From assembly GCA_017309015.1 (NCBI GenBank), contig JAEDAG010000002.1:124001-188000 (forward strand): DNA of 64,000 nt, in the 5' to 3' direction. The position numbers and the translations under genes are program-made. The DNA comes from Faecalicatena absiana. Lineage in GTDB: Bacteria; Bacillota; Bacilli; Lactobacillales; Lactobacillaceae. Shown here one piece after another: positions 1-64,000 of this stretch (positions are counted from its first letter, which is position 1; every line of letters starts with the position of its first letter). A model generated the notes under the pieces. It was not told the DNA's origin and made no database searches. It worked only from the letters and a program-made list of their open reading frames with translations.

Positions 1-80
1 GATTTGCCGTGGTCGACGTGGGCCACGATCGAAAAGTTGCGGATGTGCTGCTGATAATCTTTGAGTTTTGCTAAATCCAT
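1..80 (-). CDS. lepA: Elongation factor 4 (LepA), N-terminal fragment
   Basis: The first 26 or so codons of a GTPase run off the left edge. They read [12 protein letters not shown] followed by [15 protein letters not shown], which is the conserved start of LepA/EF4 including the P-loop (AHVDHGKS). EF4 acts on the ribosome as a back-translocase-like factor. The start is the ATG at 80. LepA next to dnaJ is a common arrangement in Firmicutes. Only the beginning of the gene is visible, so nothing can be said about the rest. Confidence 0.88.
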
Positions 81-113
81 GTGTTTTCTCGCATCCTTAT
101 CTAATACCTAACT

Positions 114-142
114 ATTATAACTGAATTTGCCGGCCTTGTCCC
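114..142 (-). promoter_or_regulatory. Putative lepA promoter
   Basis: On the minus strand a GGGACA (137-142) lies 17 bases before a perfect TATAAT (114-119), about 34 bases upstream of the lepA ATG. The -35 is weak; the -10 is perfect. It follows the dnaJ terminator, so lepA probably has its own transcript. Confidence 0.5.
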
Positions 143-160
143 CTATTAGTCCTGACCGCG

Positions 161-195
161 AAAAAAGCCCGGCTTTGTTGCCAAAGCCAGGCTTA
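161..195 (-). terminator. Intrinsic terminator after dnaJ
   Basis: The minus strand reads an AAGCC(T)GGCTTTG arm, a GCAA loop and a CAAAGCCGGGCTT arm followed by a T run. It ends the hrcA-grpE-dnaK-dnaJ operon. Confidence 0.85.
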
Positions 196-213
196 ATCAA
201 TCTATTCGCTTGT

Positions 214-1356
214 TTAGCTGAGCTTGTCCTTCAAACGCTCAAAGAAGCCCTTTTCCTGCGGAGCGATTGAGCCGCCGGAGGCCTTGACGAATTCAAGCAA
301 AGCCTTGCGCTGCGCTTCGTTGATGTTCTTAGGGATCACGATCTCCACCGTGGTGATCTGGTCGCCAGGCTCGCCCCCGCGCAGGTTTGGAACGCCCTTC
401 TGCTTCAAGGTGAACTTCTGGTTTGGCTGAGTCCCGGCTGGGATCTTCAGCTTGGCATCCCCGTAAACCGTCTTGATGTTGATCTCATCGCCCAAGGTAG
501 CTTGGGCAAAAGAGATCGGCACGGTCGTGTAGATGGTCTGCCCGCGTCTGGTAAAGTCCTTGCTTGGACGAACCCGGAAGACGATATAAAGGTCCCCGTA
601 AGGGCCGCCGTTCTTCCCGGCTTCGCCTTGCCCGGCCAGGCGGATCTGCTGGCCGTCATCGATGCCGGCTGGCACCTTGACCTGCAGGGTCTGCTTCTTG
701 TCGACCGTCCCTGCCCCGTGGCAACTCTTGCATGGGTGCTGGATGATGAAGCCGCGGCCTGAGCACTTGTCACAGGTGGTTTGCCGCTGGATCATGCCCA
801 AGACGGATCTTTGGGTAATCGTCATCATCCCGCTGCCGCCGCACTTGTCACAGGTAATTGGGTGGGTGCCCTTTTCAGCACCGTTGCCGCCGCAAGTCTC
901 ACAAGTCGTGCTCCGGGTGTAGGTAATATCGGTCGTCTTGCCCTTGATCGCATCCATGAAGTCAATGGTCATGGTGTAGTCCAGGTCCTGACCACGCTGC
1001 GGCGCCGTCGGGTCGACTCTTTGCCGGCTGGCACCACCGCCGAAGAAGCTGTTGAAGATGTCGCCAAAATCATCGAAACCAGCGCCACCGAAGCCTTGGC
1101 CGCCAAAGCCTTGGCCACCGAAGCCCTGACCATTCATGCCTGCCTGGCCGAACTGGTCGTATTGCTGTCTCTTTTGCTGGTCATGCAAAACTTCATAAGC
1201 TTCGTTGACTTCCTTGTATTTTTCTTCCGCACCGGGTTCATGGTTTAAGTCTGGGTGATACTTCTTGGCCAGCTTGCGGTATGCCTTGCTGATCTCAGCA
1301 TCGCTGGCATCCCGGCTGACGCCCAAAATATCATAGTAATCCCGATTTGCTGCCAT
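214..1356 (-). CDS. dnaJ: Chaperone protein DnaJ (Hsp40)
   Basis: Co-chaperone that delivers unfolded clients to DnaK and stimulates its ATPase. The 380 residues show the full type I layout: J domain with the HPD motif near residue 35 (KYHPDLN), a Gly/Phe-rich linker with GFGGQ repeats at about 75-95, a zinc-binding domain with four CxxCxGxG-type repeats between about 150 and 215, and the C-terminal substrate domain. It is the last gene of the heat-shock operon, 81 bases after dnaK with a weak hairpin between them. Length is normal for lactobacilli. Confidence 0.96.
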
Positions 1357-1387
1357 CTATCTTTACGCTCCTTCTTGTTAACAAAAG

Positions 1388-1416
1388 AAAAGAACTACTT
1401 CATGCAGTTCTTCTCC
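1388..1416 (-). terminator. Hairpin between dnaK and dnaJ
   Basis: AAGAACT (1390-1396) and AGTTCTT (1406-1412) form a stem, followed on the minus strand by TTCTTTTG. It could be a partial terminator or an RNA-processing site that lowers dnaJ relative to dnaK. Confidence 0.5.
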
Positions 1417-1437
1417 TTTTGTTCAATTATAGTCGCT

Positions 1438-3300
<1,863 letters not shown>

Positions 3301-3348
3301 TTAGATTGAATAATTTCGAATAAATTGTTTGATTGCTTGATTGCTGTC

Positions 3349-3945
3349 TTACTGAGCCACGACAACCATGGCTGGCCGCAGGGTCCGGTCCTTGTAGACG
3401 TAGCCCTTCTGCAGAACCTGCACGACGTGGTCTTTTTGATCATCATTCTCAGCTGGCACGCTTTGTACCGCCTGATGCAATGTCGGATCAAACTTCTCGC
3501 CTTCAGCCTTGATTTCTTCAATGCCGTTGTCCTTCAAGGCTCTGACCAGACCTTCCAGGGTCATTTCAATCCCCTTCTTGAGCTGGCCGGAAACTTCATC
3601 ATCGGCTTTGACTGCCAAGGCTCTTTCCAAGTTGTCCACGCTTGGTAGGATATCCTTGCCCAGGCGCTGGGACTCGTACTTGACCAGGTTGGCTCTTTCC
3701 TTGCTGTAGCGGCGCTGGGCATTCTGCTGCTCGGCCTCGCTTCTCAGGTACTTGTCTTCCAGCTCCTTGTTCTTGGCGGTCAGCTCTGCAAGCTGCTTTT
3801 GCAAGTCAGCCAGCTCGTCCTTCTTTGGATCTTGCTTGGCCGCTGGCTTGGTCTTCTCTGCCTTGGCGGCATGTTTCTTGTCTTGCTTTGTTTGCTTGTC
3901 TGCTTGAGTCAAGTCTTTCTCGCTTGGAAATTCTTCCTTACTCAC
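3349..3945 (-). CDS. grpE: Nucleotide exchange factor GrpE
   Basis: Promotes ADP release from DnaK and acts as a thermosensor. The 198 residues show a Lys/Glu-rich disordered N-terminus (about 1-45), a long coiled coil ([22 protein letters not shown] region) and the C-terminal beta-wing domain ending in [12 protein letters not shown], the usual GrpE C-terminal signature. It starts 11 bases after the hrcA stop, so it is cotranscribed with hrcA. Confidence 0.95.
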
Positions 3946-3956
3946 GACAAACCTCC

Positions 3957-5015
3957 TTATTTAAATCTGCCATAGTAGTCCAGCAATTTTCTTGCCAATT
4001 CCTGCCTGAAGAATTCCATCAGGCCAATCATTTCTGAATATGGCATATTGCGGGGACCCAGTAGTGCGATCGTCCCATGGCCGTACTTGCCTACGCTGTA
4101 TTCAGCGGTAACCAGGCTGAAATTGCGGAGCAGGTCGCTGGGCAATTCAGTCCCGAGGCGGACGTGGACTGGATAGCGCTTGGAATCCCCGTTCTCGTCC
4201 TCATCCCCAATGTCGATTAGTTCGCCGACCAGACTGTCGGTGTTGATCAGCTGGTATAGGGACTTGATGTCGTCAATATCGCTCTTGTCGGTGTTGTTCA
4301 ACAGGTTCAGCTGGCCATCGACGTAAAGCTGCTCACTGGCAGCTTCCTTGATCACTGATTCCAAAAGCTCCAGGAATTCTGGCGCGTTCTTGCCCACGAT
4401 GTTGCTGCTGGACAAGGCTTGGAAAGTTTCTTTATTGATCTCGCCCAAGCTCTTGCCAACCAGCTGGTCGTTGATCAGCCGCACCGCCCGCTCGATCTCA
4501 TCGCCTGAGATGTGGCGCGGCAAGGTGTAGAGCTGGTTCTTGACCCCGCCGTCAGAGGTGACCAAGATGGCCATCACCTGCCGGGGCGCCAGGGGCACGA
4601 TCCGAAAGCCCGTGATCCTGACCCCTCTGGCCTCTGGCCCTTCCGCGAAGGCCGTGTAGTCGGTCAGATCAGACAGGATCTTGGCTGCTTCCTTGACGAT
4701 CTCGTCAACTTGGTTGAACGGCTGGTCAAACTGGGAGCCGATCTGGGTATAGACGGCTTCCGGCAGCCGGAGGGGCTGAACCAGGTTGTCCAAGTAGTAT
4801 CGATAGCCTTCTGTTGAAGGAATCCGGCCGCTGGAAGAGTGGGTCTTCTCGATCAGCCCCGCCTCTTCCAAGACCGCCATTTCATTGCGGATAGTCGCAC
4901 TGGATACTTTGATCGGCAATTGATTCATGACCGTCTTTGACCCCACAGGCTCGTGGGTCTTGGTAAAGTCCTGAATGATTGTCTTTAGTATAAGTTCTTG
5001 ACGTTCGGTCAACAT
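3957..5015 (-). CDS. hrcA: Heat-inducible transcription repressor HrcA
   Basis: Represses the operon by binding the CIRCE element just upstream; GroE-type chaperone availability modulates HrcA in related bacteria. The 352 residues start with an N-terminal winged helix ([17 protein letters not shown]..., with [18 protein letters not shown] as recognition region) followed by the GAF-like domain. I take the ATG at 5015. A longer frame opening at 5039 would start inside the CIRCE element and downstream of the predicted transcription start, so it is not used. Confidence 0.94.
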
Positions 5016-5032
5016 AATTATCGCCCTCACAT

Positions 5033-5059
5033 TTAGCACTCACATCTTCCAGGTGCTAA
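5033..5059 (-). promoter_or_regulatory. CIRCE operator
   Basis: TTAGCACTC (5033-5041), nine bases, then AGGTGCTAA (5051-5059). The consensus is TTAGCACTC-N9-GAGTGCTAA, so one arm is perfect and the other has two mismatches. It lies directly after the predicted transcription start of hrcA. Confidence 0.9.
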
Positions 5060-5067
5060 CATGGTAT

Positions 5068-5096
5068 AGATTAACAAGAAATTAGCAGTTAGTCAA
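5068..5096 (-). promoter_or_regulatory. hrcA operon promoter
   Basis: TTGACT (5091-5096) and TAATCT (5068-5073) are separated by 17 bases on the minus strand. The start point would fall next to CIRCE, as expected for HrcA repression. Confidence 0.75.
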
Positions 5097-5120
5097 GCTG
5101 AATGCTAATTTTTTTCGAAG

Positions 5121-5151
5121 AAAAAAGAGCCAAGCAATATTGGCTCTTTTT
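5121..5151 (-). terminator. Terminator after ribF
   Basis: AAAAGAGCCAA and TTGGCTCTTTT form an 11-bp stem. The minus-strand 3' arm is followed by a T run, so it terminates ribF transcription before hrcA. Confidence 0.88.
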
Positions 5152-5172
5152 ATCTTATTTTGCATAGCATTC

Positions 5173-6111
5173 CTATTCGACCGTTTGGTCAAAATAAGCT
5201 TCCGCGTTAATGCGATCCTGCTTAAGCTGAGCGACCAGGCCGTCAAGGCTGGCAAATTTCAGCTCATTCCTGAGATACTTGTACCAGGCAATCGTGATGG
5301 TCTCCCCGTAGATATCCTGGTCAAAGTCAAAAAGATTGGACTCAATGTAGATCTGCTTTTCATCGTTGAACATGACATTGTAGCCCACGCTGGTCATTGA
5401 CTCATACCACCGGTCCTTGACCCGAGTCATAGTCGCGTACACGCCAATCTTTGGCAGCACCTTGGGCCAGTCCATGGACAGATTAGCCGTTGGATAGCCC
5501 AGCTTGTGGCCATTGCGGAAGCCATGAACGACTTTGCCGCTGGTCGTGTACGGGTGGCCTAAAAGCTCCGTGGCCAAAGTCAGGTCACCCTTTTTGATGG
5601 CCTCCCTGATCTCGGTTGAGCCGATCTTCTGTCCTTCAAAAATCTGCTTGGGCAAGACCTTGATCGCAAAGCGGCCCTTGGCAAACTTTGGCAGATTGGT
5701 CATATTGGCCACGTCTTTTGATCCATAGGTATAGTCAAAGCCGGCGACGACCGTGTCTGCCTGCAGCTTCATGATGATCCGGTCCACAAAATCCTGCGGG
5801 GCCAGCTGGCTGAATTGCTTGGTAAACTGCATGATCACCAGGTAATCCACGCCAATCTTTTCCATTTCATAGACCTTCTCATCCGGTGAGTTCAAGTAGG
5901 CAAAATTCTTTACGCCCGCGTAGACTTCTTTCGGGTGGCGGTCAAAGGTCAAGACCATCAACGGCAGGCCCTTTTGGTCAGCTTCTGAGCGCGCTTCGGC
6001 GATCAGGCGCTGGTGACCAATGTGCACCCCGTCGAAAAAGCCCAAGGCCAGAACGACTGGTCCATCCGTCAGCGGCTGGTCGATCGGACAGCTGATGTTA
6101 ATTGTTTTCAA
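5173..6111 (-). CDS. ribF: Bifunctional riboflavin kinase / FAD synthetase
   Basis: Makes FMN from riboflavin and then FAD. The 312 residues hold an N-terminal nucleotidyltransferase domain (ALGFFDGVHIGHQRLI near residue 22, and the ISSTEIR-like GSTEIREAI near 165) and a C-terminal flavokinase domain with the GYPTANL motif near residue 206. It lies 14 bases after truB, a conserved pairing in Firmicutes, and is followed by a terminator. Confidence 0.95.
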   Translation of the reverse strand: MKTINISCPIDQPLTDGPVVLALGFFDGVHIGHQRLIAEARSEADQKGLPLMVLTFDRHPKEVYAGVKNFAYLNSPDEKVYEMEKIGVDYLVIMQFTKQFSQLAPQDFVDRIIMKLQADTVVAGFDYTYGSKDVANMTNLPKFAKGRFAIKVLPKQIFEGQKIGSTEIREAIKKGDLTLATELLGHPYTTSGKVVHGFRNGHKLGYPTANLSMDWPKVLPKIGVYATMTRVKDRWYESMTSVGYNVMFNDEKQIYIESNLFDFDQDIYGETITIAWYKYLRNELKFASLDGLVAQLKQDRINAEAYFDQTVE

Positions 6112-6125
6112 ACTAAATTCCTCAA

Positions 6126-7022
6126 TTACTCATTACTTAGCAGCATCAAATCCGGACAGTAGGTCGCGCCACCTTTTGCCCGGTAAATCGCTTTAACTCT
6201 ATTATTGTACCGCAAAGCGACCTTGTCTGCATCAGCCTTGAGCTTGATCCAGGCCCCATTTTGCACTTGCTTCCAGCTTTGTTCGTCCAGATCTACCGTT
6301 TGGTAGTCCTTGAAAAAAGCATCGATTGGCTGCAGATACTGATCAATCTGTTCCAGATGCTTTTCCAGTTCATCCAAAGTCACGGCCTGCTGCAGATCAA
6401 AACCGGAGCTGGCCGTCCGCCGCAAGCGGGTCATGACCGCTGGGACGCCCATTTTTTCGCCCAGATCATTGACCAGGCTTCTGACATAGGTTCCCTTAGA
6501 GCAGGCAACCTTAAATGCAAAGCATTCTCTTGCCTGCACTTCATCCCACTTGGGCTTTCCCACCAGCTCGTAGCTGGCCACGTGCACCGCACGGGCGGGC
6601 CGCTCAACCGGAATCCCGGCTCTGGCGTACTCATAGAGGCGCTTGCCATTGACTTTGACGGCTGAATAGATTGGGGGCAACTGGCTGATGTCACCCGTAA
6701 GCTGCTTCATTCCTGCCTGAATTTCCGCGCTGGTAAAGGGCCGGGCCAGCCTGGCCGTCTTGGTGACGGTCCCGTCCAAATCGTAAGAGTCGGTCGCTTC
6801 CCCAAACATTCCCTCGCCCTCATAGGCTTTTGGCCGCTCATGCATCAATTCGATCAGCTTGGTTGCCTGGCCGACGGCAATTGGCAAAACGCCAGTCACG
6901 CTGGGATCCAGGGTGCCGGCATGGCCAATCTTTCTGGTGTGCAGGATTTTGCGCAGCTTATAGACCACGTCCCCGCTGGTCATGCCCGCGTCCTTGTCGA
7001 TTACAATGATTCCGTTATACAT
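6126..7022 (-). CDS. truB: tRNA pseudouridine(55) synthase TruB
   Basis: Makes pseudouridine 55 in the T loop of tRNAs. The catalytic motif [15 protein letters not shown], with the nucleophilic Asp, lies near residue 40. Two starts are possible. I use the ATG at 7022 ([17 protein letters not shown] six bases upstream), which fits the Firmicutes family start. An in-frame ATG at 7052 has a good GGAG and would add ten basic residues resembling the E. coli TruB N-terminus. Product 298 residues (308 with the longer start). It sits just after a strong terminator that follows rbfA. Confidence 0.94.
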
Positions 7023-7063
7023 GTCTTGTCCTCGCCTCAATTTCCTGTTCATGTTTTCTCCAG

Positions 7064-7090
7064 CAAAAAAGCGCCCTGAGGCGCTTTGCT
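7064..7090 (-). terminator. Terminator between rbfA and truB
   Basis: AAAGCGCC-CTGA-GGCGCTTT with a six-T run on the minus strand. It ends 12-13 bases before the longer truB start, so truB-ribF depend on read-through or a promoter not recognised here. Confidence 0.88.
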
Positions 7091-7114
7091 GCTTATTTTC
7101 TTTAAATCCGACTT

Positions 7115-7471
7115 TTAGCGATCTTCCTCTTGCTTGTGCAAGTCAGCAATCAACTGGTCGATCTTGCTCCCGTAGATCGCGGACTGGTCCCGCTTGAAGA
7201 TCAATTCTGGAACCTTGTAGACCGTCAGCACTTGCCCGAGCAAGTGGCGCATGGTCCCCTTGGCCTTTTCCAAGCCAATTTCCGCGTCCTTCTGCTTTTC
7301 CGCATCATCGGTCAGCAGACTGTAGTAGACGGTCGCGTAAGAAAAGTCGTTGCTGCATTCAACGGCGGTAAAAGTTACCCCGCTGACGCGCGGATCACGA
7401 ATGTCGCGGCGGATGATCTTGGTCAGTTCACGCAGGATCTCGCCTTCGACGCGTCCTTTTCTATGCTTCAT
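7115..7471 (-). CDS. rbfA: Ribosome-binding factor A
   Basis: Assembly factor for the 30S subunit that helps mature the 5' end of 16S rRNA. The 118-residue product shows the KH-like RbfA fold: [20 protein letters not shown] at the start, RDPRV near residue 28 and the [12 protein letters not shown] segment near the end. Last gene of the rimP-nusA-rnpM-ylxQ-infB-rbfA operon; 11 bases separate it from infB, and a terminator follows. Confidence 0.95.
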
Positions 7472-7482
7472 TGCAACCTCCG

Positions 7483-9990
7483 TTAGCTAGGCTTAACTTC
7501 TTGCATCTCGTAGGCTTCAAGCTGGTCGCCGACCTTGATGTCGTTGAACTTCTCAATGGTCAAGCCACAGTCAAAGCCTGCCTTGACTTCCTTGACGTCA
7601 TCCTTGAAGCGGCGCAGGGATGCAACCTTGCCGTCGTACTTGACGACGCCATCGCGAATTACCCGGATGCCGGCATCTGAGTTGACATAGCCGTTGTCGA
7701 CAAAAGCACCGGCAATCGTCCCGATCTTGGAAACCTTCCAAGTCTCGCGGACAGTCAGGTTGCCGATTACCTTTTCTTCATAAGTTGGTTCCAGCATCCC
7801 TTGCATAGCGGCCTTAACGTCATCGATTGCCTTGTAGATGATGCTGTACAGGCGGATGTCGACCCCTTCTTGGGCAGCCTGGCTCTTGGCCATGGCCGTT
7901 GGCCGGACGTTGAACCCGATGATCAGGGCGTTTGAAGCGCTGGCCAGGGTAACGTCGCTTTCGTTGATGGCACCAACGCCAGAGTGGATGATGTTGACGC
8001 GGACGCCTTCAACGTCAATCTTTTGGAAGGATTGAGCCAAGGCTTCAGCGGAGCCTTGCACGTCAGCCTTCAAAACGATGTCGACTGACTTCATGCTTTC
8101 CCGCTTCATCGTGTCAAACAGGTTGTCCAGAGTGACGTGCTGCACGTTTTCACGCTGCTTTTGCAGAGCTTGTTGGGCACGGGCTTCACCAACCGCACGG
8201 GCCGTCTTTTCATCTTCAAAGACGACCAGCTTGTCGGCTGATTCCGGCACGTCGTTCAAGCCAGTGATTTCGACCGGCATGGCTGGCGTGGCCTTCTTGA
8301 CTTGGCGGCCCTTATCGTTGGTCATGGTCCGCACGCGACCGAAGGTGTCGCCGACAACGATTGGGTCACCGACGCGCAGGGTCCCTTGCTGGATCAAAAC
8401 GTCGGCAACTGGCCCCTTGCCCCGTGACAAACGGGCTTCAACTACCGTACCGATCGCCTTTTGCTTAGGATCAGCCTTCAGTTCCAGCATGTCGGCTTCC
8501 AGAATGATGTTTTCCAAAAGCTCATCAATGCCCAGGCCAGTCTTGGCTGAAATGTCAACGAAGATCGTGGAGCCGCCGTAAGCTTCTGGAATCAATTCGT
8601 AGTTCATCAGCTGCTCAGTGACGTGCTGCGGGTTGGCGCCTGGCTTGTCCATCTTGTTGATGGCCACGATGATTGGCACGCCCGCGCTCTTAGCGTGGTC
8701 GATGGCTTCAATGGTCTGTGGCATAACCCCGTCGTCAGCGGCAACGATCAAAACAACGATGTCCGTGATTTCAGCCCCGCGGGCACGCATGCTTGAGAAG
8801 GCCGCGTGGCCTGGCGTGTCCAGGAAAGTGATCAAACGGTCGTTGATGCGGACTTGGTAGGCACCAATGCTCTGCGTAATCCCGCCGGCTTCATGTTCTG
8901 AAACCCGGGTGTGGCGCAAGCGGTCCAGCAAGGTCGTCTTACCGTGGTCAACGTGACCCATGATGGTAACTACTGGCGGACGGACGGTTTGGTTCTTGGA
9001 TTCCTTGGAAGCTTCCATTTCCTGTTCAAAAATATTGTCGATGTCGGAAATGTCTTCGTGAACTTTTTCAACTGCTTCAATGCCGTAGTCGGCTGCCAGC
9101 AGTTCGATCGTGTCCTTGTCCAGGGACTGGTTTTGGTTGGTCATGATCCCCAGCATGAAGAGTTTCTTCACGATTTCCGCTGGCTCGCGGTGGAGGATCT
9201 TGCCCAGGTCTTGGGCATTCATGCCAACTTCATATTCAAAGCTTTCTGGCAATGGCCGTTCCTTTCTTTGGGTAGGCTGCTTCTTCGGCTGCGCGCTTTG
9301 CTGATGCTTGTTGTTCTTCTTCTTGCGGCGCTCGGCCCGGTCTGAATGGCTGTGATCTGGCTGGAAGCCGGCATTTTGGCCCTTGCGGCCTGGCTTGCCG
9401 CCTCGGCGGCGGTTGTCCTTGCTTGGCTCTGGCGCAGCCATTGGCGCTGCGGAAAAGTCTGGTCTTTGGCTGCCGCTGCTTGGCCGCTTGCTTGGGCGGC
9501 TGGCATGTCTGCGTTCGCCGTTGCCGCGGGAGCGGTTTTCAGAAGGAGTCTCATTTTGCTTCATGCGGGCTGGAGACGGCTTAAGGATCTTCGGGCCTCT
9601 AACCTTTGAGCTGGATGCTGATGCTGAAGCAGCTGCCGGCTCGCTCTCAGCCTTCTTGGCTGCTGGAGCTTCTTGAGCTGGCTTGTTCAAGTTCTTTTGG
9701 TATTCTTTGCGCGCTGCTTGGCTTTGTTCATTCAAATGAACTTCTTCAACGCGCTGCTTTTGCTTCAAATTCTTGAGCAGGTCGCGGGCTGCCGGGCGGC
9801 GGCTGCTATTGCCTTGACCGCCGTTTGACCGGTTGCCGCGGCGCTTGCCTGGCTTCTTATTTGCCGGCTTCTTTTCACCCTTGCGGATCGCGTGAACGGA
9901 AATCTTCAGCTTGCCTGGCTTGCCCTTCTTTTCATCCTTGCTGTCCATGCCCAATTCTTTTGAAGATTCATTAACTTGTTTTTTGGTCAT
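7483..9990 (-). CDS. infB: Translation initiation factor IF-2
   Basis: GTPase that places fMet-tRNA on the 30S subunit. The 835 residues have a long basic, Ala/Gln/Lys-rich disordered N-terminus (about 1-260), an IF2-N domain, and the G domain with [17 protein letters not shown] and NKMD. Domains II-IV end in [20 protein letters not shown] use the ATG at 9990 (MTKKQVN) because AAGGAG lies nine bases upstream. A frame opening at 10035 would overlap ylxQ by 41 bases and has no ribosome binding site. Confidence 0.96.
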
Positions 9991-9994
9991 CAGA

Positions 9995-10306
9995 TCACAC
10001 TCCTTCTTTAATCTTTGCTTGCAGGGCCTTGGCAAAGCCGGAGTCGGTCAATGCCAATACCTTGCGCTGTTTGCCAATAGCTTGGGAAAGCTCCTCTGAG
10101 CTGAAGGCAGCCACCAGCGGTACCGGATGCTGCTTCAGAGCGCTCCTCACTTCCTCTTGACCATTGTCTGCCAAGTCATTCGCGATGATTACGCATTTTG
10201 CCTTGCCCTTTTTGATGGCGCCAACGACGATCTCCGTCCCAGAGACCAGCTTGCGGGCTCTGGTGGCCAAGCCGAGCAGGTTTAATGCTTTTTGTCGATT
10301 GCTAAT
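9995..10306 (-). CDS. ylxQ: L7Ae-family RNA-binding protein YlxQ (non-ATG start)
   Basis: Small ribosomal protein L7Ae/L30e-fold protein of the nusA operon; members bind kink-turn RNA. No ATG, GTG or TTG opens the whole conserved domain. The family N-terminus ([16 protein letters not shown]) is encoded upstream of the first TTG (10270), and the frame is closed at 10315. The likely start is ATT at 10306, which overlaps the rnpM stop codon (TAATT), or the adjacent ATA. No Shine-Dalgarno sequence is near, suggesting termination-reinitiation coupling. About 103 residues. Visible core: [26 protein letters not shown]. Confidence 0.82.
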
Positions 10307-10605
10307 TATTTTTTATCACCAAATAATTCTTTTCTAGCCTTCTGGTGATCAACATAGGCAAAGAGTTCCTCGTAAAAATCATCCGCGATCTTTACCCCCA
10401 GGCTGCGGTCCAAGACCTTGGACTTCTTCGCGGCCTCAATCTTCTCTGGCTCCAAAGAAACGTATGCTCCCCGGCCAGCCTTCTTTCCCGTTGGATCAAC
10501 AGAAACGTTCTTGTCCTTGTCAACAACGATGCGGACCAGTTCTTTCTTGGGCTGCATCGTATCGGTCAACAAGTCTTTCCGCATTGGGATTTTTCTCTTC
10601 TTCAA
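10306..10605 (-). CDS. rnpM: RNase P modulator RnpM (YlxR)
   Basis: Small basic protein of the YlxR family, shown in Bacillus to modulate RNase P. The start is taken as TTG at 10605, giving MKKRKIPMRKDLLT, because AGGTGA lies a few bases upstream and this matches the family start. A GTG at 10614 is a weaker alternative. The family motif KKELVRIV and the GRGAYV segment are present; the Cys common after the R(K) position in many homologues is absent. 99 residues. It lies 12 bases after nusA. Confidence 0.88.
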   Translation of the reverse strand: MKKRKIPMRKDLLTDTMQPKKELVRIVVDKDKNVSVDPTGKKAGRGAYVSLEPEKIEAAKKSKVLDRSLGVKIADDFYEELFAYVDHQKARKELFGDKK

Positions 10606-10617
10606 AGAAATCACCTG

Positions 10618-11811
10618 TTATTCTTCATCTTCTGCTTCGTCGTCAGCTGCTTCAGCGTCATCCGCGTCTTCAACTTCAACGTCGCCGTCTGCGGCTTCAG
10701 ATTCAAAGCTTGCTGCTTCTGCGCTTTCGTCTGCTTCAGTGTCGTCTTCTTCATCGCTTTCGTCAACAAATTCGACTTCGGATTCTGGACGAATGTCAAT
10801 CTTAAAGCCAGTCAGGCGGGCAGCCAGACGGACGTTTTGCCCCTTCTTGCCGATAGCCAGTGAAAGCTGGTAGTCAGGCACAATGACAAAAGCCTTCTTT
10901 TCATCGTCTTCATCTTCAAATTGTACCGCAATAACTTCAGCAGGGTTCAAAGCATTGGCGATGTAGTCTGACGGATCTTCTTCGTATTGGACGATGTCGA
11001 TGTTTTCCCCGCCCAGTTCATTGACTACGTTCTGCACGCGCGTGCCGCGTGGGCCAACGCAGGTGCCGACTGGGTCAATGTTGGCGTCGTTGGACTTGAC
11101 GGCAATCTTGGTTCTTTCGCCAGCTTCCCGGGCGATGGACATGATTTCCACGGTCCCGTCATAGATTTCCGGCACTTCTTGCTCAAACAGGCGCTTGACG
11201 ACGTCTGGAGCAGTCCGTGACACGCGGATCTGGGCTCCCTTGCCGTCGGCACCGACCTTGGTTACCAATACGCGGACCTTGTCTTGCGGGTTGTAGTGCT
11301 CGCCTGGAATCGTGTCGCGCTTGATGTCCATCACGGCTTCAACGTTGCCGATCGTGACGTATACGAAACGGTTGTCGGTTCTTTCAACGGTCCCGGTAAC
11401 CAGTTCGTCTTCATATTGGGAGTATTCATTGACGATGTGGGCGTTTTCCGCTTCGCGCAGGCGCTGCATTACGACCTGCTTGGCGGTAGCGGCAGCGGTC
11501 CGGCCAAAGTTCTTTGGCGTAACCTCGAACTTGATGGTGTCGCCGACTTCGTAGGCCCGGTTGATGGCAGTCGCGTCTTCAAGCGAAACTTCCACGCGCG
11601 GGTCTTGCACTTCGTCAACGACCGTCTTGATGGACATGACCTTGAAGTCGCCCGTCCGGTCATTAAAATCAATCTCCACGTTTTCGGCTTGCCCGTAGTT
11701 CTTCTTGTAGGCGGCAGCCAAAGCAGCCTTCATGGCCTCAACGATCACATCTTTCTTGATGCCCTTGGTCTTTTCCAGGACATCAAAAGCTTCAAGCATT
11801 TCTTTTGACAT
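10618..11811 (-). CDS. nusA: Transcription termination/antitermination protein NusA
   Basis: Binds RNA polymerase and nascent RNA and controls pausing and termination. The 397 residues show the N-terminal RNAP-binding domain, an S1 domain (LVTGTVERTDNRFVYV near 137) and two KH domains (GTCVGPRGTRVQ and LAIGKKGQNVRLAARL). A very acidic Asp/Glu/Ala tail fills about the last 50 residues. It follows rimP after 20 bases. The leader of the operon contains a terminator that NusA itself might read. Confidence 0.96.
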   Translation of the reverse strand: MSKEMLEAFDVLEKTKGIKKDVIVEAMKAALAAAYKKNYGQAENVEIDFNDRTGDFKVMSIKTVVDEVQDPRVEVSLEDATAINRAYEVGDTIKFEVTPKNFGRTAAATAKQVVMQRLREAENAHIVNEYSQYEDELVTGTVERTDNRFVYVTIGNVEAVMDIKRDTIPGEHYNPQDKVRVLVTKVGADGKGAQIRVSRTAPDVVKRLFEQEVPEIYDGTVEIMSIAREAGERTKIAVKSNDANIDPVGTCVGPRGTRVQNVVNELGGENIDIVQYEEDPSDYIANALNPAEVIAVQFEDEDDEKKAFVIVPDYQLSLAIGKKGQNVRLAARLTGFKIDIRPESEVEFVDESDEEDDTEADESAEAASFESEAADGDVEVEDADDAEAADDEAEDEE

Positions 11812-11831
11812 AAGTTTTGGATCACTCTTTC

Positions 11832-12308
11832 TTAAAATTCAATAGCAAAGCGGGCGCTGGCGATCTGCTTGCGCGGAATCGTCACCAATTTGCGGCGCGT
11901 CTTGATCTTGATCTCCAATTGGATTTGCTCATCGTCAAGCTCTTGCAGATGGCCTTCAAAGACTTTGTCGCCTTCAAGCTTCTGGTACAGGGTGACGTGA
12001 ATATATTCTCCCTTGGCCCGGTCCCAGTCGCGGTCATTCTTGATCGGACGCTCCAAGCCTGGTGAAGAAAGCTCCAGGATGTAGGGATCAGGCAGTGGAT
12101 CGGGAGTCATTGAATCCAACTTCTCTCCTACCAATTCACTCAGGTCCGCAATCGTCTCAATGTCGATCCCGCCAGGCTGCTTGTCGACGTAAATCCGCAG
12201 GTAGTATTGGCTCTTTTCCTTGACATATTCCAGATCAACCAGTTCGCAGCCGTTGCCGCTGATGACTGGCTCAATTGCTTCTTGGATTACAGCTAAGTTT
12301 TTTGGCAA
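11832..12308 (-). CDS. rimP: Ribosome maturation factor RimP
   Basis: Needed for 30S maturation. I place the start at TTG 12308 ([16 protein letters not shown]) because GGAGG lies six bases upstream; the frame continues upstream to an ATG at 12419 but that would read through the promoter and leader terminator. The 158 residues show the [12 protein letters not shown] motif and the [14 protein letters not shown] motif typical of RimP. First gene of the nusA operon. Confidence 0.93.
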
Positions 12309-12323
12309 AGTTTTCCTCCGTAA

Positions 12324-12351
12324 TAAAAAGAGTGAGCATTGCTGCTCACTC
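12324..12351 (-). terminator. Leader terminator/attenuator of the rimP-nusA operon
   Basis: GAGTGAGCA (12330-12338), TTGC loop, TGCTCACTC (12343-12351): a perfect 9-bp stem, followed on the minus strand by CTTTTTATTA. It lies between the promoter at 12379-12407 and the rimP ribosome binding site, so it must be an attenuator for this operon as well as a terminator for polC read-through. Confidence 0.85.
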
Positions 12352-12378
12352 GAATTTACCAATATTCGATCTAAAAGT

Positions 12379-12407
12379 ATTATAGCAAAATTTCCCGATC
12401 CTGTAAA
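12379..12407 (-). promoter_or_regulatory. rimP-nusA-infB operon promoter
   Basis: TTTACA (12402-12407), 17 bases, TATAAT (12379-12384) on the minus strand, in the gap after the polC stop. The predicted start near 12372 places the attenuator hairpin in the first 50 bases of the leader. Confidence 0.85.
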
Positions 12408-12428
12408 CAAATTTTCCAAAATGCTTAC

Positions 12429-15400
12429 TTAAAACAAGGAAAGCTGGTTTTGGGCCGGCATCCCTTCCAGCACGTTGTTTTCTTCAAAGAAGTCCATGAT
12501 CTTCTGGGAAACCTTCCCTCTGATCTGCAGGTCTTCCTTTGACAAAAACGGCGCTTCTGAGCGGGCGGCCACGATCTGCTTGGCGGCGCTGTCGCCAAGG
12601 CCGTCAACCGCGTTGAACGGCACCAGGATCGTGTGCTTGTCCACAATCTTGTAAGTGGTGGCTTCCGACTCATTGATGTCGACCATCTTGAAGTTGATCC
12701 CGCGCTCGATCGCCTCGTTGACCAGTTCCATGTAAGTCTGCAGGTCCTTTTCCAGCTTAGTGGCGGCCGTCCCTTTTTCCTTAATCCGGTTGATCAGGGC
12801 CATGACTGAGTTCTTCCCATGACTCATGGCTTCCACGTCCACTTTGTCCGCCCGGACTGAGAAGTAGGCTGCGTAGTAGATCTCTGGATAGTAGACCTTG
12901 AACCAGGCCACCCGCAGGGCCATCAAAATGTAGGCCGCGGCGTGGGCCTTCGGGAACATGTACTTGATCTTCAGACAGGACGGGATGTACCAGTCAGGAA
13001 TGTTCTTGTTGGTCTTCAAGACCGCCATGTCCTCATCGGAAATCCCCCGCCCGTGCCGGACGGATTCCATGGTGGAAAAGGCCACTTCCTTCTTGACGCC
13101 CCAGTGAATCAAGTCAGTCATGATGTTGTCACGACAGCCGATCACGTTCTTCAACTTGCAAGTGCCGTTGTTGATCAGCTCTTCGGCATTCCCCAGCCAG
13201 ACGTCAGTCCCGTGGGACAGGCCGGAAATCTGCAGCAGCTCCGCAAAAGTTGACGGGTTGGTCTCTTCCAGCATCCCCCGGACGAAGGGCGTCCCGAATT
13301 CCGGCAGGCCCAAGGTCCCGGTCTGTGAGCCAATCTGCTCTGGAGTCACGCCCAGGGCCTTGGGACTGGAGAAGAGGGACATGACGGCTGGATCGTCGGT
13401 TGGAATCGTCAAAGGATCAATCCCGGACAAGTCCTGGAGCATTCTGATCATCGTCGGGTCCTGGTGACCCAGGATGTCGAACTTGAGCAGGTTGTCGTGA
13501 ATCTGGTGGAAGTCAAAGTGGGTCGTCTTCCATTCCTTTGAGATGTCGTCTGACGGATACTGCAAAGGAGTCAGCTCGTAGATGTCCTTGTCGTCTGGCA
13601 AGACGACGATCCCAGCCGGGTGCTGGCCAGTCGTGGCCTTGACCCCGGTCACCCCGATGGCCAGACGGTCTGACTCGGCATTGTTGATCTTCATCTCCGG
13701 GTGCTCATCCTGGAAGTGCTTGGCATAGCCGATCGCCTTTTTATCAGCCAAGGTGCCTACGGTCCCGGCCTTAAAGGAGTGGTCTGGCCCGAACATGACC
13801 CGGATGAAGTTGTGGGCTACGGGCTGGTAGTCGCCGGAAAAGTTCAAGTCGATGTCGGGCACCTTGTCCCCATGGAAGCCAAGGAAGGTTTCGAAAGGAA
13901 TGTTCTGCCCGTCCTTGACCATCAAGGTATCGCAGTTTGGACAGTTCTTGTCCGGCAAGTCAAAGCCGGAGGCGTATTCCCCGTGCTCAAAGAACTCGGA
14001 GTACTTGCACTTCGGGCAGCGGTAATGCGGCGGCATGGGGTTGATTTCAGTGATTCCCATCATCGTGGCCACCAGACTGGAGCCAACCGAGCCCCGGGAC
14101 CCAACTAGGTAGCCGTCCTTGACGGACTTGGCAACCAGCATCTGTGAGATCAGGTAGACGACCCCGTAGCCGTTGCCGATAATGGCGTCAAGTTCCCGAT
14201 CAAGGCGCGCCTGAATGTTTTCCGGCAGCGGATCGCCATAGAGCTCGTGGGCCTTATCATAGGTCAGCTTGCGCACCCGTTCGGCCGTATGCGGAATTTT
14301 TGGCGGGAAGCTTTCGTCCTGAACCGGCTGCACCCCTTCATCAATCATGTCGTTGATCTTGTTCGGGTTGGTAATGACGACTTCCTTGGCAATCTCTTCA
14401 CCCATGAAGCTGAATTCATCCAGCATTTCCTGGGTCGTGTAGAAGTGCAGGTCGGGGTGCTTCTTGTTGCGGTTTGGATTCCCCCTCTGCGCGGCCAAAA
14501 GGACGTCGCGATAGATGCCATCATGCTTCTCAATATAGTGGGCATCAGACGTGGCCACGACCAGCTTGCCCATTTCCTTGCCCAGTTTATAGATGTTCAT
14601 CAGGATCTCTTCAAGCTGGTCCTCATCCGCGATCAGGCCATCGTCAAGCAGACTGGAGTAGTTTGACGGGGGCTGAATTTCCAGGAAATCGTAGAATTCC
14701 GCCTTGCGCTTGGCCTCATCATAGCCCTTTTGCATCATGGCAATAAAGACTTCGCCCTGGCTGCAGGCTGAGCCGTACAACAGGCCGGCATGCAGGCGGA
14801 TCAACTCCGACTTTGGCGTCCGCAGGCCCTTATAGTTGTACTTGATTCCGGCCAGACTGGTCAGCTCGTACAGATTCCGCAAGCCTGGCAGCTGGTTCTT
14901 GGCCAGGATCGTGATATGGGTCGGCCGGGCACGCTTGTAGCCTTCCCCGTTGGAGAAGTCGTTCATCTTGCCCAAGTCGTCTTCGTGGTACTTTTCCTTT
15001 AAGTCATCCAGGAGCTTGAACATCAGGTAGCCGGTGGCTTCCGCGTCCTGGTTGGCCCGGTGGTGGTGCTCCAGGACGACGTTGTACTTGCGGCAGAGCG
15101 AGTCCAGGGTGTGGCGGGACTGCTCTGGGTGCAAGAGTCTGGAGACTTCCAGGGTGTCAACGACCGGTTGGGTGATCTGCGGCAAATTGCACCGCTTCAA
15201 GGCCGCGTTGACAAAGCCGACGTCAAACTGGACATTGTGCCCGCAAAGCGGCCGGTCGCCGTAGAAGTCCATAAACTGCTTGATGACTACTGCTTCATCA
15301 TCGGCTGCTTGTACCATCTCGTCGGTAATGGAGGTCAGGTTGATGGTCTGCTCGGACAATTCGTGGTGGGGGTTGATGAACTTGTCAAAGCGGTCAAGGA

Positions 15401-16787
15401 CCACCCCGTCCTTCATCTTGACCGCCCCAATTTCAATGATGGTGTCATAGACGGAGGACAAGCCAGTCGTTTCCACGTCAAAAATGACGAATTCGCGGTG
15501 CTCATAAGTCATTGACGCTGGGTTCAGGACCAATAAGCCATGGTCATCAACCATATTGGCCTCAAGGCCCATGATGATCTTCAGGTCGTTTTTCTTTCCG
15601 GCCACGAAGGCATTAGGCAAGGACTGCAGGTCAGCATGGTCAGTAATGGCGATGGCCTTCTGGCCAAACTTCTTGGCCGTCTTGACCAAATCAGCCACGT
15701 CCGCGGTCGCGTCCAGCTGGCTCATGTTGGTGTGCACGTGCAGGTCAATATGCTTTTCTTCCCCCTGGTAGGTTTCCTTGCGCCCTTCGTGCTCAATCAG
15801 CTCCATGTTGTAGATGTTGAAGACCAAGTCATGGGCATACTGGTCTTCTTTCAAGGCCCCTTGCATGCGGATCCAAACGCCTGGCTTCACGTTCTTCAAG
15901 TAGTCGATTTCTTCCTTGGCGGAGTCCGGAACGAACTTCTTAAATGAAATGGAGCTGGTATAGTCAGTCATTTCCCCAGTAAAAATAAAGGAGCCAGACT
16001 TCAGCTCGGTCATTTCCGCCTTGAAGACATGCCCTTCAACCACCGCGCTGCGTTGGTCTTCGCTTAAATCCTTCAGCTGGGTAGTCTCCGCGTTTTCGGC
16101 AATCGACCCGGGGCCAAAGGCATTTCGCCGGCCTTTTCTTCTGCCGCCGCCTGCATAAGACTGGCGTGACGGGGCTTTTGGCACAGGCGGGGCAGCCTGG
16201 TAGGCCTGCTGCATATTCTCTTCATGCTGCTGGGCCAGCTGGGCCAGACTTTCCAGATCATTCTGCGCGCTCACGTCATTGACCGCAGTGATCAGCTTGA
16301 TGTTGAAAAAGCCGTACCGGCGCAGCTCCAGGGAGAAGGAGTCCAGGAGCCGCTGCTCAATCATCTGGTCAAAGATCTGGCTGTTGACGGGAATTACCCA
16401 GCGGCCATCCTGCAGGCTGGGCTTTTGCCCAGACAAAAATGACCTGGCACCAGGCTGGGAGTTCAAGACTTCCGACTGGTCAACCGTATAGTGCCAGTAG
16501 TCAGGCAGATATTGGCTGGCGCCTGAGGCCGTCTCGACAAAGAGGCGGACGGAGACAAAGTCCTTGAATTCCTGCTTAATGGCTTGGTTTAAGGCATTGT
16601 AGCTTTCAAACTTCAAGGGAGTAGCAAAAAAAACGTGGATATCCCATCTACGCTCTTTGCTGTAGACATCCACGTTTCTTATCTCCCCTGCCTGTACAAC
16701 CGAAGCATCTTCATATCCCGAAGCCGGGAACTTAATTTGTTTCAACAACTTCAAAAAGAGTTCGTTTTGTTCAGTCACGAGAATCAA
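12429..16787 (-). CDS. polC: DNA polymerase III alpha subunit, Gram-positive type (PolC)
   Basis: Replicative polymerase with built-in proofreading. The 1452 residues are normal for PolC. In order: N-terminal domains, an OB fold, a PHP domain (HIDLHVHTNMSQ, about residue 345), a DEDD exonuclease inserted in it (FVIFDVETTGL about 435; CGHNVQFDVGF about 520), a second PHP part, a zinc-binding loop (CPKCKYSEFF...CPNCD), and the polymerase palm with PDIDLNFSGDYQ. The start follows a GA-rich ribosome binding site. It lies two bases after proS, consistent with the conserved rseP-proS-polC order. Confidence 0.97.
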   Translation of the reverse strand: MILVTEQNELFLKLLKQIKFPASGYEDASVVQAGEIRNVDVYSKERRWDIHVFFATPLKFESYNALNQAIKQEFKDFVSVRLFVETASGASQYLPDYWHYTVDQSEVLNSQPGARSFLSGQKPSLQDGRWVIPVNSQIFDQMIEQRLLDSFSLELRRYGFFNIKLITAVNDVSAQNDLESLAQLAQQHEENMQQAYQAAPPVPKAPSRQSYAGGGRRKGRRNAFGPGSIAENAETTQLKDLSEDQRSAVVEGHVFKAEMTELKSGSFIFTGEMTDYTSSISFKKFVPDSAKEEIDYLKNVKPGVWIRMQGALKEDQYAHDLVFNIYNMELIEHEGRKETYQGEEKHIDLHVHTNMSQLDATADVADLVKTAKKFGQKAIAITDHADLQSLPNAFVAGKKNDLKIIMGLEANMVDDHGLLVLNPASMTYEHREFVIFDVETTGLSSVYDTIIEIGAVKMKDGVVLDRFDKFINPHHELSEQTINLTSITDEMVQAADDEAVVIKQFMDFYGDRPLCGHNVQFDVGFVNAALKRCNLPQITQPVVDTLEVSRLLHPEQSRHTLDSLCRKYNVVLEHHHRANQDAEATGYLMFKLLDDLKEKYHEDDLGKMNDFSNGEGYKRARPTHITILAKNQLPGLRNLYELTSLAGIKYNYKGLRTPKSELIRLHAGLLYGSACSQGEVFIAMMQKGYDEAKRKAEFYDFLEIQPPSNYSSLLDDGLIADEDQLEEILMNIYKLGKEMGKLVVATSDAHYIEKHDGIYRDVLLAAQRGNPNRNKKHPDLHFYTTQEMLDEFSFMGEEIAKEVVITNPNKINDMIDEGVQPVQDESFPPKIPHTAERVRKLTYDKAHELYGDPLPENIQARLDRELDAIIGNGYGVVYLISQMLVAKSVKDGYLVGSRGSVGSSLVATMMGITEINPMPPHYRCPKCKYSEFFEHGEYASGFDLPDKNCPNCDTLMVKDGQNIPFETFLGFHGDKVPDIDLNFSGDYQPVAHNFIRVMFGPDHSFKAGTVGTLADKKAIGYAKHFQDEHPEMKINNAESDRLAIGVTGVKATTGQHPAGIVVLPDDKDIYELTPLQYPSDDISKEWKTTHFDFHQIHDNLLKFDILGHQDPTMIRMLQDLSGIDPLTIPTDDPAVMSLFSSPKALGVTPEQIGSQTGTLGLPEFGTPFVRGMLEETNPSTFAELLQISGLSHGTDVWLGNAEELINNGTCKLKNVIGCRDNIMTDLIHWGVKKEVAFSTMESVRHGRGISDEDMAVLKTNKNIPDWYIPSCLKIKYMFPKAHAAAYILMALRVAWFKVYYPEIYYAAYFSVRADKVDVEAMSHGKNSVMALINRIKEKGTAATKLEKDLQTYMELVNEAIERGINFKMVDINESEATTYKIVDKHTILVPFNAVDGLGDSAAKQIVAARSEAPFLSKEDLQIRGKVSQKIMDFFEENNVLEGMPAQNQLSLF

Positions 16788-16789
16788 TC

Positions 16790-18487
16790 CTAGTCTAATT
16801 CTTGTTCAATAAAGTCGTCCAGGTCAGTCAAGGCAATCTTGACGGCCTTTTCATCAGTTGGGCGCTTGACTTCAACGAAACCATCAGCAGCATCGCGGCC
16901 GACGGTGATTCTGACTGGCGCGCCAACCAGGTCAGCATCGTTGAACTTGACGCCGGCGCGTTCGTTGCGGTCGTCGTACAAGACGTCGTACTTGGCGTAC
17001 TTTTCTTCCAAATCAGCGGCAATCTTGCTTTGGATTTCATCCTTCATCTTCATTTGAATGATGTGGATGCCGAATGGCGCAACTTCCTTTGGCCAGGCAA
17101 CGCCGTTTTCAGTAGCGTGCTGCTCAACGATTGCTGACAAGAGCCGGGTCACCCCAATTCCGTATGAACCCATGATGACTGGCTGTGCCTTGCCGTTTTG
17201 GTCAAGGAACTTGGCGTTCATGTGCTCAGTGTAGTAAGTGCCCAGCTTGAAGATGTGGCCAACTTCGATTGAAGTGGTGAACTTCAATGGCAGGTGATCC
17301 ACTGGGTCTGGCTCGCCTTCATTGGCAACGCGCAGGTCAGCAAATTCATCAACCTTGAAGTCCCGGTCCAGGTTGGCGTTGACGAATTGGTAGTCAGTTT
17401 CGCCGGCACCAACGACCACGTTGTAAAGGCCCTTGACCGTTTCATCAGCAACGATCTTGTCTGCGTAGTCAGCCTTGACTGGGCCAACGCCGCCCTTGCC
17501 AGAGCCCGTGATCTTTTCCAGCTCGCCGGCTTCAGCCGTGCGCAGGCTGTCGCAGTCCAGCAGGTGGGTCAGCTTGACTTCATTGATTTCCTTGTCGCCG
17601 CGGACCAGAACCAAAACCTTGGTCTGCTCATCAGCAATGTAGAGGATGCTCTTGACGATCCGGGTTGCCGGCACTTTCAAGAAGTCTGCCAGCTGGTCGA
17701 TTGACTCGCAGCCTGGCGTAGCCACCTTTTCCATGTTCTTGAGCGCTTCAGGCTCTTGCTTGAAGGTGTCGACGCTAACCGCCATTTCCAAGTTGGCAGC
17801 GTAAGTGCCGGTCTCGTTGGTCGCGATGGTATCTTCGCCAACGGCAGCTGGGGCTTGGAATTCGGTAGAGTTCTTGCCGCCCATCGTGCCTGAGTCAGCG
17901 ATGACTGGCCGTACTTCCACGCCGACGCGCTTGAAGATCTTTTCATAAGCGCTCTTTTCATCGTCGAACTGCTTGTCCAGTTGCTCGCGGCTGGCCGCAA
18001 AGCTGTAGCCATCCAGCATCACAAACTCGCGCCCGCGCAGCAAGCCGAAGCGGGGACGGTTTTCATCCCGGAACTTGGTCTGAATTTGGTACAGCTGCAG
18101 CGGCATTTGCTTGTAGGACTTCAAATTCTTGGCGATGATTTCGGTGAAGGTTTCTTCGTGGGTTGGCCCCAGCAAGGTTTCGCGCCCATGGCGGTCCTTC
18201 AAGCGGAACATTTCAGCACCGTACTTTTCCAGACGGCCTGATTCTTCCCACAGGGTAGCTGGCAGCATGTGCGGCATTTGCATTTCCGGCACGTTGATGG
18301 CTGCCATTTCTTCTTCAATCACCTTTTCGGTCTTGCGCAGAACCCGGTAAGCCAGCGGCAGGTAGGCATAAACCCCGGCAGTGACCTGACGGATGTAACC
18401 GCCCCGAAGCATGATTTGGTGACTCTTAGCTACGGCGTCAGCTGGAGTTTCCTTCAGCGTTGGCATGAAAAAGTTTGATTGACGCAT
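16790..18487 (-). CDS. proS: Prolyl-tRNA synthetase
   Basis: Charges tRNA-Pro. The 565 residues are of the long bacterial type: class II motif 1 region near residue 60, motif 2 (FRDENRPRFGLLRGREF), an inserted YbaK-like editing domain (about 235-390) that removes mischarged alanine, motif 3 (MGSYGIGVTRLL) and the anticodon-binding domain at the C-terminus. It follows rseP by 32 bases and runs into polC. Confidence 0.96.
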   Translation of the reverse strand: MRQSNFFMPTLKETPADAVAKSHQIMLRGGYIRQVTAGVYAYLPLAYRVLRKTEKVIEEEMAAINVPEMQMPHMLPATLWEESGRLEKYGAEMFRLKDRHGRETLLGPTHEETFTEIIAKNLKSYKQMPLQLYQIQTKFRDENRPRFGLLRGREFVMLDGYSFAASREQLDKQFDDEKSAYEKIFKRVGVEVRPVIADSGTMGGKNSTEFQAPAAVGEDTIATNETGTYAANLEMAVSVDTFKQEPEALKNMEKVATPGCESIDQLADFLKVPATRIVKSILYIADEQTKVLVLVRGDKEINEVKLTHLLDCDSLRTAEAGELEKITGSGKGGVGPVKADYADKIVADETVKGLYNVVVGAGETDYQFVNANLDRDFKVDEFADLRVANEGEPDPVDHLPLKFTTSIEVGHIFKLGTYYTEHMNAKFLDQNGKAQPVIMGSYGIGVTRLLSAIVEQHATENGVAWPKEVAPFGIHIIQMKMKDEIQSKIAADLEEKYAKYDVLYDDRNERAGVKFNDADLVGAPVRITVGRDAADGFVEVKRPTDEKAVKIALTDLDDFIEQELD

Positions 18488-18519
18488 ATTTCTGTAAAAT
18501 TCTCCTAATATACTAGTGT

Positions 18520-19767
18520 TTATTTGATGAAGTAGCGATAGATATCGTTACCAGTGACGGCGATGATCAGCAAGAGCAGGAAGACGACCCCGATCAAGTC
18601 AACCACGGCTTCATGGTCTTCTGAGATCGGCTTGCCTCTGACCAGCTCAATCAAGTTGAGGAGCAGCTTGCCGCCGTCCAGGCCAGGGATCGGAATCAGG
18701 TTCACGATTCCCAGGTTGATGGAAATCATGGCCAAAAAGGCCAAAAGGTAAGTAAAGCCCATTGACGATACCTGACTGGTCTCTGAGTAGATCCCAACTG
18801 GGCCTGACAGCTTGTTCAAGCTGAAGTGGCGGAACAAGTCCCCTACCGCGCTGAAGATCATGCCCGTTGTTTGGACCGCGCTGGTCCAGCCGCGCTTGAA
18901 CTTGACCTTTGCCGATTCATCGGTCGCGGCAACAATGCCGACCAAGTAGGACTTGGACTTCTTGTCGTACTTGGGGGTCAGCTTGACGCTGGCTTCCTTA
19001 CCGCCGCGCTCCAGCTTGATCGTCAAAGTCTTGCCCTTTGAATTGCCGATTGCTTCTGAAACAGCCGCAAAGTCAGCCGTCTTGCGGCCATTGACCGCCT
19101 CAATTCGGTCGCCCTTTTGCAAGACGCTTTGGGCCGGTGAGTTTGGCATGACCTTGGCAATCGTCGTCGTAGCCGGACCTGGAGCCGCGAAGCTCCAGAC
19201 CATGAAGACGACAAAGCCCAAGACGATGTTCATGAAAGGACCCGCGAAGTTGGTCGCTAGCTTGTGCCAGACATTGGCTTCCTGGAACTGGGTATCGCGC
19301 GGGGCGATCTGCAGCTCAGTGCCGTCTTGGTCAATCATGGTCGCGTCATGGTCAACCTTGTAGGTCCGCAAGTCGCTCTCATCGCCATTTTCATAGCCGC
19401 TGATGGTCAGCTCGTCAACCAGGTCAGCCTTGCTTACCCGGACCGGGATGCCTTCAATTGGCAGGTCAGACTCAGACGCATCGATTCTGGTCACGATCCC
19501 CTGGTCATTGGTCTGCAAGACAACGGCCGTCCCCGGGTCAATCTCGCTTTGGTCATTGGATCCAGCCAGGCGGACATAGCCTCCCAGCGGCAGCCATCTG
19601 ATCGTATAGGTCGTTTGGCTGCGCCGCAGCTGGACCAGTTTGGGACCAAAGCCGATCGAGAACTCCCGGACCAGGATGCCCGACTTCTTGGCCACGATAA
19701 AGTGCCCGAATTCGTGCACGAAGACCAAGAGGCCAAAAACGATAATAAAAATCAGTATACCCTTCAC
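18520..19767 (-). CDS. rseP: RIP zinc metalloprotease RseP/RasP
   Basis: Site-2 intramembrane protease. The 415 residues show a first membrane helix with the HExxH zinc motif (VFVHEFGHFIVAK, residues about 16-28), a periplasm-side PDZ domain (NSPAQSVLQKGDRIEAVNG) and the second catalytic segment with PGLDGGKLL in a C-terminal helix. Targets in lactobacilli would be anti-sigma factors or leftover signal peptides. It is cotranscribed with cdsA (39 bases) and uppS, a classic envelope cluster. Confidence 0.94.
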   Translation of the reverse strand: MKGILIFIIVFGLLVFVHEFGHFIVAKKSGILVREFSIGFGPKLVQLRRSQTTYTIRWLPLGGYVRLAGSNDQSEIDPGTAVVLQTNDQGIVTRIDASESDLPIEGIPVRVSKADLVDELTISGYENGDESDLRTYKVDHDATMIDQDGTELQIAPRDTQFQEANVWHKLATNFAGPFMNIVLGFVVFMVWSFAAPGPATTTIAKVMPNSPAQSVLQKGDRIEAVNGRKTADFAAVSEAIGNSKGKTLTIKLERGGKEASVKLTPKYDKKSKSYLVGIVAATDESAKVKFKRGWTSAVQTTGMIFSAVGDLFRHFSLNKLSGPVGIYSETSQVSSMGFTYLLAFLAMISINLGIVNLIPIPGLDGGKLLLNLIELVRGKPISEDHEAVVDLIGVVFLLLLIIAVTGNDIYRYFIK

Positions 19768-19806
19768 TGGCAGCTCCTTCCCTGTTATGACAACTTGCAG
19801 CCGATC

Positions 19807-20631
19807 TTAGATCCCGAAGATCAAGGCCACGATCGGCAGCACGAACAAGGTACTGTCAAACCGGTCCAGGATCCCGCCGTGTCCTGGCAGGATCTTGCCT
19901 GAGTCCTTGACCCCGTAAAAGCGCTTGTAGGCTGATTCGACCAAGTCCCCCATCTGCCCGACGATTGACAGGAAGAAGGAGCCGATGATCAAAGTCGTCT
20001 TGTCACCGCCAACCGGTGCCAGGTTGACGTAAACGGCCGCCAAAATCACAGCGCAGATGACAGCCCCGATTGACCCTTCCCAGGTCTTGTTCGGGCTGAT
20101 AACCGGCCATAATTTGTGCTTGCCGATCTTGCGTCCGATCAAGTAGGCGAAAGTATCAGTTGACCAGATGATCACGAAGGCAAACAAGATCCGCCACAGG
20201 CCATGAGCCGCGCTTGAGTTTCTCAAGGCAGCCAGGTAGTGGAAGCCCGTCCCGATGTACAGGCTGGAAAGGACGTAAACGGCCGCGTCATCAAAAGTGG
20301 TCTTGTTCTTGGACAAGACGGTCCAAGTCAAAATCAGCATCACGATGGCGTAGAAGACGCCCCACTTGCTCCAGTTCTTTGGCAAAAAGGCAAAGAAGGA
20401 GTCTGGCACGGTCCAGGTCAGGGTGGCCAAAACCGCCAAAACGAAATCGACTGAGACCAGGATCTGCTTCTTCATCAAGAAGACCTCGCTCATGCCGATG
20501 GCGGCCAGAATTGCGGCCAGCCAGTCAATCCACGCGCCCCCAGCAATGACGACTGGGATAAAAATCAATAAAGCAACGACTGCGGTAATCACTCTAGTTT
20601 GCAGTGACGTGCGTTTTTTCTTTTGTTCCAT
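19807..20631 (-). CDS. cdsA: Phosphatidate cytidylyltransferase
   Basis: Makes CDP-diacylglycerol from phosphatidate and CTP, the branch point for phosphatidylglycerol and cardiolipin. The 274-residue protein has several membrane helices and the CDP-alcohol synthase signature near the C-terminus (SPNKTWEGSIGAVICA, then LVESAYKRFYGVKDSGKILPGHGGILDRFDS, described here in two parts). It lies six bases after uppS. Confidence 0.95.
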   Translation of the reverse strand: MEQKKKRTSLQTRVITAVVALLIFIPVVIAGGAWIDWLAAILAAIGMSEVFLMKKQILVSVDFVLAVLATLTWTVPDSFFAFLPKNWSKWGVFYAIVMLILTWTVLSKNKTTFDDAAVYVLSSLYIGTGFHYLAALRNSSAAHGLWRILFAFVIIWSTDTFAYLIGRKIGKHKLWPVISPNKTWEGSIGAVICAVILAAVYVNLAPVGGDKTTLIIGSFFLSIVGQMGDLVESAYKRFYGVKDSGKILPGHGGILDRFDSTLFVLPIVALIFGI

Positions 20632-20637
20632 TATTAC

Positions 20638-21372
<735 letters not shown>

Positions 21373-21377
21373 TGACC

Positions 21378-21935
21378 TTAACCTTGCGTAATTTCCTTGC
21401 GCTTGTTGTCAGCCATTTGGTCGATCTTCTTGGTTGAGTCGTCAGTCAGCTTCTGCACGTCTTTTTCAAGGCGGCGTTCCTCATCTTCAGTGATGTCCCC
21501 GTCCTTTTCTTGCCGCTTCAGGGACTTCATGGCTTCTTGGCGGACGTTGCGGACGGCAATCTTGGCTTCTTCAGCCAGCTTGCCGACTTCCTTGGCAATT
21601 TCTTGCCGCCGTTCGCCAGTCAGCTGCGGAATCACCAAGCGGATGACGTTCCCGTCATTAGCTGGCGTAAGGCCCAGGTCTGAAGCCAGCAGCGCGTGCT
21701 CGATGTTGTCCAGAGCCCCCTTGTCGTAAGGGGTAATCATCAAGACGCGTGGCTCAGGAATGGTAATCCCGGCCAATTGGGTCAATGGGGTTGGGACGCC
21801 GTAGTATTCAACCTTGACGCGGTCAAGCAAGGCCGCGTTGGCCACGCCGGCACGGACAGTCGCGAGGTTGCTTTGGTAAACCTCGATGGACTTGTTCATG
21901 TTGGACTTGGCTTTTTCAATCGTTTCGTTGTTCAT
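21378..21935 (-). CDS. frr: Ribosome recycling factor
   Basis: Splits post-termination ribosomes with EF-G. The 185-residue length and motifs such as [27 protein letters not shown] and the C-terminal [16 protein letters not shown] are typical. The start codon overlaps the last base of pyrH, so the two are translationally coupled. Confidence 0.96.
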
Positions 21936-22660
21936 TATTTGTCACCTCTGATAATAGTACCGATGTTTTCGCCTTCCACGACCCGCTTGATGTTGCCTGG
22001 GGTGTTGACGTTGAAGACGATCAATGGAATATGGGTGTCCATTGACAGTGAGCTGGCAGTTCTGTCCATGACTTGCAGGCCCTTGGAAATCATGTCCAAT
22101 TGGCTCAGTTCGTGGAACTTCTTGGCATCTGGGTGAAGCTTCGGGTCAGCAGTGTAGACGCCGTCAACGCCGTTCTTGGCCATCAAGATCACGTCAGCGT
22201 TGATTTCGGCCGCGCGCAGGGCAGCGGTCGTGTCAGTTGAGAAGTAAGGGTTGCCAGTCCCGCCGCCGAAGATTACGACCCGGTTCTTTTCCAAGTGGCT
22301 GATCGCAACTCTTCTGATGTAAGGCTCAGCAACTTGCCGCATTGAGATGGAAGTTTGGAGTCTGGTTGACACGCCAACGCTTTCCAAACCGTCTTGCAGG
22401 GCCAGGCCGTTCATGATCGTAGCCAGCATGCCCATGTAGTCAGCTTGAGCACGTTCCATACCCAGCTTGGCGCCAGTTTCCCCGCGCCACATGTTGCCGC
22501 CGCCGCAGACGATCCCGACTTGGACGCCCATGTCGTGCACCAGCTTGATTTCCTGGGCCAGCTTCTTGATCACGGTTGGATCAATCCCGGTGCCCTTTTC
22601 CCCGGCCAATGCTTCGCCGGAAACTTTCAAAATAATACGGTGATATTTAACTTGACTCAT
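21935..22660 (-). CDS. pyrH: Uridylate kinase
   Basis: Phosphorylates UMP to UDP, feeding RNA, DNA and sugar nucleotides. The 241 residues begin with [14 protein letters not shown] and contain VVCGGGN-type [11 protein letters not shown] and the [20 protein letters not shown] motif of the amino acid kinase fold. First gene of the pyrH-frr-uppS-cdsA-rseP-proS-polC run. An AGGAGG ribosome binding site precedes the ATG. Confidence 0.96.
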
Positions 22661-22686
22661 AATGACCTCCTAGATTAGCTCTAAAT

Positions 22687-22695
22687 ATTCTACCA
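22687..22695 (-). promoter_or_regulatory. Putative extended -10 promoter for pyrH
   Basis: TGG-TAGAAT on the minus strand, about 27 bases before the pyrH start. No good -35 is seen at the usual distance, so it would rely on the extended -10. Confidence 0.5.
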
Positions 22696-22741
22696 TAAAA
22701 CCCACTATATTTCCGTTTAATATTGTACCGCTAAAAAGTTA

Positions 22742-22776
22742 TAAAAAAAAAGGATGGAGCAAATCCATCCTTTTCT
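22742..22776 (-). terminator. Terminator after tsf
   Basis: AAAAGGATGGA-N5-TCCATCCTTTT, followed on the minus strand by a nine-base T run. It ends the rpsB-tsf operon before pyrH. Confidence 0.9.
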
Positions 22777-22797
22777 TCTGTTAAAAAGTAGAAGAAA

Positions 22798-23826
22798 TTA
22801 GTTCTTCATTTGGGCAGCAACTTCAGCAGCAAAGTCTTCTTCCTTCTTTTCGATGCCTTCGCCGACTTCGAAACGAACAAAGCTTACTACGGAAGCGTTG
22901 ACTGATTCAAGGTATTCTTCAACAGTCTTGCTGTCGTCCATTACGTAAAGTTGAGCAAGCAAGGTGTTTTCTTGGTCAACCTTGGTGTTGTCTTGCATGA
23001 AGCGGGCCATCTTACCTGGGATGATCTTGTCCCAGATCTTTTCTGGCTTGTGTTCTGCCTTAAGTTCTGCCTTGATGTCTTCTTCAGCTTGTGCCAAGAT
23101 TTCATCAGTCAATTGGGCCTTTGAGCCATACTTAAGGTGTGGCAAAGCTGGCTTGTTGACCAGGGCGCGTGATTCGTTGTCTTGGTCAATCTTGTGGTTG
23201 AGCTGAGCCAGTTCTTCACGTACGAAGTCTGGGTCAAGTTCCTTGTATGACAGAACCTTTGGGCTCATTGCGGCAATGTGCATTGCAATGTGCTTAGCCA
23301 GGGCTTCGTCGCCGCCTTCAAGGACAGTCAGAACGCCAATGTGGCCACCGTTGTGTTGGTAGGCGCCAAAGTGTTGTTCATCAGTCTTTTCAAGCACGGC
23401 AAAGCGACGGAATGAAATCTTTTCACCGATAGTTGCAGTAGCTTCTACGTATGCTTCCTCCAAGCTTTCGCCGGATGGCATGGTAAGCTTCATTGCTTCT
23501 TCGTTGTTGGCTGGCTTGCCCTTAGCAATAACTTCAGCAGTTTGGTCAACCAAAGTCTTGAATTGTTCGTTTTGAGCTACGAAGTCGGTTTCAGCGTTGA
23601 CTTCAACGATCGCAGCCACGTTGCCTTCAACGTAAACGCCAGTCAAGCCTTCAGCAGCGATCCGGTTGGCCTTCTTGGCAGCCTTTGCTTCACCCTTTTC
23701 GTGGATGATTTCGATCGCTCTTTGCATGTCGCCTTCGGCTTCAACCAATGCCTTCTTGGCGTCCATGACGCCGGCACCAGTAGTTTCACGCAATTCCTTA
23801 ACTTGCTTAGCAGTAATGTTTGCCAT
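22798..23826 (-). CDS. tsf: Elongation factor Ts
   Basis: Nucleotide exchange factor for EF-Tu. The 342 residues begin with the UBA-like domain and the hallmark [16 protein letters not shown], followed by [13 protein letters not shown]. The C-terminal dimerisation part is longer than in Bacillus, as in other lactobacilli. It follows rpsB by 54 bases and ends at a strong terminator. Confidence 0.96.
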
Positions 23827-23880
23827 TATAAAAAAGTCCTCCAGGTCAAACTAAAATGATTGATTCTTCCAAAGATCAGC

Positions 23881-24642
23881 TTATTCAGCGTCGTCTGCTT
23901 CTTCAGCAGCAGCTTCTTCAGCACTTTCAGACATTTCTTGTTCAGCATCGCCGGCGTCAGCGCCTTGCTTGCCTTCGATAACGGCATCAGCCATAGCGCC
24001 TGAGATCAAGCGGATTGCGCGGATTGCGTCATCGTTTGAAGGGATGATTACGTCGATTGGGGTTGGGTCAGTGTTGGTGTCAACCATGGCAACAACCGGG
24101 ATGCCCAGCTTGTTGGCTTCGTGAACGGCAATCTTTTCCTTCTTTGGGTCAACAACGAACATCACGTCTGGGATGCGAGGCATGTCTTCGATACCGCCCA
24201 GGAACTTTTGCAGCTTTTCCAATTCCTTGGTCAGCAAAGCAACTTCCTTCTTTGGCAGTACGTCAAAGGTGCCGTCTTCTGACATCTTCTTCAATTCCTT
24301 AAGACGCTTTACGCGGCTTTGGATAGTGGTCCAGTTAGTCAAAGTACCACCGAGCCAGCGTTGGTTGACGTAGTATTGGCCTGCACGGGTAGCTTCTTCA
24401 GCAATTGCGTCTTGGGCTTGCTTCTTAGTACCAACGAACAAAAATACGCCGTCGTCTTGAGCAACAGCCTTAACGTAGTTGTAGGCGTCGTCAAGCATCT
24501 TGATGGTCTTTTGCAAGTCGATGATGTAGATCCCGTTTCTTTGAGTGAAGATGTATGGCTTCATCTTTGGGTCCCATCTTCTGGTTTGGTGGCCGAAGTG
24601 GACACCGGCTTCAAGCAATTGCTTCATAGATACAACTGACAT
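23881..24642 (-). CDS. rpsB: 30S ribosomal protein S2
   Basis: Primary protein of the 30S neck. 253 residues starting [23 protein letters not shown] with NPKM-type WDPKMKPYI. The C-terminus is an acidic Ala/Glu-rich tail ([15 protein letters not shown]). It is expressed from a promoter about 130 bases upstream and cotranscribed with tsf. Confidence 0.97.
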
Positions 24643-24769
24643 GTATAATTCCTCCTAGGTTTTTCCTCTCAAGCGTTCATTTCGCTAGCCCACCTTTTGT
24701 CTTTAGGCACCTGGCCGGCGATCGCTCTTGATGTGTGTTGATTTATTCGCGTGCATCGCACGCTTTACA

Positions 24770-24798
24770 AGCATACTAGATTTTAAGGCAAAAAGCAA
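24770..24798 (-). promoter_or_regulatory. rpsB-tsf promoter
   Basis: TTGCTT (24793-24798), 17 bases, TATGCT (24770-24775) on the minus strand. The leader to rpsB is about 120 bases and starts with a GCGTGC-GAT-GCACGC hairpin. The length suggests a regulated leader, but I do not recognise a known motif. Confidence 0.65.
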
Positions 24799-24826
24799 GC
24801 AGAATTTTCCTCTTTGTCAAGGAAAA

Positions 24827-25849
24827 CTACTTGTCAAGTTTCGCCCCATGCTCAGCCAGAAACTTTTCCTTCCAGGCCCGGTCATGGTGCTTGAACCAGT
24901 ACTCCCGCTTCAAGGCCAGGCGCTTGTCGGCAAACTCTTCATGATAGATCAGCTTGACTGGCCGCCGGGATTTGGTGTACTTGGCTCCCTTTCCGGCATT
25001 GTGGGCACTCAGGCGGTGGGCCAGATCATTGGTGTAGCCGCCATACAGGCTGCCGTCAGCGCAAAGGAGCACGTAGAAATAGTGCTTCTCCGTCTTTGCC
25101 TCAACCTTGGCCTCCAAAATCTCCTTGATTCTCGGCGTATTTGTCCCGTCCGCTTCATGAACCTCGATGGCGTCTTTCAGGACCAGCCCGTCAGCTGCCC
25201 CATGGCGGACGGCTTCCACCACGATCAGATTGGTGTCTTCGCCCCGGTGGGAGACGAAAGGCTGGACGGTCTTGACGGCGAGGTCGTGCTTGATTCCCCA
25301 GGCAATAATCTCGCCCAGGCGCTCGGGCCGGTGGACCATGAACATCTTGCCCTTCATCTTCAAAAGCGAGCTCGACACAGCAATGATCTGCTCCAAGTTG
25401 ACCAGGAGCTCGTGGCGGGCAATGGCCTTGGCCTGGTCAGGGTTGAGCTTGTGCCCCTTTGGAGCCTTAAAGTAAGGCGGATTGACCACGACCAGGTCAT
25501 AGCTGTCTTTTTGCAAAAAATCCCCCGCGTCAACGACGTTGCCCTGATGCACCGCGATCCGGTTTTCCATGTGGTTCAGCTCAACCGAACGTCTGGCTTT
25601 GGACACAATGTCGGCCTGGATTTCGACGTCGTCATAGTGGGCCCGGTTGAAGCTGGCCATGTAAAGGCTGGCGGCCGCGTTGCCGCTGCATAGGTCCGCG
25701 ACCTTGGAGCGGTCGCGGACGGCTTCCTTGGCAAAGTAAGCCAAAAGCAGGGTATCCAATGAGAAGGCAAAAGACTTCTCATCTTGAATGATTTTAATGG
25801 CGTCGCCCAGCATGTAGTCGACGCGCTCGTTCTTTTTGAGTTCAACCAT
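24827..25849 (-). CDS. tRNA1(Val) adenine-N6 methyltransferase-like protein fused to a GIY-YIG domain
   Basis: A two-domain protein of 340 residues. Residues about 1-245 are a class I SAM methyltransferase of the YabB/YfiC type, with a SAM loop ([13 protein letters not shown]) and the amino-methyltransferase motif NPPY (VVNPPYFK). Residues about 255-340 are a GIY-YIG nuclease-like domain ([19 protein letters not shown], then R and KGAKYT) of the YazA/UPF0213 type. In Bacillus yabB and yazA are neighbouring separate genes, so this is a fusion of neighbours. I use the ATG at 25849, matching the family start MVQL/MVEL; a TTG two codons upstream is possible. It is divergent from the acyltransferase gene. 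Confidence 0.85.
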
Positions 25850-25879
25850 TATCAACTTTTCCTTTTTACAAATTCGCTA

Positions 25880-25888
25880 TGGTATAAT
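25880..25888 (+). promoter_or_regulatory. Extended -10 promoter of the acyltransferase gene
   Basis: TGG-TATAAT at 25880-25888, with a perfect -10 and a TG extension, 28 bases before the ATG. No -35 at the usual spacing. Confidence 0.65.
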
Positions 25889-25915
25889 ATTGTACTATAT
25901 CGGAGGTCATTTTTT

Positions 25916-26530
25916 ATGCTTTATCGTATTTTTCGGCCAATCGTCCGCTTTATCGTGTGGGTCTTAAACGGTCACCTGCACGTACACAACAAGAACCGGC
26001 TGCCAGAAGGAACCTATATCTTGGTTGCCCCCCACCGGACCTGGTGGGAGCCAATCCTGTTCGCCCTGGCCGCCAGTCCCGCGGAATTCATGTTCATGAC
26101 CAAGCAGGAACTGTTTCAGAATCCGGTCTTGCGCTGGATTTTGACCAACGCCCATGCCTTCCCCGTCAACCGGGCCCACCCTGGTCCTTCCGTTATCAAA
26201 ATCCCCGTCAAGGGCTTGAAATCAGGAAACCTTTCCCTGATCATGTTTCCTTCCGGCACCCGCCACTCTGCTGAACTAAAGAGCGGCGCCTGGTTTATCG
26301 CCAAGATGTCCGGACGGCCGCTGGTGCCCGTGGTCTACCAAGGTCCCTTGACCTTCAAGGGCGTCTTGGCTAGAAAGGGCCTGGAGATCAACTTTGGGGA
26401 CCCAATCACGCTGGAAAGACGGATCAAGCTGAACGAAGAGACTGAAGGCAAGCTGAACGCCCAGCTTGAGGATGCCTGGAAGAAGATCGACAACGAGCTC
26501 AATCCCGATTTCGAGTACATCCCCAAATAA
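25916..26530 (+). CDS. 1-acyl-sn-glycerol-3-phosphate acyltransferase (PlsC family)
   Basis: Predicted membrane-associated acyltransferase making phosphatidate, the substrate of CdsA. The 204 residues show a first hydrophobic helix (IVRFIVWVLNG), the catalytic HxxxxD-like motif written here as HRTWWEP with Glu/Trp in place of the usual Asp spacing, and FPSGTRH as the substrate-binding EGTRS-like motif. The histidine motif is an H(X4)E variant, which is worth checking. Start chosen at 25916 because GGAGG lies nine bases upstream and follows the promoter. Confidence 0.82.
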   Translation: MLYRIFRPIVRFIVWVLNGHLHVHNKNRLPEGTYILVAPHRTWWEPILFALAASPAEFMFMTKQELFQNPVLRWILTNAHAFPVNRAHPGPSVIKIPVKGLKSGNLSLIMFPSGTRHSAELKSGAWFIAKMSGRPLVPVVYQGPLTFKGVLARKGLEINFGDPITLERRIKLNEETEGKLNAQLEDAWKKIDNELNPDFEYIPK

Positions 26531-26545
26531 GTTATGCCAATCACA

Positions 26546-26580
26546 AAAATACCTGCCACGCGCTTGTGGCAGGTATTTTG
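26546..26580. terminator. Bidirectional terminator between plsC-like gene and asd
   Basis: AAAATACCTGCCAC-N6-GTGGCAGGTATTTT, a 14-bp perfect stem with A and T runs on both sides, between convergent genes. Confidence 0.92.
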
Positions 26581-26595
26581 CTTTGCTTTAAGCTT

Positions 26596-27585
26596 TTATG
26601 CTTGGTGGTCCAGCAGGTATTCCATAATTTGTACCGCGTTGGAAGCAGCGCCCTTGCGGATCTGGTCCCCGGTGCACCAGACGACCAGACCGTTTGGATT
26701 GGTCAAGTCGCGGCGGATGCGGCCAACGTAGACGTCATCCTTGTCAGAGTTGTCCAAAGGCGTTGGGGTCTTGTCAGTGACCAGCACATCCCCCTTAAAG
26801 GCAGCAATGGCCTTTTCCGCATCAGCGATCGCGACTGGCTCTTCGGTTACGACGGTCGCGCTGATTGAGTGTGACCGGTAGACCGGCACGCGCACGCAGG
26901 TGCAGGTGACCTTCAAGTCAGGCAAATGCAGGATCTTGCGTCCTTCGTTCTGCATCTTCATTTCTTCAGTCGTGTAGCCATTGTCCAAAGGCGAGCCGAT
27001 GTTGGCAATGACGTTGAAGGCGATTTGGCCTGGGAAGACCTTTGGCTCATAAGTCTCGCCCTTTTCCAAGGCATCGACCTCGCCCTTCAGTTCTTCAATC
27101 CCGCCCATGCCGGCGCCGGAAACGGCCTGGTAGGTGCAGGCGTTGATCGTCTTGATCTTGGAGAGGTTGTTGATTGGCGCCAAAGCCATCAAGGTGATGG
27201 CGGTTGAGCAGTTAGGGTTGGCAATTACGCCGTGGTTTTTCAAGGCATCGGCCCCGTTGATTTCAGGCACGACCAATGGTACCCCGTCTTCCTGGCGGAA
27301 GGCTGAGCTGTTGTCGATGTAGATGGCCCCGCTCTTCTCCACCATTGGGCGGAACTTCTTTGACAGAGCGTTGGAGACGGCCCCTAAGACAAAGTCCAGC
27401 CCGTTGAGCCGGTCTTGGGTAGCCTCTTCCACAGTCAGCTCATAGCCGTTGCAGAACAGCTTCTTGCCGACAGACCGCTTGGACGCGAAGACGCGGATTT
27501 CGTCTGCTGGGATCTGTCTTTCTTCAATGCACTGCAACATCTGCCGGCCAACGGCGCCAGTTGCCCCTAAAATACCAATTTTCAT
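26596..27585 (-). CDS. asd: Aspartate-semialdehyde dehydrogenase
   Basis: Reduces aspartyl phosphate to aspartate semialdehyde. The 329 residues show the NADP-binding GATGAVGRQML, the active-site cysteine in NPNCSTAITLMAL (about residue 128), and the HSISATV substrate region. The start overlaps the aspartate kinase stop by four bases (ATGA). Last gene of the hom-ask-asd operon, ending at a strong terminator. Confidence 0.95.
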   Translation of the reverse strand: MKIGILGATGAVGRQMLQCIEERQIPADEIRVFASKRSVGKKLFCNGYELTVEEATQDRLNGLDFVLGAVSNALSKKFRPMVEKSGAIYIDNSSAFRQEDGVPLVVPEINGADALKNHGVIANPNCSTAITLMALAPINNLSKIKTINACTYQAVSGAGMGGIEELKGEVDALEKGETYEPKVFPGQIAFNVIANIGSPLDNGYTTEEMKMQNEGRKILHLPDLKVTCTCVRVPVYRSHSISATVVTEEPVAIADAEKAIAAFKGDVLVTDKTPTPLDNSDKDDVYVGRIRRDLTNPNGLVVWCTGDQIRKGAASNAVQIMEYLLDHQA

Positions 27586-28925
27586 TCTGATAAGCCTTGC
27601 CTTTCTTCATTAATAAATTTATTATAGATCGCCTGAATGGCTTTGGAAAAATCGCGGTTGTCAACCCCGATGACGATGCTCAATTCATCGCATGACTGGG
27701 TAATCGTGCGGATATTGATCTGCTTGGCCCCCAGCTCGGAAAGAATTCGTCCGGACATCCCCGGCATGTTCTTCATGGCCCGGCCGACCACGGCCACCAT
27801 GGCCAGGTGCTGGTCAACCCGCACGTCGTCAAAGTGCAGCTCCGCTTTGAGCTCGCCCAGGATTTCATACAGCTTGCGCTCGATCGCCTTGGTGCGCACG
27901 ACCACGGAAAAAGTATCCACGGTCGTCGGCACGCTTTCCAGAGAGATCTGGTACTTCTCAAAGATCGAGAAGACCCGGCGCAAGAAGCCCGGCTCAGCGG
28001 ACGCGTGGGACTTGACCAGGGTGATCACGGTAAAGTCCTTGCGGCCAGTGATCCCGGTGATGACCGGCGGCGCGTCGCGCTCATCGTCTTCAGTGAAGTC
28101 GTTGCGGATCAAGGTGCCGGGTTTCTCCGGGAAGTTGGTGTTGCGAACATTGATTGGGATATTTTTCTCCCTGACCGGAAAGACCGCGTCGTCATGGAGG
28201 ACGTTGGCCCCCATATAGCTCATCTGCCGCAATTCGCTGTAAGTGACCCGGGGGATCTGGAGCGGATTCTTGACGATCCGGGGATCAGCCACGTAAAAGC
28301 CGGAGACGTCAGTCCAATTTTCGTAGACGTCCACGTCAAAAATATTGGCCAAGACCGCCCCCGTGATGTCAGACCCGCCCCGACTCATGACCTTGATCAC
28401 GCCATTGGGCAGGCAGCCGTAAAAGCCGGGAATCACGACCCGGCGGCTGATATCCACCTTGGCCCTGACCAGCTCCGCGGTCTTCTTCATGTTGATGCTG
28501 CCATCAAAATTAAAGGCGATCACGTCCGCCGCGTCGACAAAGTCCGCGTCCAGGTATTCCGCCAGGCACAAGCCCGTCAGGTATTCCCCCCGTGAGACCA
28601 GATAGTCCAGATTCAAGTCGCTGGTGATGTTGGCCCGGATCTTTTGGAACTCCTTGCCCAGGTCCAGCTTGAGCCCCAGGGAATTCTTGATTTCCATGTA
28701 CTTGGTCACGATCATTTGAAAGATTTCGTGGTAGGAAACTCCATAGTTCAGGTGGGCGGCGCAGAGATACAGCAGGTCGGTGACCTTGTGGTCCTCATTG
28801 GACGACTTCCCGCAGGCGCTGGTGACGATGAAGCGGCGGGAAGGATCCGCGTCAATGATCTTTTTTACTTTTGCAAATTGCTCGCTGTTGGCTACGGATG
28901 AGCCGCCGAACTTCACAACTTTCAT
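27582..28925 (-). CDS. Aspartate kinase
   Basis: First step of the aspartate amino-acid pathway. The 447 residues begin with KVVKFGGSSVA, contain the kinase-fold SRGGSDITGAVLA motif, and end with two ACT domains (from about residue 300; GMSGRILSELGAKQINIRTI). The ACT domains imply feedback control by lysine or threonine, though the ligand cannot be read from sequence. The start overlaps the last base of hom. Could be named lysC or thrA in annotations; I leave the symbol open. Confidence 0.93.
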   Translation of the reverse strand: MKVVKFGGSSVANSEQFAKVKKIIDADPSRRFIVTSACGKSSNEDHKVTDLLYLCAAHLNYGVSYHEIFQMIVTKYMEIKNSLGLKLDLGKEFQKIRANITSDLNLDYLVSRGEYLTGLCLAEYLDADFVDAADVIAFNFDGSINMKKTAELVRAKVDISRRVVIPGFYGCLPNGVIKVMSRGGSDITGAVLANIFDVDVYENWTDVSGFYVADPRIVKNPLQIPRVTYSELRQMSYMGANVLHDDAVFPVREKNIPINVRNTNFPEKPGTLIRNDFTEDDERDAPPVITGITGRKDFTVITLVKSHASAEPGFLRRVFSIFEKYQISLESVPTTVDTFSVVVRTKAIERKLYEILGELKAELHFDDVRVDQHLAMVAVVGRAMKNMPGMSGRILSELGAKQINIRTITQSCDELSIVIGVDNRDFSKAIQAIYNKFINEERQGLSE

Positions 28926-30079
28926 TATAGTTCCACCTCAGCCAAAAATAACCCGTCATCGCCAGCCTGCTTGGCCAAATCATTGATTCTGGACAAAGGC
29001 AGCGGCTTGGTCACGTAAGCATCCTTGCCGACCTGCTCCTTGATCACGCCGGCTTGGTCAAAGAATTCACCCTGCTTGGTCCGCAGGTAATAAGATGCCG
29101 CTTCAGGATCCTTCAGCTCAGCCGGCTTGGCCTGGGACATGTCCAGGCGCCGGCCTTCATTGACGTCAAGGATGTCCTGGACCAGAGCATGGGCCGTTGG
29201 CAACGAGCCTGCCCCTTGGCCGACAAAGGCAGCCGTGCCCAGGTTGGCTGAATCAAGCTCCAGAGCATTGAAATTGGCCGAAACATTGGACAGCAGGTGG
29301 TCATTTCTGAACATCAGGGGCAGGACATAGGCAGAAAGCCCGCCCTTGTTTTCCCGCGCCTGTCCCACAAGCTTGATGGACAACTTGTGGTCCTTGGCCC
29401 AGATAAAGTCTTGCTTGCTGATCCGCCTTACCCCCCAGGTAATGATGTCTTCTGGCTTGACATAGCGCCTGAAGGCCGCCAAGCAGGAAAGGGCAACCTT
29501 GTAGCGGACGTCAAAGCCGTCAATGTCATCAGATGGATCCGCTTCAGCATAGCCCAGTTCCTGGGCCTTTTGCAGGCATTCAGCAAAATCGCTGCCTTCC
29601 TGGTCCATGGCGGACAGAATGTAGTTGGTCGTGCCGTTGAAGATTCCCCTAAAAGACTTGACCTCTTCCAAGCGTCTAATGCGCTCAATGTTGGCAATCC
29701 AAGGAATTCCGCCGCCGACGCTGGATTCATAAGCCAGGGCCACGCCCTTTTCTTGGGCCAGAGGGAACAGCTCGCTGGCGAAACTGGCAATCATCTTCTT
29801 GTTGGAAGTAATGCAGCTCTTGCCGCGCTCCAAGGCTTCTTTGACGTATGTATGAGCTGGTTCCAGCCCCCCGATGCATTCACAGACCACGTCAATTTCC
29901 GGGTCATCTAGAATTTCGTTGATGTCAACGACGCAACGGGGATCCTGGCGCATCTTTGCCGGCGTGTGCACCAAAATCTTCTTAATAGAAATATCGCCCA
30001 TCTCGTCATTTTCAGCCCCGTCAACGATCTTGGCCACGCCAGAGCCGACAACGCCGAAGCCCAACAATGCTACCTTCAT
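28925..30079 (-). CDS. hom: Homoserine dehydrogenase
   Basis: Reduces aspartate semialdehyde to homoserine, precursor of threonine and methionine. The start MKVALLGFGVVGSG at 30079 has GGAG ten bases upstream; the frame opens further up but crosses the promoter. The dinucleotide fold is followed by the catalytic region with GIFNGTTNYILSAM and SDDIDGFDVRYK, which carries the catalytic Asp/Lys pair. 384 residues; the ACT domain found at the end of Bacillus Hom is short or missing here, which would leave feedback control to the kinase. Confidence 0.93.
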   Translation of the reverse strand: MKVALLGFGVVGSGVAKIVDGAENDEMGDISIKKILVHTPAKMRQDPRCVVDINEILDDPEIDVVCECIGGLEPAHTYVKEALERGKSCITSNKKMIASFASELFPLAQEKGVALAYESSVGGGIPWIANIERIRRLEEVKSFRGIFNGTTNYILSAMDQEGSDFAECLQKAQELGYAEADPSDDIDGFDVRYKVALSCLAAFRRYVKPEDIITWGVRRISKQDFIWAKDHKLSIKLVGQARENKGGLSAYVLPLMFRNDHLLSNVSANFNALELDSANLGTAAFVGQGAGSLPTAHALVQDILDVNEGRRLDMSQAKPAELKDPEAASYYLRTKQGEFFDQAGVIKEQVGKDAYVTKPLPLSRINDLAKQAGDDGLFLAEVEL

Positions 30080-30176
30080 TTGTATTCTCTCCGCTTTCTT
30101 TGAACTCTTTGCTTTTTGTGAAAAAATTAAGCGCTTCTGTTTCTCTGCGAAATACAGTTGTTTTTCAATTAACAAC

Positions 30177-30227
30177 ATAGTATCATTCTAGACATGGACT
30201 GACAAGATCTTCCCACAAGCATATTAA
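30177..30227. promoter_or_regulatory. Overlapping divergent promoters of hom and the ACT-domain gene
   Basis: Minus strand: TTGTCA (30200-30205), 17 bases, TACTAT (30177-30182), for hom. Plus strand: CTGACA (30199-30204), 17 bases, TATTAA (30222-30227), for the ACT gene. The two -35 boxes occupy the same bases on opposite strands, so two polymerases cannot bind at once. Confidence 0.75.
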
Positions 30228-30262
30228 ACAGAAATTAAAAATAACTTTCAAGGAGGAAATAC

Positions 30263-30700
30263 ATGGCTTCAGAATACTTTTACGTTAATAAACAAATTCT
30301 GCCCGACTATCTGGACAAGGTCATCCTGGCTCGGGAGCTCCTGGAAAACCATGAAGCCGCGACCGTCACGGAAGCCGCCGAGAAGGTTGGCATCTCCAGA
30401 AACACCTACTACAAGTATAAGGATTACGTCTTCCGGGCCAGCGATTCAGGCATTTCCCGCCATGCCGTCTTGTCCATCATTCTGGCCGACGCGCCTGGCG
30501 CCTTGTCCGCGGTCTTGTCCTGCCTGAGCCAGCTGAAGACCTCCATCTTGACAATCTCGCAGGCCATCCCCATTGCCGGCAAGGCCAACCTGCTGCTGTC
30601 CCTGGACATCAGCCAGCTGGCCGTTGAGATCGACGAGCTGGTGACTTCTTTGGAAGAGCTGCCCTTAGTCAAGCACGTGCACCTTGATGCCTTGGAATAA
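30263..30700 (+). CDS. ACT domain-containing protein, PheB/UPF0735 family
   Basis: A 145-residue protein with an N-terminal helix-turn-helix-like part ([21 protein letters not shown], residues about 35-55) and a C-terminal ACT domain ([18 protein letters not shown] onward). ACT domains bind amino acids, and the gene is divergent from hom with a shared -35 region. A role as amino-acid responsive regulator of the hom-ask-asd operon is an inference from context. AAGGAGG lies seven bases before the ATG. The biochemical role of the family is not firmly known. Confidence 0.85.
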
Positions 30701-30772
30701 GCCAGCTGTTCGAATGTTATAAAAACGCGGCAGTTGGGGACTTTAGAGCTTCACTCTGCTGTGATTTAAGAT

Positions 30773-30833
30773 ACATCAAAAGGCTTCCAGAAGTTTCCAC
30801 TTCTAGAAGCCTTTTTTTCAGACTCATTTGCTT
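30773..30833. repeat. Intergenic repeat copy A, containing a bidirectional terminator
   Basis: AAAAGGCTTCCAGAAG and CTTCTAGAAGCCTTTT form a stem (30778-30815) with one mismatch and a T run. The flanks ACAT on the left and CAGACTC-N-TTTGCTT on the right recur at 54469-54546, so this is more than a chance terminator. It separates convergent genes here. Confidence 0.85.
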
Positions 30834-30869
30834 GCAATTAGCTTTTGAGATCCTTACTGTATTTTGAGC

Positions 30870-32660
30870 TTATTCAGCGCTCTGCTGCAAGGTGTAAAGG
30901 TCATAGTAGTAGCCCTTTTGCGCCAGCAGCTCTTCATGGGTTCCGTGCTCGACGATCCGCCCCTTGTCCAAGACGATGATCTGGTCAGCATCCGCAATCG
31001 TGGACAAGCGGTGGGCTATCGCCAGGGTCGTGCGCCCGCGGCGCAGCTTCTGCAGGCCTTCTTGAATCAGGCTTTCGGTTTCCGTGTCGACGTTGGCGGT
31101 GGCTTCATCCAGAATCAGGATCTTGGGATCGGTCACCAAGGTCCGGGCAAAGGAGATCAGCTGCCGCTGGCCGCTGGAGAATTCAGAGCCGCCTTCAATC
31201 ACTTGGGCATGGTACTTGCCCGGCAGCTCCTCAATGAAGCGGTCAGCTTGCACCGTCTTGGCAGCTGCCTGAATCTGCTCATCCGTAATTTGCTCATTGT
31301 AGAGTCGAATGTTTGACGCGATGTCGCCATAGAACATGAACGGCTCCTGCAAGACCAGCCCCAGCTTCTCGCGCAGCTCTTCCTTGCTGAAGTCACGGAT
31401 ATCGTGACCGTCAATCAGGATCTGCCCATCGTGGAACTCGTAAAAGCGCATCATCACGTTGATGATGGAGCTCTTGCCCGAACCCGTGTGGCCAACGATC
31501 CCTAAAGTCTGTCCTGGCTCAAGGGTAAAGGAGACGTCATGCAGGACGTCATTTTTGCCATCGTAGCTGAAGGACACGTGCTTGAATTCGATCTTCCCCT
31601 GCTCAATCTTGGCATCAGCCTTGCCGGCTTGCACAGGCTCATACTCGTCTTCATCCATGATCTTGAAGATCCGCTTCCCGGCCACGATTCCGTCAGTAAA
31701 GAAGGTCAGACTGTTCATCATGTCATTCAGCGGGTTGAAGAAGTTCTGAACGTAGTTGGCAAAAGCATAGATCAAACCCGCCGGCACGAAGACCCGGTGC
31801 AAGGGGTAGCCAAACCAGACCAGGCTGGCCGCCAGGGCCAGGGAGTAAAGCAGGCTGGTAAAAGGCGAAAGCAGCAGCGAGTTGGTCTTGATCAGCTTGA
31901 AGCGGGTCCGCATCTGCTCTTGGTTGGTCTGCTCAAAGTCAGCAGCGATCCGCTTTTCCTGGCGGAACTGCTGGATGACCGACATCCCCGAAATTGCCTC
32001 TTCCAGCTTGGTGTTGATCAGGGAGTTTCTGGCCCGGAACTCGTGGTAGGTCTTGGAATTCAGGTGGTTGTACAGCCAGATGACCAAAATGATCACCGGG
32101 ACGAAGCAAAGGACGATCAAGGCCGCGGTCTTATCGGCTGAGAACATGGCAATTAAGGCCGTAACCATGGAAATGATTCCCAGCATGAAGGCACTGAAGA
32201 CCTGCATAAAGTTGCTCAAGGTCATCGTGTCGTTGGTCACCCTGGACAAAATGGAGCCAGCAGGCGTTTGGTCAAAATAGCGCATCCCCAATTTGTGAAT
32301 GTGGGCATAAAGCTCTCTTCTGACCCGTTCCAGGGACCGCTCACCGGCCAAGGCATACAGGTATTCATACGTAAACTGGAAGACCGCTTTAATGACGATC
32401 CCCAGGCCATAAATCAGGGCCACGCCCCAAATCACCTGCATGCTGGCGCTCTGGCGGCGCAAAAAGTGGTCCATGTAGTACTGAAGCCAAGTCGGCAGCA
32501 GCATGTTGATCACGGACACGGCAACCATCCCGCAGACAGCCAGCAGCAGCTCGCCTTTGTAGTTCAAGATGAACCGGCATAGCCGCTTTAAGATCTGCCA
32601 CTGTTCCTTGACGCTGATCGTCTGGTTCCAGACTGATTGGGATTGGTCTTCATTATTCAT
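30870..32660 (-). CDS. ABC exporter half-transporter, LmrD/YheH-like
   Basis: Type IV exporter subunit with six membrane helices (about 40-320) and one nucleotide-binding domain: Walker A GHTGSGKSS, signature FSSGQRQL, Walker B ILILDEATANVD with the catalytic Glu, and the H-loop AHRLSTI. 596 residues. The ATG at 32660 is preferred over a GTG at 32669 because the GGTGA ribosome binding site fits it. It overlaps the upstream half-transporter by eight bases; the two probably form a heterodimer exporting drugs or lipids. Confidence 0.9.
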   Translation of the reverse strand: MNNEDQSQSVWNQTISVKEQWQILKRLCRFILNYKGELLLAVCGMVAVSVINMLLPTWLQYYMDHFLRRQSASMQVIWGVALIYGLGIVIKAVFQFTYEYLYALAGERSLERVRRELYAHIHKLGMRYFDQTPAGSILSRVTNDTMTLSNFMQVFSAFMLGIISMVTALIAMFSADKTAALIVLCFVPVIILVIWLYNHLNSKTYHEFRARNSLINTKLEEAISGMSVIQQFRQEKRIAADFEQTNQEQMRTRFKLIKTNSLLLSPFTSLLYSLALAASLVWFGYPLHRVFVPAGLIYAFANYVQNFFNPLNDMMNSLTFFTDGIVAGKRIFKIMDEDEYEPVQAGKADAKIEQGKIEFKHVSFSYDGKNDVLHDVSFTLEPGQTLGIVGHTGSGKSSIINVMMRFYEFHDGQILIDGHDIRDFSKEELREKLGLVLQEPFMFYGDIASNIRLYNEQITDEQIQAAAKTVQADRFIEELPGKYHAQVIEGGSEFSSGQRQLISFARTLVTDPKILILDEATANVDTETESLIQEGLQKLRRGRTTLAIAHRLSTIADADQIIVLDKGRIVEHGTHEELLAQKGYYYDLYTLQQSAE

Positions 32661-34419
32661 CGCTTTCACCTACCTTCGCGGCCAGTTCCTGGCGCCGCCA
32701 CATGCGGGCATACCAGCCATTCAATTTAAGCAGCTCCTCGTGGGTTCCGCGCTCAGCAATCTTGCCCTGGGCCATGACCAGAATTTCATCGGCATCCATG
32801 ACGCTGGACAGGCGGTGGGCGGCAATGACGGTCGTCTTGTCAGCCCGCTCGGCCCGCAGGTTGGCCAGAACTGCCTTTTCCGTCTTGGCATCCACGGCCG
32901 ACAAGGCATCGTCCAGGATCAGAATCTCGCTGTCGCGCAGCAGCGCCCGGGCAATCGACATCCGCTGCTTTTGCCCCCCAGACAGGGAAATCCCGTTTTC
33001 CCCAACCATGGTGTCATAGCCCTTTTCAAACAAAAGGATGTCATCATGCAGGGCACTCTTCTTCGCCGCTTCCTCCACTTCCTCCAGACTGGCCTCCGGC
33101 TTGGCAAAAGCAATATTGTCGCGGACGCTGGTCGAGAACAAGAAGTTGTTCTGCGGCACGTAGGAGATCTCGTTCAAGTAGACGTCCAGGGGAATCTGGC
33201 GGATGTCCCGCCCGCCAAAAACGATCCGGCCACGATAATTGTCAAATTCCCGCATCAAGAGCTGGATAATGGTCGTCTTCCCGGAACCGACCCGGCCCAC
33301 CAGGCCAAGGGTCTGGCCCGGCTTTAAGTCAAAGTCGATGTCGCTTAAGACGTCCTGGTCCGGCTCATCGGGATAGGCAAAGGCAGCCACGTGGCAGCGC
33401 AGGTCGCCGTGGATTTTCGGCATGCTCTTCGTGTCCAGCCCTTCCCCAGCATCGGCAATCAGGGATTTTTCACGAAGCAGCCCCATGATCCGGTCATAAG
33501 AAGCACTCCCGCGCTCCAAAATGTTGAACAAGTAACCGATCGCGAACATTGGCCAGACCATGGTCCCAATATAGGCCACGAAAGAAATCAGCTGACCCAG
33601 CGAAATCGTCTTGTTGGTAACCATGGTCCCGCCATAGACGATCGTAATCATGTAGGTGATCCCAATTATTATCGTAATCAAGGGGTCATACAAAGAGTCG
33701 ATTCGGAAGACCTTGCGGTTGACCTCAACCGTCTCATAGGTCATCTGGTTGAAGGCCGCCGCGTCCTGCTGGCTTTGGCCAAAAGTCTTCAAGACCTTGA
33801 TCCCGGACAAGGACTCCTGAGTCTTGTTATTCAGGCGGGAAAAAGCAGCCTGCGAGTCCAGGTAGGCATCGTGCAGGCGCGTTCCCAGGTATCTGGCCAA
33901 GACGGCCAAAAATGGCAGGGGAATCATGGCGACCAGCGTCAAGCGCCAGTCAACGAAGCACATCATGGCAATCAAAGTTGCCCCACCAGTAAAGATAGCG
34001 TCGACCAGGGTCAAGACCCCGTCGCCGGCCACGAACTGGACCGCCTGCACGTCATTGGTGGCTCTGGCCATCAAGTCCCCGGTCCGGTAGCGCTGAAAGA
34101 AAGTCCGGTCCATCTGCAGGAAGTGCCAGAAGAGCCGCCCCCGCATTTCTTTCTCCAGTTCTGCCGCTCCGCCATAGATTTCCTTGCGCCAGTAGAAGCG
34201 GAACAAGTATAAGGCCAGGGCCGCGGCCAAAATAGCCCCGATGTAGCAGGCAAACTGCCCCCAGCTGATCTTGCCCCGATCCAGCTGGTCAGCCATCATC
34301 CCCAGGATTCTGGGTGGAACCAGGTTGGCCGCTGAGGTCAGGATTAAGGCCGTGATCCCCAGCAGGTAGCGCTTCTTGTGGGCCTTGAAGAACCAGCCCA
34401 GCTTAGCAAAAGTTTCCAT
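32653..34419 (-). CDS. ABC exporter half-transporter, LmrC/YheI-like
   Basis: Partner of the downstream subunit. 588 residues: six membrane helices, Walker A GRVGSGKTT, signature LSGGQKQRMS, and Walker B ILILDDALSAVD, in which Asp replaces the catalytic Glu. A degenerate Walker B Asp in one subunit and an intact Glu in the other is the known pattern of heterodimeric exporters such as LmrCD and BmrCD. GGAGG precedes the ATG. The substrate is unknown. Confidence 0.9.
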   Translation of the reverse strand: METFAKLGWFFKAHKKRYLLGITALILTSAANLVPPRILGMMADQLDRGKISWGQFACYIGAILAAALALYLFRFYWRKEIYGGAAELEKEMRGRLFWHFLQMDRTFFQRYRTGDLMARATNDVQAVQFVAGDGVLTLVDAIFTGGATLIAMMCFVDWRLTLVAMIPLPFLAVLARYLGTRLHDAYLDSQAAFSRLNNKTQESLSGIKVLKTFGQSQQDAAAFNQMTYETVEVNRKVFRIDSLYDPLITIIIGITYMITIVYGGTMVTNKTISLGQLISFVAYIGTMVWPMFAIGYLFNILERGSASYDRIMGLLREKSLIADAGEGLDTKSMPKIHGDLRCHVAAFAYPDEPDQDVLSDIDFDLKPGQTLGLVGRVGSGKTTIIQLLMREFDNYRGRIVFGGRDIRQIPLDVYLNEISYVPQNNFLFSTSVRDNIAFAKPEASLEEVEEAAKKSALHDDILLFEKGYDTMVGENGISLSGGQKQRMSIARALLRDSEILILDDALSAVDAKTEKAVLANLRAERADKTTVIAAHRLSSVMDADEILVMAQGKIAERGTHEELLKLNGWYARMWRRQELAAKVGESDE

Positions 34420-34463
34420 CTTTCACCTCCAAATATTTAAACACTCCAAAAATAATTGACATC

Positions 34464-34496
34464 TAAAAAGGCAGCAGGAGGAAATCCCTGCTGCCC
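34464..34496 (-). terminator. Terminator after yneF
   Basis: GGCAGCAGG-N8-CCTGCTGCC with TTTTTAGA on the minus strand. Confidence 0.88.
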
Positions 34497-34519
34497 CAGT
34501 CCGGCAAAAACGCTTCTGC

Positions 34520-34744
34520 CTAGTTCTTTGCTGATTGATGCTTGATCATGTTCATCACTTGGTTGACCTTCTTGGCAGAAGGCTTTTGCCCCATTTGTGA
34601 CATCATTGCTTCAACCATTTCGCGGGTAATTGGGGGATTCTTTTTAAAGTAATTCTTCATGTAAGCCCGCGCGCCGTAGAAACCAGCCACAGCACCCAGC
34701 AGAGCTGCCAAGATAATTAAAAAGATCGCCAAACCTAAATTCAT
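34520..34744 (-). CDS. yneF: UPF0154 membrane protein YneF
   Basis: A 74-residue protein with one N-terminal membrane helix ([19 protein letters not shown]) and a cytoplasmic helical tail with [21 protein letters not shown], the hallmark of the YneF family. Function unknown. The neighbourhood lexA / ynzC / yneF echoes the Bacillus lexA-yneA-yneB-ynzC-tkt-yneF region. The gap upstream (34745-34875) holds two hairpins, GCCGGAA/TTCCGGC and AGATAAT/ATTATCT, with no clear T run. Confidence 0.9.
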
Positions 34745-34875
34745 AACTGCTTAACCTCCATTGGCCTTAATTCAGCTTGCCGCCGGAAAAGCGTTCCGGC
34801 CCAGCCGCTTGTAGATAATACAAATATTATCTTACAAAACTTCCGGCAATTTTTAAAGAATAAATTGAAAGCTCT

Positions 34876-35118
34876 TTAGCGAATGCCCTTTTCCTTCTGG
34901 ATCTGCTTGGCCTTGTCTGGAGTAATGTCATTGCCTTCCTTGTCAACCACGACCAGGTTGTCCAGCTGCTGGCGAAAGCCTGCTCTGAAGTTGGCGATGA
35001 ACTTCTGGTGCAGCTCTTTTCTTTCCTGCTCCTCTTCCTTGCTCAGGCCTTCAGCCTGCTTCTTGTGGTACAAGTGGTTGATTCTCTTTCTAAGCTTTTC
35101 TTCTTCCTTTGGGGTCAT
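34876..35118 (-). CDS. DUF896 protein YnzC
   Basis: An 80-residue, charged two-helix protein of the YnzC/DUF896 family (LRKRINHLYHKKQAEGLSKEEEQERKEL). In Bacillus ynzC is the last gene of the SOS-induced yneA operon divergent from lexA. Here it faces lexA directly and the cell-division inhibitor YneA and resolvase-like YneB are missing. Start at the ATG 35118 with GGTGG upstream. Confidence 0.87.
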   Translation of the reverse strand: MTPKEEEKLRKRINHLYHKKQAEGLSKEEEQERKELHQKFIANFRAGFRQQLDNLVVVDKEGNDITPDKAKQIQKEKGIR

Positions 35119-35194
35119 CAAACTGCCACCTTTCCATTCTTGATTTCGAGTAATAGTCTACTCTTTTTAAGATCATAAAAAAAGTTTAACGCTT

Positions 35195-35208
35195 AGAACG
35201 CTTGTTTG
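35195..35208. promoter_or_regulatory. LexA operator in the lexA/ynzC gap
   Basis: AGAACGCTTGTTTG: GAAC-N4-GTTT, one base from the Gram-positive SOS core GAAC-N4-GTTC. It overlaps the lexA -35 box and lies between lexA and the divergent ynzC gene, so both could be repressed from it. Confidence 0.7.
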
Positions 35209-35234
35209 TAAATTCCGGTTATGTCTGCTAAAAT
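35206..35234 (+). promoter_or_regulatory. lexA promoter
   Basis: TTGTAA (35206-35211), 17 bases, TAAAAT (35229-35234) with an extended TG (TGC-TAAAAT). The operator covers the -35, fitting autorepression. Confidence 0.65.
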
Positions 35235-35275
35235 CAATATAGAACAGTAATTAAGGATTTTACGGGATTAAGACT

Positions 35276-35893
35276 ATGAACCACGAAAACAAACAATTAG
35301 AAATTTTACAGTACATCTACGATACGGTTGAAAGTCGCGGATTCCCGCCAACGGTTCGCGAAATCTGTGCCGCGGTTGGACTTTCTTCCACTTCAACGGT
35401 CCATGGCCACTTAGTGCGCCTTGAGCGCAAGGGACTCCTGCAGAAGGACGCGACCAAGCCGCGGGCCATGGAAATTACCCCGGAAGGGCTCAAGGTCCTG
35501 GGCATCAAGCCGAAAGACATTCCTGTCGTCGGGGTGGTAACCGCCGGTCAGCCGATTCTGGCCGTTGAAACGATTGAAGACTACTTCCCGACCCCGCCAG
35601 ACCTCAAGAACGAGGCCGACGAGCTCTTCATGCTGAAGGTCCACGGAACTTCCATGATCAACGCTGGCATCTTGAACGGGGACTACGTGATCGTCCGCAA
35701 GCAGACCAATGCCAGCAACGGCGAGATCGTAGTGGCCATGACCGATGACGATGAAGCCACGGTCAAGCGCTTTTATAAGGAAGACGGGCACTTCCGCCTG
35801 CAGCCGGAAAACGACGCGATGGCTCCCATCATCCTGGATCAAGTCCAGATCCTGGGCAAGGTCGTTGGCCTCTACCGCAATGACATCAACTAG
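35276..35893 (+). CDS. lexA: SOS repressor LexA
   Basis: Repressor of the SOS regulon, self-cleaved when RecA is activated. The 205 residues show an N-terminal winged helix ([23 protein letters not shown]), the Ala90-Gly91 cleavage site (VVTAGQP) and the Ser126/Lys164 dyad ([10 protein letters not shown] and EATVKRF). Ser126 lies in HGTSM where most LexA have GDSM. The gene has an operator in its own promoter. A second likely LexA target in the window is the TerB/ATPase/helicase operon at 49832-49847. Confidence 0.96.
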
Positions 35894-35916
35894 TTGCTAA
35901 ATATTAAGCAGCAAAT

Positions 35917-35950
35917 TAAAAGGCAAGTTCCAAATGGAGCTTGCCTTTTT
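35917..35950 (+). terminator. Terminator after lexA
   Basis: AAAGGCAAGTTCC-N5-GGAGCTTGCCTTTTT, placed downstream of the lexA stop; the A run on the left could let it work for the convergent gene too. Confidence 0.87.
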
Positions 35951-35968
35951 GCCTGTTTTTTTGACAAT

Positions 35969-36841
35969 TTACTGGATCTTGACCTTGGTTGACTCAGCCT
36001 GCTTGACGTTGAAGCCGGAGACCTTGCCAAACCATTTTCTGACCAGACGGTCGTAAGTCCCGTCCTGGCGCACGGTCTTCAAGGCCTTGTTGATGGCCTG
36101 GCGCATCTGGTCCTGACCCTTCTCTACCCCGATCCCGTACGGTTCTTGGGCCAAGGCATCCCCGGTCAGGGTAAACTTGTCGTCATCGGCAATCAGCCCG
36201 GCCAAAATGCCGTTGTCATCGATCATCGCGTCACCTTGGCCAGCCTTTAAAGCGTTAAAGGCTGAGCCATAGTCATCGAACTGCTTGACTTTGGCCTTAG
36301 GGGCCAGCTTGGCCACCTGATTGGAAACGTCGGTCCCCTTGATGGCAATGACGACCACTCCTTTATGGTTCAAGTCAGCAATATTTCTGATCTTGCTGGT
36401 CTTTTTGACGATCATTGATTCTGACGCGTCAAAGTAGACGTCAGAGAAGTCAATGACCTTCATTCTTTCCTTGGTAATAGTCATCGTTGAGATAACCGCG
36501 TCCAAGGAGCCGTTGTGCAGCAGCGTGATCCGGGTCTTTTCCGTAATCGGGCGGAAGACTGCTGTCCCCTTTGGTCCAAGGATCTGCTTGGTCAGGGCCT
36601 TGGCCAGGTCGATTTCAAAGCCCTCGATCTTGCCGGTCTTCACATTGGTCAAACCAAAGAGGCGGGTGTCAGGACGCACGCCCCAAACGATCCGGTTGGT
36701 CCGCTTGGCTCTTTCATAAGTGGTCTCCGCTTTCTTGGAGCAAGCCGAAGTCAAGCCGGTCAAGGAGCAGACCAGGGACAAAAGCAAGAGAACACGAACA
36801 ATTTTCTTTAGGTGGCTGGGCAGCTTTTTCATGATTTTCAT
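35969..36841 (-). CDS. Amino-acid ABC transporter substrate-binding lipoprotein (orphan)
   Basis: Family 3 solute-binding protein (polar amino acids such as Gln, Glu, cystine). 290 residues: a signal peptide with lipobox LTSAC (Cys near residue 34), then the binding domain with GFEIDLAKAL and an NGSLDAVISTMTITKERM segment. No permease or ATPase lies nearby, so it must work with a transporter elsewhere. ATG at 36841 has AAGGA only three bases upstream; ATG at 36832 is an alternative. A TATAAT at 36870-36875 is its likely -10. The IS30-flanked island starts 38 bases beyond it. Confidence 0.88.
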   Translation of the reverse strand: MKIMKKLPSHLKKIVRVLLLLSLVCSLTGLTSACSKKAETTYERAKRTNRIVWGVRPDTRLFGLTNVKTGKIEGFEIDLAKALTKQILGPKGTAVFRPITEKTRITLLHNGSLDAVISTMTITKERMKVIDFSDVYFDASESMIVKKTSKIRNIADLNHKGVVVIAIKGTDVSNQVAKLAPKAKVKQFDDYGSAFNALKAGQGDAMIDDNGILAGLIADDDKFTLTGDALAQEPYGIGVEKGQDQMRQAINKALKTVRQDGTYDRLVRKWFGKVSGFNVKQAESTKVKIQ

Positions 36842-36899
36842 CTTTCCTTCATTTCAAAATCTAAGTCATATTATACCCGATTATGAGAAAAGTTCCTTT

Positions 36900-36912
36900 T
36901 ATTTATAAAAAT
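36900..36912. repeat. 13-bp direct repeat, left end of the island
   Basis: TATTTATAAAAAT directly outside the left IS30 end. An identical copy lies directly outside the right end at 43563-43575. It looks like a target-site duplication of the whole island, though 13 bp is longer than IS30 elements usually make. Confidence 0.8.
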
Positions 36913-36953
36913 CGCCGATTGTAAAATCAAGTTGAACACTTTATAAAAATAAA

Positions 36954-37023
36954 AGTCCATCTGGACCTGTTTGATAGAATGTTAATATCCACAAAAACAT
37001 CTATTGGAGGTCACAAATGGACT
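36954..37023 (+). promoter_or_regulatory. Promoter and fold-back leader of the left IS30 copy
   Basis: AGTCCATCTGGACCT (36954-36968) lies upstream of the -10 TAGAAT (36975-36980) and is complementary, with small bulges, to GGAGGTCACAAATGGACT (37006-37023), which contains the ribosome binding site and start codon. Transcripts entering from outside could hide the start; transcripts from the IS promoter lack the 5' arm. Confidence 0.6.
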
Positions 37024-38066
37024 CTTTACATTTTACCATGAATCAGCACGTTAAAGGCAAGCACTTATCATTTGAAGAGCGGGTTGTTATCCAAACACGT
37101 TTAAAAGATGGTTATTCTATTAGAGCGATTGCTCGCGAATTGGGCTGCTCTCCTTCTACAATTAGCTATGAGGTCAAACGTGGTACTGTTTCTCTCTATC
37201 ATGGCAAGCAGCAGCGCTATAAGGCTGAACATGGTCAAGGTGTTTATCAGATTAATCGTCGTCACTGTGGTCGTAAATCGGACTTCTTGAAGAAAGCAAA
37301 CTTTATTAGCTACGTCATTAAGCATTTTTTTGAGGACGGCTGGTCACTTGACGTTTGTGCCAATCGTAGTTTAGCTATCGGTGAATTCTCACATCATCAA
37401 ACAGTCTGCACCAGAACTTTGTACAACTATGTAGAACAAGGCCTAATTGCAATTAAGAACTATGATTTGCCTGAAAAACTTAAACGCAATACCAAGCTCC
37501 ATCATGTTCGCAAAAATAAGAAAAAGCTGGGACGAAGCATCGAAGAGCGGCCTAAAGAGATTGACCAGCGGAATGAATTTGGTCATTGGGAATGTGATCT
37601 TGTTCTAGGGCATAAAACCAAAGATGATCAGGTTCTATTAACGCTTTCTGAGCGCATGAGCCGTGAATTCTTGATTATTCGCATACCTGACAAGACATCT
37701 GTCAGTGTCATGCAGGCTTTTAAAATGCTTCAAAAACAATACAGCGAGCACTGGAATGACATCTTCAAGACGATTACTACTGACAATGGTTCAGAGTTTG
37801 CGGATTTAGCTAATTTAGAAGAAGTTTCTAAGACTCTTGTTTATTATGCTCATCCTTATACTTCTTGTGATAAAGGAACTGTTGAAAGACATAATGGTCT
37901 TATTCGCAGATTCATTCCTAAAGGAGACTGCATCAATAACTATTCTCTCCAACAAATCATTGATATTGAAACCTGGTGCAACTCTTTACCCAGAAAGATC
38001 CTGGCATATCACACACCAGATGAAATCTTCGAAAGAGAATTAGATAAAATCTATCAAACAGCCTAA
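37017..38066 (+). CDS. IS30-family transposase
   Basis: Complete 349-residue DDE transposase: N-terminal helix-turn-helix (LSFEERVVIQTRLKDGYSIRAIARELGCS), a second HTH region, then the catalytic core with Asp in GHWECDLVLG, Asp in TITTDNGSEF and Glu in KGTVERHNGLIRRF. GGAGG lies eight bases before the ATG. It is only moderately similar to the right copy, so the two are related lineages, not a recent duplication. Confidence 0.95.
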   Translation: MDSLHFTMNQHVKGKHLSFEERVVIQTRLKDGYSIRAIARELGCSPSTISYEVKRGTVSLYHGKQQRYKAEHGQGVYQINRRHCGRKSDFLKKANFISYVIKHFFEDGWSLDVCANRSLAIGEFSHHQTVCTRTLYNYVEQGLIAIKNYDLPEKLKRNTKLHHVRKNKKKLGRSIEERPKEIDQRNEFGHWECDLVLGHKTKDDQVLLTLSERMSREFLIIRIPDKTSVSVMQAFKMLQKQYSEHWNDIFKTITTDNGSEFADLANLEEVSKTLVYYAHPYTSCDKGTVERHNGLIRRFIPKGDCINNYSLQQIIDIETWCNSLPRKILAYHTPDEIFERELDKIYQTA

Positions 38067-38141
38067 ATGTTCAATTTATTATTGCAATTTACGTCAAAGA
38101 TATTTTATAATTGAGATTAAATTTAAGAAAAGAGAATAAAT

Positions 38142-38735
38142 ATGAAAAAAGCGATTGTTTTAATCAGTGTAATGGCCGCTGCGCTATTGACGGGATGCAA
38201 TAAGCAAACAGCAAAATCAAATTTAAGTTCACAATCATCAAGTAGTTCAAAAATTGTACGTCATGAGACTAAATCATCTAGTGAAGCTCCTCGCATTAAT
38301 ATTCATAAAAAATATAAGGGCTTTAAACTTGCAACTGTACCTAGCCAGTACCGTGGTACCTGGTATCGCGGCGATCCTTATTCTAAAAGGGCTAGAAAAC
38401 TCGTGATTACTGAGCACACGGTTAACGGCGATGTCACTTATCAAAAAGTTGATCCAAATTTAAAATTGAATCGTCACTCTGAAAAACAAAATAAAAAATA
38501 CTCTGGCAATATTGTTCTAATTGATACTCAAGGTAATTCGTTAAAAGTGCGCGGCTTCTTGGATCTGGGTAACTTAGATTATCAACCTGGTCAATTTAAG
38601 AACCATGATTGTCTCTTCTTAAGCTATGGGACTGATCCTAGTGTCATCCACGGTGCGATTTTTATGGATAAAAATGTTGCACTTAAATATAGAAAGTATG
38701 ATTTTACTAAGGTAAAGAAAAATAGACTGTCATAA
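38142..38735 (+). CDS. Putative lipoprotein, unknown function
   Basis: 197 residues with a signal peptide and lipobox LLTGC (Cys19), then a Ser-rich linker (NLSSQSSSSS) typical of surface-tethered proteins, and a basic domain with SQYRGTWYRGDPYSKRARKLVIT. The GTWY motif resembles small lipoproteins of the acidophilus group, but I cannot name a family or role. AT-rich codons set it apart from chromosomal neighbours; it is island cargo. A terminator overlaps its stop codon. Confidence 0.8.
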   Translation: MKKAIVLISVMAAALLTGCNKQTAKSNLSSQSSSSSKIVRHETKSSSEAPRINIHKKYKGFKLATVPSQYRGTWYRGDPYSKRARKLVITEHTVNGDVTYQKVDPNLKLNRHSEKQNKKYSGNIVLIDTQGNSLKVRGFLDLGNLDYQPGQFKNHDCLFLSYGTDPSVIHGAIFMDKNVALKYRKYDFTKVKKNRLS

Positions 38736-38752
38736 CGACAGTCTATTTTTTA
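38719..38752. terminator. Terminator at the end of the lipoprotein gene
   Basis: AATAGACTGTC-N5-GACAGTCTATT with a T run. The stop codon of the gene lies in the loop. Confidence 0.85.
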
Positions 38753-38758
38753 CGTATT

Positions 38759-39784
38759 TTACTTCTTTAAAGCAGCAGCTTGTGCTTCTTCTGGAGTGTT
38801 AGATGGTGTTAATTCCTCCGGCAAATTTAACATCATCAGCTTTAACATAAGCGTCGTGTCCTACATCGATTTTACTTTGTCTTGCTGTTGGAGTAGTAGT
38901 TGCATAGAAACTGGTTCCAACCAAGTGATAGAATAATTCAGCTTTATTTTCGCTCGGAACCCAAATATACATTAATTTGTCTACCTTTAAGTGTCCCATT
39001 TGCTTTATGATCTTTTGACCATTATGGTTTTGAATAGTTCCATCGGCATTGTAAACATCGGTAGCTTTAGGGAAGGTGATGTAAGAGAAGTTCTCTGCAT
39101 TATAATCATGTACAGGTAACTTCTTATCAGCCTTAACATCAATTGAATAAATCCAATTATCTATACCCTTGATATGGTAAATAGTTTGATCACCATTAAA
39201 TGAACCAACTGCATATGCCACTTTATCAGCTCGGTCACCACTTTCTAAACGGTCTACGGTAAACTTAGTACCATTAGGAACTGATTTAACAATTTTTGGA
39301 TTACCATCACTAGTAAAGGTCAAGATAGGTGCGGTCTTTCTATAATATTTTGCGACATCAACAGTTACGGTAGTCTCATCAACATTTTTTGATGAAGTGT
39401 TAGTTGTATTTGTCTTGGAAGTAGTTGTTGTAGTAGCAGCACTAATGTTAGAACTAATAACTGGTCCTAAATTGTAAGACTTAATATATTGTTTTCTTGG
39501 ACCACCTACTCTAAAGTAACGTTTACCATTCTTAAATTTGTAGGAGCCACCGTATGTGGTTACAGTTTTTCCCTTGTAGAATTTCCACTTCTTACTGCTT
39601 GCAGTCATACCATATGGCGTTCTTTGAGTAGAAGTCCGGTAGATATAAGCATTATGTGTAATTTTTCTAGTTACACCATCAATGTTGGTTACTTTGATAT
39701 ATTGATCCTTGCCTGAAATTTTATAGTATTGGCTACCGTCAATAGTAACAGGAGTTGGGGCAACATAGATTGAACCATAAACGT
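38759..39784 (-). pseudogene. SLAP-domain surface protein, truncated and frameshifted
   Basis: Minus-strand remnant of an S-layer-associated protein. In frame from the IS982 junction it reads AYVYGSIYVAPTPVTIDGS..., then a SLAP repeat (HNAYIYRTSTQRTPYG ... KNGKRYFRVGGPRKQYIK), a Thr/Ser linker and a C-terminal domain of about 190 residues with YYRKTAPILTFTSDG. The 5' part, with start and signal peptide, is gone at the IS982 end. At the 3' end the frame stops at 38799 (GGINTI), but the next frame continues ELTPSNTPEEAQAAALKK to a stop at 38759-38761, so a one-base shift near 38810 is likely. AT-rich and probably foreign. Confidence 0.8.
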
Positions 39785-40749
39785 ACGCGTGGTGCTAGTT
39801 AAATCGTTCTAGACAATAAGCCAAATTATAAGCTAAAATTGCAATTTCCAACCGGCTTTGAAAGCCTATCAGACTACGTGCTCGATTGTTCTCGGCATTG
39901 TAATAGGTCAGAAGCGAAAAGCCGCTTTCAATTGTTCTGCGAATAGCCATCAATTGATGATTATTGTGCTTTTTAGCTTCTGTCATATTTTTACGATATG
40001 ATGTCCAAAGTTCATAACCCATTTGTTTTAGCTGTTGATGCAGTTCTTTGCCTAAATAGCCTTCGTCGCCAAGAAGATAGTAATTAGATGGATGGGTATT
40101 TTCCAGCAGTTCAACTGTCTCCCTGGCATCATGAACTGATGCTTTTGTTACGACATAATCAAGAATGTAACCGTCATCGCTAACAATGGCATGAACTTTG
40201 AAACCATAGAAGTAAATTTTCTTGGTGGCCTTATAACCAATGTTGGCATAACCGCGAAAAATTTTAGCACGATAGTTGCGAATTGGTTGGCAAACAGGTA
40301 CCGGAAAGCTGTCAATGATCAAGAACTGTCCATTCAGGTCAACCTTTTTATTCATTTCTTGCCGTATCTGATAAATCAATTGCAATAGCTGACGTGAACG
40401 CCGATTAAAACGTGAGTGTGATAAACAATTGAAATATTCACAGAATCTTCTTTGTGATTCAATTCCTGTCTTAGCTTGCCAGATAAGTAAAGCCAAAATC
40501 AGACTGTCCGTATTTTTAATTTGATCAATATTTCGCCGATGAGTAAACTCAGCCGGTGCATACAAACGATACCAGTGCCGACAAATTATCACTAAATCTT
40601 TAAAACTAGCTTGTAAATGGTGGCTAAAATGCTTAAGCTTAAGGCAGTTCAATCAGATCAGACTCTTTTCTATTATTACTATTTACAAGTCGAGTCTAAC
40701 AAGATTGGACTTTTTTATTAACTAAAACGATTTAACTAGCACCACGCGT
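39785..40749 (-). mobile_element. IS982-family element
   Basis: 965 bp with perfect terminal inverted repeats starting ACGCGTGGTGCTAGTTAAAT, extending to the GTTnTA beyond. No target duplication is visible, and the SLAP gene does not resume on the other side, which suggests an adjacent deletion. Confidence 0.88.
39795..40652 (-). CDS. IS982-family transposase
   Basis: 285-residue DDE transposase of the IS982 type. Catalytic segments: first Asp in FLIIDSFPVPVC, second Asp in LLGDEGYLGKE, Glu in RRTIESGFSLL. The stop codon lies inside the terminal repeat, as is usual for compact IS. Appears intact. Confidence 0.92.
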   Translation of the reverse strand: MNCLKLKHFSHHLQASFKDLVIICRHWYRLYAPAEFTHRRNIDQIKNTDSLILALLIWQAKTGIESQRRFCEYFNCLSHSRFNRRSRQLLQLIYQIRQEMNKKVDLNGQFLIIDSFPVPVCQPIRNYRAKIFRGYANIGYKATKKIYFYGFKVHAIVSDDGYILDYVVTKASVHDARETVELLENTHPSNYYLLGDEGYLGKELHQQLKQMGYELWTSYRKNMTEAKKHNNHQLMAIRRTIESGFSLLTYYNAENNRARSLIGFQSRLEIAILAYNLAYCLERFN

Positions 40750-40858
40750 ACTATTATATATTATAGTATCTAATATTTAGTTAAATATAATTGATGATGA
40801 TTTCAGTTTATTGATTAATTGTCCGAGAAAGCAAGAGATTTTAATATTATGATAAATC
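40750..40858. other. AT-rich remnant between IS982 and the right IS30 copy
   Basis: 109 bases with no coding sense that I can see. On the minus strand it has TATAAT-like sequences and may be the old upstream region of a lost gene. Confidence 0.4.
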
Positions 40859-40901
40859 CGCCGATTGTAAAATTAAATTGAACACTTGATAGAAAATAAA
40901 A

Positions 40902-40969
40902 AGTCCATTTGGACCTGTTTGATAGAATGTTAATAACCACAAAAACATCTATGGAGGTCAAAATGGACT
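40902..40969 (+). promoter_or_regulatory. Promoter and fold-back leader of the right IS30 copy
   Basis: AGTCCATTTGGACCT (40902-40916) is complementary at 14 of 15 positions to AGGTCAAAATGGACT, part of 40953-40969, which holds GGAGGT and the ATG. The TAGAAT -10 box (40923-40928) lies between the arms, so only read-through RNA can fold this way. Confidence 0.65.
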
Positions 40970-41672
40970 CACTACATTCTATCATGGACAAGCGTAAAAA
41001 AGGAACACATCTATCGCTTGAAGAGCGGGTTATTATTCAAACTCGTTTGAAAGATCATTGTTCTTTGCGTTCCATCGCTCGAGAAATTGGCTGTTCCCCT
41101 AGTACAATTCACTATGAGATCAAACGAGGGGCTGTTAAGCTGTATCACGGTAAAGTTAAACGTTATAAAGCCCAACAAGGTCAGAGTGTTTATCAAAACA
41201 ATCGTCGATACTGTGGACGCAAATCGGATTTTCTTAAGAAGCATAAGTTTATTGATTACGTCCAACAGCACTTTTTTGAAGATGGCTGGTCGCTCGACGC
41301 CTGCAGTAATCGCTGCACTGCTGTAGGGGAATTTACCAGCAACGATATTGTCTGCACCAGGACGCTTTATAATTATGTCGATCAAGGCTTGTTAAACATC
41401 CATAGCTATGATTTGCCAGAGAAACTCAAGCGCAATACCAAAATTCATCGCATTCGTAAAAATAAGAAGAAGCTAGGCCGCAGTATTGAACAACGACCAC
41501 AGGAAGTTAATAAGCGTGATGTGTTTGGGCATTGGGAATGTGATCTTGTTTTAGGCCATAAGACCAAGGACGACGAAGTGCTGCTAACTTTGTCTGAACG
41601 CATGAGCCGTGAGTTCCTAATTATTAAGGTTCAGTATAAATTCTTGTGTAAATAGAAATTAGATAACAAAAA

Positions 41673-41728
41673 AAGAAGGGTTGTCCCTTACAATGTTAAT
41701 AACGACAAAAACATGGGGAGCCCTTCTT
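41673..41728 (+). promoter_or_regulatory. Promoter and fold-back leader of the ISL3 element
   Basis: AAGAAGGG (41673-41680) pairs with CCCTTCTT (41721-41728), extended by TCCC against the GGGGAG ribosome binding site (41715-41720). The TACAAT -10 (41690-41695) is between the arms, as in the IS30 copies. A 23-base segment after the -10 (41692-41714) is nearly identical to the one in the IS30 leaders. Confidence 0.6.
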
Positions 41729-41731
41729 ACT

Positions 41732-43099
41732 ATGAATTATACAGAACTGTCAGTTGCTACTCAAGATGTTATGCCTAACAAAGGTGTCTTATCCTTTAAT
41801 TCTGGTCTTACCGACTTTATTCAAGTTGGCGAGCCAATTCAAAATGAAGATGGATTAACCTTTGTAGGAAAGCTAGATGAGCGTGGTGATACCTTCTGTC
41901 CTAATTGCTCAAGAAAACTAGTTAAAAATGGGTCTTTAGAATCTACCCTTAAGCACGTCGCTATTGGTGGAGTACACACCAATATCAGAGTGTCCTATGC
42001 ACGTTTTCGTTGTCTTAACATTGATTGCCAATTCAACACTAGAAGCCAGTCTATCCCTTTTAAAGCTGATGGTTATCGCATCACCAAACCTTTAAAAGAA
42101 TACACTGAGAAACTGTTAAGCTATGGCCTTACTCTAAAGGCAGTGGCTTGGCTTACTGGCTTGGACAAGATGACTGTAAAGTCAATTCACAAGTCTCTTC
42201 TACTGTCTAAATTTACAACTGATGGCAAGACACTCATAAAACCTGAAAGGCAGGCAAAATACTTAGCCATTGATGAGTTTAAGCTCCACGATGGCCATAA
42301 GTACGCCACCGCAATCATAGACTGGGAAACAGGGTATATTCTCTACTTAGCCCATGGCAAGAAGAAAGCCGTTGTTTTCGAGTTTATGGATCATGTTGGC
42401 GATGAGTGGATGTCAAAAGTTGAGGCGGTGGCTTGCGACATGAATTCAGACTTCGAAGAAGCTTTTAAAGGGCGCTATCCCAAGCTAGACATCGTCTATG
42501 ATCGCTTCCACATTATCAAGAATTTCAACGATAAAGTGGTTTCAGAGATCCGAAAAGATGAACAAAGACGGCTGGCTGAGGAAGGCTCTCCAGAAGCTGC
42601 TAAGTTGCTTAAGAATTCACGTTACATCTTGATGTCTAAAAGATCCACATTAGTCCAGAAGGACGAGGACGCCCGCAAAGGCAAGCTAGTGTCTACTGCT
42701 GGTGAAATATTCAATACACCAGAAATAAAGGCTCATGGTGGTAATGAAGTCTGGTATGACGAGCTATTGGAAGAAAACAAGCTCTTCTTCACAATAGATC
42801 TCGTTAAAGACCTGCTAGACCAAGCATACAACTCACATGACGAAGTAGAAATGTGCGTCAGACTAGAAGAGATCATAGATATCTGTAAGACAACTAAAAA
42901 TAGTCACTTTATTTGGTTTGCGCGTCTCTTATATCGCCATTTGAGAGGGATCTACACGTTTGCCAAATACGGGATATCAACTGGCAAACTTGAGGGGATT
43001 AACAATAAGATCAAGACCGAGAGACGTAAAGGGTATGGGTATCCAGATGATGAATACTTCTTCCTGCGGTTAATGGAACTATCACGGAAGTCTTCCTAA
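41732..43099 (+). CDS. ISL3-family transposase
   Basis: 455 residues from the ATG at 41732 (MNYTELSV). N-terminal zinc-binding part (CPNCSRK ... RCLNIDC), helix-turn-helix, then the DDE_ISL3 core with AIDEFKLHDGHKYATAIID (first Asp), VYDRFHIIKNFN (second Asp) and STGKLEGINNKIKTERRKGYGY (Glu). In-frame starts at 41681 and 41693 exist, but they precede or overlap the -10 box. Appears intact. Confidence 0.92.
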   Translation: MNYTELSVATQDVMPNKGVLSFNSGLTDFIQVGEPIQNEDGLTFVGKLDERGDTFCPNCSRKLVKNGSLESTLKHVAIGGVHTNIRVSYARFRCLNIDCQFNTRSQSIPFKADGYRITKPLKEYTEKLLSYGLTLKAVAWLTGLDKMTVKSIHKSLLLSKFTTDGKTLIKPERQAKYLAIDEFKLHDGHKYATAIIDWETGYILYLAHGKKKAVVFEFMDHVGDEWMSKVEAVACDMNSDFEEAFKGRYPKLDIVYDRFHIIKNFNDKVVSEIRKDEQRRLAEEGSPEAAKLLKNSRYILMSKRSTLVQKDEDARKGKLVSTAGEIFNTPEIKAHGGNEVWYDELLEENKLFFTIDLVKDLLDQAYNSHDEVEMCVRLEEIIDICKTTKNSHFIWFARLLYRHLRGIYTFAKYGISTGKLEGINNKIKTERRKGYGYPDDEYFFLRLMELSRKSS

Positions 43100-43562
43100 G
43101 TCTCTCAGTCATTTACACAAGTTTTTATACTGAACCATTATTAAAATCCCAGATAAAACAGCTGCCAGTGTAATGAATGCCTTTAAAAGTCTGCGCAAGC
43201 AATACAGCGAGCATTGGAACGATATCTTTAAAACTATTACGACTGATAATGGTTCTGAATTTGCGGATCTATCTCAGCTGGAAGATATTTCCAAATCACT
43301 AGTTTATTATGCTCATCCATATACTTCTTGTGATAAAGGCACTGTAGAGAGGCATAATGGCCTTATTCGCAGATTCATTCCTAAAGGTGACTATATTCAT
43401 AACTACTCTCTCCAACAAATCATTGACATTGAAACTTGGTGCAATTCATTGCCAAGAAAGATCTTGGCTTATCATACACCAGATGAAATCTTTGAAAGAG
43501 AATTAGATCGCATCTATCAAACAGCCTAAACAAAAGTGTTCAAGTTATTATTGCAATTTACG

Positions 43563-43575
43563 TATTTATAAAAAT
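43563..43575. repeat. 13-bp direct repeat, right end of the island
   Basis: TATTTATAAAAAT, identical to 36900-36912 and adjacent to the right IS30 end. The next 125 bases up to 43700 are AT-rich with a TTGCCAA/TTGGCAA hairpin and no gene I can support. Confidence 0.8.
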
Positions 43576-43700
43576 TGGTATTTTTTCTTAAAAAATAAAG
43601 TTTTTGTCCCGGTGAATTTGCCAATATTATCAATCTTGGCAATCAAAGCCCTTACTTGAATGATTTTTTCCTTTAAAAAGTTAATTTCGAACATTCGGCT

Positions 43701-44240
43701 TTAGCCGTAATCGACGTTTCTCATCCGCGTCCACAGCTTTGAAAGCGGTTGGCCTCCGATCTTATATGCCAGCAGCTCATCGAGGCTGCGGAACTTGGCA
43801 ATGAAAGCTGGGTCAGCCTGCTTGGAATAATTGGTATAGGTCAGCTGCCGGTAGCTCTGCTGGTCGCTGTTCTCTGCCAGCAAATACTGACGGCCATCCA
43901 GGCTGAACTGAATCTCGCAGCCGTCCTTGATGGTCTGGACGAACTCCTCCAGACTGTCAAACCTGATGTACCAGCAGCTGACGTCCGTCAGCTCGCTCCA
44001 TTGTTCTTTCAAAGTCCGGCCGTTGATCTTGCAAGTCAAAAAATCCTCAATGGTCGCAAATGAAGCGGTGACCGCCGGGTCATTGCAGTTGATCAAGGTC
44101 TTGGTGGCGTCAGAGTCAGGATCCTCGTCATCCACCAGCAGCCAGGGATCTCCGCCCAAGGTAAAGTGCAGCTCGTCGCTTTTTCCGGCCTGCTGGGCCA
44201 ATTCGTCAAAACTGTTTATGGGACACTGGGTAACAGACAT
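43701..44240 (-). CDS. Hypothetical protein with internal duplication
   Basis: 179 residues, no signal peptide or membrane helix. Two copies of an 80-residue unit: residues about 8-87 (SFDELAQQ ... ELHFTLGGDPWLLV ... DPAVTASFATIEDFLTCKINGRTLKEQW) and about 93-176 (SLEEFVQT ... EIQFSLDGRQYLLA ... DPAFIAKFRSLDELLAYKIGGQPLSKLW). I do not recognise the family. AGGA lies five bases before the ATG at 44240. It lies 90 bases downstream of the helicase gene on the same strand, so it may be an accessory of that operon, or independent: a TAGAAT overlaps the helicase stop. Confidence 0.72.
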   Translation of the reverse strand: MSVTQCPINSFDELAQQAGKSDELHFTLGGDPWLLVDDEDPDSDATKTLINCNDPAVTASFATIEDFLTCKINGRTLKEQWSELTDVSCWYIRFDSLEEFVQTIKDGCEIQFSLDGRQYLLAENSDQQSYRQLTYTNYSKQADPAFIAKFRSLDELLAYKIGGQPLSKLWTRMRNVDYG

Positions 44241-44330
44241 CTTTGTCCTTTCTTCACGAAACAAATAATCAAGCTCTGCATTTCTCTTTTTCCTTCTGCT
44301 CAGCTAATTCGTGCTTTTCATAACTTTATT

Positions 44331-46553
44331 CTACCGCATTTTTTCCACGCAGCGGCGCATTTCCGCCAGATCCAGGACGCTTTCGGCAAACTCCTTCCGG
44401 ACCAGCTCATCCGGCAGGCATTCATCATATTTGTCAAAGACCGGCACTTCCTTGGGGTAGACTAAATCCAGCGGGTCAAAGTCCTTGCTGGCCTCTTCTT
44501 TGACGATCGCGAAGAAGTCCTCGGGGCTGACGTCCATCGAAAACTGCATGTAGTAGGGACGCACGGAATCGAAGTTCTTCAAGCCCAGGCGCTTGGCGCA
44601 CTTTAATTTCAAGAGCCGTTCCAGGGCCAGGAAGGCATACGTCCCGGTCCAAGGAAACAGGCACCAGGTTTTGCCGCCCAGGTTGACCAGCTGCTTGGCC
44701 GGCATCCCCGCCATGCTAGCCATCGACCGCGTCTCGTTCAAGCGGGCTACGGCATTGGCCATCAAATATGGGTAGTTGCGGTCTTCTGACAAAATCTGCC
44801 GCATCCGCTCCAATATGCGGGGATGAATGTCCCCTGGCACGTCGCCAAAGTAAGCGGGGATCCGCCCCTTGACCCGGTGGACGTAGACCTGGTGGCGCTG
44901 GCGGTCGATTTCTTCAACCACCCACACGTGGCCCGCGATGGCCACCTTGTCGCCAATTGGGGGCGGCTTGACGATCGTGCCCAGCTCTTCTGAAGCTGAG
45001 TGGACGCTGTATTCTTCATTTTCCTGGAAAACGGCGTAGAACTTGAAATTGTTGGTCACCCGCTCCCCGCTCAGGCCCACGATCAAGCCCTTGTTTTCGG
45101 TCCACTGGATCTGGTCGGTCTTGAGCAAATGGCGCAGGAGCACTTTGTAGTCAGCTTGGGAGACCCGGTGAAAATATGACAAAGACAGGACCCGGGAAGC
45201 CAGTTCTGCTGGCGTCATCTCTCCCATCGACGCCAAGGTGCTCATGGTCTGGTGGTACAAAAGGCTGTATGGCAGGCGGTTTTCCCGCGGCGGCTCCACC
45301 CAGCGTTCTTCAAGATACAGCTGGACCAGGGCAATCCCCTGCAATAAGGGCCATGGGAACAAGACCGGCAGCATGGCCCGGCTTTCCGGGTGATCTTCGC
45401 GCATGACGAACCACGTTTCCGGCGGGTTGCCCCGCCGGCCGGTCCGCCCCATCCTCTGCAAAAAGCCTGAAACCGTAAAGGGAGCGTCAATTTGAAAGGC
45501 CCGCTCCAGCTGGCCGATGTCAATGCCCAGTTCCAAAGTCGCCGTCGCGCAGGTGGTCAATTTGACATTGTCGTCCTTCATTGCTTCTTCCGCGCTCTGG
45601 CGAAAGGCAGCTGACAGATTGCCATGGTGGATCATGAAGCGGTCCGGCTCATGCTTGGCCTCGCAGTACTGGCGCAGCACCTGGCAGACGGCCTCGCATT
45701 CCTCCCGGCTGTTGGTAAAGACCAGGCACTTCTTCCCCCGGGTATGGTCAAAGATATAGGCCATGCTGGGATCGGCCATTTCCGGTGCCTGGTCGCTGGC
45801 CTTGGCCAAAGGCGGCTGCCCCGCCGCGCTTCCGGCCCCAGCCTGGGGATCGGTCTTGTAAAAATGCTCCATTGACAAGCGCCAGACCTGGTGGTTGTCT
45901 TTAATCTTGGGAATCGAGGTCTTGCGCCTTGAGCCAGCAGCCAGGAACCTGCCGGCCGCTCTTGGATCCCCAATCGTCGCTGACAAGCCTACCCGCCGGG
46001 GATCGCAAGCGGCTAAGCGACCCAGGCGCTCAATCAGGCAGAAGGTCTGCCCGCCCCGGTCGCTGCGCAAAAAGGAGTGCAGCTCATCGATCACGATGTA
46101 GCGCAAGTCGCCAAACAAACGGGGAATATCCGCGTGCTTGTTGATCATCAATGACTCCAGCGATTCCGGCGTAATCTGCAAGACTCCGGACGGGTGCTTG
46201 AAGAGCTTGCGCTTTTGACTCTGGGACACGTCGCCGTGGTAGCGCCAAACCGGAATGTCCCCGCCAGCGCACAGGTCGCTGAGGCGCAGGTACTGGTCGT
46301 TGATCAGTGCCTTTAAGGGGGCGATGTACAAGCAGCCCACTGAGTCAGGCGGATCCTGAGCCAATTCCGTCAGAATCGGGAAAAAAGCAGCCTCTGTCTT
46401 CCCTGAGGCAGTGGCTGCTGACAATAGCAGGTTGTTGTCGGTGTTGAAGATCACATCGGCGCCTGCCAGCTGGATGGCCCGCAATTTCTGCCAGCCATGC
46501 TCATAAATATAGTCTTGGATAAAGGGGGCATAATGCCCGAATGCATCAAACAT
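44331..46553 (-). CDS. Lhr-like DEAD/DEAH-box helicase (SngC-like component of a Shango-like system)
   Basis: 740-residue superfamily 2 helicase. Motif I ATASGKTEAAF (about residue 47), Ia APLKALIND, motif II DELHSF (DELH), motif III SATIG, motif VI QRMGRTGRRG (about 365), then a long C-terminal region. It resembles the helicases found with BrxD-type ATPases (BrxHI/Lhr-like). It is the third gene of a tight operon after a TerB-domain protein and an ATPase, the gene set of Shango (SngA, SngB, SngC). Gap to the ATPase gene is ten bases. Antiphage function is inferred from gene set, not shown. Confidence 0.85.
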   Translation of the reverse strand: MFDAFGHYAPFIQDYIYEHGWQKLRAIQLAGADVIFNTDNNLLLSAATASGKTEAAFFPILTELAQDPPDSVGCLYIAPLKALINDQYLRLSDLCAGGDIPVWRYHGDVSQSQKRKLFKHPSGVLQITPESLESLMINKHADIPRLFGDLRYIVIDELHSFLRSDRGGQTFCLIERLGRLAACDPRRVGLSATIGDPRAAGRFLAAGSRRKTSIPKIKDNHQVWRLSMEHFYKTDPQAGAGSAAGQPPLAKASDQAPEMADPSMAYIFDHTRGKKCLVFTNSREECEAVCQVLRQYCEAKHEPDRFMIHHGNLSAAFRQSAEEAMKDDNVKLTTCATATLELGIDIGQLERAFQIDAPFTVSGFLQRMGRTGRRGNPPETWFVMREDHPESRAMLPVLFPWPLLQGIALVQLYLEERWVEPPRENRLPYSLLYHQTMSTLASMGEMTPAELASRVLSLSYFHRVSQADYKVLLRHLLKTDQIQWTENKGLIVGLSGERVTNNFKFYAVFQENEEYSVHSASEELGTIVKPPPIGDKVAIAGHVWVVEEIDRQRHQVYVHRVKGRIPAYFGDVPGDIHPRILERMRQILSEDRNYPYLMANAVARLNETRSMASMAGMPAKQLVNLGGKTWCLFPWTGTYAFLALERLLKLKCAKRLGLKNFDSVRPYYMQFSMDVSPEDFFAIVKEEASKDFDPLDLVYPKEVPVFDKYDECLPDELVRKEFAESVLDLAEMRRCVEKMR

Positions 46554-46563
46554 AATTTATCCC

Positions 46564-47892
46564 TTAAATCGTAAATTCCGCGTATTCATCCGTCTTGTCG
46601 TCTGAAACGGCGTCAGACTTGGCATAGGCAAAATCATCGCTCTCCAGGAGTTCCTTGACGGAAGTGCCGGGGTTCTGCCAAACGATGTCGAGCAGCTCGA
46701 TAAAGTCGCGGATGACCTCCCGCGGGGTAATATTGGTGTCGGACCCAATCCGGGCAAACTCCGTCTTGATAAAGGCCTCCAGATCCGCTTCCGTAATGGT
46801 CTGCTCATAGCCGTACAGGCCAGCATGCATGGCCGCCAGTTTCTCGGTCAAGACCAGCATCTCTTCGGGGGTCAATGGATCAAGCTTGATCACCGGGGCA
46901 TACATGTCCCGGGCGCCAGCCTTGGCAAACTTGCCTTCAGCCAGACGCGAGCGCAGGGCCTCATATGAGTAGACGCCCCGGCGCCGGTCTTCAATCGCCT
47001 GGGGCGTTCCGCACATGATGATGCCCAAATGCTTGGCCTTGCCTTGCATGGCATCATTGTACATGGCCAGCAGCTTTTCATAGTTGTACTGGCGGCTGAT
47101 GGCGTTGGGGATCTTGTAGAGGTTGACCAGCTCATCGATCATGATGAACATGCCGCTGTAGCCGGCCTGTCTGAAGAAGCTGGCAAAGAGCTTGAGGTAT
47201 TCATACCAGTCGTCATCTGAAATGATGATGTTGACGCCCAATTCCTTCCGGGCATCGGTCTTCAGCTTGTACTCTCCCCTGAACCACTTGATTACCTTGC
47301 CCTTGGTGGCTTCATCCCCGTCAACGTAGGCATCGTAGTACATCTGCAGGAGCTTGGCGAAGTCAAAGCCGTGCACCAGCTCGCTAAGGCTGGAAATCAC
47401 GGCAAAAATCTTCTGGTCCACGGCCTCCTTAAAGGCCGGGCTGGCAAAATCCAGCCCGCTTTCCTGGGCCACGCTGGTCTGCAAGTTGTTGATCCAGCGG
47501 TCCAAGACCAGGTTCAAGGCTCCGCCTTCTGGCCGGGTCTTGGTGGCCAGGTTCTGGATCAGTTCCCGGTAGGTCGCCAAGCCCTGTCCCTTGCTTCCTT
47601 GCAGGCGCCGTTCCGGCGACAGGTCGGCGTCAACGACGACAAAGTTCCGGTCCATTACGTAGTTGCGGATGGTCTGAAGCAAAAAGCTCTTCCCTGACCC
47701 ATAGCGGCCCTCAATAAAGCGGAAAGATGCCCCGCCTTCCTGCACCACCTCAACGTCGTGCAGCAGGGCAGCAATTTCCGACTTGCGGCCGACGGTGACG
47801 TAAGGCAGGCCAATGCGGGGCACGACCCCGCCCTTCAGGGAATTCAAGACCGTTTGCGCGATTCGCTTGGGAACTCGTTTTTTCTTTTCCAA
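46564..47892 (-). CDS. BrxD-like ATP-binding protein (SngB-like component of a Shango-like system)
   Basis: 442-residue P-loop ATPase of the BREX BrxD/DUF2791 type. Walker A EGRYGSGKSFLL (about 61-72), Walker B with GMFIMIDELVNLY (about 240), and later CGTPQAIEDRRRGVYSYEALRSRL in two recognisable sensor parts. BrxD-like proteins load or control partner helicases; here the partner is the Lhr-like helicase ten bases downstream. It starts three bases after the TerB gene. No pglX, pglZ or brxC is present, so this is not a BREX locus. Confidence 0.87.
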   Translation of the reverse strand: MEKKKRVPKRIAQTVLNSLKGGVVPRIGLPYVTVGRKSEIAALLHDVEVVQEGGASFRFIEGRYGSGKSFLLQTIRNYVMDRNFVVVDADLSPERRLQGSKGQGLATYRELIQNLATKTRPEGGALNLVLDRWINNLQTSVAQESGLDFASPAFKEAVDQKIFAVISSLSELVHGFDFAKLLQMYYDAYVDGDEATKGKVIKWFRGEYKLKTDARKELGVNIIISDDDWYEYLKLFASFFRQAGYSGMFIMIDELVNLYKIPNAISRQYNYEKLLAMYNDAMQGKAKHLGIIMCGTPQAIEDRRRGVYSYEALRSRLAEGKFAKAGARDMYAPVIKLDPLTPEEMLVLTEKLAAMHAGLYGYEQTITEADLEAFIKTEFARIGSDTNITPREVIRDFIELLDIVWQNPGTSVKELLESDDFAYAKSDAVSDDKTDEYAEFTI

Positions 47893-47895
47893 AAT

Positions 47896-49794
47896 TTATT
47901 CCTCGCTTCCAAATAAATCTGACAAGTCATCCCGGTAGTCTTCAACCAGTTCCGGCTCAGTGCCGGCAATTTCGATGACGGAGTCGCCAATCTCGTCAAA
48001 AAGCTTCTCGTTGATGCTGTCCGCCAGGACCTCGGTGAGCAGGTGGTGCTGCTTGACGTAGCCGCTCACGCTCTTGCCGGCCATCAGCTGCTGGAGCACA
48101 TAGCCTTCTTCTGGCGTCAAGTCAAACTGACCAAAAGATTCCTTGCATTCTTGGCTGGGGGCTGCTTGCTGGCTGGCTGCGGCTTCTTGCTCTGCTTCAG
48201 CCTCTTGGGCTTCCAGCTGCCGTTCTTCTTCAGTCAGCAGGCTCTCCCGCGTTTCAGCCGCGTCGCCCCTGATCTTGGCCAGACTGGCCAGGTTCAGGTG
48301 AATCTTCGGCTTTTCGCGCTCGGCTTCTTCACGCAGGTAGGTCTTGATCCCGGCTTCGATGGCCTCTTGCAAGGCGGCAGGCAGGGGACGCTCTTTCATC
48401 TTGCGCCCGCATCCAAGCGCCAAGCGGCTGCGGCGGTCAATCTCGTGCAGCAGGTCTGGCAGCAGCTTGTGCTGGCGGACGGCTGGCCAGTAGACCTCGC
48501 TGGTCCACTTGCCGTCTTTGCAGCGGTAGGTCACGGCCTGCCCGACCTGGTAAGTGGCCGCCTCAATTGGATGGGGGCTGTAGAAGGCGGCATCCACGAA
48601 CAGGTGCATGGGAAAGACCGACTTCTCGCCGACCAGCTGCTGGGCTAGCTGCTTGGGCGACGCCTTGATCTCTTTCCAGACGTCAGCCACCAGGCTGGCA
48701 TACTTTTCAGGGTCTTCCTTCAGCAAGGGATTGGCTCCCGGCTTGCTCTTGGCCAAGGTCAACAGAGCCTGGTAGACCTTGCTGTCCCCTTCAGCGTCCG
48801 CCAGCAAGCTTTCATACGGCTCAGCCCGCTTGATTTCTTCGGCAAATTCCTGCTCTTCTTCCTCTGGACTGAGCTTTATCCCGTAATAGACCAGGTAGCC
48901 CTGGATCAGGTGCTTCAAATCCCAGATCGTCAGCTGGTCCTGTCCTTGATAATGCTCTTGCAAAAGCCGCAGCTGCCTGAGCCCGGCAAGCGGGTCTTTT
49001 ATCCCGATCTGGCAGACGATTTCACTGGTTAGCAGGTACAAAAAGCCCGACTTGGCTGGGGCAAAATCCCCCTGTCTGACCCGCGAGCGCCAAGAGAAGT
49101 AGTCCCGCAGCTCCTTAACTGACAAGTCATGGTAGACCGGCCTGCGAAAGCGAATCTGGCCGGAATAGGAAAAATTGTCCTCATAGTCAGCCATCATCAT
49201 CCCTTGATAGTAAAAGTTGGCTTCCCGCCGGGTCGCCACTGGCAGCTGGTAGTCATATGACTCCAGCATCCGACTGATAGCGGGCGGGGTGTCGTCTCGC
49301 CCGCGAACCGGAGATTTGGAACTGAAAATGACGTCTGAGCCATGATGACTGACTCGGCGATGGTCCGACCGCTTGACGAAGCTGCCCCGCTCAGGGATGG
49401 CCTCGTCCTCATATGGCGACTCATCGTTGCGGTCGGCCACGTAAAACATGTGCTCACGCCGCTTGACCGCTGGCCGGCCAGCTTGATAAGCCGTGTCCAA
49501 AGTCTTTAGCAAGAAGCGGTCATTCAGCTCGGGCGCGGTCAGGTCAACTCCCAGCCACCCCCGGTCCTTGATGCAGATCGGCGCTCCAAAGCCAGGCTGC
49601 TTGGCCAAAAAAGCCGCGATCGAACCGCAGTGCAGGTCAAGGCCTTCTTTCTCCCCCTGCTTGATCAAGAGGGCGAAAGCAGTCTCAGCTCCTGGAACGA
49701 TCAAAGCCGCCATGCTGACCTCGCCGCTAGTGATAAAATCGACCCCCAAGCCATACTTCTTCTGGACGTATTTGGCTAGTTCTGACAAGCGCAT
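47896..49794 (-). CDS. TerB-N/TerB-C domain protein (SngA-like component of a Shango-like system)
   Basis: 632 residues from the ATG at 49794, which has GGAGGTG seven bases upstream. An N-terminal domain of about 110 residues looks like a restriction-endonuclease-like or nucleic-acid binding fold but is not firmly assigned. TerB-N begins near residue 194 (FYYQGMMMADYEDNFSYSG, then HDLSVKELRDYFSWRSRVRQG); an Ala/Glu/Gln-rich linker precedes a C-terminal TerB-C-like part (LTPEEGYVLQQLMAGKSVSGYV, then acidic end). TerB-domain plus ATPase plus helicase is the Shango set. A LexA-type operator lies in the promoter. Confidence 0.85.
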   Translation of the reverse strand: MRLSELAKYVQKKYGLGVDFITSGEVSMAALIVPGAETAFALLIKQGEKEGLDLHCGSIAAFLAKQPGFGAPICIKDRGWLGVDLTAPELNDRFLLKTLDTAYQAGRPAVKRREHMFYVADRNDESPYEDEAIPERGSFVKRSDHRRVSHHGSDVIFSSKSPVRGRDDTPPAISRMLESYDYQLPVATRREANFYYQGMMMADYEDNFSYSGQIRFRRPVYHDLSVKELRDYFSWRSRVRQGDFAPAKSGFLYLLTSEIVCQIGIKDPLAGLRQLRLLQEHYQGQDQLTIWDLKHLIQGYLVYYGIKLSPEEEEQEFAEEIKRAEPYESLLADAEGDSKVYQALLTLAKSKPGANPLLKEDPEKYASLVADVWKEIKASPKQLAQQLVGEKSVFPMHLFVDAAFYSPHPIEAATYQVGQAVTYRCKDGKWTSEVYWPAVRQHKLLPDLLHEIDRRSRLALGCGRKMKERPLPAALQEAIEAGIKTYLREEAEREKPKIHLNLASLAKIRGDAAETRESLLTEEERQLEAQEAEAEQEAAASQQAAPSQECKESFGQFDLTPEEGYVLQQLMAGKSVSGYVKQHHLLTEVLADSINEKLFDEIGDSVIEIAGTEPELVEDYRDDLSDLFGSEE

Positions 49795-49825
49795 GCTTTC
49801 ACCTCCATCTTTCTGTCTGTTACAT

Positions 49826-49854
49826 ATTATATAGAACGAATGTTCTAAGCACAA
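49826..49854 (-). promoter_or_regulatory. SOS-type promoter of the TerB/ATPase/helicase operon
   Basis: Minus strand: TTGTGC (49849-49854), 17 bases, TATAAT (49826-49831). The spacer is filled by the palindrome TAGAACATTCGTTCTA (49832-49847), which contains GAAC-N4-GTTC, the Gram-positive LexA box core. A bound repressor would block polymerase directly. Confidence 0.85.
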
Positions 49855-49879
49855 ATGATATCCACTTTTTTCTGCTATT

Positions 49880-50082
49880 TTAGCGAACTTGTCCATTCAA
49901 GGCAAAAAGCTGGGTCAGCAAGATGTCCTTATGCAAGCGGCCGTCATAGCTGGCAAACTTGACGGCGGTCTCTTGGCCAGAAGTGCGGTCATAGGTGACC
50001 ACCCCGCCCAGGCGGGCCAGCTTGAGCAGGTTTTCCAGGTGGATGCCAATACGGCGAAGGCTTGCAGTTTGCTAGTATCCAT
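49880..50082 (-). pseudogene. Small frameshifted gene upstream of the TerB operon
   Basis: Starts ATG at 50082 with GAGGT just upstream and reads MDTSKLQA. One base appears to be missing near 50050-50055, after which another frame continues RRIGIHLENLLKLARLGG, VVTYDRTSGQETAVKFAS and YDGRLHKDILLTQLFALNGQVR to a TAA at 49880. With one base restored it would be about 67 codons. Function unknown. A TATAAT on the minus strand at 50111-50116 may be its -10. Confidence 0.6.
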
Positions 50083-50155
50083 CTTGACCTCATCTAATTC
50101 GTTTTTGTTAATTATAGACCAATCCGCCAGACAGTTGCCTTGGCGATCAAGGGCA

Positions 50156-50189
50156 AAAATAAAAAGCCATCCCAATGGGATGACTTTTT
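50156..50189 (-). terminator. Terminator after rplS
   Basis: AAAAAG-N-CATCCC-AAT-GGGATG-N-CTTTTT, then ATTTTTG on the minus strand. Confidence 0.87.
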
Positions 50190-50205
50190 AGCGTCAATCT
50201 TAGAA

Positions 50206-50553
50206 TTAACGACGACGTTCTGCGATACGAGCAGCCTTGCCTGAACGAGCGCGCAGGTAGTACAGCTTTGCACGACGTACGCGGCCGTGACGGGTAACTT
50301 CAACCTTGGCAACACGTGGAGTGTTAACTGGGAAGGTCCGTTCAACGCCAACGCCGGAAGCGATCTTACGAACAGTGTAGGTAGCACCGATGCCAGTGCC
50401 CTTCTTCTTGATTACGACGCCTTCGAAGATCTGAATACGTTCGTGAGTACCTTCAACAACGCGGACGTGAACGCGAACCGTGTCACCGGCGCGGAATTCA
50501 GGCATGTCGTCACGAATTTGTTCTGCAGTCAATTCTTTAATTAATGGATCCAT
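50206..50553 (-). CDS. rplS: 50S ribosomal protein L19
   Basis: 115 residues starting [23 protein letters not shown] at 50553, with GGAG nine bases upstream. Family motifs [21 protein letters not shown] and [10 protein letters not shown] are present. L19 sits at the 30S-50S interface. It lies on its own transcript, between a leader that resembles the L19 leader and a terminator, and near trmD-rimM-rpsP as in most bacteria. Confidence 0.96.
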
Positions 50554-50640
50554 TATTGTTTCTCCTTCTACGGCATTCATTCGCCACCTCGTGGCCAGCG
50601 GAACACCCCTAATCTTGATGATTGGCAAAATGCCACGTTT
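50554..50640 (-). ncRNA. Putative L19 leader RNA
   Basis: A closing stem GGCATT/AATGCC (50572-50577 with 50629-50634) encloses a perfect GCCAC-N3-GTGGC hairpin (50583-50595), directly upstream of the rplS ribosome binding site. L19 autoregulatory leaders are known in Firmicutes; the match here is by layout only. Confidence 0.45.
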
Positions 50641-50678
50641 ATTAGCTTACCATCTTTGCCCTGGCAAAGCAAGTTTCT

Positions 50679-50897
50679 TTAGTCCAAAATCTGCAGCAAA
50701 TCTTCCTTTCTCAGGCTGCTGCTGGAGACTGATTCAGCGGACAAGATGCCTTGGGCCAGCTTCAAAAAGGCTTCTTCAACCGTATCCTTGGCAATCAGCT
50801 TGTAGACCGTCACCTTCTGCTCCTGCCCAATCCGGTGGGCCCAGTCGGTCGCCTGGTTCTGCGCGGCCACGTTCCACCATGGGTCAACAAGTTCCGC
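50679..50897 (-). pseudogene. C-terminal remnant of a SNF2-family helicase
   Basis: About 73 codons with no proper start. [26 protein letters not shown] carries SNF2 motif VI (Q..DRAHRIGQ, here with Trp for Arg), and [15 protein letters not shown] follows. The frame ends upstream at a TAG (50898-50900). The rest of the gene is gone, so it is a relic between trmD and rplS. Confidence 0.85.
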
Positions 50898-50924
50898 CTA
50901 GGAAAAGGCAGCAAATCACCTTTT

Positions 50925-51656
50925 CTATTGTTCTTGCTCGCTTTCAGCCTTAATGTCAAGCAGCATCTGCTGCTCTTCTTTGGTCAGCTCCCGGCCTTTC
51001 AACAGGTCCGGGCGCTTGAGGAAGGTCGTCTTTAAGGCCTGGTAGTGGCGCCATTCGTCAATCTTGCCATGGTTGCCGGACAAAAGGATGTCTGGCACCT
51101 TCTGCCCTTCAAAGTCAGCCGGGCGGGTGTACTGCGGATATTCCAAGAGCCCGTCGGAAAAGGACTCTTCCACCGGCGACATGGCATTGCCCAGGATGCC
51201 TGGCAGCAGGCGGACCGTGGCGTCAATCATGCTCATGGTTGGCAATTCCCCGCCCGTCAGGACGTAGTCGCCAATTGAGACGATCTCGTCAGCCAGACCG
51301 TAGATCCGGTGGTCAAAGCCCTCAAAGTGCCCGCAGATAAAAGTCAGGTTCTCTTCTTTTGACCAATCCTGGGCCATCTGCTCATTGAAGGTCCGCCCTT
51401 GCGGAGCAGTGATGATCACCTTGCCCTTGTTTTCCAGCGATTCCAGAGCTGCCTTGATCGGCATGATCTGCAGGACCATCCCGGCCCCGCCGCCATATGG
51501 GGTGTCGTCAACGGACTTGTGCGGCCGCTCTGAGAAGTCGCGGAAGTTGACCAGATTCAGCTTCCACTTGCCGTCTTCCTGCCCCCGGCCCAAAAGCGAA
51601 ACCTGCAAGGGGGTGAACATGTCTGGGAACAAAGTCAGCACATTAACGTTCAGCAT
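50925..51656 (-). CDS. trmD: tRNA (guanine-N1)-methyltransferase TrmD
   Basis: Methylates G37 of tRNAs to prevent frameshifting. 243 residues starting MLNVNVLTLFPDMF, with the SPOUT trefoil-knot motifs DDTPYGGGAGMVLQ and IGDYVLTGGELP. The start codon overlaps the rimM stop, in the usual rpsP-rimM-trmD-rplS order; here the SNF2 relic separates it from rplS. Confidence 0.96.
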   Translation of the reverse strand: MLNVNVLTLFPDMFTPLQVSLLGRGQEDGKWKLNLVNFRDFSERPHKSVDDTPYGGGAGMVLQIMPIKAALESLENKGKVIITAPQGRTFNEQMAQDWSKEENLTFICGHFEGFDHRIYGLADEIVSIGDYVLTGGELPTMSMIDATVRLLPGILGNAMSPVEESFSDGLLEYPQYTRPADFEGQKVPDILLSGNHGKIDEWRHYQALKTTFLKRPDLLKGRELTKEEQQMLLDIKAESEQEQ

Positions 51657-52159
51657 CAGCGCAATCCCTCCATCAATACGACTCTGACCTGGCCGCTGGC
51701 CAAGTCGACCTGCTTGACGACGTCATCGATGTAGGGAATCCAGAAGCTTTTGCCTTCAAGGTCGGTAACTTCCCAGATATCGTTGGCGCCTGGGGCTTGG
51801 ATGTCGGTCAGCTTGCCGATCTTCTCCCCGGTCTCATCGTCAACGACTTCCAGGCCCAGCAGGTCCTTGTAGTAGTAGACCCCGTCCGGCAATTCCCCTT
51901 GGTCTGCTTCCGCGATCACGATTTCCTGGCCTTTCAGCTGCTCTGCCTGGTCAATGTCGCTCACCTGATCAAAAACGACCAGCCAGAACTGCTTGAAGGG
52001 CCGCCCGCTTTGGACCGTCACCTCGCGGCGTTCAGATCCGACATACAGGCGGGACCCTGGACGGAAGCGGTCTTCCGGGAAGTCGGTAACGGCCACGACC
52101 TTGACCTCGCCCTTCAGGCCATGGGTGCCAACAATTTTGCCAACGTTGTAGTAGTTCAT
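51656..52159 (-). CDS. rimM: Ribosome maturation factor RimM
   Basis: Binds S19 and helps mature the 30S head. The start MNYYNVGKIVGTHGLKGEVKV at 52159 has GGAG seven bases upstream; the frame extends upstream to 52201 across the rpsP terminator. 167 residues with the PRC-barrel half containing the DLLGLEVVDDETGEKIGKL region and SFWIPYI near the end. Confidence 0.95.
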   Translation of the reverse strand: MNYYNVGKIVGTHGLKGEVKVVAVTDFPEDRFRPGSRLYVGSERREVTVQSGRPFKQFWLVVFDQVSDIDQAEQLKGQEIVIAEADQGELPDGVYYYKDLLGLEVVDDETGEKIGKLTDIQAPGANDIWEVTDLEGKSFWIPYIDDVVKQVDLASGQVRVVLMEGLR

Positions 52160-52167
52160 TGAATTCT

Positions 52168-52206
52168 CCCTAACAAAAAAAGCTTGAAGCCAGCGCCCCA
52201 AACTTT
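52168..52206 (-). terminator. Weak terminator between rpsP and rimM
   Basis: AAGTTTG pairs with CAAGCTT across an 11-14 base loop, followed by a T run on the minus strand. It probably lets part of the transcription through to rimM-trmD. Confidence 0.6.
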
Positions 52207-52213
52207 TTTACAA

Positions 52214-52486
52214 TTACTTGTTGTACTTTTCGTCGTGCAACTTAGCCATCAGGCCTGCGCCTGAAAGAAGTGAACGAACAGTGTCTGAAGGTTGTGCACC
52301 CTTCTTCAGCCATTCGAAGATCTTGTCTTCATCAAGCTTCAATTCCTTTGGTTGTGAAACTGGGTTGTAGTAGCCAACTTCTTCAATAAAGCGGCCGTCA
52401 CGTGGTGCACGTGAATCTGCTACAACGATACGGTAAAATGGCTTTCTCTTGGCACCCATGCGGCGCATACGAATCTTAACTGACAT
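52214..52486 (-). CDS. rpsP: 30S ribosomal protein S16
   Basis: 90 residues, [32 protein letters not shown] (given in pieces: [20 protein letters not shown]), full length for S16. AGGAGG precedes the ATG. It has its own strong promoter and opens the rpsP-rimM-trmD group. Confidence 0.96.
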
Positions 52487-52516
52487 TAAATTGTCCTCCT
52501 AAATTTCAATAGTTTA

Positions 52517-52545
52517 ACTATAGCACCTGAAAATGAGTCTGTAAA
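52517..52545 (-). promoter_or_regulatory. rpsP promoter
   Basis: TTTACA (52540-52545), 17 bases, TATAGT (52517-52522). The -35 lies inside the 3' arm of the hairpin that ends ffh. Confidence 0.8.
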
Positions 52546-52573
52546 GTATTTTTACTTAACAGACTCATTTTTT
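52530..52573. terminator. Hairpin between ffh and rpsP
   Basis: AAAATGAGTCTGT (52530-52542) and ACAGACTCATTTT (52559-52571), a 13-bp perfect stem. On the minus strand it ends in a short TTTT, so it terminates ylxM-ffh. Confidence 0.8.
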
Positions 52574-52590
52574 CGCGAAAAAAGTCCTTC

Positions 52591-54021
52591 TTATGAGTGG
52601 AAGCGCTTGATCTTCTTCATGCGCTTAGCCTTGTTCTTCTTGAAGTTCTTGCCCATTCTCCGCATGGCCATCTTGGCCATTGGCGTGTTCATCCCCGGCA
52701 GATTCTGCAGGTCCTTGAAGTTGCCCTTAGTGACCTTGGACATCATTTCCTTGGCAGTCTTGAATTCCTTGATCATCCGGTTGACTTCAACGATCGGCAC
52801 CCCGGACCCGGCAGCGATTCTGCGCCGGCGGCTCGGGTTGAGCAGATTTTCGTTTTCCCGCTCTTCAGGGGTCATTGAGTAGACGATGGCCTTGGTGTGG
52901 GCAATCTGCTTTTCGTCAATTGAGAAGTTCTTCAGCTGCGGATTGTTGGCAAAGCCTGGGATCATCTTCATGATCTCATCCAGCGGTCCCATCTTCTGCA
53001 CCTGCTCCAATTGGTCGATAAAGTCATTGAAGTCGAAGGTGTTGGCCCGCATCTTTTCGGCAACCTTTTCGGCCTCCTTGGCATCGTAGTCCTGCTGGGC
53101 CTTTTCAATCAAGCTCAGCATGTCCCCCATGCCCAGGATTCTTGACGCCATCCGGTCTGGGTGGAAGACGTCCAGGTCGGTCAGCTTTTCCCCTTGACCT
53201 GTAAAAAGGATCGGCTTGCCAGTCACGGCTCTGATGGACAGGGCTGCCCCGCCGCGAGTATCGCCGTCCAGCTTGGTCAAGATCACGCCGGTCACGTCCA
53301 GGCGGTCGTCAAAGCCCTTGGCCACGCCAGTCGCTGCCTGGCCAGTCATGGCGTCGACTACCAGGAGAATGTTGTCTGGGTGGGCCACGGCCTTGACTTC
53401 TTCCAGTTCCTTCATTAATGGTTCATCGATTTCCAGCCGCCCGGCCGTGTCGATGATGACGTAGTCATTGTGGTGCTTCTTGGCTTCAGCCAGCCCGTCT
53501 TCAACGATTTTTGGCACGTTCTTTTCGCCCGGCTCCGTGTAGACTGGCACCTTCAGCTGGTCGCCGATCTGCTTCAGCTGATCGATGGCCGCTGGCCGGT
53601 AGACGTCGCCCGCGATCAGGAAGGGACGGGCATTCTCCGTCTTCATCAAGCGGTTGGCCAGCTTGCCGACCGTGGTGGTCTTACCGGTACCTTGCAAGCC
53701 GACCATCATGATGATGGTTGGCACGTGCGGGGCCTTGTTCAAAGGAACCGCGGTCTCCCCCATCATCTTGGTCAGCTCTTCGTCAACGATCTTGATGACT
53801 TGCTGGCCCGGAGTCAAAGATTCCTGGACTTCTGCCCCCAGGGCGCGCTTCTTGATCGTCTTGATGAAGTCCTTGACGACCTTAAAGTTGACGTCCGCTT
53901 CCAAAAGGGCCAGCCGGATTTCCCGGGAAGCGGCATTGATGTCTTCTTCAGAAATCTTCCCCTTGCCCGTTAAATTGCGCAGCGCCTTCTGCAGGCGTTC
54001 ACTCAAATTTTCAAAAGCCAT
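52591..54021 (-). CDS. ffh: Signal recognition particle protein Ffh
   Basis: SRP54 GTPase that brings nascent membrane proteins to FtsY. 476 residues: N domain, G domain with GLQGTGKTTTVGKLA (about 107), DTAGRLEID and TKLDGDTRGGAALS, then a Met-rich M domain (GMNTPMAKMAMRRMGKNFKK). It starts 12 bases after ylxM, a conserved pair. Confidence 0.97.
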   Translation of the reverse strand: MAFENLSERLQKALRNLTGKGKISEEDINAASREIRLALLEADVNFKVVKDFIKTIKKRALGAEVQESLTPGQQVIKIVDEELTKMMGETAVPLNKAPHVPTIIMMVGLQGTGKTTTVGKLANRLMKTENARPFLIAGDVYRPAAIDQLKQIGDQLKVPVYTEPGEKNVPKIVEDGLAEAKKHHNDYVIIDTAGRLEIDEPLMKELEEVKAVAHPDNILLVVDAMTGQAATGVAKGFDDRLDVTGVILTKLDGDTRGGAALSIRAVTGKPILFTGQGEKLTDLDVFHPDRMASRILGMGDMLSLIEKAQQDYDAKEAEKVAEKMRANTFDFNDFIDQLEQVQKMGPLDEIMKMIPGFANNPQLKNFSIDEKQIAHTKAIVYSMTPEERENENLLNPSRRRRIAAGSGVPIVEVNRMIKEFKTAKEMMSKVTKGNFKDLQNLPGMNTPMAKMAMRRMGKNFKKNKAKRMKKIKRFHS

Positions 54022-54033
54022 ATTTTCTTGTCC

Positions 54034-54375
54034 TTATTCTCCTCTAATCAATTGCAGCAGGCGGGCGAGCTCTTCAAGGGCCTGCTCCTGCTTGCCTGCC
54101 TTCAGGTCAGCCCGGGCCATGACCAGGCCCCCTTCAAGCTCATTGAAAGTGGCCAGAAGGCCGAGCTTGTCCTCGTACTTCTGCAGCGCCTTGGATGACC
54201 GCTTCAGGTTGTCATAGACAGCCTGTCTTGAAACCCGGTGGTTGTCCGCGATCTCACCCAAAGACAAGTCGTCATAATAGTAGTCTTCGAAATAATCTTG
54301 TTGTCCTTGCGTGAGCAGTGAGCCATACATCGCGTACAAATCACCCAAGGCTTCAGTTTTGTTCAGTTCATCCAT
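54034..54375 (-). CDS. ylxM: YlxM-family helix-turn-helix protein
   Basis: 113 residues, sigma-70-region-4-like HTH (LSLGEIADNHRVSRQAVYDNLKRS). YlxM is cotranscribed with ffh in Firmicutes and has been linked to the SRP pathway in streptococci. The start has AGGTG eight bases upstream. Confidence 0.92.
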   Translation of the reverse strand: MDELNKTEALGDLYAMYGSLLTQGQQDYFEDYYYDDLSLGEIADNHRVSRQAVYDNLKRSSKALQKYEDKLGLLATFNELEGGLVMARADLKAGKQEQALEELARLLQLIRGE

Positions 54376-54393
54376 AATTTTTCACCTTTTTTA

Positions 54394-54402
54394 AGTATAG
54401 CA
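54394..54402 (-). promoter_or_regulatory. Extended -10 promoter of ylxM-ffh
   Basis: TGC-TATACT on the minus strand, 18 bases before the ATG. The -35 is poor. Confidence 0.55.
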
Positions 54403-54468
54403 AACTCTGCTCAAAGCATAAAGAAAGACGAGCAAGATTCAAGCACCCCGACAAAACGAGTTTGGGTA

Positions 54469-54546
54469 CATGAAAAGGCTTCCAGAAGTTTTTTTAACTT
54501 CTAGAAGCCTTTTTTATTCGTTAGAGTTTTTCAGACTCGTTTGCTT
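54469..54546. repeat. Intergenic repeat copy B, containing a terminator
   Basis: AAAAGGCTTCCAGAAGTT and AACTTCTAGAAGCCTTTT (54473-54511) with a T run, preceded by ACAT and followed, after an extra segment, by CAGACTC-G-TTTGCTT. The same parts occur at 30773-30833. It terminates the dipeptidase gene on the minus strand. Confidence 0.85.
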
Positions 54547-54553
54547 ATCTAGC

Positions 54554-56008
54554 CTAGAGATTCTTGTCCATGTTGAAAGTCAGCTTAGACATCCGCATGG
54601 CTTCTGAGAAGAGCTGGCCCCACAGCTTTTCAGTTTCCTGTCTGGTATGGGCCACGGTCTCCTGGTTGGCCTTGGTCAAGAAGGCGGTCAATTCCTCCCC
54701 GCTCTTGCCCTTAGCCTGGTCAATGACTTCTTCCAACCGGCCGCGGTAATAGCGGTTCAGCTCCTGCAGGTAGACCGCGTCTTCTTGGACGAAGTGGGAG
54801 TAATGACTCTCAACCAAGGCAGCGAAGGACTTGTAGAACCACCAGGCATCTTTCAGGTTGTAATCCATGCTGGTGTCGTTATATGACGGGTCAGTGTCGC
54901 TCATATTGGTAAAGAACGGCACGAATGGGGTAAAGGTCGGCCCGCCGATGCAAAGCCACATGATTCCGGCCAGGTCGCTCGGCACGTCGCTTCTGACTTC
55001 CAAAATGTGGGCATTTTGGGTCCGGTTCAGGCCAATTGGCCGGTAGCGGTGGTGCTCTTCTTCAGTTCCCCGGGTGCCAAATGGGTCATAAACCGTATCT
55101 TGGTAGTGCGAGCCCAGAACGAATTCGATGTCTTCCTTGCTGATCTTCTTTTCCGCCTTGCGGATAAATGGCAGGTCAGGGTCTTCCGGGTCCTGGTCGA
55201 TTGCAGGGTTAAAGTATTTTTGGGCATACCAGGCACGTGGAGTATTGTAGTGGCGATCCTGCTCAGTGAAGGTGCCAAAAATGTGCCGGAAGTTCCAGCC
55301 TTCTGGGTCAGGATTCAGGTGGTGCTCTGCCACGAATTCCTGGATGCCCTCGCTCCACATGAATTCATCAGGCTTGCTGAAGTCAACCTGCTCGATGGAG
55401 ACCCGGTTGGGCGCTACGGCGTAGCAGTCATCCGGAATTCTTTGGGCAACCCAGTGGTGACCGGTCACGATCTCCATGTACCAAATATCGTCCTTATCTG
55501 AAAAAAGGACTGAGTTGCCGGCAGGAGACCCGTACTTGGCGATCAATTGGCCCAGGTACTGCACGCCACCTTTGGCTGAATCGATGTATGGCAAGACGAC
55601 GTTGACGATGCAGTCTTCATCCAGGCCGTCCTTGACCAAAGGGTCAAAGGCCAGGGTCCGCTCATTGCCATAGGTTGATTCGGTCGCGGACATGGCCACG
55701 TTCTTCTCGTTGATCCCGCTTTCCTCGTAGTAGCCTTCCTTTTTGTAGTTGACGTTCGGAACGGCTGGGTAGCGGTAGGCATTCTCTGGCAGATCCATCT
55801 CAAACTTGTTCAGCCAGGACTTGAGATGACGGCCCTTTTCCCCGTGCACGGCAGGGTTGACCACAAACTTCTGCTGGCAGATCGGCGAGAAAGTGTCGTC
55901 ATTTCTGGCAATCAGGTTGTTGCCATCCATTGCGGCATGCTTGCCGACCAGAATCGTCGTACATGCGTCATGCTTGCTGGCATGGCCATCATTTTCAATC
56001 ATTCGCAT
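54554..56008 (-). CDS. C69-family dipeptidase (PepD type)
   Basis: Intracellular Ntn-hydrolase dipeptidase that releases amino acids from dipeptides. The nucleophile is the Cys of HDACTTILVG (about residue 16); other family motifs are IARNDDTFSP, NEKNVAMSATES and YDPFGTRG. 484 residues, normal for PepDA/PepDB of lactobacilli. AGGT lies five bases before the ATG. It lies in the gap between ftsY and ylxM on the same strand and ends at repeat copy B. Confidence 0.92.
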   Translation of the reverse strand: MRMIENDGHASKHDACTTILVGKHAAMDGNNLIARNDDTFSPICQQKFVVNPAVHGEKGRHLKSWLNKFEMDLPENAYRYPAVPNVNYKKEGYYEESGINEKNVAMSATESTYGNERTLAFDPLVKDGLDEDCIVNVVLPYIDSAKGGVQYLGQLIAKYGSPAGNSVLFSDKDDIWYMEIVTGHHWVAQRIPDDCYAVAPNRVSIEQVDFSKPDEFMWSEGIQEFVAEHHLNPDPEGWNFRHIFGTFTEQDRHYNTPRAWYAQKYFNPAIDQDPEDPDLPFIRKAEKKISKEDIEFVLGSHYQDTVYDPFGTRGTEEEHHRYRPIGLNRTQNAHILEVRSDVPSDLAGIMWLCIGGPTFTPFVPFFTNMSDTDPSYNDTSMDYNLKDAWWFYKSFAALVESHYSHFVQEDAVYLQELNRYYRGRLEEVIDQAKGKSGEELTAFLTKANQETVAHTRQETEKLWGQLFSEAMRMSKLTFNMDKNL

Positions 56009-56056
56009 CTTTTACCTCAAATCATTTTTGCTAACAATCATTATTGGCTTAACTGG

Positions 56057-57301
56057 CTACAGGAGGTCATGGAAGAGGCCAACCGCGTAGCTGGCAGCAT
56101 CGAAGTCAGCCAAGTCTTCCGCCTTTTCGCCCAGACCCACCAGCTTGACTGGCAGCTTCATCTCGTGGCGGATAGACAAAACCACCCCGCCCTTTGACGA
56201 TCCGTCCAGCTTGGTCAAAACCAGGCCGGTCAGCTTGGTGGTCTTGTCAAAGTCCTTAGCCTGCAGGAGGGCATTTTGCCCCGTAGATCCGTCCAAAACC
56301 AGGAGCGTTTCGGCCGGCTGTTCAGGCAGGCGCTTCTTGATGGTCCGCTGGATCTTTTCCAATTCCTTCATCAGGTTGACCTTGTTTTGCAGCCGCCCCG
56401 CGGTGTCAACCAAGAGGTAGTCGGCCTCTTCTTTGACGGCCCGCTCCAAGCCGTCATAAACGACGGCAGCCGGGTCAGCCTTTTCCGGACCAGTCACGAC
56501 TGGCACGTCAACCCGCTTGCCCCATTCAACCAGCTGCTCAACGGCCCCGGCTCTGAAGGTATCGGCGGCAACCATGATCACTTTCTTGCCTTGGTCATGG
56601 AAGCGCTTGGCCAGCTTGCCCACGGTCGTGGTCTTGCCCGCCCCGTTGACGCCGACGAAGAGGTAGACGTTCGGCTTGGCGCTTGGGTCATAAGTCAGCT
56701 TTTCATTTTCCGGGTCGCCATTGTCATCGTAGACTTCCACCAGCTTCTGCACGATGACCTTCTTCAGGTCTTCGCGGCTCTTGGCCTTTTGCAGCTTGGC
56801 CTCTTCGCGCAGCTGGTCGGTCAGATCCTCGCTGGTTTCATAGCCAACGTCTGATTCGATCAGCAGCTCTTCCAGTTCGTCAAAGAAGTCTTCGTCAACC
56901 GTTCTGAATTTGGCCAAAAAGGCATTCAAGCGGGCCCCAAAGCCCTTGTTTGACTTGGACAGGCCCTGCTCGTAGAGCTCAGTCCGCTTGGCTTCAGTGC
57001 TTGCCGCTTCGGTTTCAGCTTCTGGCGCCTCTTCGGCTTCTGGCTCGGCAGCTTGCTCTTCCTCAGTTTCTGACTCCTCAGCTTCTTCTGCGACTTTTGG
57101 CTCGGCTTCTTCAGCCTCTTCCGCAGGCTCTGCTTCGCTTTCTGCTGCTGCAGCTTCCGCCTGTTCAACAGGTTCCGCGGCTTCGCTTTCTTCAGCGACC
57201 GGCTCGGCTTGTTCTTCTGCGGGCTTGGCTGCTTCCGGCTCTTCCTTTTCAGCTTCCTTGCTGCCAAAAAGGCTCTTCTTGATTCGATCAAATAATCCCA
57301 A
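56057..57301 (-). CDS. ftsY: SRP receptor FtsY
   Basis: Membrane-peripheral GTPase that receives SRP. 414 residues: a Glu/Ala/Pro-rich acidic A domain fills about residues 15-105, then N domain, and G domain with GVNGAGKTTTVGKLA (about 210), DTAGRLQN and TKLDGSSKGGVVLS. It starts two bases after smc, giving the conserved rnc-smc-ftsY operon. Confidence 0.96.
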   Translation of the reverse strand: MGLFDRIKKSLFGSKEAEKEEPEAAKPAEEQAEPVAEESEAAEPVEQAEAAAAESEAEPAEEAEEAEPKVAEEAEESETEEEQAAEPEAEEAPEAETEAASTEAKRTELYEQGLSKSNKGFGARLNAFLAKFRTVDEDFFDELEELLIESDVGYETSEDLTDQLREEAKLQKAKSREDLKKVIVQKLVEVYDDNGDPENEKLTYDPSAKPNVYLFVGVNGAGKTTTVGKLAKRFHDQGKKVIMVAADTFRAGAVEQLVEWGKRVDVPVVTGPEKADPAAVVYDGLERAVKEEADYLLVDTAGRLQNKVNLMKELEKIQRTIKKRLPEQPAETLLVLDGSTGQNALLQAKDFDKTTKLTGLVLTKLDGSSKGGVVLSIRHEMKLPVKLVGLGEKAEDLADFDAASYAVGLFHDLL

Positions 57302-57303
57302 TG

Positions 57304-60300
57304 TTATACCTCGTCATCTTTTAAATCTTTCAGGGAGACCGACAGGACTTGTGAGACCCCTGATTCCTGCATCACGACCCCGTACAGCTGGTCGGCCTTC
57401 TCCATGGTCCCGCGCCGGTGGGTAATCACGATAAACTGGGTGTGCAGGTCGTATTGGCGCAAAAAGCGGGCGAAGCGAAGCACGTTGGCATCATCCAGCG
57501 CCGCTTCCACTTCATCCAGCACGCAGAACGGCACCGGATTGACCTCCAGCATGGCAAACAGGAGGGTGATGGCGGTCAGCGACCGCTCCCCGCCTGACAG
57601 CAGGCTCAAGCGCTGCAGCCTCTTGCCAGGTGGCTGGGCGATGATTTCGACCCCGCTCTCCAGGAGGTCATCCGGATCAGTCAGCTGCAGCTTGGCATGC
57701 CCGCCCCCGAAGACCAGCGGGAAGAGCTTGGCAAAGCTGGCCGCAATCTCATTAAAGGTCTTGGCAAACCGGGCCTTGACTTCCCCATCCAGCTCATCCA
57801 TGGACTGCTGGAGGTTTTCCCGGGCCTTGAGCAGGTCATCCTGCTGGCCGTTCAAGAAGTCATAGCGCTCCTTGACCTCCCTGTACTCATCGATTGCCCC
57901 CAGGTTGACCGGGCCGATGTCGTCCAGCGACATCTGGTGGAGCTTGACGCTCTTGGAAAGAGCGGCCAGATTTTCCGGCGTGTTCTTAACCTGGGCTTGG
58001 GCACGGGCAGCTTCATAAGTCAGGCCGTAGTCTTCCCGCAGGGTGTCCAGACGGTGGCTGATCTGGCTCTTGATCGTGGCTAGCTTGACTGAATATTCTT
58101 CCTGTTCGCTGGCCGCATCTTTTCTCAGATCATAGTTTCTGGTCGCCACCGTTTCCAGCTGGTTGATCTGGGCATTCAGCTGCCCTAGCAGCTGGCTGGC
58201 TTGGTCCAGGCTCTGCTGGCGCTTGCTTCGCTTTTCTTCCAGCTGCTGGCGCTCAAGCTTGAGCTCCTGCTTCTTGCTTTCAGAAACGGCTGAGGCACTG
58301 GACAAAGAGGCCAGCTTTTCCTGCAGCCGTCCCAGCTGCTCTTGGCTGCTTTTCTGGTGCTTTTGCCGCTCTTTGACTTGTCCCTGCAGGTTTTCCAGCT
58401 TGTTTTGCAAAACGGCCAGTTCCGGATCCAGATCGGCCAGCTGCTTTTGCACGTCGGCATTCATTTCCGCGTAATTCTGGATCTTTTCCTGCAGATCAGC
58501 CAGCTGGGTTTTCTGAATTTCAGCCTGGCTGGCCAGCTTAGTCTGCTGGTCCTTTTCCTTGACCAGCTGGGCCGTTAAGTCGGCAATCCGCTGCTCCTTC
58601 TCCGCCAGCTGCCGTTGGTAGAGACGGCTGGCGCTTTCCAGGCGGCTGACCTCCTTTTCCTGGCTCTTGAAGGTCAAAACGGCTGAATTAAGCTCTTGAT
58701 TGAGCTCCTGCAAGTCATTCTTGGCCTGCTGGGCGGCTTGGTCAAGTTTGTTGATCTTCTGCTCCAGCTGGCCCGCCTGCTCTTGATAACGGTCGACCTG
58801 CTTGGTCAGGACCTGGATTTCTTCAGTCAGCTTGCTGATTTCTGCCGTGATCTGCAGCGGCGAGTTGCTGCGCTGATTGCGCATTCCCCCGGTCATGGCC
58901 CCGCCAGGACTGATGACGTCCCCGTCAAGGGTTACCACGCGGTAGCGCCCGATCGTCCGTGAGACCTTCAGGGCCGTATCCATGGTATCAACGATAATGA
59001 TATTGCCAAGCAGGTATTCAATAGCCGCGGTCAGGTCCTGCTCGCCTTGATAGTCAACCAGGTCGCTGGCCACGCCTTGAAAGCCCGGCACTTCTGCCAG
59101 CGACTTGCGGGTTGAGGCCGGAATGGCGTGCACGCGCAAGCCATCCAAAGGCAGGAAGGTCGCCCGGCCGGCCCGTTTTTGCTTCAGGCGCTGGATGGCG
59201 TCGCGGGCGGCCAGCTTGCTCGTGGCCACCAGGTCTTGCACGCCGCTGCCCAAAGCCGTCGTCATCGCGGCTTCCAGGTCGCTGGAGAAGGTCAAAAGCT
59301 CACCGACGGCCCCAATAATGCCAGGATACTGGTCCAGCTGGTTCAAGATGGCCCTAACGCCGGCATAGTAGCCTTCATGGCGCTTTTGAATATTGCTGAG
59401 GGCATCCCGGCGGGCTGTGGTCTTTTGCAGATTGCGCGAGTTTATCGCCAGCTTCTGGTCGACTTCCTGTTTCTGCAAGGCCAGCTGGCCTAATTCATCA
59501 GCGGCCGCGCGCGCCTGGTCTTCTTTCTCAGTCCGCGCTTGCCCCAGCTTCTTTCCTTGCTCGCGCAGCTTTTCCAGTTCCGCCCGGCTCTTGGCCAGCT
59601 GGTCCGACACGTCGGCCGCGCGCAGGTCTTGGCTTTCCTTGGCCCGCTTGAGCTCGCCCTTCAGGTAGACCACCTGGTTGTTGGCGCTGGTTTGATCTTG
59701 CAGGGTCTGGATATAGCTGGACCTGAGGGCATCAAGCTCTTGGTTCAGCTGGTCGGGATTCTCCCGCAGCTGACTGGCCAATTTCCGGCGCTTTTCTTTC
59801 AGGGCATCGACCTTTTCCTGCCATTCTTCTTCATTTGCCTGCAGGCTTTCCAAGTCCTTGGCCACTTGGCCCAGGTCGCTCTCAAGTTCTTGGACCTGCC
59901 GCTCATATTCGCTTTTGGTGGCCTGGTCATACTGGCGGGACTGCTGAGCCATCTGCAAATGGGTGCTGATCTCCGACAGGCGCTTGGTCACCTCCAGCAC
60001 TTCCTGCTGGAGGCCGTCCCGGCGCTGGCTTTCCATTTGAAACTCTTCCCGCTTGGCGGCCAGCTTGGCCTGGGACTGCTTGACTTCAGCGTCAAGCTTG
60101 TCCAGGATCTGCTTGCTTTGCGTGGCCTTGGCCATGGTTTCTTCCCGCTCTTGGTTGAAATTGTCAATTTCAAAGGCCAAAAGCGTCTTCAAATCGCGGT
60201 CAAGCCCCTGCTTTTGGAACTTGTATTCCATCGCCAGGGAGCTTTGCTCATGCAGCGGCTCAATCCGCTTCTCCAATTCCTTGACCAGGTCGTTGATCCG

Positions 60301-60867
60301 GATCAGGTTGTCATTGGTCGTTTCCAGCTGGGCTTGGGCCTGCTGCTTCTGCTGCTTGAAGTGGAGGACGCCGGCAGCTTCTTCGATGATCCCGCGCCGC
60401 TCTTTGGGCTGGGAGTTCAGGATCTGGTCGACTCTCCCCTGGGAGATGATGGCCAGGCTGTTTTGAGACAAGCCCGAATCCATGAACAGGGCCCGCACGT
60501 CCCGCAGGCGGACCTGCTTGCCGTTGATCAGGTACTCGTTGTCGCCAGACTGCAAGATCCGCCGGGCAATGGTTACCCGGTCAGCCGGCAGGTCCAGTTC
60601 GCGCTGGCGGTTGTCAAAGACCATGGTCACTTCCGCCCGGTTGAGGGGCTTTCTGAATTCGCTCCCCGCGAAGATGACGTCCTTCATGCTCCGTCCGCGC
60701 AAGGACTTGGCGCTGCCTTCGCCCATAACCCAGCGAATGGCTTCGGTGATGTTGCTCTTGCCTGACCCGTTGGGGCCAACGATCCCGGTGATCCCATTGG
60801 TGAACTGGATTTCGGTCTTGTCGGCAAAAGACTTGAAGCCGTCCAATATCAAACTAGTTAAGGGCAC
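57304..60867 (-). CDS. smc: Chromosome segregation protein SMC
   Basis: Condensin ATPase that extrudes DNA loops. 1187 residues: Walker A GPNGSGKSNITEAI (about 32), long coiled coils on both sides of a hinge (about 510-670, with GVQDLVATSKLAARDAI), signature LSGGERSLTAI and Walker B FCVLDEVEAALDD near the end. The start is GTG at 60867 with GGAGG seven bases upstream; it overlaps the rnc stop by one base. Confidence 0.97.
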   Translation of the reverse strand: MPLTSLILDGFKSFADKTEIQFTNGITGIVGPNGSGKSNITEAIRWVMGEGSAKSLRGRSMKDVIFAGSEFRKPLNRAEVTMVFDNRQRELDLPADRVTIARRILQSGDNEYLINGKQVRLRDVRALFMDSGLSQNSLAIISQGRVDQILNSQPKERRGIIEEAAGVLHFKQQKQQAQAQLETTNDNLIRINDLVKELEKRIEPLHEQSSLAMEYKFQKQGLDRDLKTLLAFEIDNFNQEREETMAKATQSKQILDKLDAEVKQSQAKLAAKREEFQMESQRRDGLQQEVLEVTKRLSEISTHLQMAQQSRQYDQATKSEYERQVQELESDLGQVAKDLESLQANEEEWQEKVDALKEKRRKLASQLRENPDQLNQELDALRSSYIQTLQDQTSANNQVVYLKGELKRAKESQDLRAADVSDQLAKSRAELEKLREQGKKLGQARTEKEDQARAAADELGQLALQKQEVDQKLAINSRNLQKTTARRDALSNIQKRHEGYYAGVRAILNQLDQYPGIIGAVGELLTFSSDLEAAMTTALGSGVQDLVATSKLAARDAIQRLKQKRAGRATFLPLDGLRVHAIPASTRKSLAEVPGFQGVASDLVDYQGEQDLTAAIEYLLGNIIIVDTMDTALKVSRTIGRYRVVTLDGDVISPGGAMTGGMRNQRSNSPLQITAEISKLTEEIQVLTKQVDRYQEQAGQLEQKINKLDQAAQQAKNDLQELNQELNSAVLTFKSQEKEVSRLESASRLYQRQLAEKEQRIADLTAQLVKEKDQQTKLASQAEIQKTQLADLQEKIQNYAEMNADVQKQLADLDPELAVLQNKLENLQGQVKERQKHQKSSQEQLGRLQEKLASLSSASAVSESKKQELKLERQQLEEKRSKRQQSLDQASQLLGQLNAQINQLETVATRNYDLRKDAASEQEEYSVKLATIKSQISHRLDTLREDYGLTYEAARAQAQVKNTPENLAALSKSVKLHQMSLDDIGPVNLGAIDEYREVKERYDFLNGQQDDLLKARENLQQSMDELDGEVKARFAKTFNEIAASFAKLFPLVFGGGHAKLQLTDPDDLLESGVEIIAQPPGKRLQRLSLLSGGERSLTAITLLFAMLEVNPVPFCVLDEVEAALDDANVLRFARFLRQYDLHTQFIVITHRRGTMEKADQLYGVVMQESGVSQVLSVSLKDLKDDEV

Positions 60868-61565
60868 TATTTGCCTCCCTCAGTCAATCTTTCCAAGGCA
60901 TGCTGGGCAGCCTGCTGCTCCGCCTTCTTCTTGTTGTGGCCTTCCCCGCTGGCCAGAATCCGGCCATTGACGCTGACCTCCACCCGGAAGCTGGATGGCG
61001 ACTGGCTCTCGCTGATCACCGTGTATTCAATGTCCACGCTGCCATTTTGCTGCAGGTACTCCTGCAGGTCAGTCTTAAAGTCCCGTGACGGGGTAAAGTA
61101 GCCGGCATCAATCAGCGGATAGACCGTCTGCTTCAGAAAGCTTTCAACGGCCTCAATCCCCTGGTCTAAGAACAGGGCCCCGTTAAAGGCTTCAAAGACG
61201 TCTTCCAAAAGCGCCTTGCGCTCGCGGCCCCCTGCCTTCTCTTCGCCCACGCCCAAGTTGATTTCCGGCTTAAAGCCGCAGTCGAGGGCCATTTTTGAGA
61301 AGCCTTCGGTGCGGACGATATTTGACCGCAGCCGGGTCAATTCGCCTTCATTCAAGTGGCTGAAGTGCCGGTAAAGGTAGTCGGAGACCGTAAATTCCAG
61401 GACCGCGTCGCCCAGGAACTCAAGTTTTTCATAATCGCCCAAGCTCTTCTTGGGATTTTCATTCACGTATGAAGAGTGCGTAAAAGCTTCCTCTAATAAG
61501 CGCGCGTCGTGAAACTTCACGCCATACTGTTCGTCAAGCTTTTTAATAAATTTAGTTGAGACCAT
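60867..61565 (-). CDS. rnc: Ribonuclease III
   Basis: Double-strand RNA nuclease that processes rRNA precursors. 232 residues from MVSTKFIKKLDEQYGV. Catalytic signature EKLEFLGDAVLEF (about 40-52), second acidic site in EDVFEAFNGALF, and a C-terminal dsRNA-binding domain ending KKKAEQQAAQHALERL. The frame extends upstream to 61652 but the ATG at 61565 has the AAAGGATG ribosome binding site and the family start. Confidence 0.95.
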   Translation of the reverse strand: MVSTKFIKKLDEQYGVKFHDARLLEEAFTHSSYVNENPKKSLGDYEKLEFLGDAVLEFTVSDYLYRHFSHLNEGELTRLRSNIVRTEGFSKMALDCGFKPEINLGVGEEKAGGRERKALLEDVFEAFNGALFLDQGIEAVESFLKQTVYPLIDAGYFTPSRDFKTDLQEYLQQNGSVDIEYTVISESQSPSSFRVEVSVNGRILASGEGHNKKKAEQQAAQHALERLTEGGK

Positions 61566-61661
61566 GCATTCCCATCCTTTCGTAACACTAAAGATTATAG
61601 CAAATGCGCCCCTTGTTTGTGGCCTTTTATGCAATACTCCAGCAGCTAACACTCATTCAGC

Positions 61662-61693
61662 AAAAAATCTTCAGCCGCTGGGCCGAAGATTTT
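61662..61693 (-). terminator. Terminator after the oppA-like gene
   Basis: AAAATCTTC(A)G / CCGAAGATTTT with a six-T run on the minus strand. Confidence 0.85.
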
Positions 61694-61701
61694 AGTTCTG
61701 C

Positions 61702-63495
61702 TTAATTTTGCTTCTTAAAGCCAACTTGGTACCAGAGCGGGTGGTTGTTGTTGCGCTGGGCTGGTTCGGTCGAGAAGTTGACCAGCCGCTTGTTGACGGC
61801 CATGATCTGGTAGGAGCTGGTCAATGGAATGACAAAGGCCTGCTCATTCATATACTTCTGCCACTTTTTGAAGATCTTGATCCGGTAGGTCAGGTTGAAG
61901 GCGGCCTGTGAATCCATCTGCTGCAGCAGCTTGGTGTTTTCCGCGGTCTCAAAGCGCTCAAAGTTGTACTGGGTTCCAGCCCCGTAGAGGCCGTTTTGGG
62001 ATGGCTCGTCGTTTAAAGTCCAGCCGGCAATGAACATGTCAACCTGCGGGTCATCATCAAAGATCATGTTGTAGAAACTGTTGAATTCCAGCAGACGCCC
62101 TGAAGTCAGCTTAACATGCAGGCCAACCTGCTTCCACTTTTTAATGTAATTGGCAATGATTTTCTCTTTTGAAGAATCACCAGACATCGCCGCCAAGTGA
62201 ATCACGAACTTTTTGCCCTGTGGGTCGCGCCGGTAAGTCTCGCCCTTCTTCCACTTGTAGCCGGCCTTGTCCAGCAGCTGATTGGCCTTCTTCTGATCAT
62301 AATAGTAGCCCTTAATCGTACTGTCATAGTAGTCGCCGAACTGCTCCGGAATCAAAGTCTTGATCCGGAAGGTCAGTCCACTGGTGTACTTGCGCTGAAT
62401 CTGGTTGACGTTCATGGCATAGCCAATCGCGCGGCGCAGGTACTTGTTGGCCATCTTGGAGTTTTTATTCATCTTGACGCTGCTGGTCTTGGGATCCCAC
62501 TTGCCCAGTTTAAAGCCAAGATAGTTGTATTCCAAAGGAATATTGGCCACGAAATTGTACTTCTTCGTATTCCGGACCTGCTTCCACTGGGAGTTGACCA
62601 CTTCGATCAAATCATAAGTTCCCCGCTTAATTGCCGTGGCCACCGACTTTGGCGAGATGATCGAAATAATGATCTTCTTAAGCTGGGGCTTTCCCCGCCA
62701 GTAGTACTCGTTTCTGACCCAAGTGACTGACTGGCCGGCACTGATGTCCTCAACCTGGTAAGGGCCAAAGTAAAGGGGTTTCTTTCTGATCTGCGCACAA
62801 GTCTCCAACCGGTCAAACGGCACCCCTTTAAGGTAGTGGTAAGGGGCGGCTGATTCCCAAAAATAACCGTTGCCGGACTTCAGCATCCCTGGGTGCATTT
62901 CTTTGAAATGGATGACCACCTTGCGACCGCTTGGCCCATTTGGCATCTCGATGCCGGAGATCGTGGCGCTCTTGCCGTCGTGGTATTCTTTTAAGCCCAC
63001 GATGTTTTGCAGAGAGCTGGTGTAGTGGGAACTGCCGGTTTTCTTATTGGCAATGATTTCATAGGCATATTCCACATCCTTAGCCGTAACCTGCACCCCA
63101 TCTGACCACTTAACCCCCTTCTTGACGGTAATCGTGATCGTCTTGGCCGACCGATCCAAGGAAAAAGTTGCCGCCCCCGAGTTGGTGATGTTGTAGCTGT
63201 TGTCCGTGTCAAAGAGGGATTCTGATCCAAATTGAGCTAAGTTGGCATCAGTATTTGAGTCCGCCAGTTCCTCAGAGAAGATCCCGGTAAAAGGAGTATC
63301 CGTTTCAAGCGCCACATGAATCATACCGCCAGCCTTGGTATGGGCAAAGCTGGTCGCGACTGGGAACTGCATGGCGTCTTCAGCCCCGCTGTTGGAATTC
63401 GTCTTAGTCTGCCTGCTGGCCGACTTCCCGCAGCCGGCAAGGATTAAGGCCGCGCTGATCAAAGCCAGACAGGCAATCCTTTTTACTTTCTTCAT
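61702..63495 (-). CDS. Oligopeptide ABC transporter substrate-binding lipoprotein (OppA family)
   Basis: 597 residues with a signal peptide and lipobox ILAGC (Cys22), then a family 5 solute-binding domain: TITVKKGVKWSDGVQVTAKDVEYAYE near residue 150, RRAIGYAMNVNQIQ near 370. It captures extracellular peptides for uptake, which matters for growth on milk or plant protein. No opp permease genes are in view. AAGGA lies eight bases before the ATG. L. delbrueckii-type genomes often have several such paralogues. Confidence 0.93.
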   Translation of the reverse strand: MKKVKRIACLALISAALILAGCGKSASRQTKTNSNSGAEDAMQFPVATSFAHTKAGGMIHVALETDTPFTGIFSEELADSNTDANLAQFGSESLFDTDNSYNITNSGAATFSLDRSAKTITITVKKGVKWSDGVQVTAKDVEYAYEIIANKKTGSSHYTSSLQNIVGLKEYHDGKSATISGIEMPNGPSGRKVVIHFKEMHPGMLKSGNGYFWESAAPYHYLKGVPFDRLETCAQIRKKPLYFGPYQVEDISAGQSVTWVRNEYYWRGKPQLKKIIISIISPKSVATAIKRGTYDLIEVVNSQWKQVRNTKKYNFVANIPLEYNYLGFKLGKWDPKTSSVKMNKNSKMANKYLRRAIGYAMNVNQIQRKYTSGLTFRIKTLIPEQFGDYYDSTIKGYYYDQKKANQLLDKAGYKWKKGETYRRDPQGKKFVIHLAAMSGDSSKEKIIANYIKKWKQVGLHVKLTSGRLLEFNSFYNMIFDDDPQVDMFIAGWTLNDEPSQNGLYGAGTQYNFERFETAENTKLLQQMDSQAAFNLTYRIKIFKKWQKYMNEQAFVIPLTSSYQIMAVNKRLVNFSTEPAQRNNNHPLWYQVGFKKQN

Positions 63496-63562
63496 GCACT
63501 AAATCCTTCCATTTCCAATCCGTTTTGATAAGCAATTTTGTACTTTACTGAAACTTTTAACC

Positions 63563-63590
63563 ATTTTATTAATTATTTTAACATAATCAA
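63563..63590 (-). promoter_or_regulatory. Putative promoter of the oppA-like gene
   Basis: TTGATT (63585-63590), 16 bases, TAAAAT (63563-63568) on the minus strand, about 70 bases before the start codon. Confidence 0.5.
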
Positions 63591-63614
63591 AACGCTTGTG
63601 ATCATATTGCAAAA

Positions 63615-63684
63615 CAAAACATACTAATCTAGTTGGATGATTACTCGACGGAGTAGTCGTTCAACACTAGATTAGTATGTTTTG
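63615..63684. repeat. Long hairpin / inverted repeat
   Basis: CAAAACATACTAATCTAG (63615-63632) and CTAGATTAGTATGTTTTG (63667-63684) are perfect 18-bp arms. Inside, TTG/CAA, GATG/CGTT and ATTACTC/GAGTAGT pair around a GACG loop, so the stem is about 32 bp in all. T-rich ends on both strands suggest a bidirectional terminator or a small mobile palindrome. The 74 bases to the right (63685-63758) hold nothing I can name. Confidence 0.85.
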
Positions 63685-63758
63685 CTGTCGACCCTGTTTC
63701 AGGAGGCGCTGAACAAGCTGATTAAGCGTCGGTGCGCGCAGCTGCAGCAGTAGGCTTT

Positions 63759-63787
63759 TTGACAATTTGGCCCGGAGGGGCTATAAG
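63759..63787 (+). promoter_or_regulatory. Strong promoter of an unidentified RNA
   Basis: TTGACA (63759-63764), exactly 17 bases, TATAAG (63782-63787). The -35 is perfect and the -10 has five of six bases. No protein gene follows. Confidence 0.75.
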
Positions 63788-63793
63788 GTTGGC

Positions 63794-63986
63794 TGACGAG
63801 TCGAGAAAAACGCATGGTGCGTATTTTGAGATAGAGGGCATCCGGCTTAACTGCCAGACGCGGGAAACGTCGATGCTGACACACCCTTGATGTGAACGAG
63901 AAGGAGTCACGGCCGTCTATGCCGTACTGATTTTGGACAATTCGGCCGCCTTGATAGAAGGACCCTGGTAACAGGGTCCTTTTTTG
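63794..63986 (+). ncRNA. Candidate structured RNA of about 190 nt, unidentified
   Basis: Between the promoter at 63759-63787 and the terminator at 63958-63986 there is no reading frame longer than a few codons but several hairpins: AACGCA/TGCGT, GGCA/TGCC, GACG/CGTC, CACA/TGTG inside TGAC/GTCA, and ACGGC/GCCGT. It could be a stand-alone small RNA or the leader (riboswitch-like) of a gene beyond the window. I do not see tmRNA, RNase P, SRP or T-box hallmarks. Confidence 0.55.
63958..63986 (+). terminator. Terminator of the candidate RNA
   Basis: AGGACCCTG-GTAA-CAGGGTCCT, a perfect 9-bp stem with a GNRA-like loop (GTAA) and a TTTTT tail on the plus strand. Confidence 0.9.
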
Positions 63987-64000
63987 TTGGCGTGGTGGAG

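Follow-up and report, generated by a model that had tools for sequence, protein, structure and literature searches.

A putative LexA operator in the promoter of a Shango operon and its conservation across Lactobacillus

LexA bound over a promoter blocks RNA polymerase, and RecA-driven cleavage of LexA releases it, which is the standard pathway of the SOS response. In CBASS, CapH/CapP gate a defence operon transcriptionally upon DNA damage. The conditions that turn defence systems on are largely unsettled, and here we describe a known system that is apparently wired to the general DNA-damage repressor. The system is Shango, which as SngABC of Pseudomonas aeruginosa PA14 restricts phages (PMC10250203). 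Transcriptional gating is also described for BREX, in which the WYL repressor BrxR controls the defence operon (PMC9122589, PMC9122601), and a 2013 study of the Lactobacillales predicted a LexA regulon of 13 operons for the Lactobacillaceae, with parEC, addBA and nrnA among its examples (PMC3616900). The original prediction for this DNA had known of no description of SOS control for Shango, and our literature search, which covered titles, the openings of abstracts and selected passages, likewise met no report linking Shango to LexA or SOS; nor did the literature searched offer a mechanism of Shango.

The operon and its promoter

The window, by which we mean the whole 64-kb stretch of DNA analysed, carries the three expected Shango components adjacent on one strand, as called by PADLOC and Pfam. 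The operon is therefore Shango, and the earlier description of a Shango-like operon for a TerB protein, an ATPase and a helicase was borne out by the matches given here with the features of its promoter:

44331..46553, minus strand: sngC, DEAD/DEAH helicase, 740 aa (PADLOC SngC 1.2e-274; Pfam DEAD/Helicase_C)
46564..47892, minus strand: sngB, BrxC/BrxD-like ATPase, 442 aa (PADLOC SngB 3.5e-195; Pfam BrxC_BrxD)
47896..49794, minus strand: sngA, TerB_N/TerB_C protein of about 632 aa, ATG at 49794 (PADLOC SngA 1.2e-59; Pfam TerB_C, TerB_N)
49800..49806, minus strand: Shine-Dalgarno sequence GGAGGTG (read from the sequence)
49826..49831, minus strand: -10 element TATAAT, 17-nt spacer from the -35 element (consensus match only)
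49832..49847, minus strand: putative LexA-type operator TAGAACATTCGTTCTA, within the promoter spacer (palindrome and conserved core)
49849..49854, minus strand: -35 element TTGTGC (consensus match only)

We placed the start of sngA at ATG 49794, as the start in the open reading frame list, 49896, would run through the promoter. No regulator gene was recognised in or beside the operon.

The predicted promoter, TTGTGC-17-TATAAT on the minus strand, had been read correctly to each base of the 64-kb sequence. Its 17-nt spacer, TTAGAACATTCGTTCTA (49848-49832, read on the minus strand), is occupied nearly whole by TAGAACATTCGTTCTA, a palindrome with arms of 6 bases flanking 4, whose core GAAC-ATTC-GTTC lies at 49834-49845. 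The box thus sits between the consensus -35 and -10, adjoining promoter elements, and the SOS core GAAC-N4-GTTC that had been placed in the spacer was confirmed within 49832-49847. The sequence GAACNNNNGTTC occurs once in the window and is the sole exact GAAC-N4-GTTC there. Because 100 dinucleotide shuffles gave a mean of 0.93 exact cores per window, with at least one in 60 of the 100, a single occurrence in 64 kb carries no significance by itself; with one mismatch allowed, the number of cores (14 sites against 24.0 expected) falls below expectation. The significance of the putative operator rests on its placement in a promoter and on its conservation, not on its occurrence in the window.

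Likeness to the LexA sites of lactobacilli

The repressor gene itself also lies in the window:

35196..35207, plus strand: LexA box of lexA, GAACGCTTGTTT, one mismatch, starting 80 bp before the lexA ATG
35276..35893, plus strand: lexA, 205 aa (Pfam LexA_DNA_bind, Peptidase_S24)

The box is the one-mismatch core that had been noticed earlier in the lexA promoter. Homologues of lexA were present in all 30 Lactobacillus genomes compared (76-83% identity), GAAC-N4-GTTT stands upstream of lexA in 31/31 Lactobacillus genomes, and recA is preceded by a core with 0-1 mismatch in 29/29, recA being missing from two incomplete genomes. Given these lexA and recA boxes, a core with one mismatch is normal for LexA sites in this group.

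We built a matrix from 60 lexA/recA sites, 37 of them unique. Every one of 31 readable sng upstreams scored at least 7.8 and 29 scored at least 9, against 3/220 and 0/220, respectively, for control upstreams of ORFs of at least 100 aa in the same loci, which are not proven promoters. This control set replaced one of 425 upstreams, which was dropped because it included the sng, lexA and recA promoters. Mononucleotide shuffles reached 7.8 in 32 of 1860 cases. The site in the window scored 16.7, against a median of 15.8 and a minimum of 9.7 for the lexA/recA training sites, and three other loci with an exact core (L066-L068) scored 14.6-17.9. The other 27 promoters, with one mismatch, have one degraded half-site (GAAT...GTTC, or GAAC...GTAC/GTGC) and scored 7.8-11.0, which puts four under the lowest training site (9.7) and the rest near the bottom of the training range; some of these sites may be weak or may serve another repressor.

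A scan of single-contig genomes with the sng-type motif GAAYRYRYGTNCG returned one site in G009, two in G043 and three in G023, always including that of sngA. The other site in G043 is the promoter of a Y-family polymerase, and those in G023 belong to a PLD-domain gene and to an ORF divergent from a RarA-like ATPase, 'RarA-like' being our reading of an AAA ATPase. Because the counts resemble those of a reversed control (1, 3 and 2 against 0, 3 and 1 in G009, G023 and G043), the rarity of the motif is weak evidence, and it is the identity of the neighbours that counts. With the strict form CGAACNNNNGTTYG we obtained 6 sites over four genomes, fewer than the 21 of the reversed control; three of the 6 lie past the plsY 3' end, two before the gene beside gmk and one before a tyrosine-recombinase gene. 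Neither form clearly beats its reversed control genome-wide.

Two loci seen in passing deserve mention. The PLD-like domain gene of G023 (L356:1501-3013) has GAACATATGTACG just upstream, arranged as in sng; with weak PADLOC matches to ZacB, PbeA, DrmC and DpdK, it is perhaps a second SOS-linked defence gene. In L358:1501-3013, GAATACACGTTCG lies between an AAA ATPase gene and a divergent ORF of at least 487 aa, for which there was no Pfam or PADLOC match.

We inspected every one of the 32 exact GAAC-N4-GTTC sites in the genome from which the window comes. Six stand at recA (confirmed by Pfam RecA), at one Y-family DNA polymerase gene (two sites), at a gene of about 100 aa divergent from gmk (guanylate kinase), beyond the plsY 3' end and at Shango. 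Among the others, copies of an IS200/IS605-type element account for 17 and a different repeat for 4; L022, L024 and L025 have theirs within long coding ORFs (3 sites), and no SOS gene is evident at the second site of L013 or at L023 (2 sites). We therefore rejected the notion that every exact core is a LexA box. The cores borne by insertion elements (L001-L003, L005, L006, L008-L012, L014, L016, L017, L019, L020, L026 and L027), mostly GAACTAATGTTC, can mislead naive regulon scans and may act as a sink for LexA; the element was called from Pfam Y1_Tnp and OrfB_IS605 on one protein each, and its other copies by like sequence or by eye.

The gene of about 100 aa beside gmk (L013:1726-2031, C12:217525-217830 of the same genome; L351:1185-1479; L352:1172-1478) has LexA-type boxes in front, two each in L351 and L352. 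With no NCBIfam match for the L013 copy and no Pfam match for that of L351, it may be an SOS gene that has so far gone undescribed in lactobacilli. A LexA-type box also lies just past the plsY 3' end in four genomes (L018:1643-1654, and around 1502 in L349, L350 and L354). We had considered it as an SOS promoter between plsY and parE, and did not count it as such because the box is beyond the plsY 3' end; in the genome of the window, parE adjoins the opposite side of plsY. In L018 and L350 the box falls within promoter-like sequence pointing antisense through plsY towards parE, so that a LexA-controlled long parEC leader, antisense to plsY, is conceivable.

Conservation in Lactobacillus and occurrence beyond it

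SngB was found in 32/75 Lactobacillus genomes, that of the window among them. We read the sngA promoter in 31, namely the window and 30 of the 31 other loci, G058 (L054) being excluded because its contig lacks the sngA start. Loss of the palindrome from related operons, which the original prediction had named as evidence against itself, was checked between species rather than strains and was not seen: in each of the 31 promoters a core with no more than one mismatch is retained no further than 120 bp from the start, 4 of them (the window and L066-L068) having it exact and 27 with one mismatch. Because of their common ancestry, the 31 species do not amount to as many independent tests. By the best TBLASTN segments, proteins of the other Lactobacillus loci are 29-49% (SngA) and 75-81% (SngB) identical to those of the window.

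When 13 species are aligned, hardly any column ahead of the start codon is invariant apart from those of the box arms and the -10. The position of the box is less constant, lying in the spacer in the window and at or before the -35 in L066-L068. Among the 27 others, a recognisable -10 is directly ahead of the box in 20, and our hexamer pattern found none in the remaining 7. The genes flanking the operon vary between clades and the box stays. A box kept through such shifts of position speaks for selection on binding more than for inertia. In L068 (G010), the operon is broken in several places and the box is identical to that of L067.

Named operons from other genera of the Lactobacillaceae have the box in two of three cases, Limosilactobacillus viscerum and Limosilactobacillus secaliphilus, the latter with a one-mismatch core 31 bp before the likely true start. 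The third, Lentilactobacillus raoultii (L228), has an SngB 81% identical and no box near the sngA start. In a sample of the order, SngB occurs in 38/395 genomes, 27 of them outside Lactobacillus; within the family of the window the matches are confined to Lactobacillus, and the named records add the three operons elsewhere. Of the 27 loci outside the genus we used 26, one fragment being excluded. In a distant clade (family f5, genus g47), whose SngB is about 34% identical, all 11 of 11 loci carry the exact core ahead of the -35 of an SngA-like gene, and these rows, being close kin, count as one event; PADLOC identified SngA (8e-17), SngB (7.7e-142) and SngC (6.2e-186) in one such operon. A one-mismatch core is present in 2/4 loci of f2/g42, and GAACAAAYGTTTGG stands ahead of an operon starting with SngB in 4/4 of f5/g69 and g79. 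The other 7 of the 26 loci, judged at the first start codon, have no box. A lexA box is present in 26/26 of the same genomes.

In the SngB-led operons of L201, L202, L203 and L341, the LexA-type box GAACAAAYGTTTGG is 61-68 bp before sngB, with no SngA directly upstream of that gene. Another arrangement is seen in L206, L207 and L210 of family f10, in the same class, where a spaced inverted repeat (ACAAGTGT...ACACYTGTTCG) surrounds the sngA -10 and is possibly the site of another regulator.

In a tree of 59 SngB rows, the longest branch (2.11 changes per column) parts the f5/f2 clade from the Lactobacillus clade, and with midpoint rooting unboxed clades fall between the two. We use 'unboxed' for the absence, near the start, of any core with one mismatch or fewer, and the tree labels the Limosilactobacillus secaliphilus row 'no' despite its one-mismatch core. 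Independent gain of the box in f5 and in Lactobacillus would be the simplest reading, with repeated loss as the alternative. The wiring is thus seen in many species and has apparently arisen more than once in evolution. We give an even chance to a broader proposal, that Shango has been captured repeatedly by SOS, at least two deep lineages having gained a putative LexA operator independently, and that it is a damage-gated module of immunity and genome integrity, off in healthy cells and fired by genome damage, the signal that also wakes prophages.

Named loci extend the comparison: 68 of 80 have a readable sngA start, 59 of these outside the Lactobacillaceae, and six of the nine from within that family duplicate genomes already counted. 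Outside the family, an exact core is found in 3/59 (L244, L249 and L256) against roughly 0.3 expected, and we regard these as candidate boxes. A one-mismatch core alone is found in 9/59; because some seven are expected by chance, by a hand estimate with uniform bases and about 340 bp scanned, we gave these nine no weight. A sample of the phylum (20 regions from 50 genomes with an SngB match of any strength) yielded 0/20 exact and 2/20 one-mismatch cores. SngB matches 692 plasmid records, of which seven were read, and an exact GAAC-N4-GTTC stands 160 bp ahead of one Paenibacillus operon; in phage records SngB had no match. The motif CTGT-N8-ACAG, allowing one mismatch, was found in 0/6 Pseudomonadota operons, among which the Klebsiella and E. 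coli upstreams are identical and hence not independent. Most Clostridia-type operons examined also have no box. These two groups led us to reject the idea that Shango is under SOS control in general, and the LexA-type wiring, as read from the motif, is lineage-specific.

A proposed SOS link, its rivals and known systems

We propose that sngABC very probably belongs to the SOS regulon, in which case LexA would repress it, DNA damage would release it, and the induced operon would act against phage in this host. The prediction that Shango is under LexA control is supported for Lactobacillus by the conservation of the site in 31/31 promoters and its LexA-like score of 16.7, and not for Shango as a whole. 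In the proposed sequence of events, LexA on TAGAACATTCGTTCTA between the -35 and the -10 would keep RNA polymerase off the sng promoter. Damage from phage replication or nucleases, prophage induction, replication collapse or genotoxic stress would lead to RecA filaments, these would provoke self-cleavage of LexA, and the sng promoter would open, so that the TerB protein, the ATPase and the helicase would be made alongside the repair genes.

Other explanations of the palindrome have to be weighed against LexA control. That it arose by chance and has no function might be thought from the roughly one exact core expected per 64 kb and from the 17/32 exact genomic sites that go with insertion elements; we rejected a chance match on the conservation and matrix comparison across Lactobacillus, and with the core kept in 31/31 promoters, 0/220 controls at a score of 9 and recurrence in a distant clade, we regard it as extremely unlikely. 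It is decidedly improbable, if less so, that a different repressor, of prophage or WYL/BrxR-like type and with a half-site resembling that of LexA, uses the palindrome as its operator. Dedicated regulators do exist for other defence operons (PMC9122589, PMC9122601), and in 27/31 promoters, with moderate scores, one half-site differs from GAAC at bases unlike the variable ones of lexA. Such a repressor fits poorly with the failure to recognise any regulator gene in or beside the operon, with neighbours that change by clade as the box stays, with the same motif at a Y-family polymerase promoter and with the strong match of the window site to the LexA matrix (16.7).

A further possibility rivals only the defence half of our proposal, namely that Shango in Lactobacillus is chiefly a module of DNA repair or genome integrity and is under LexA for that reason. 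Its presence in 32/75 species, at few sites that are common within clades, and its apparent co-regulation with repair genes would suit such a role. Against this, one study groups SngC with BrxHI, DruE and DpdJ in a helicase clade whose defining feature it gives as antiphage function (PMC12278908), Shango of P. aeruginosa restricts phages (PMC10250203), and the occurrence is patchy, family SngB matches in the order sample being all from Lactobacillus with three operons of other genera found elsewhere. We consider the repair reading rather unlikely.

If LexA does control the operon, Shango protection would depend on damage history, may come out too low when healthy cells are plated, and phage resistance would change under mitomycin C or DNA-damaging antibiotics. 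The wiring may further offer a clue to what Shango senses or tolerates, and it would set Shango against prophages, which the same signal wakes to leave.

In comparison with known systems, CapH/CapP and BrxR are dedicated regulators encoded with the system that they control, whereas here the LexA of the host would serve, the operon having no regulator gene. The Shango of PA14 has the same kinds of component, a TerB-like protein, an ATPase and a DEAD/DEAH helicase, listed in this sequence; it was cloned with a native promoter, and 'SOS' and 'DNA damage' each appear 0 times in the main text of that report (PMC10250203). Six Pseudomonadota Shango promoters, PA14 not among them, are without CTGT-N8-ACAG, unlike the Lactobacillus operons with their box. 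The Lactobacillaceae LexA regulon involves the same repressor, and the box beyond plsY, which possibly serves parEC, was found here too; no defence operon is among its three named examples, and the sng genes may stand unnamed among the 13 operons (PMC3616900). Hachiman is likewise a defence helicase tied to DNA damage, and Hachiman detects damage at the level of the protein, whereas the link proposed here for Shango would be transcriptional (PMC12278908).
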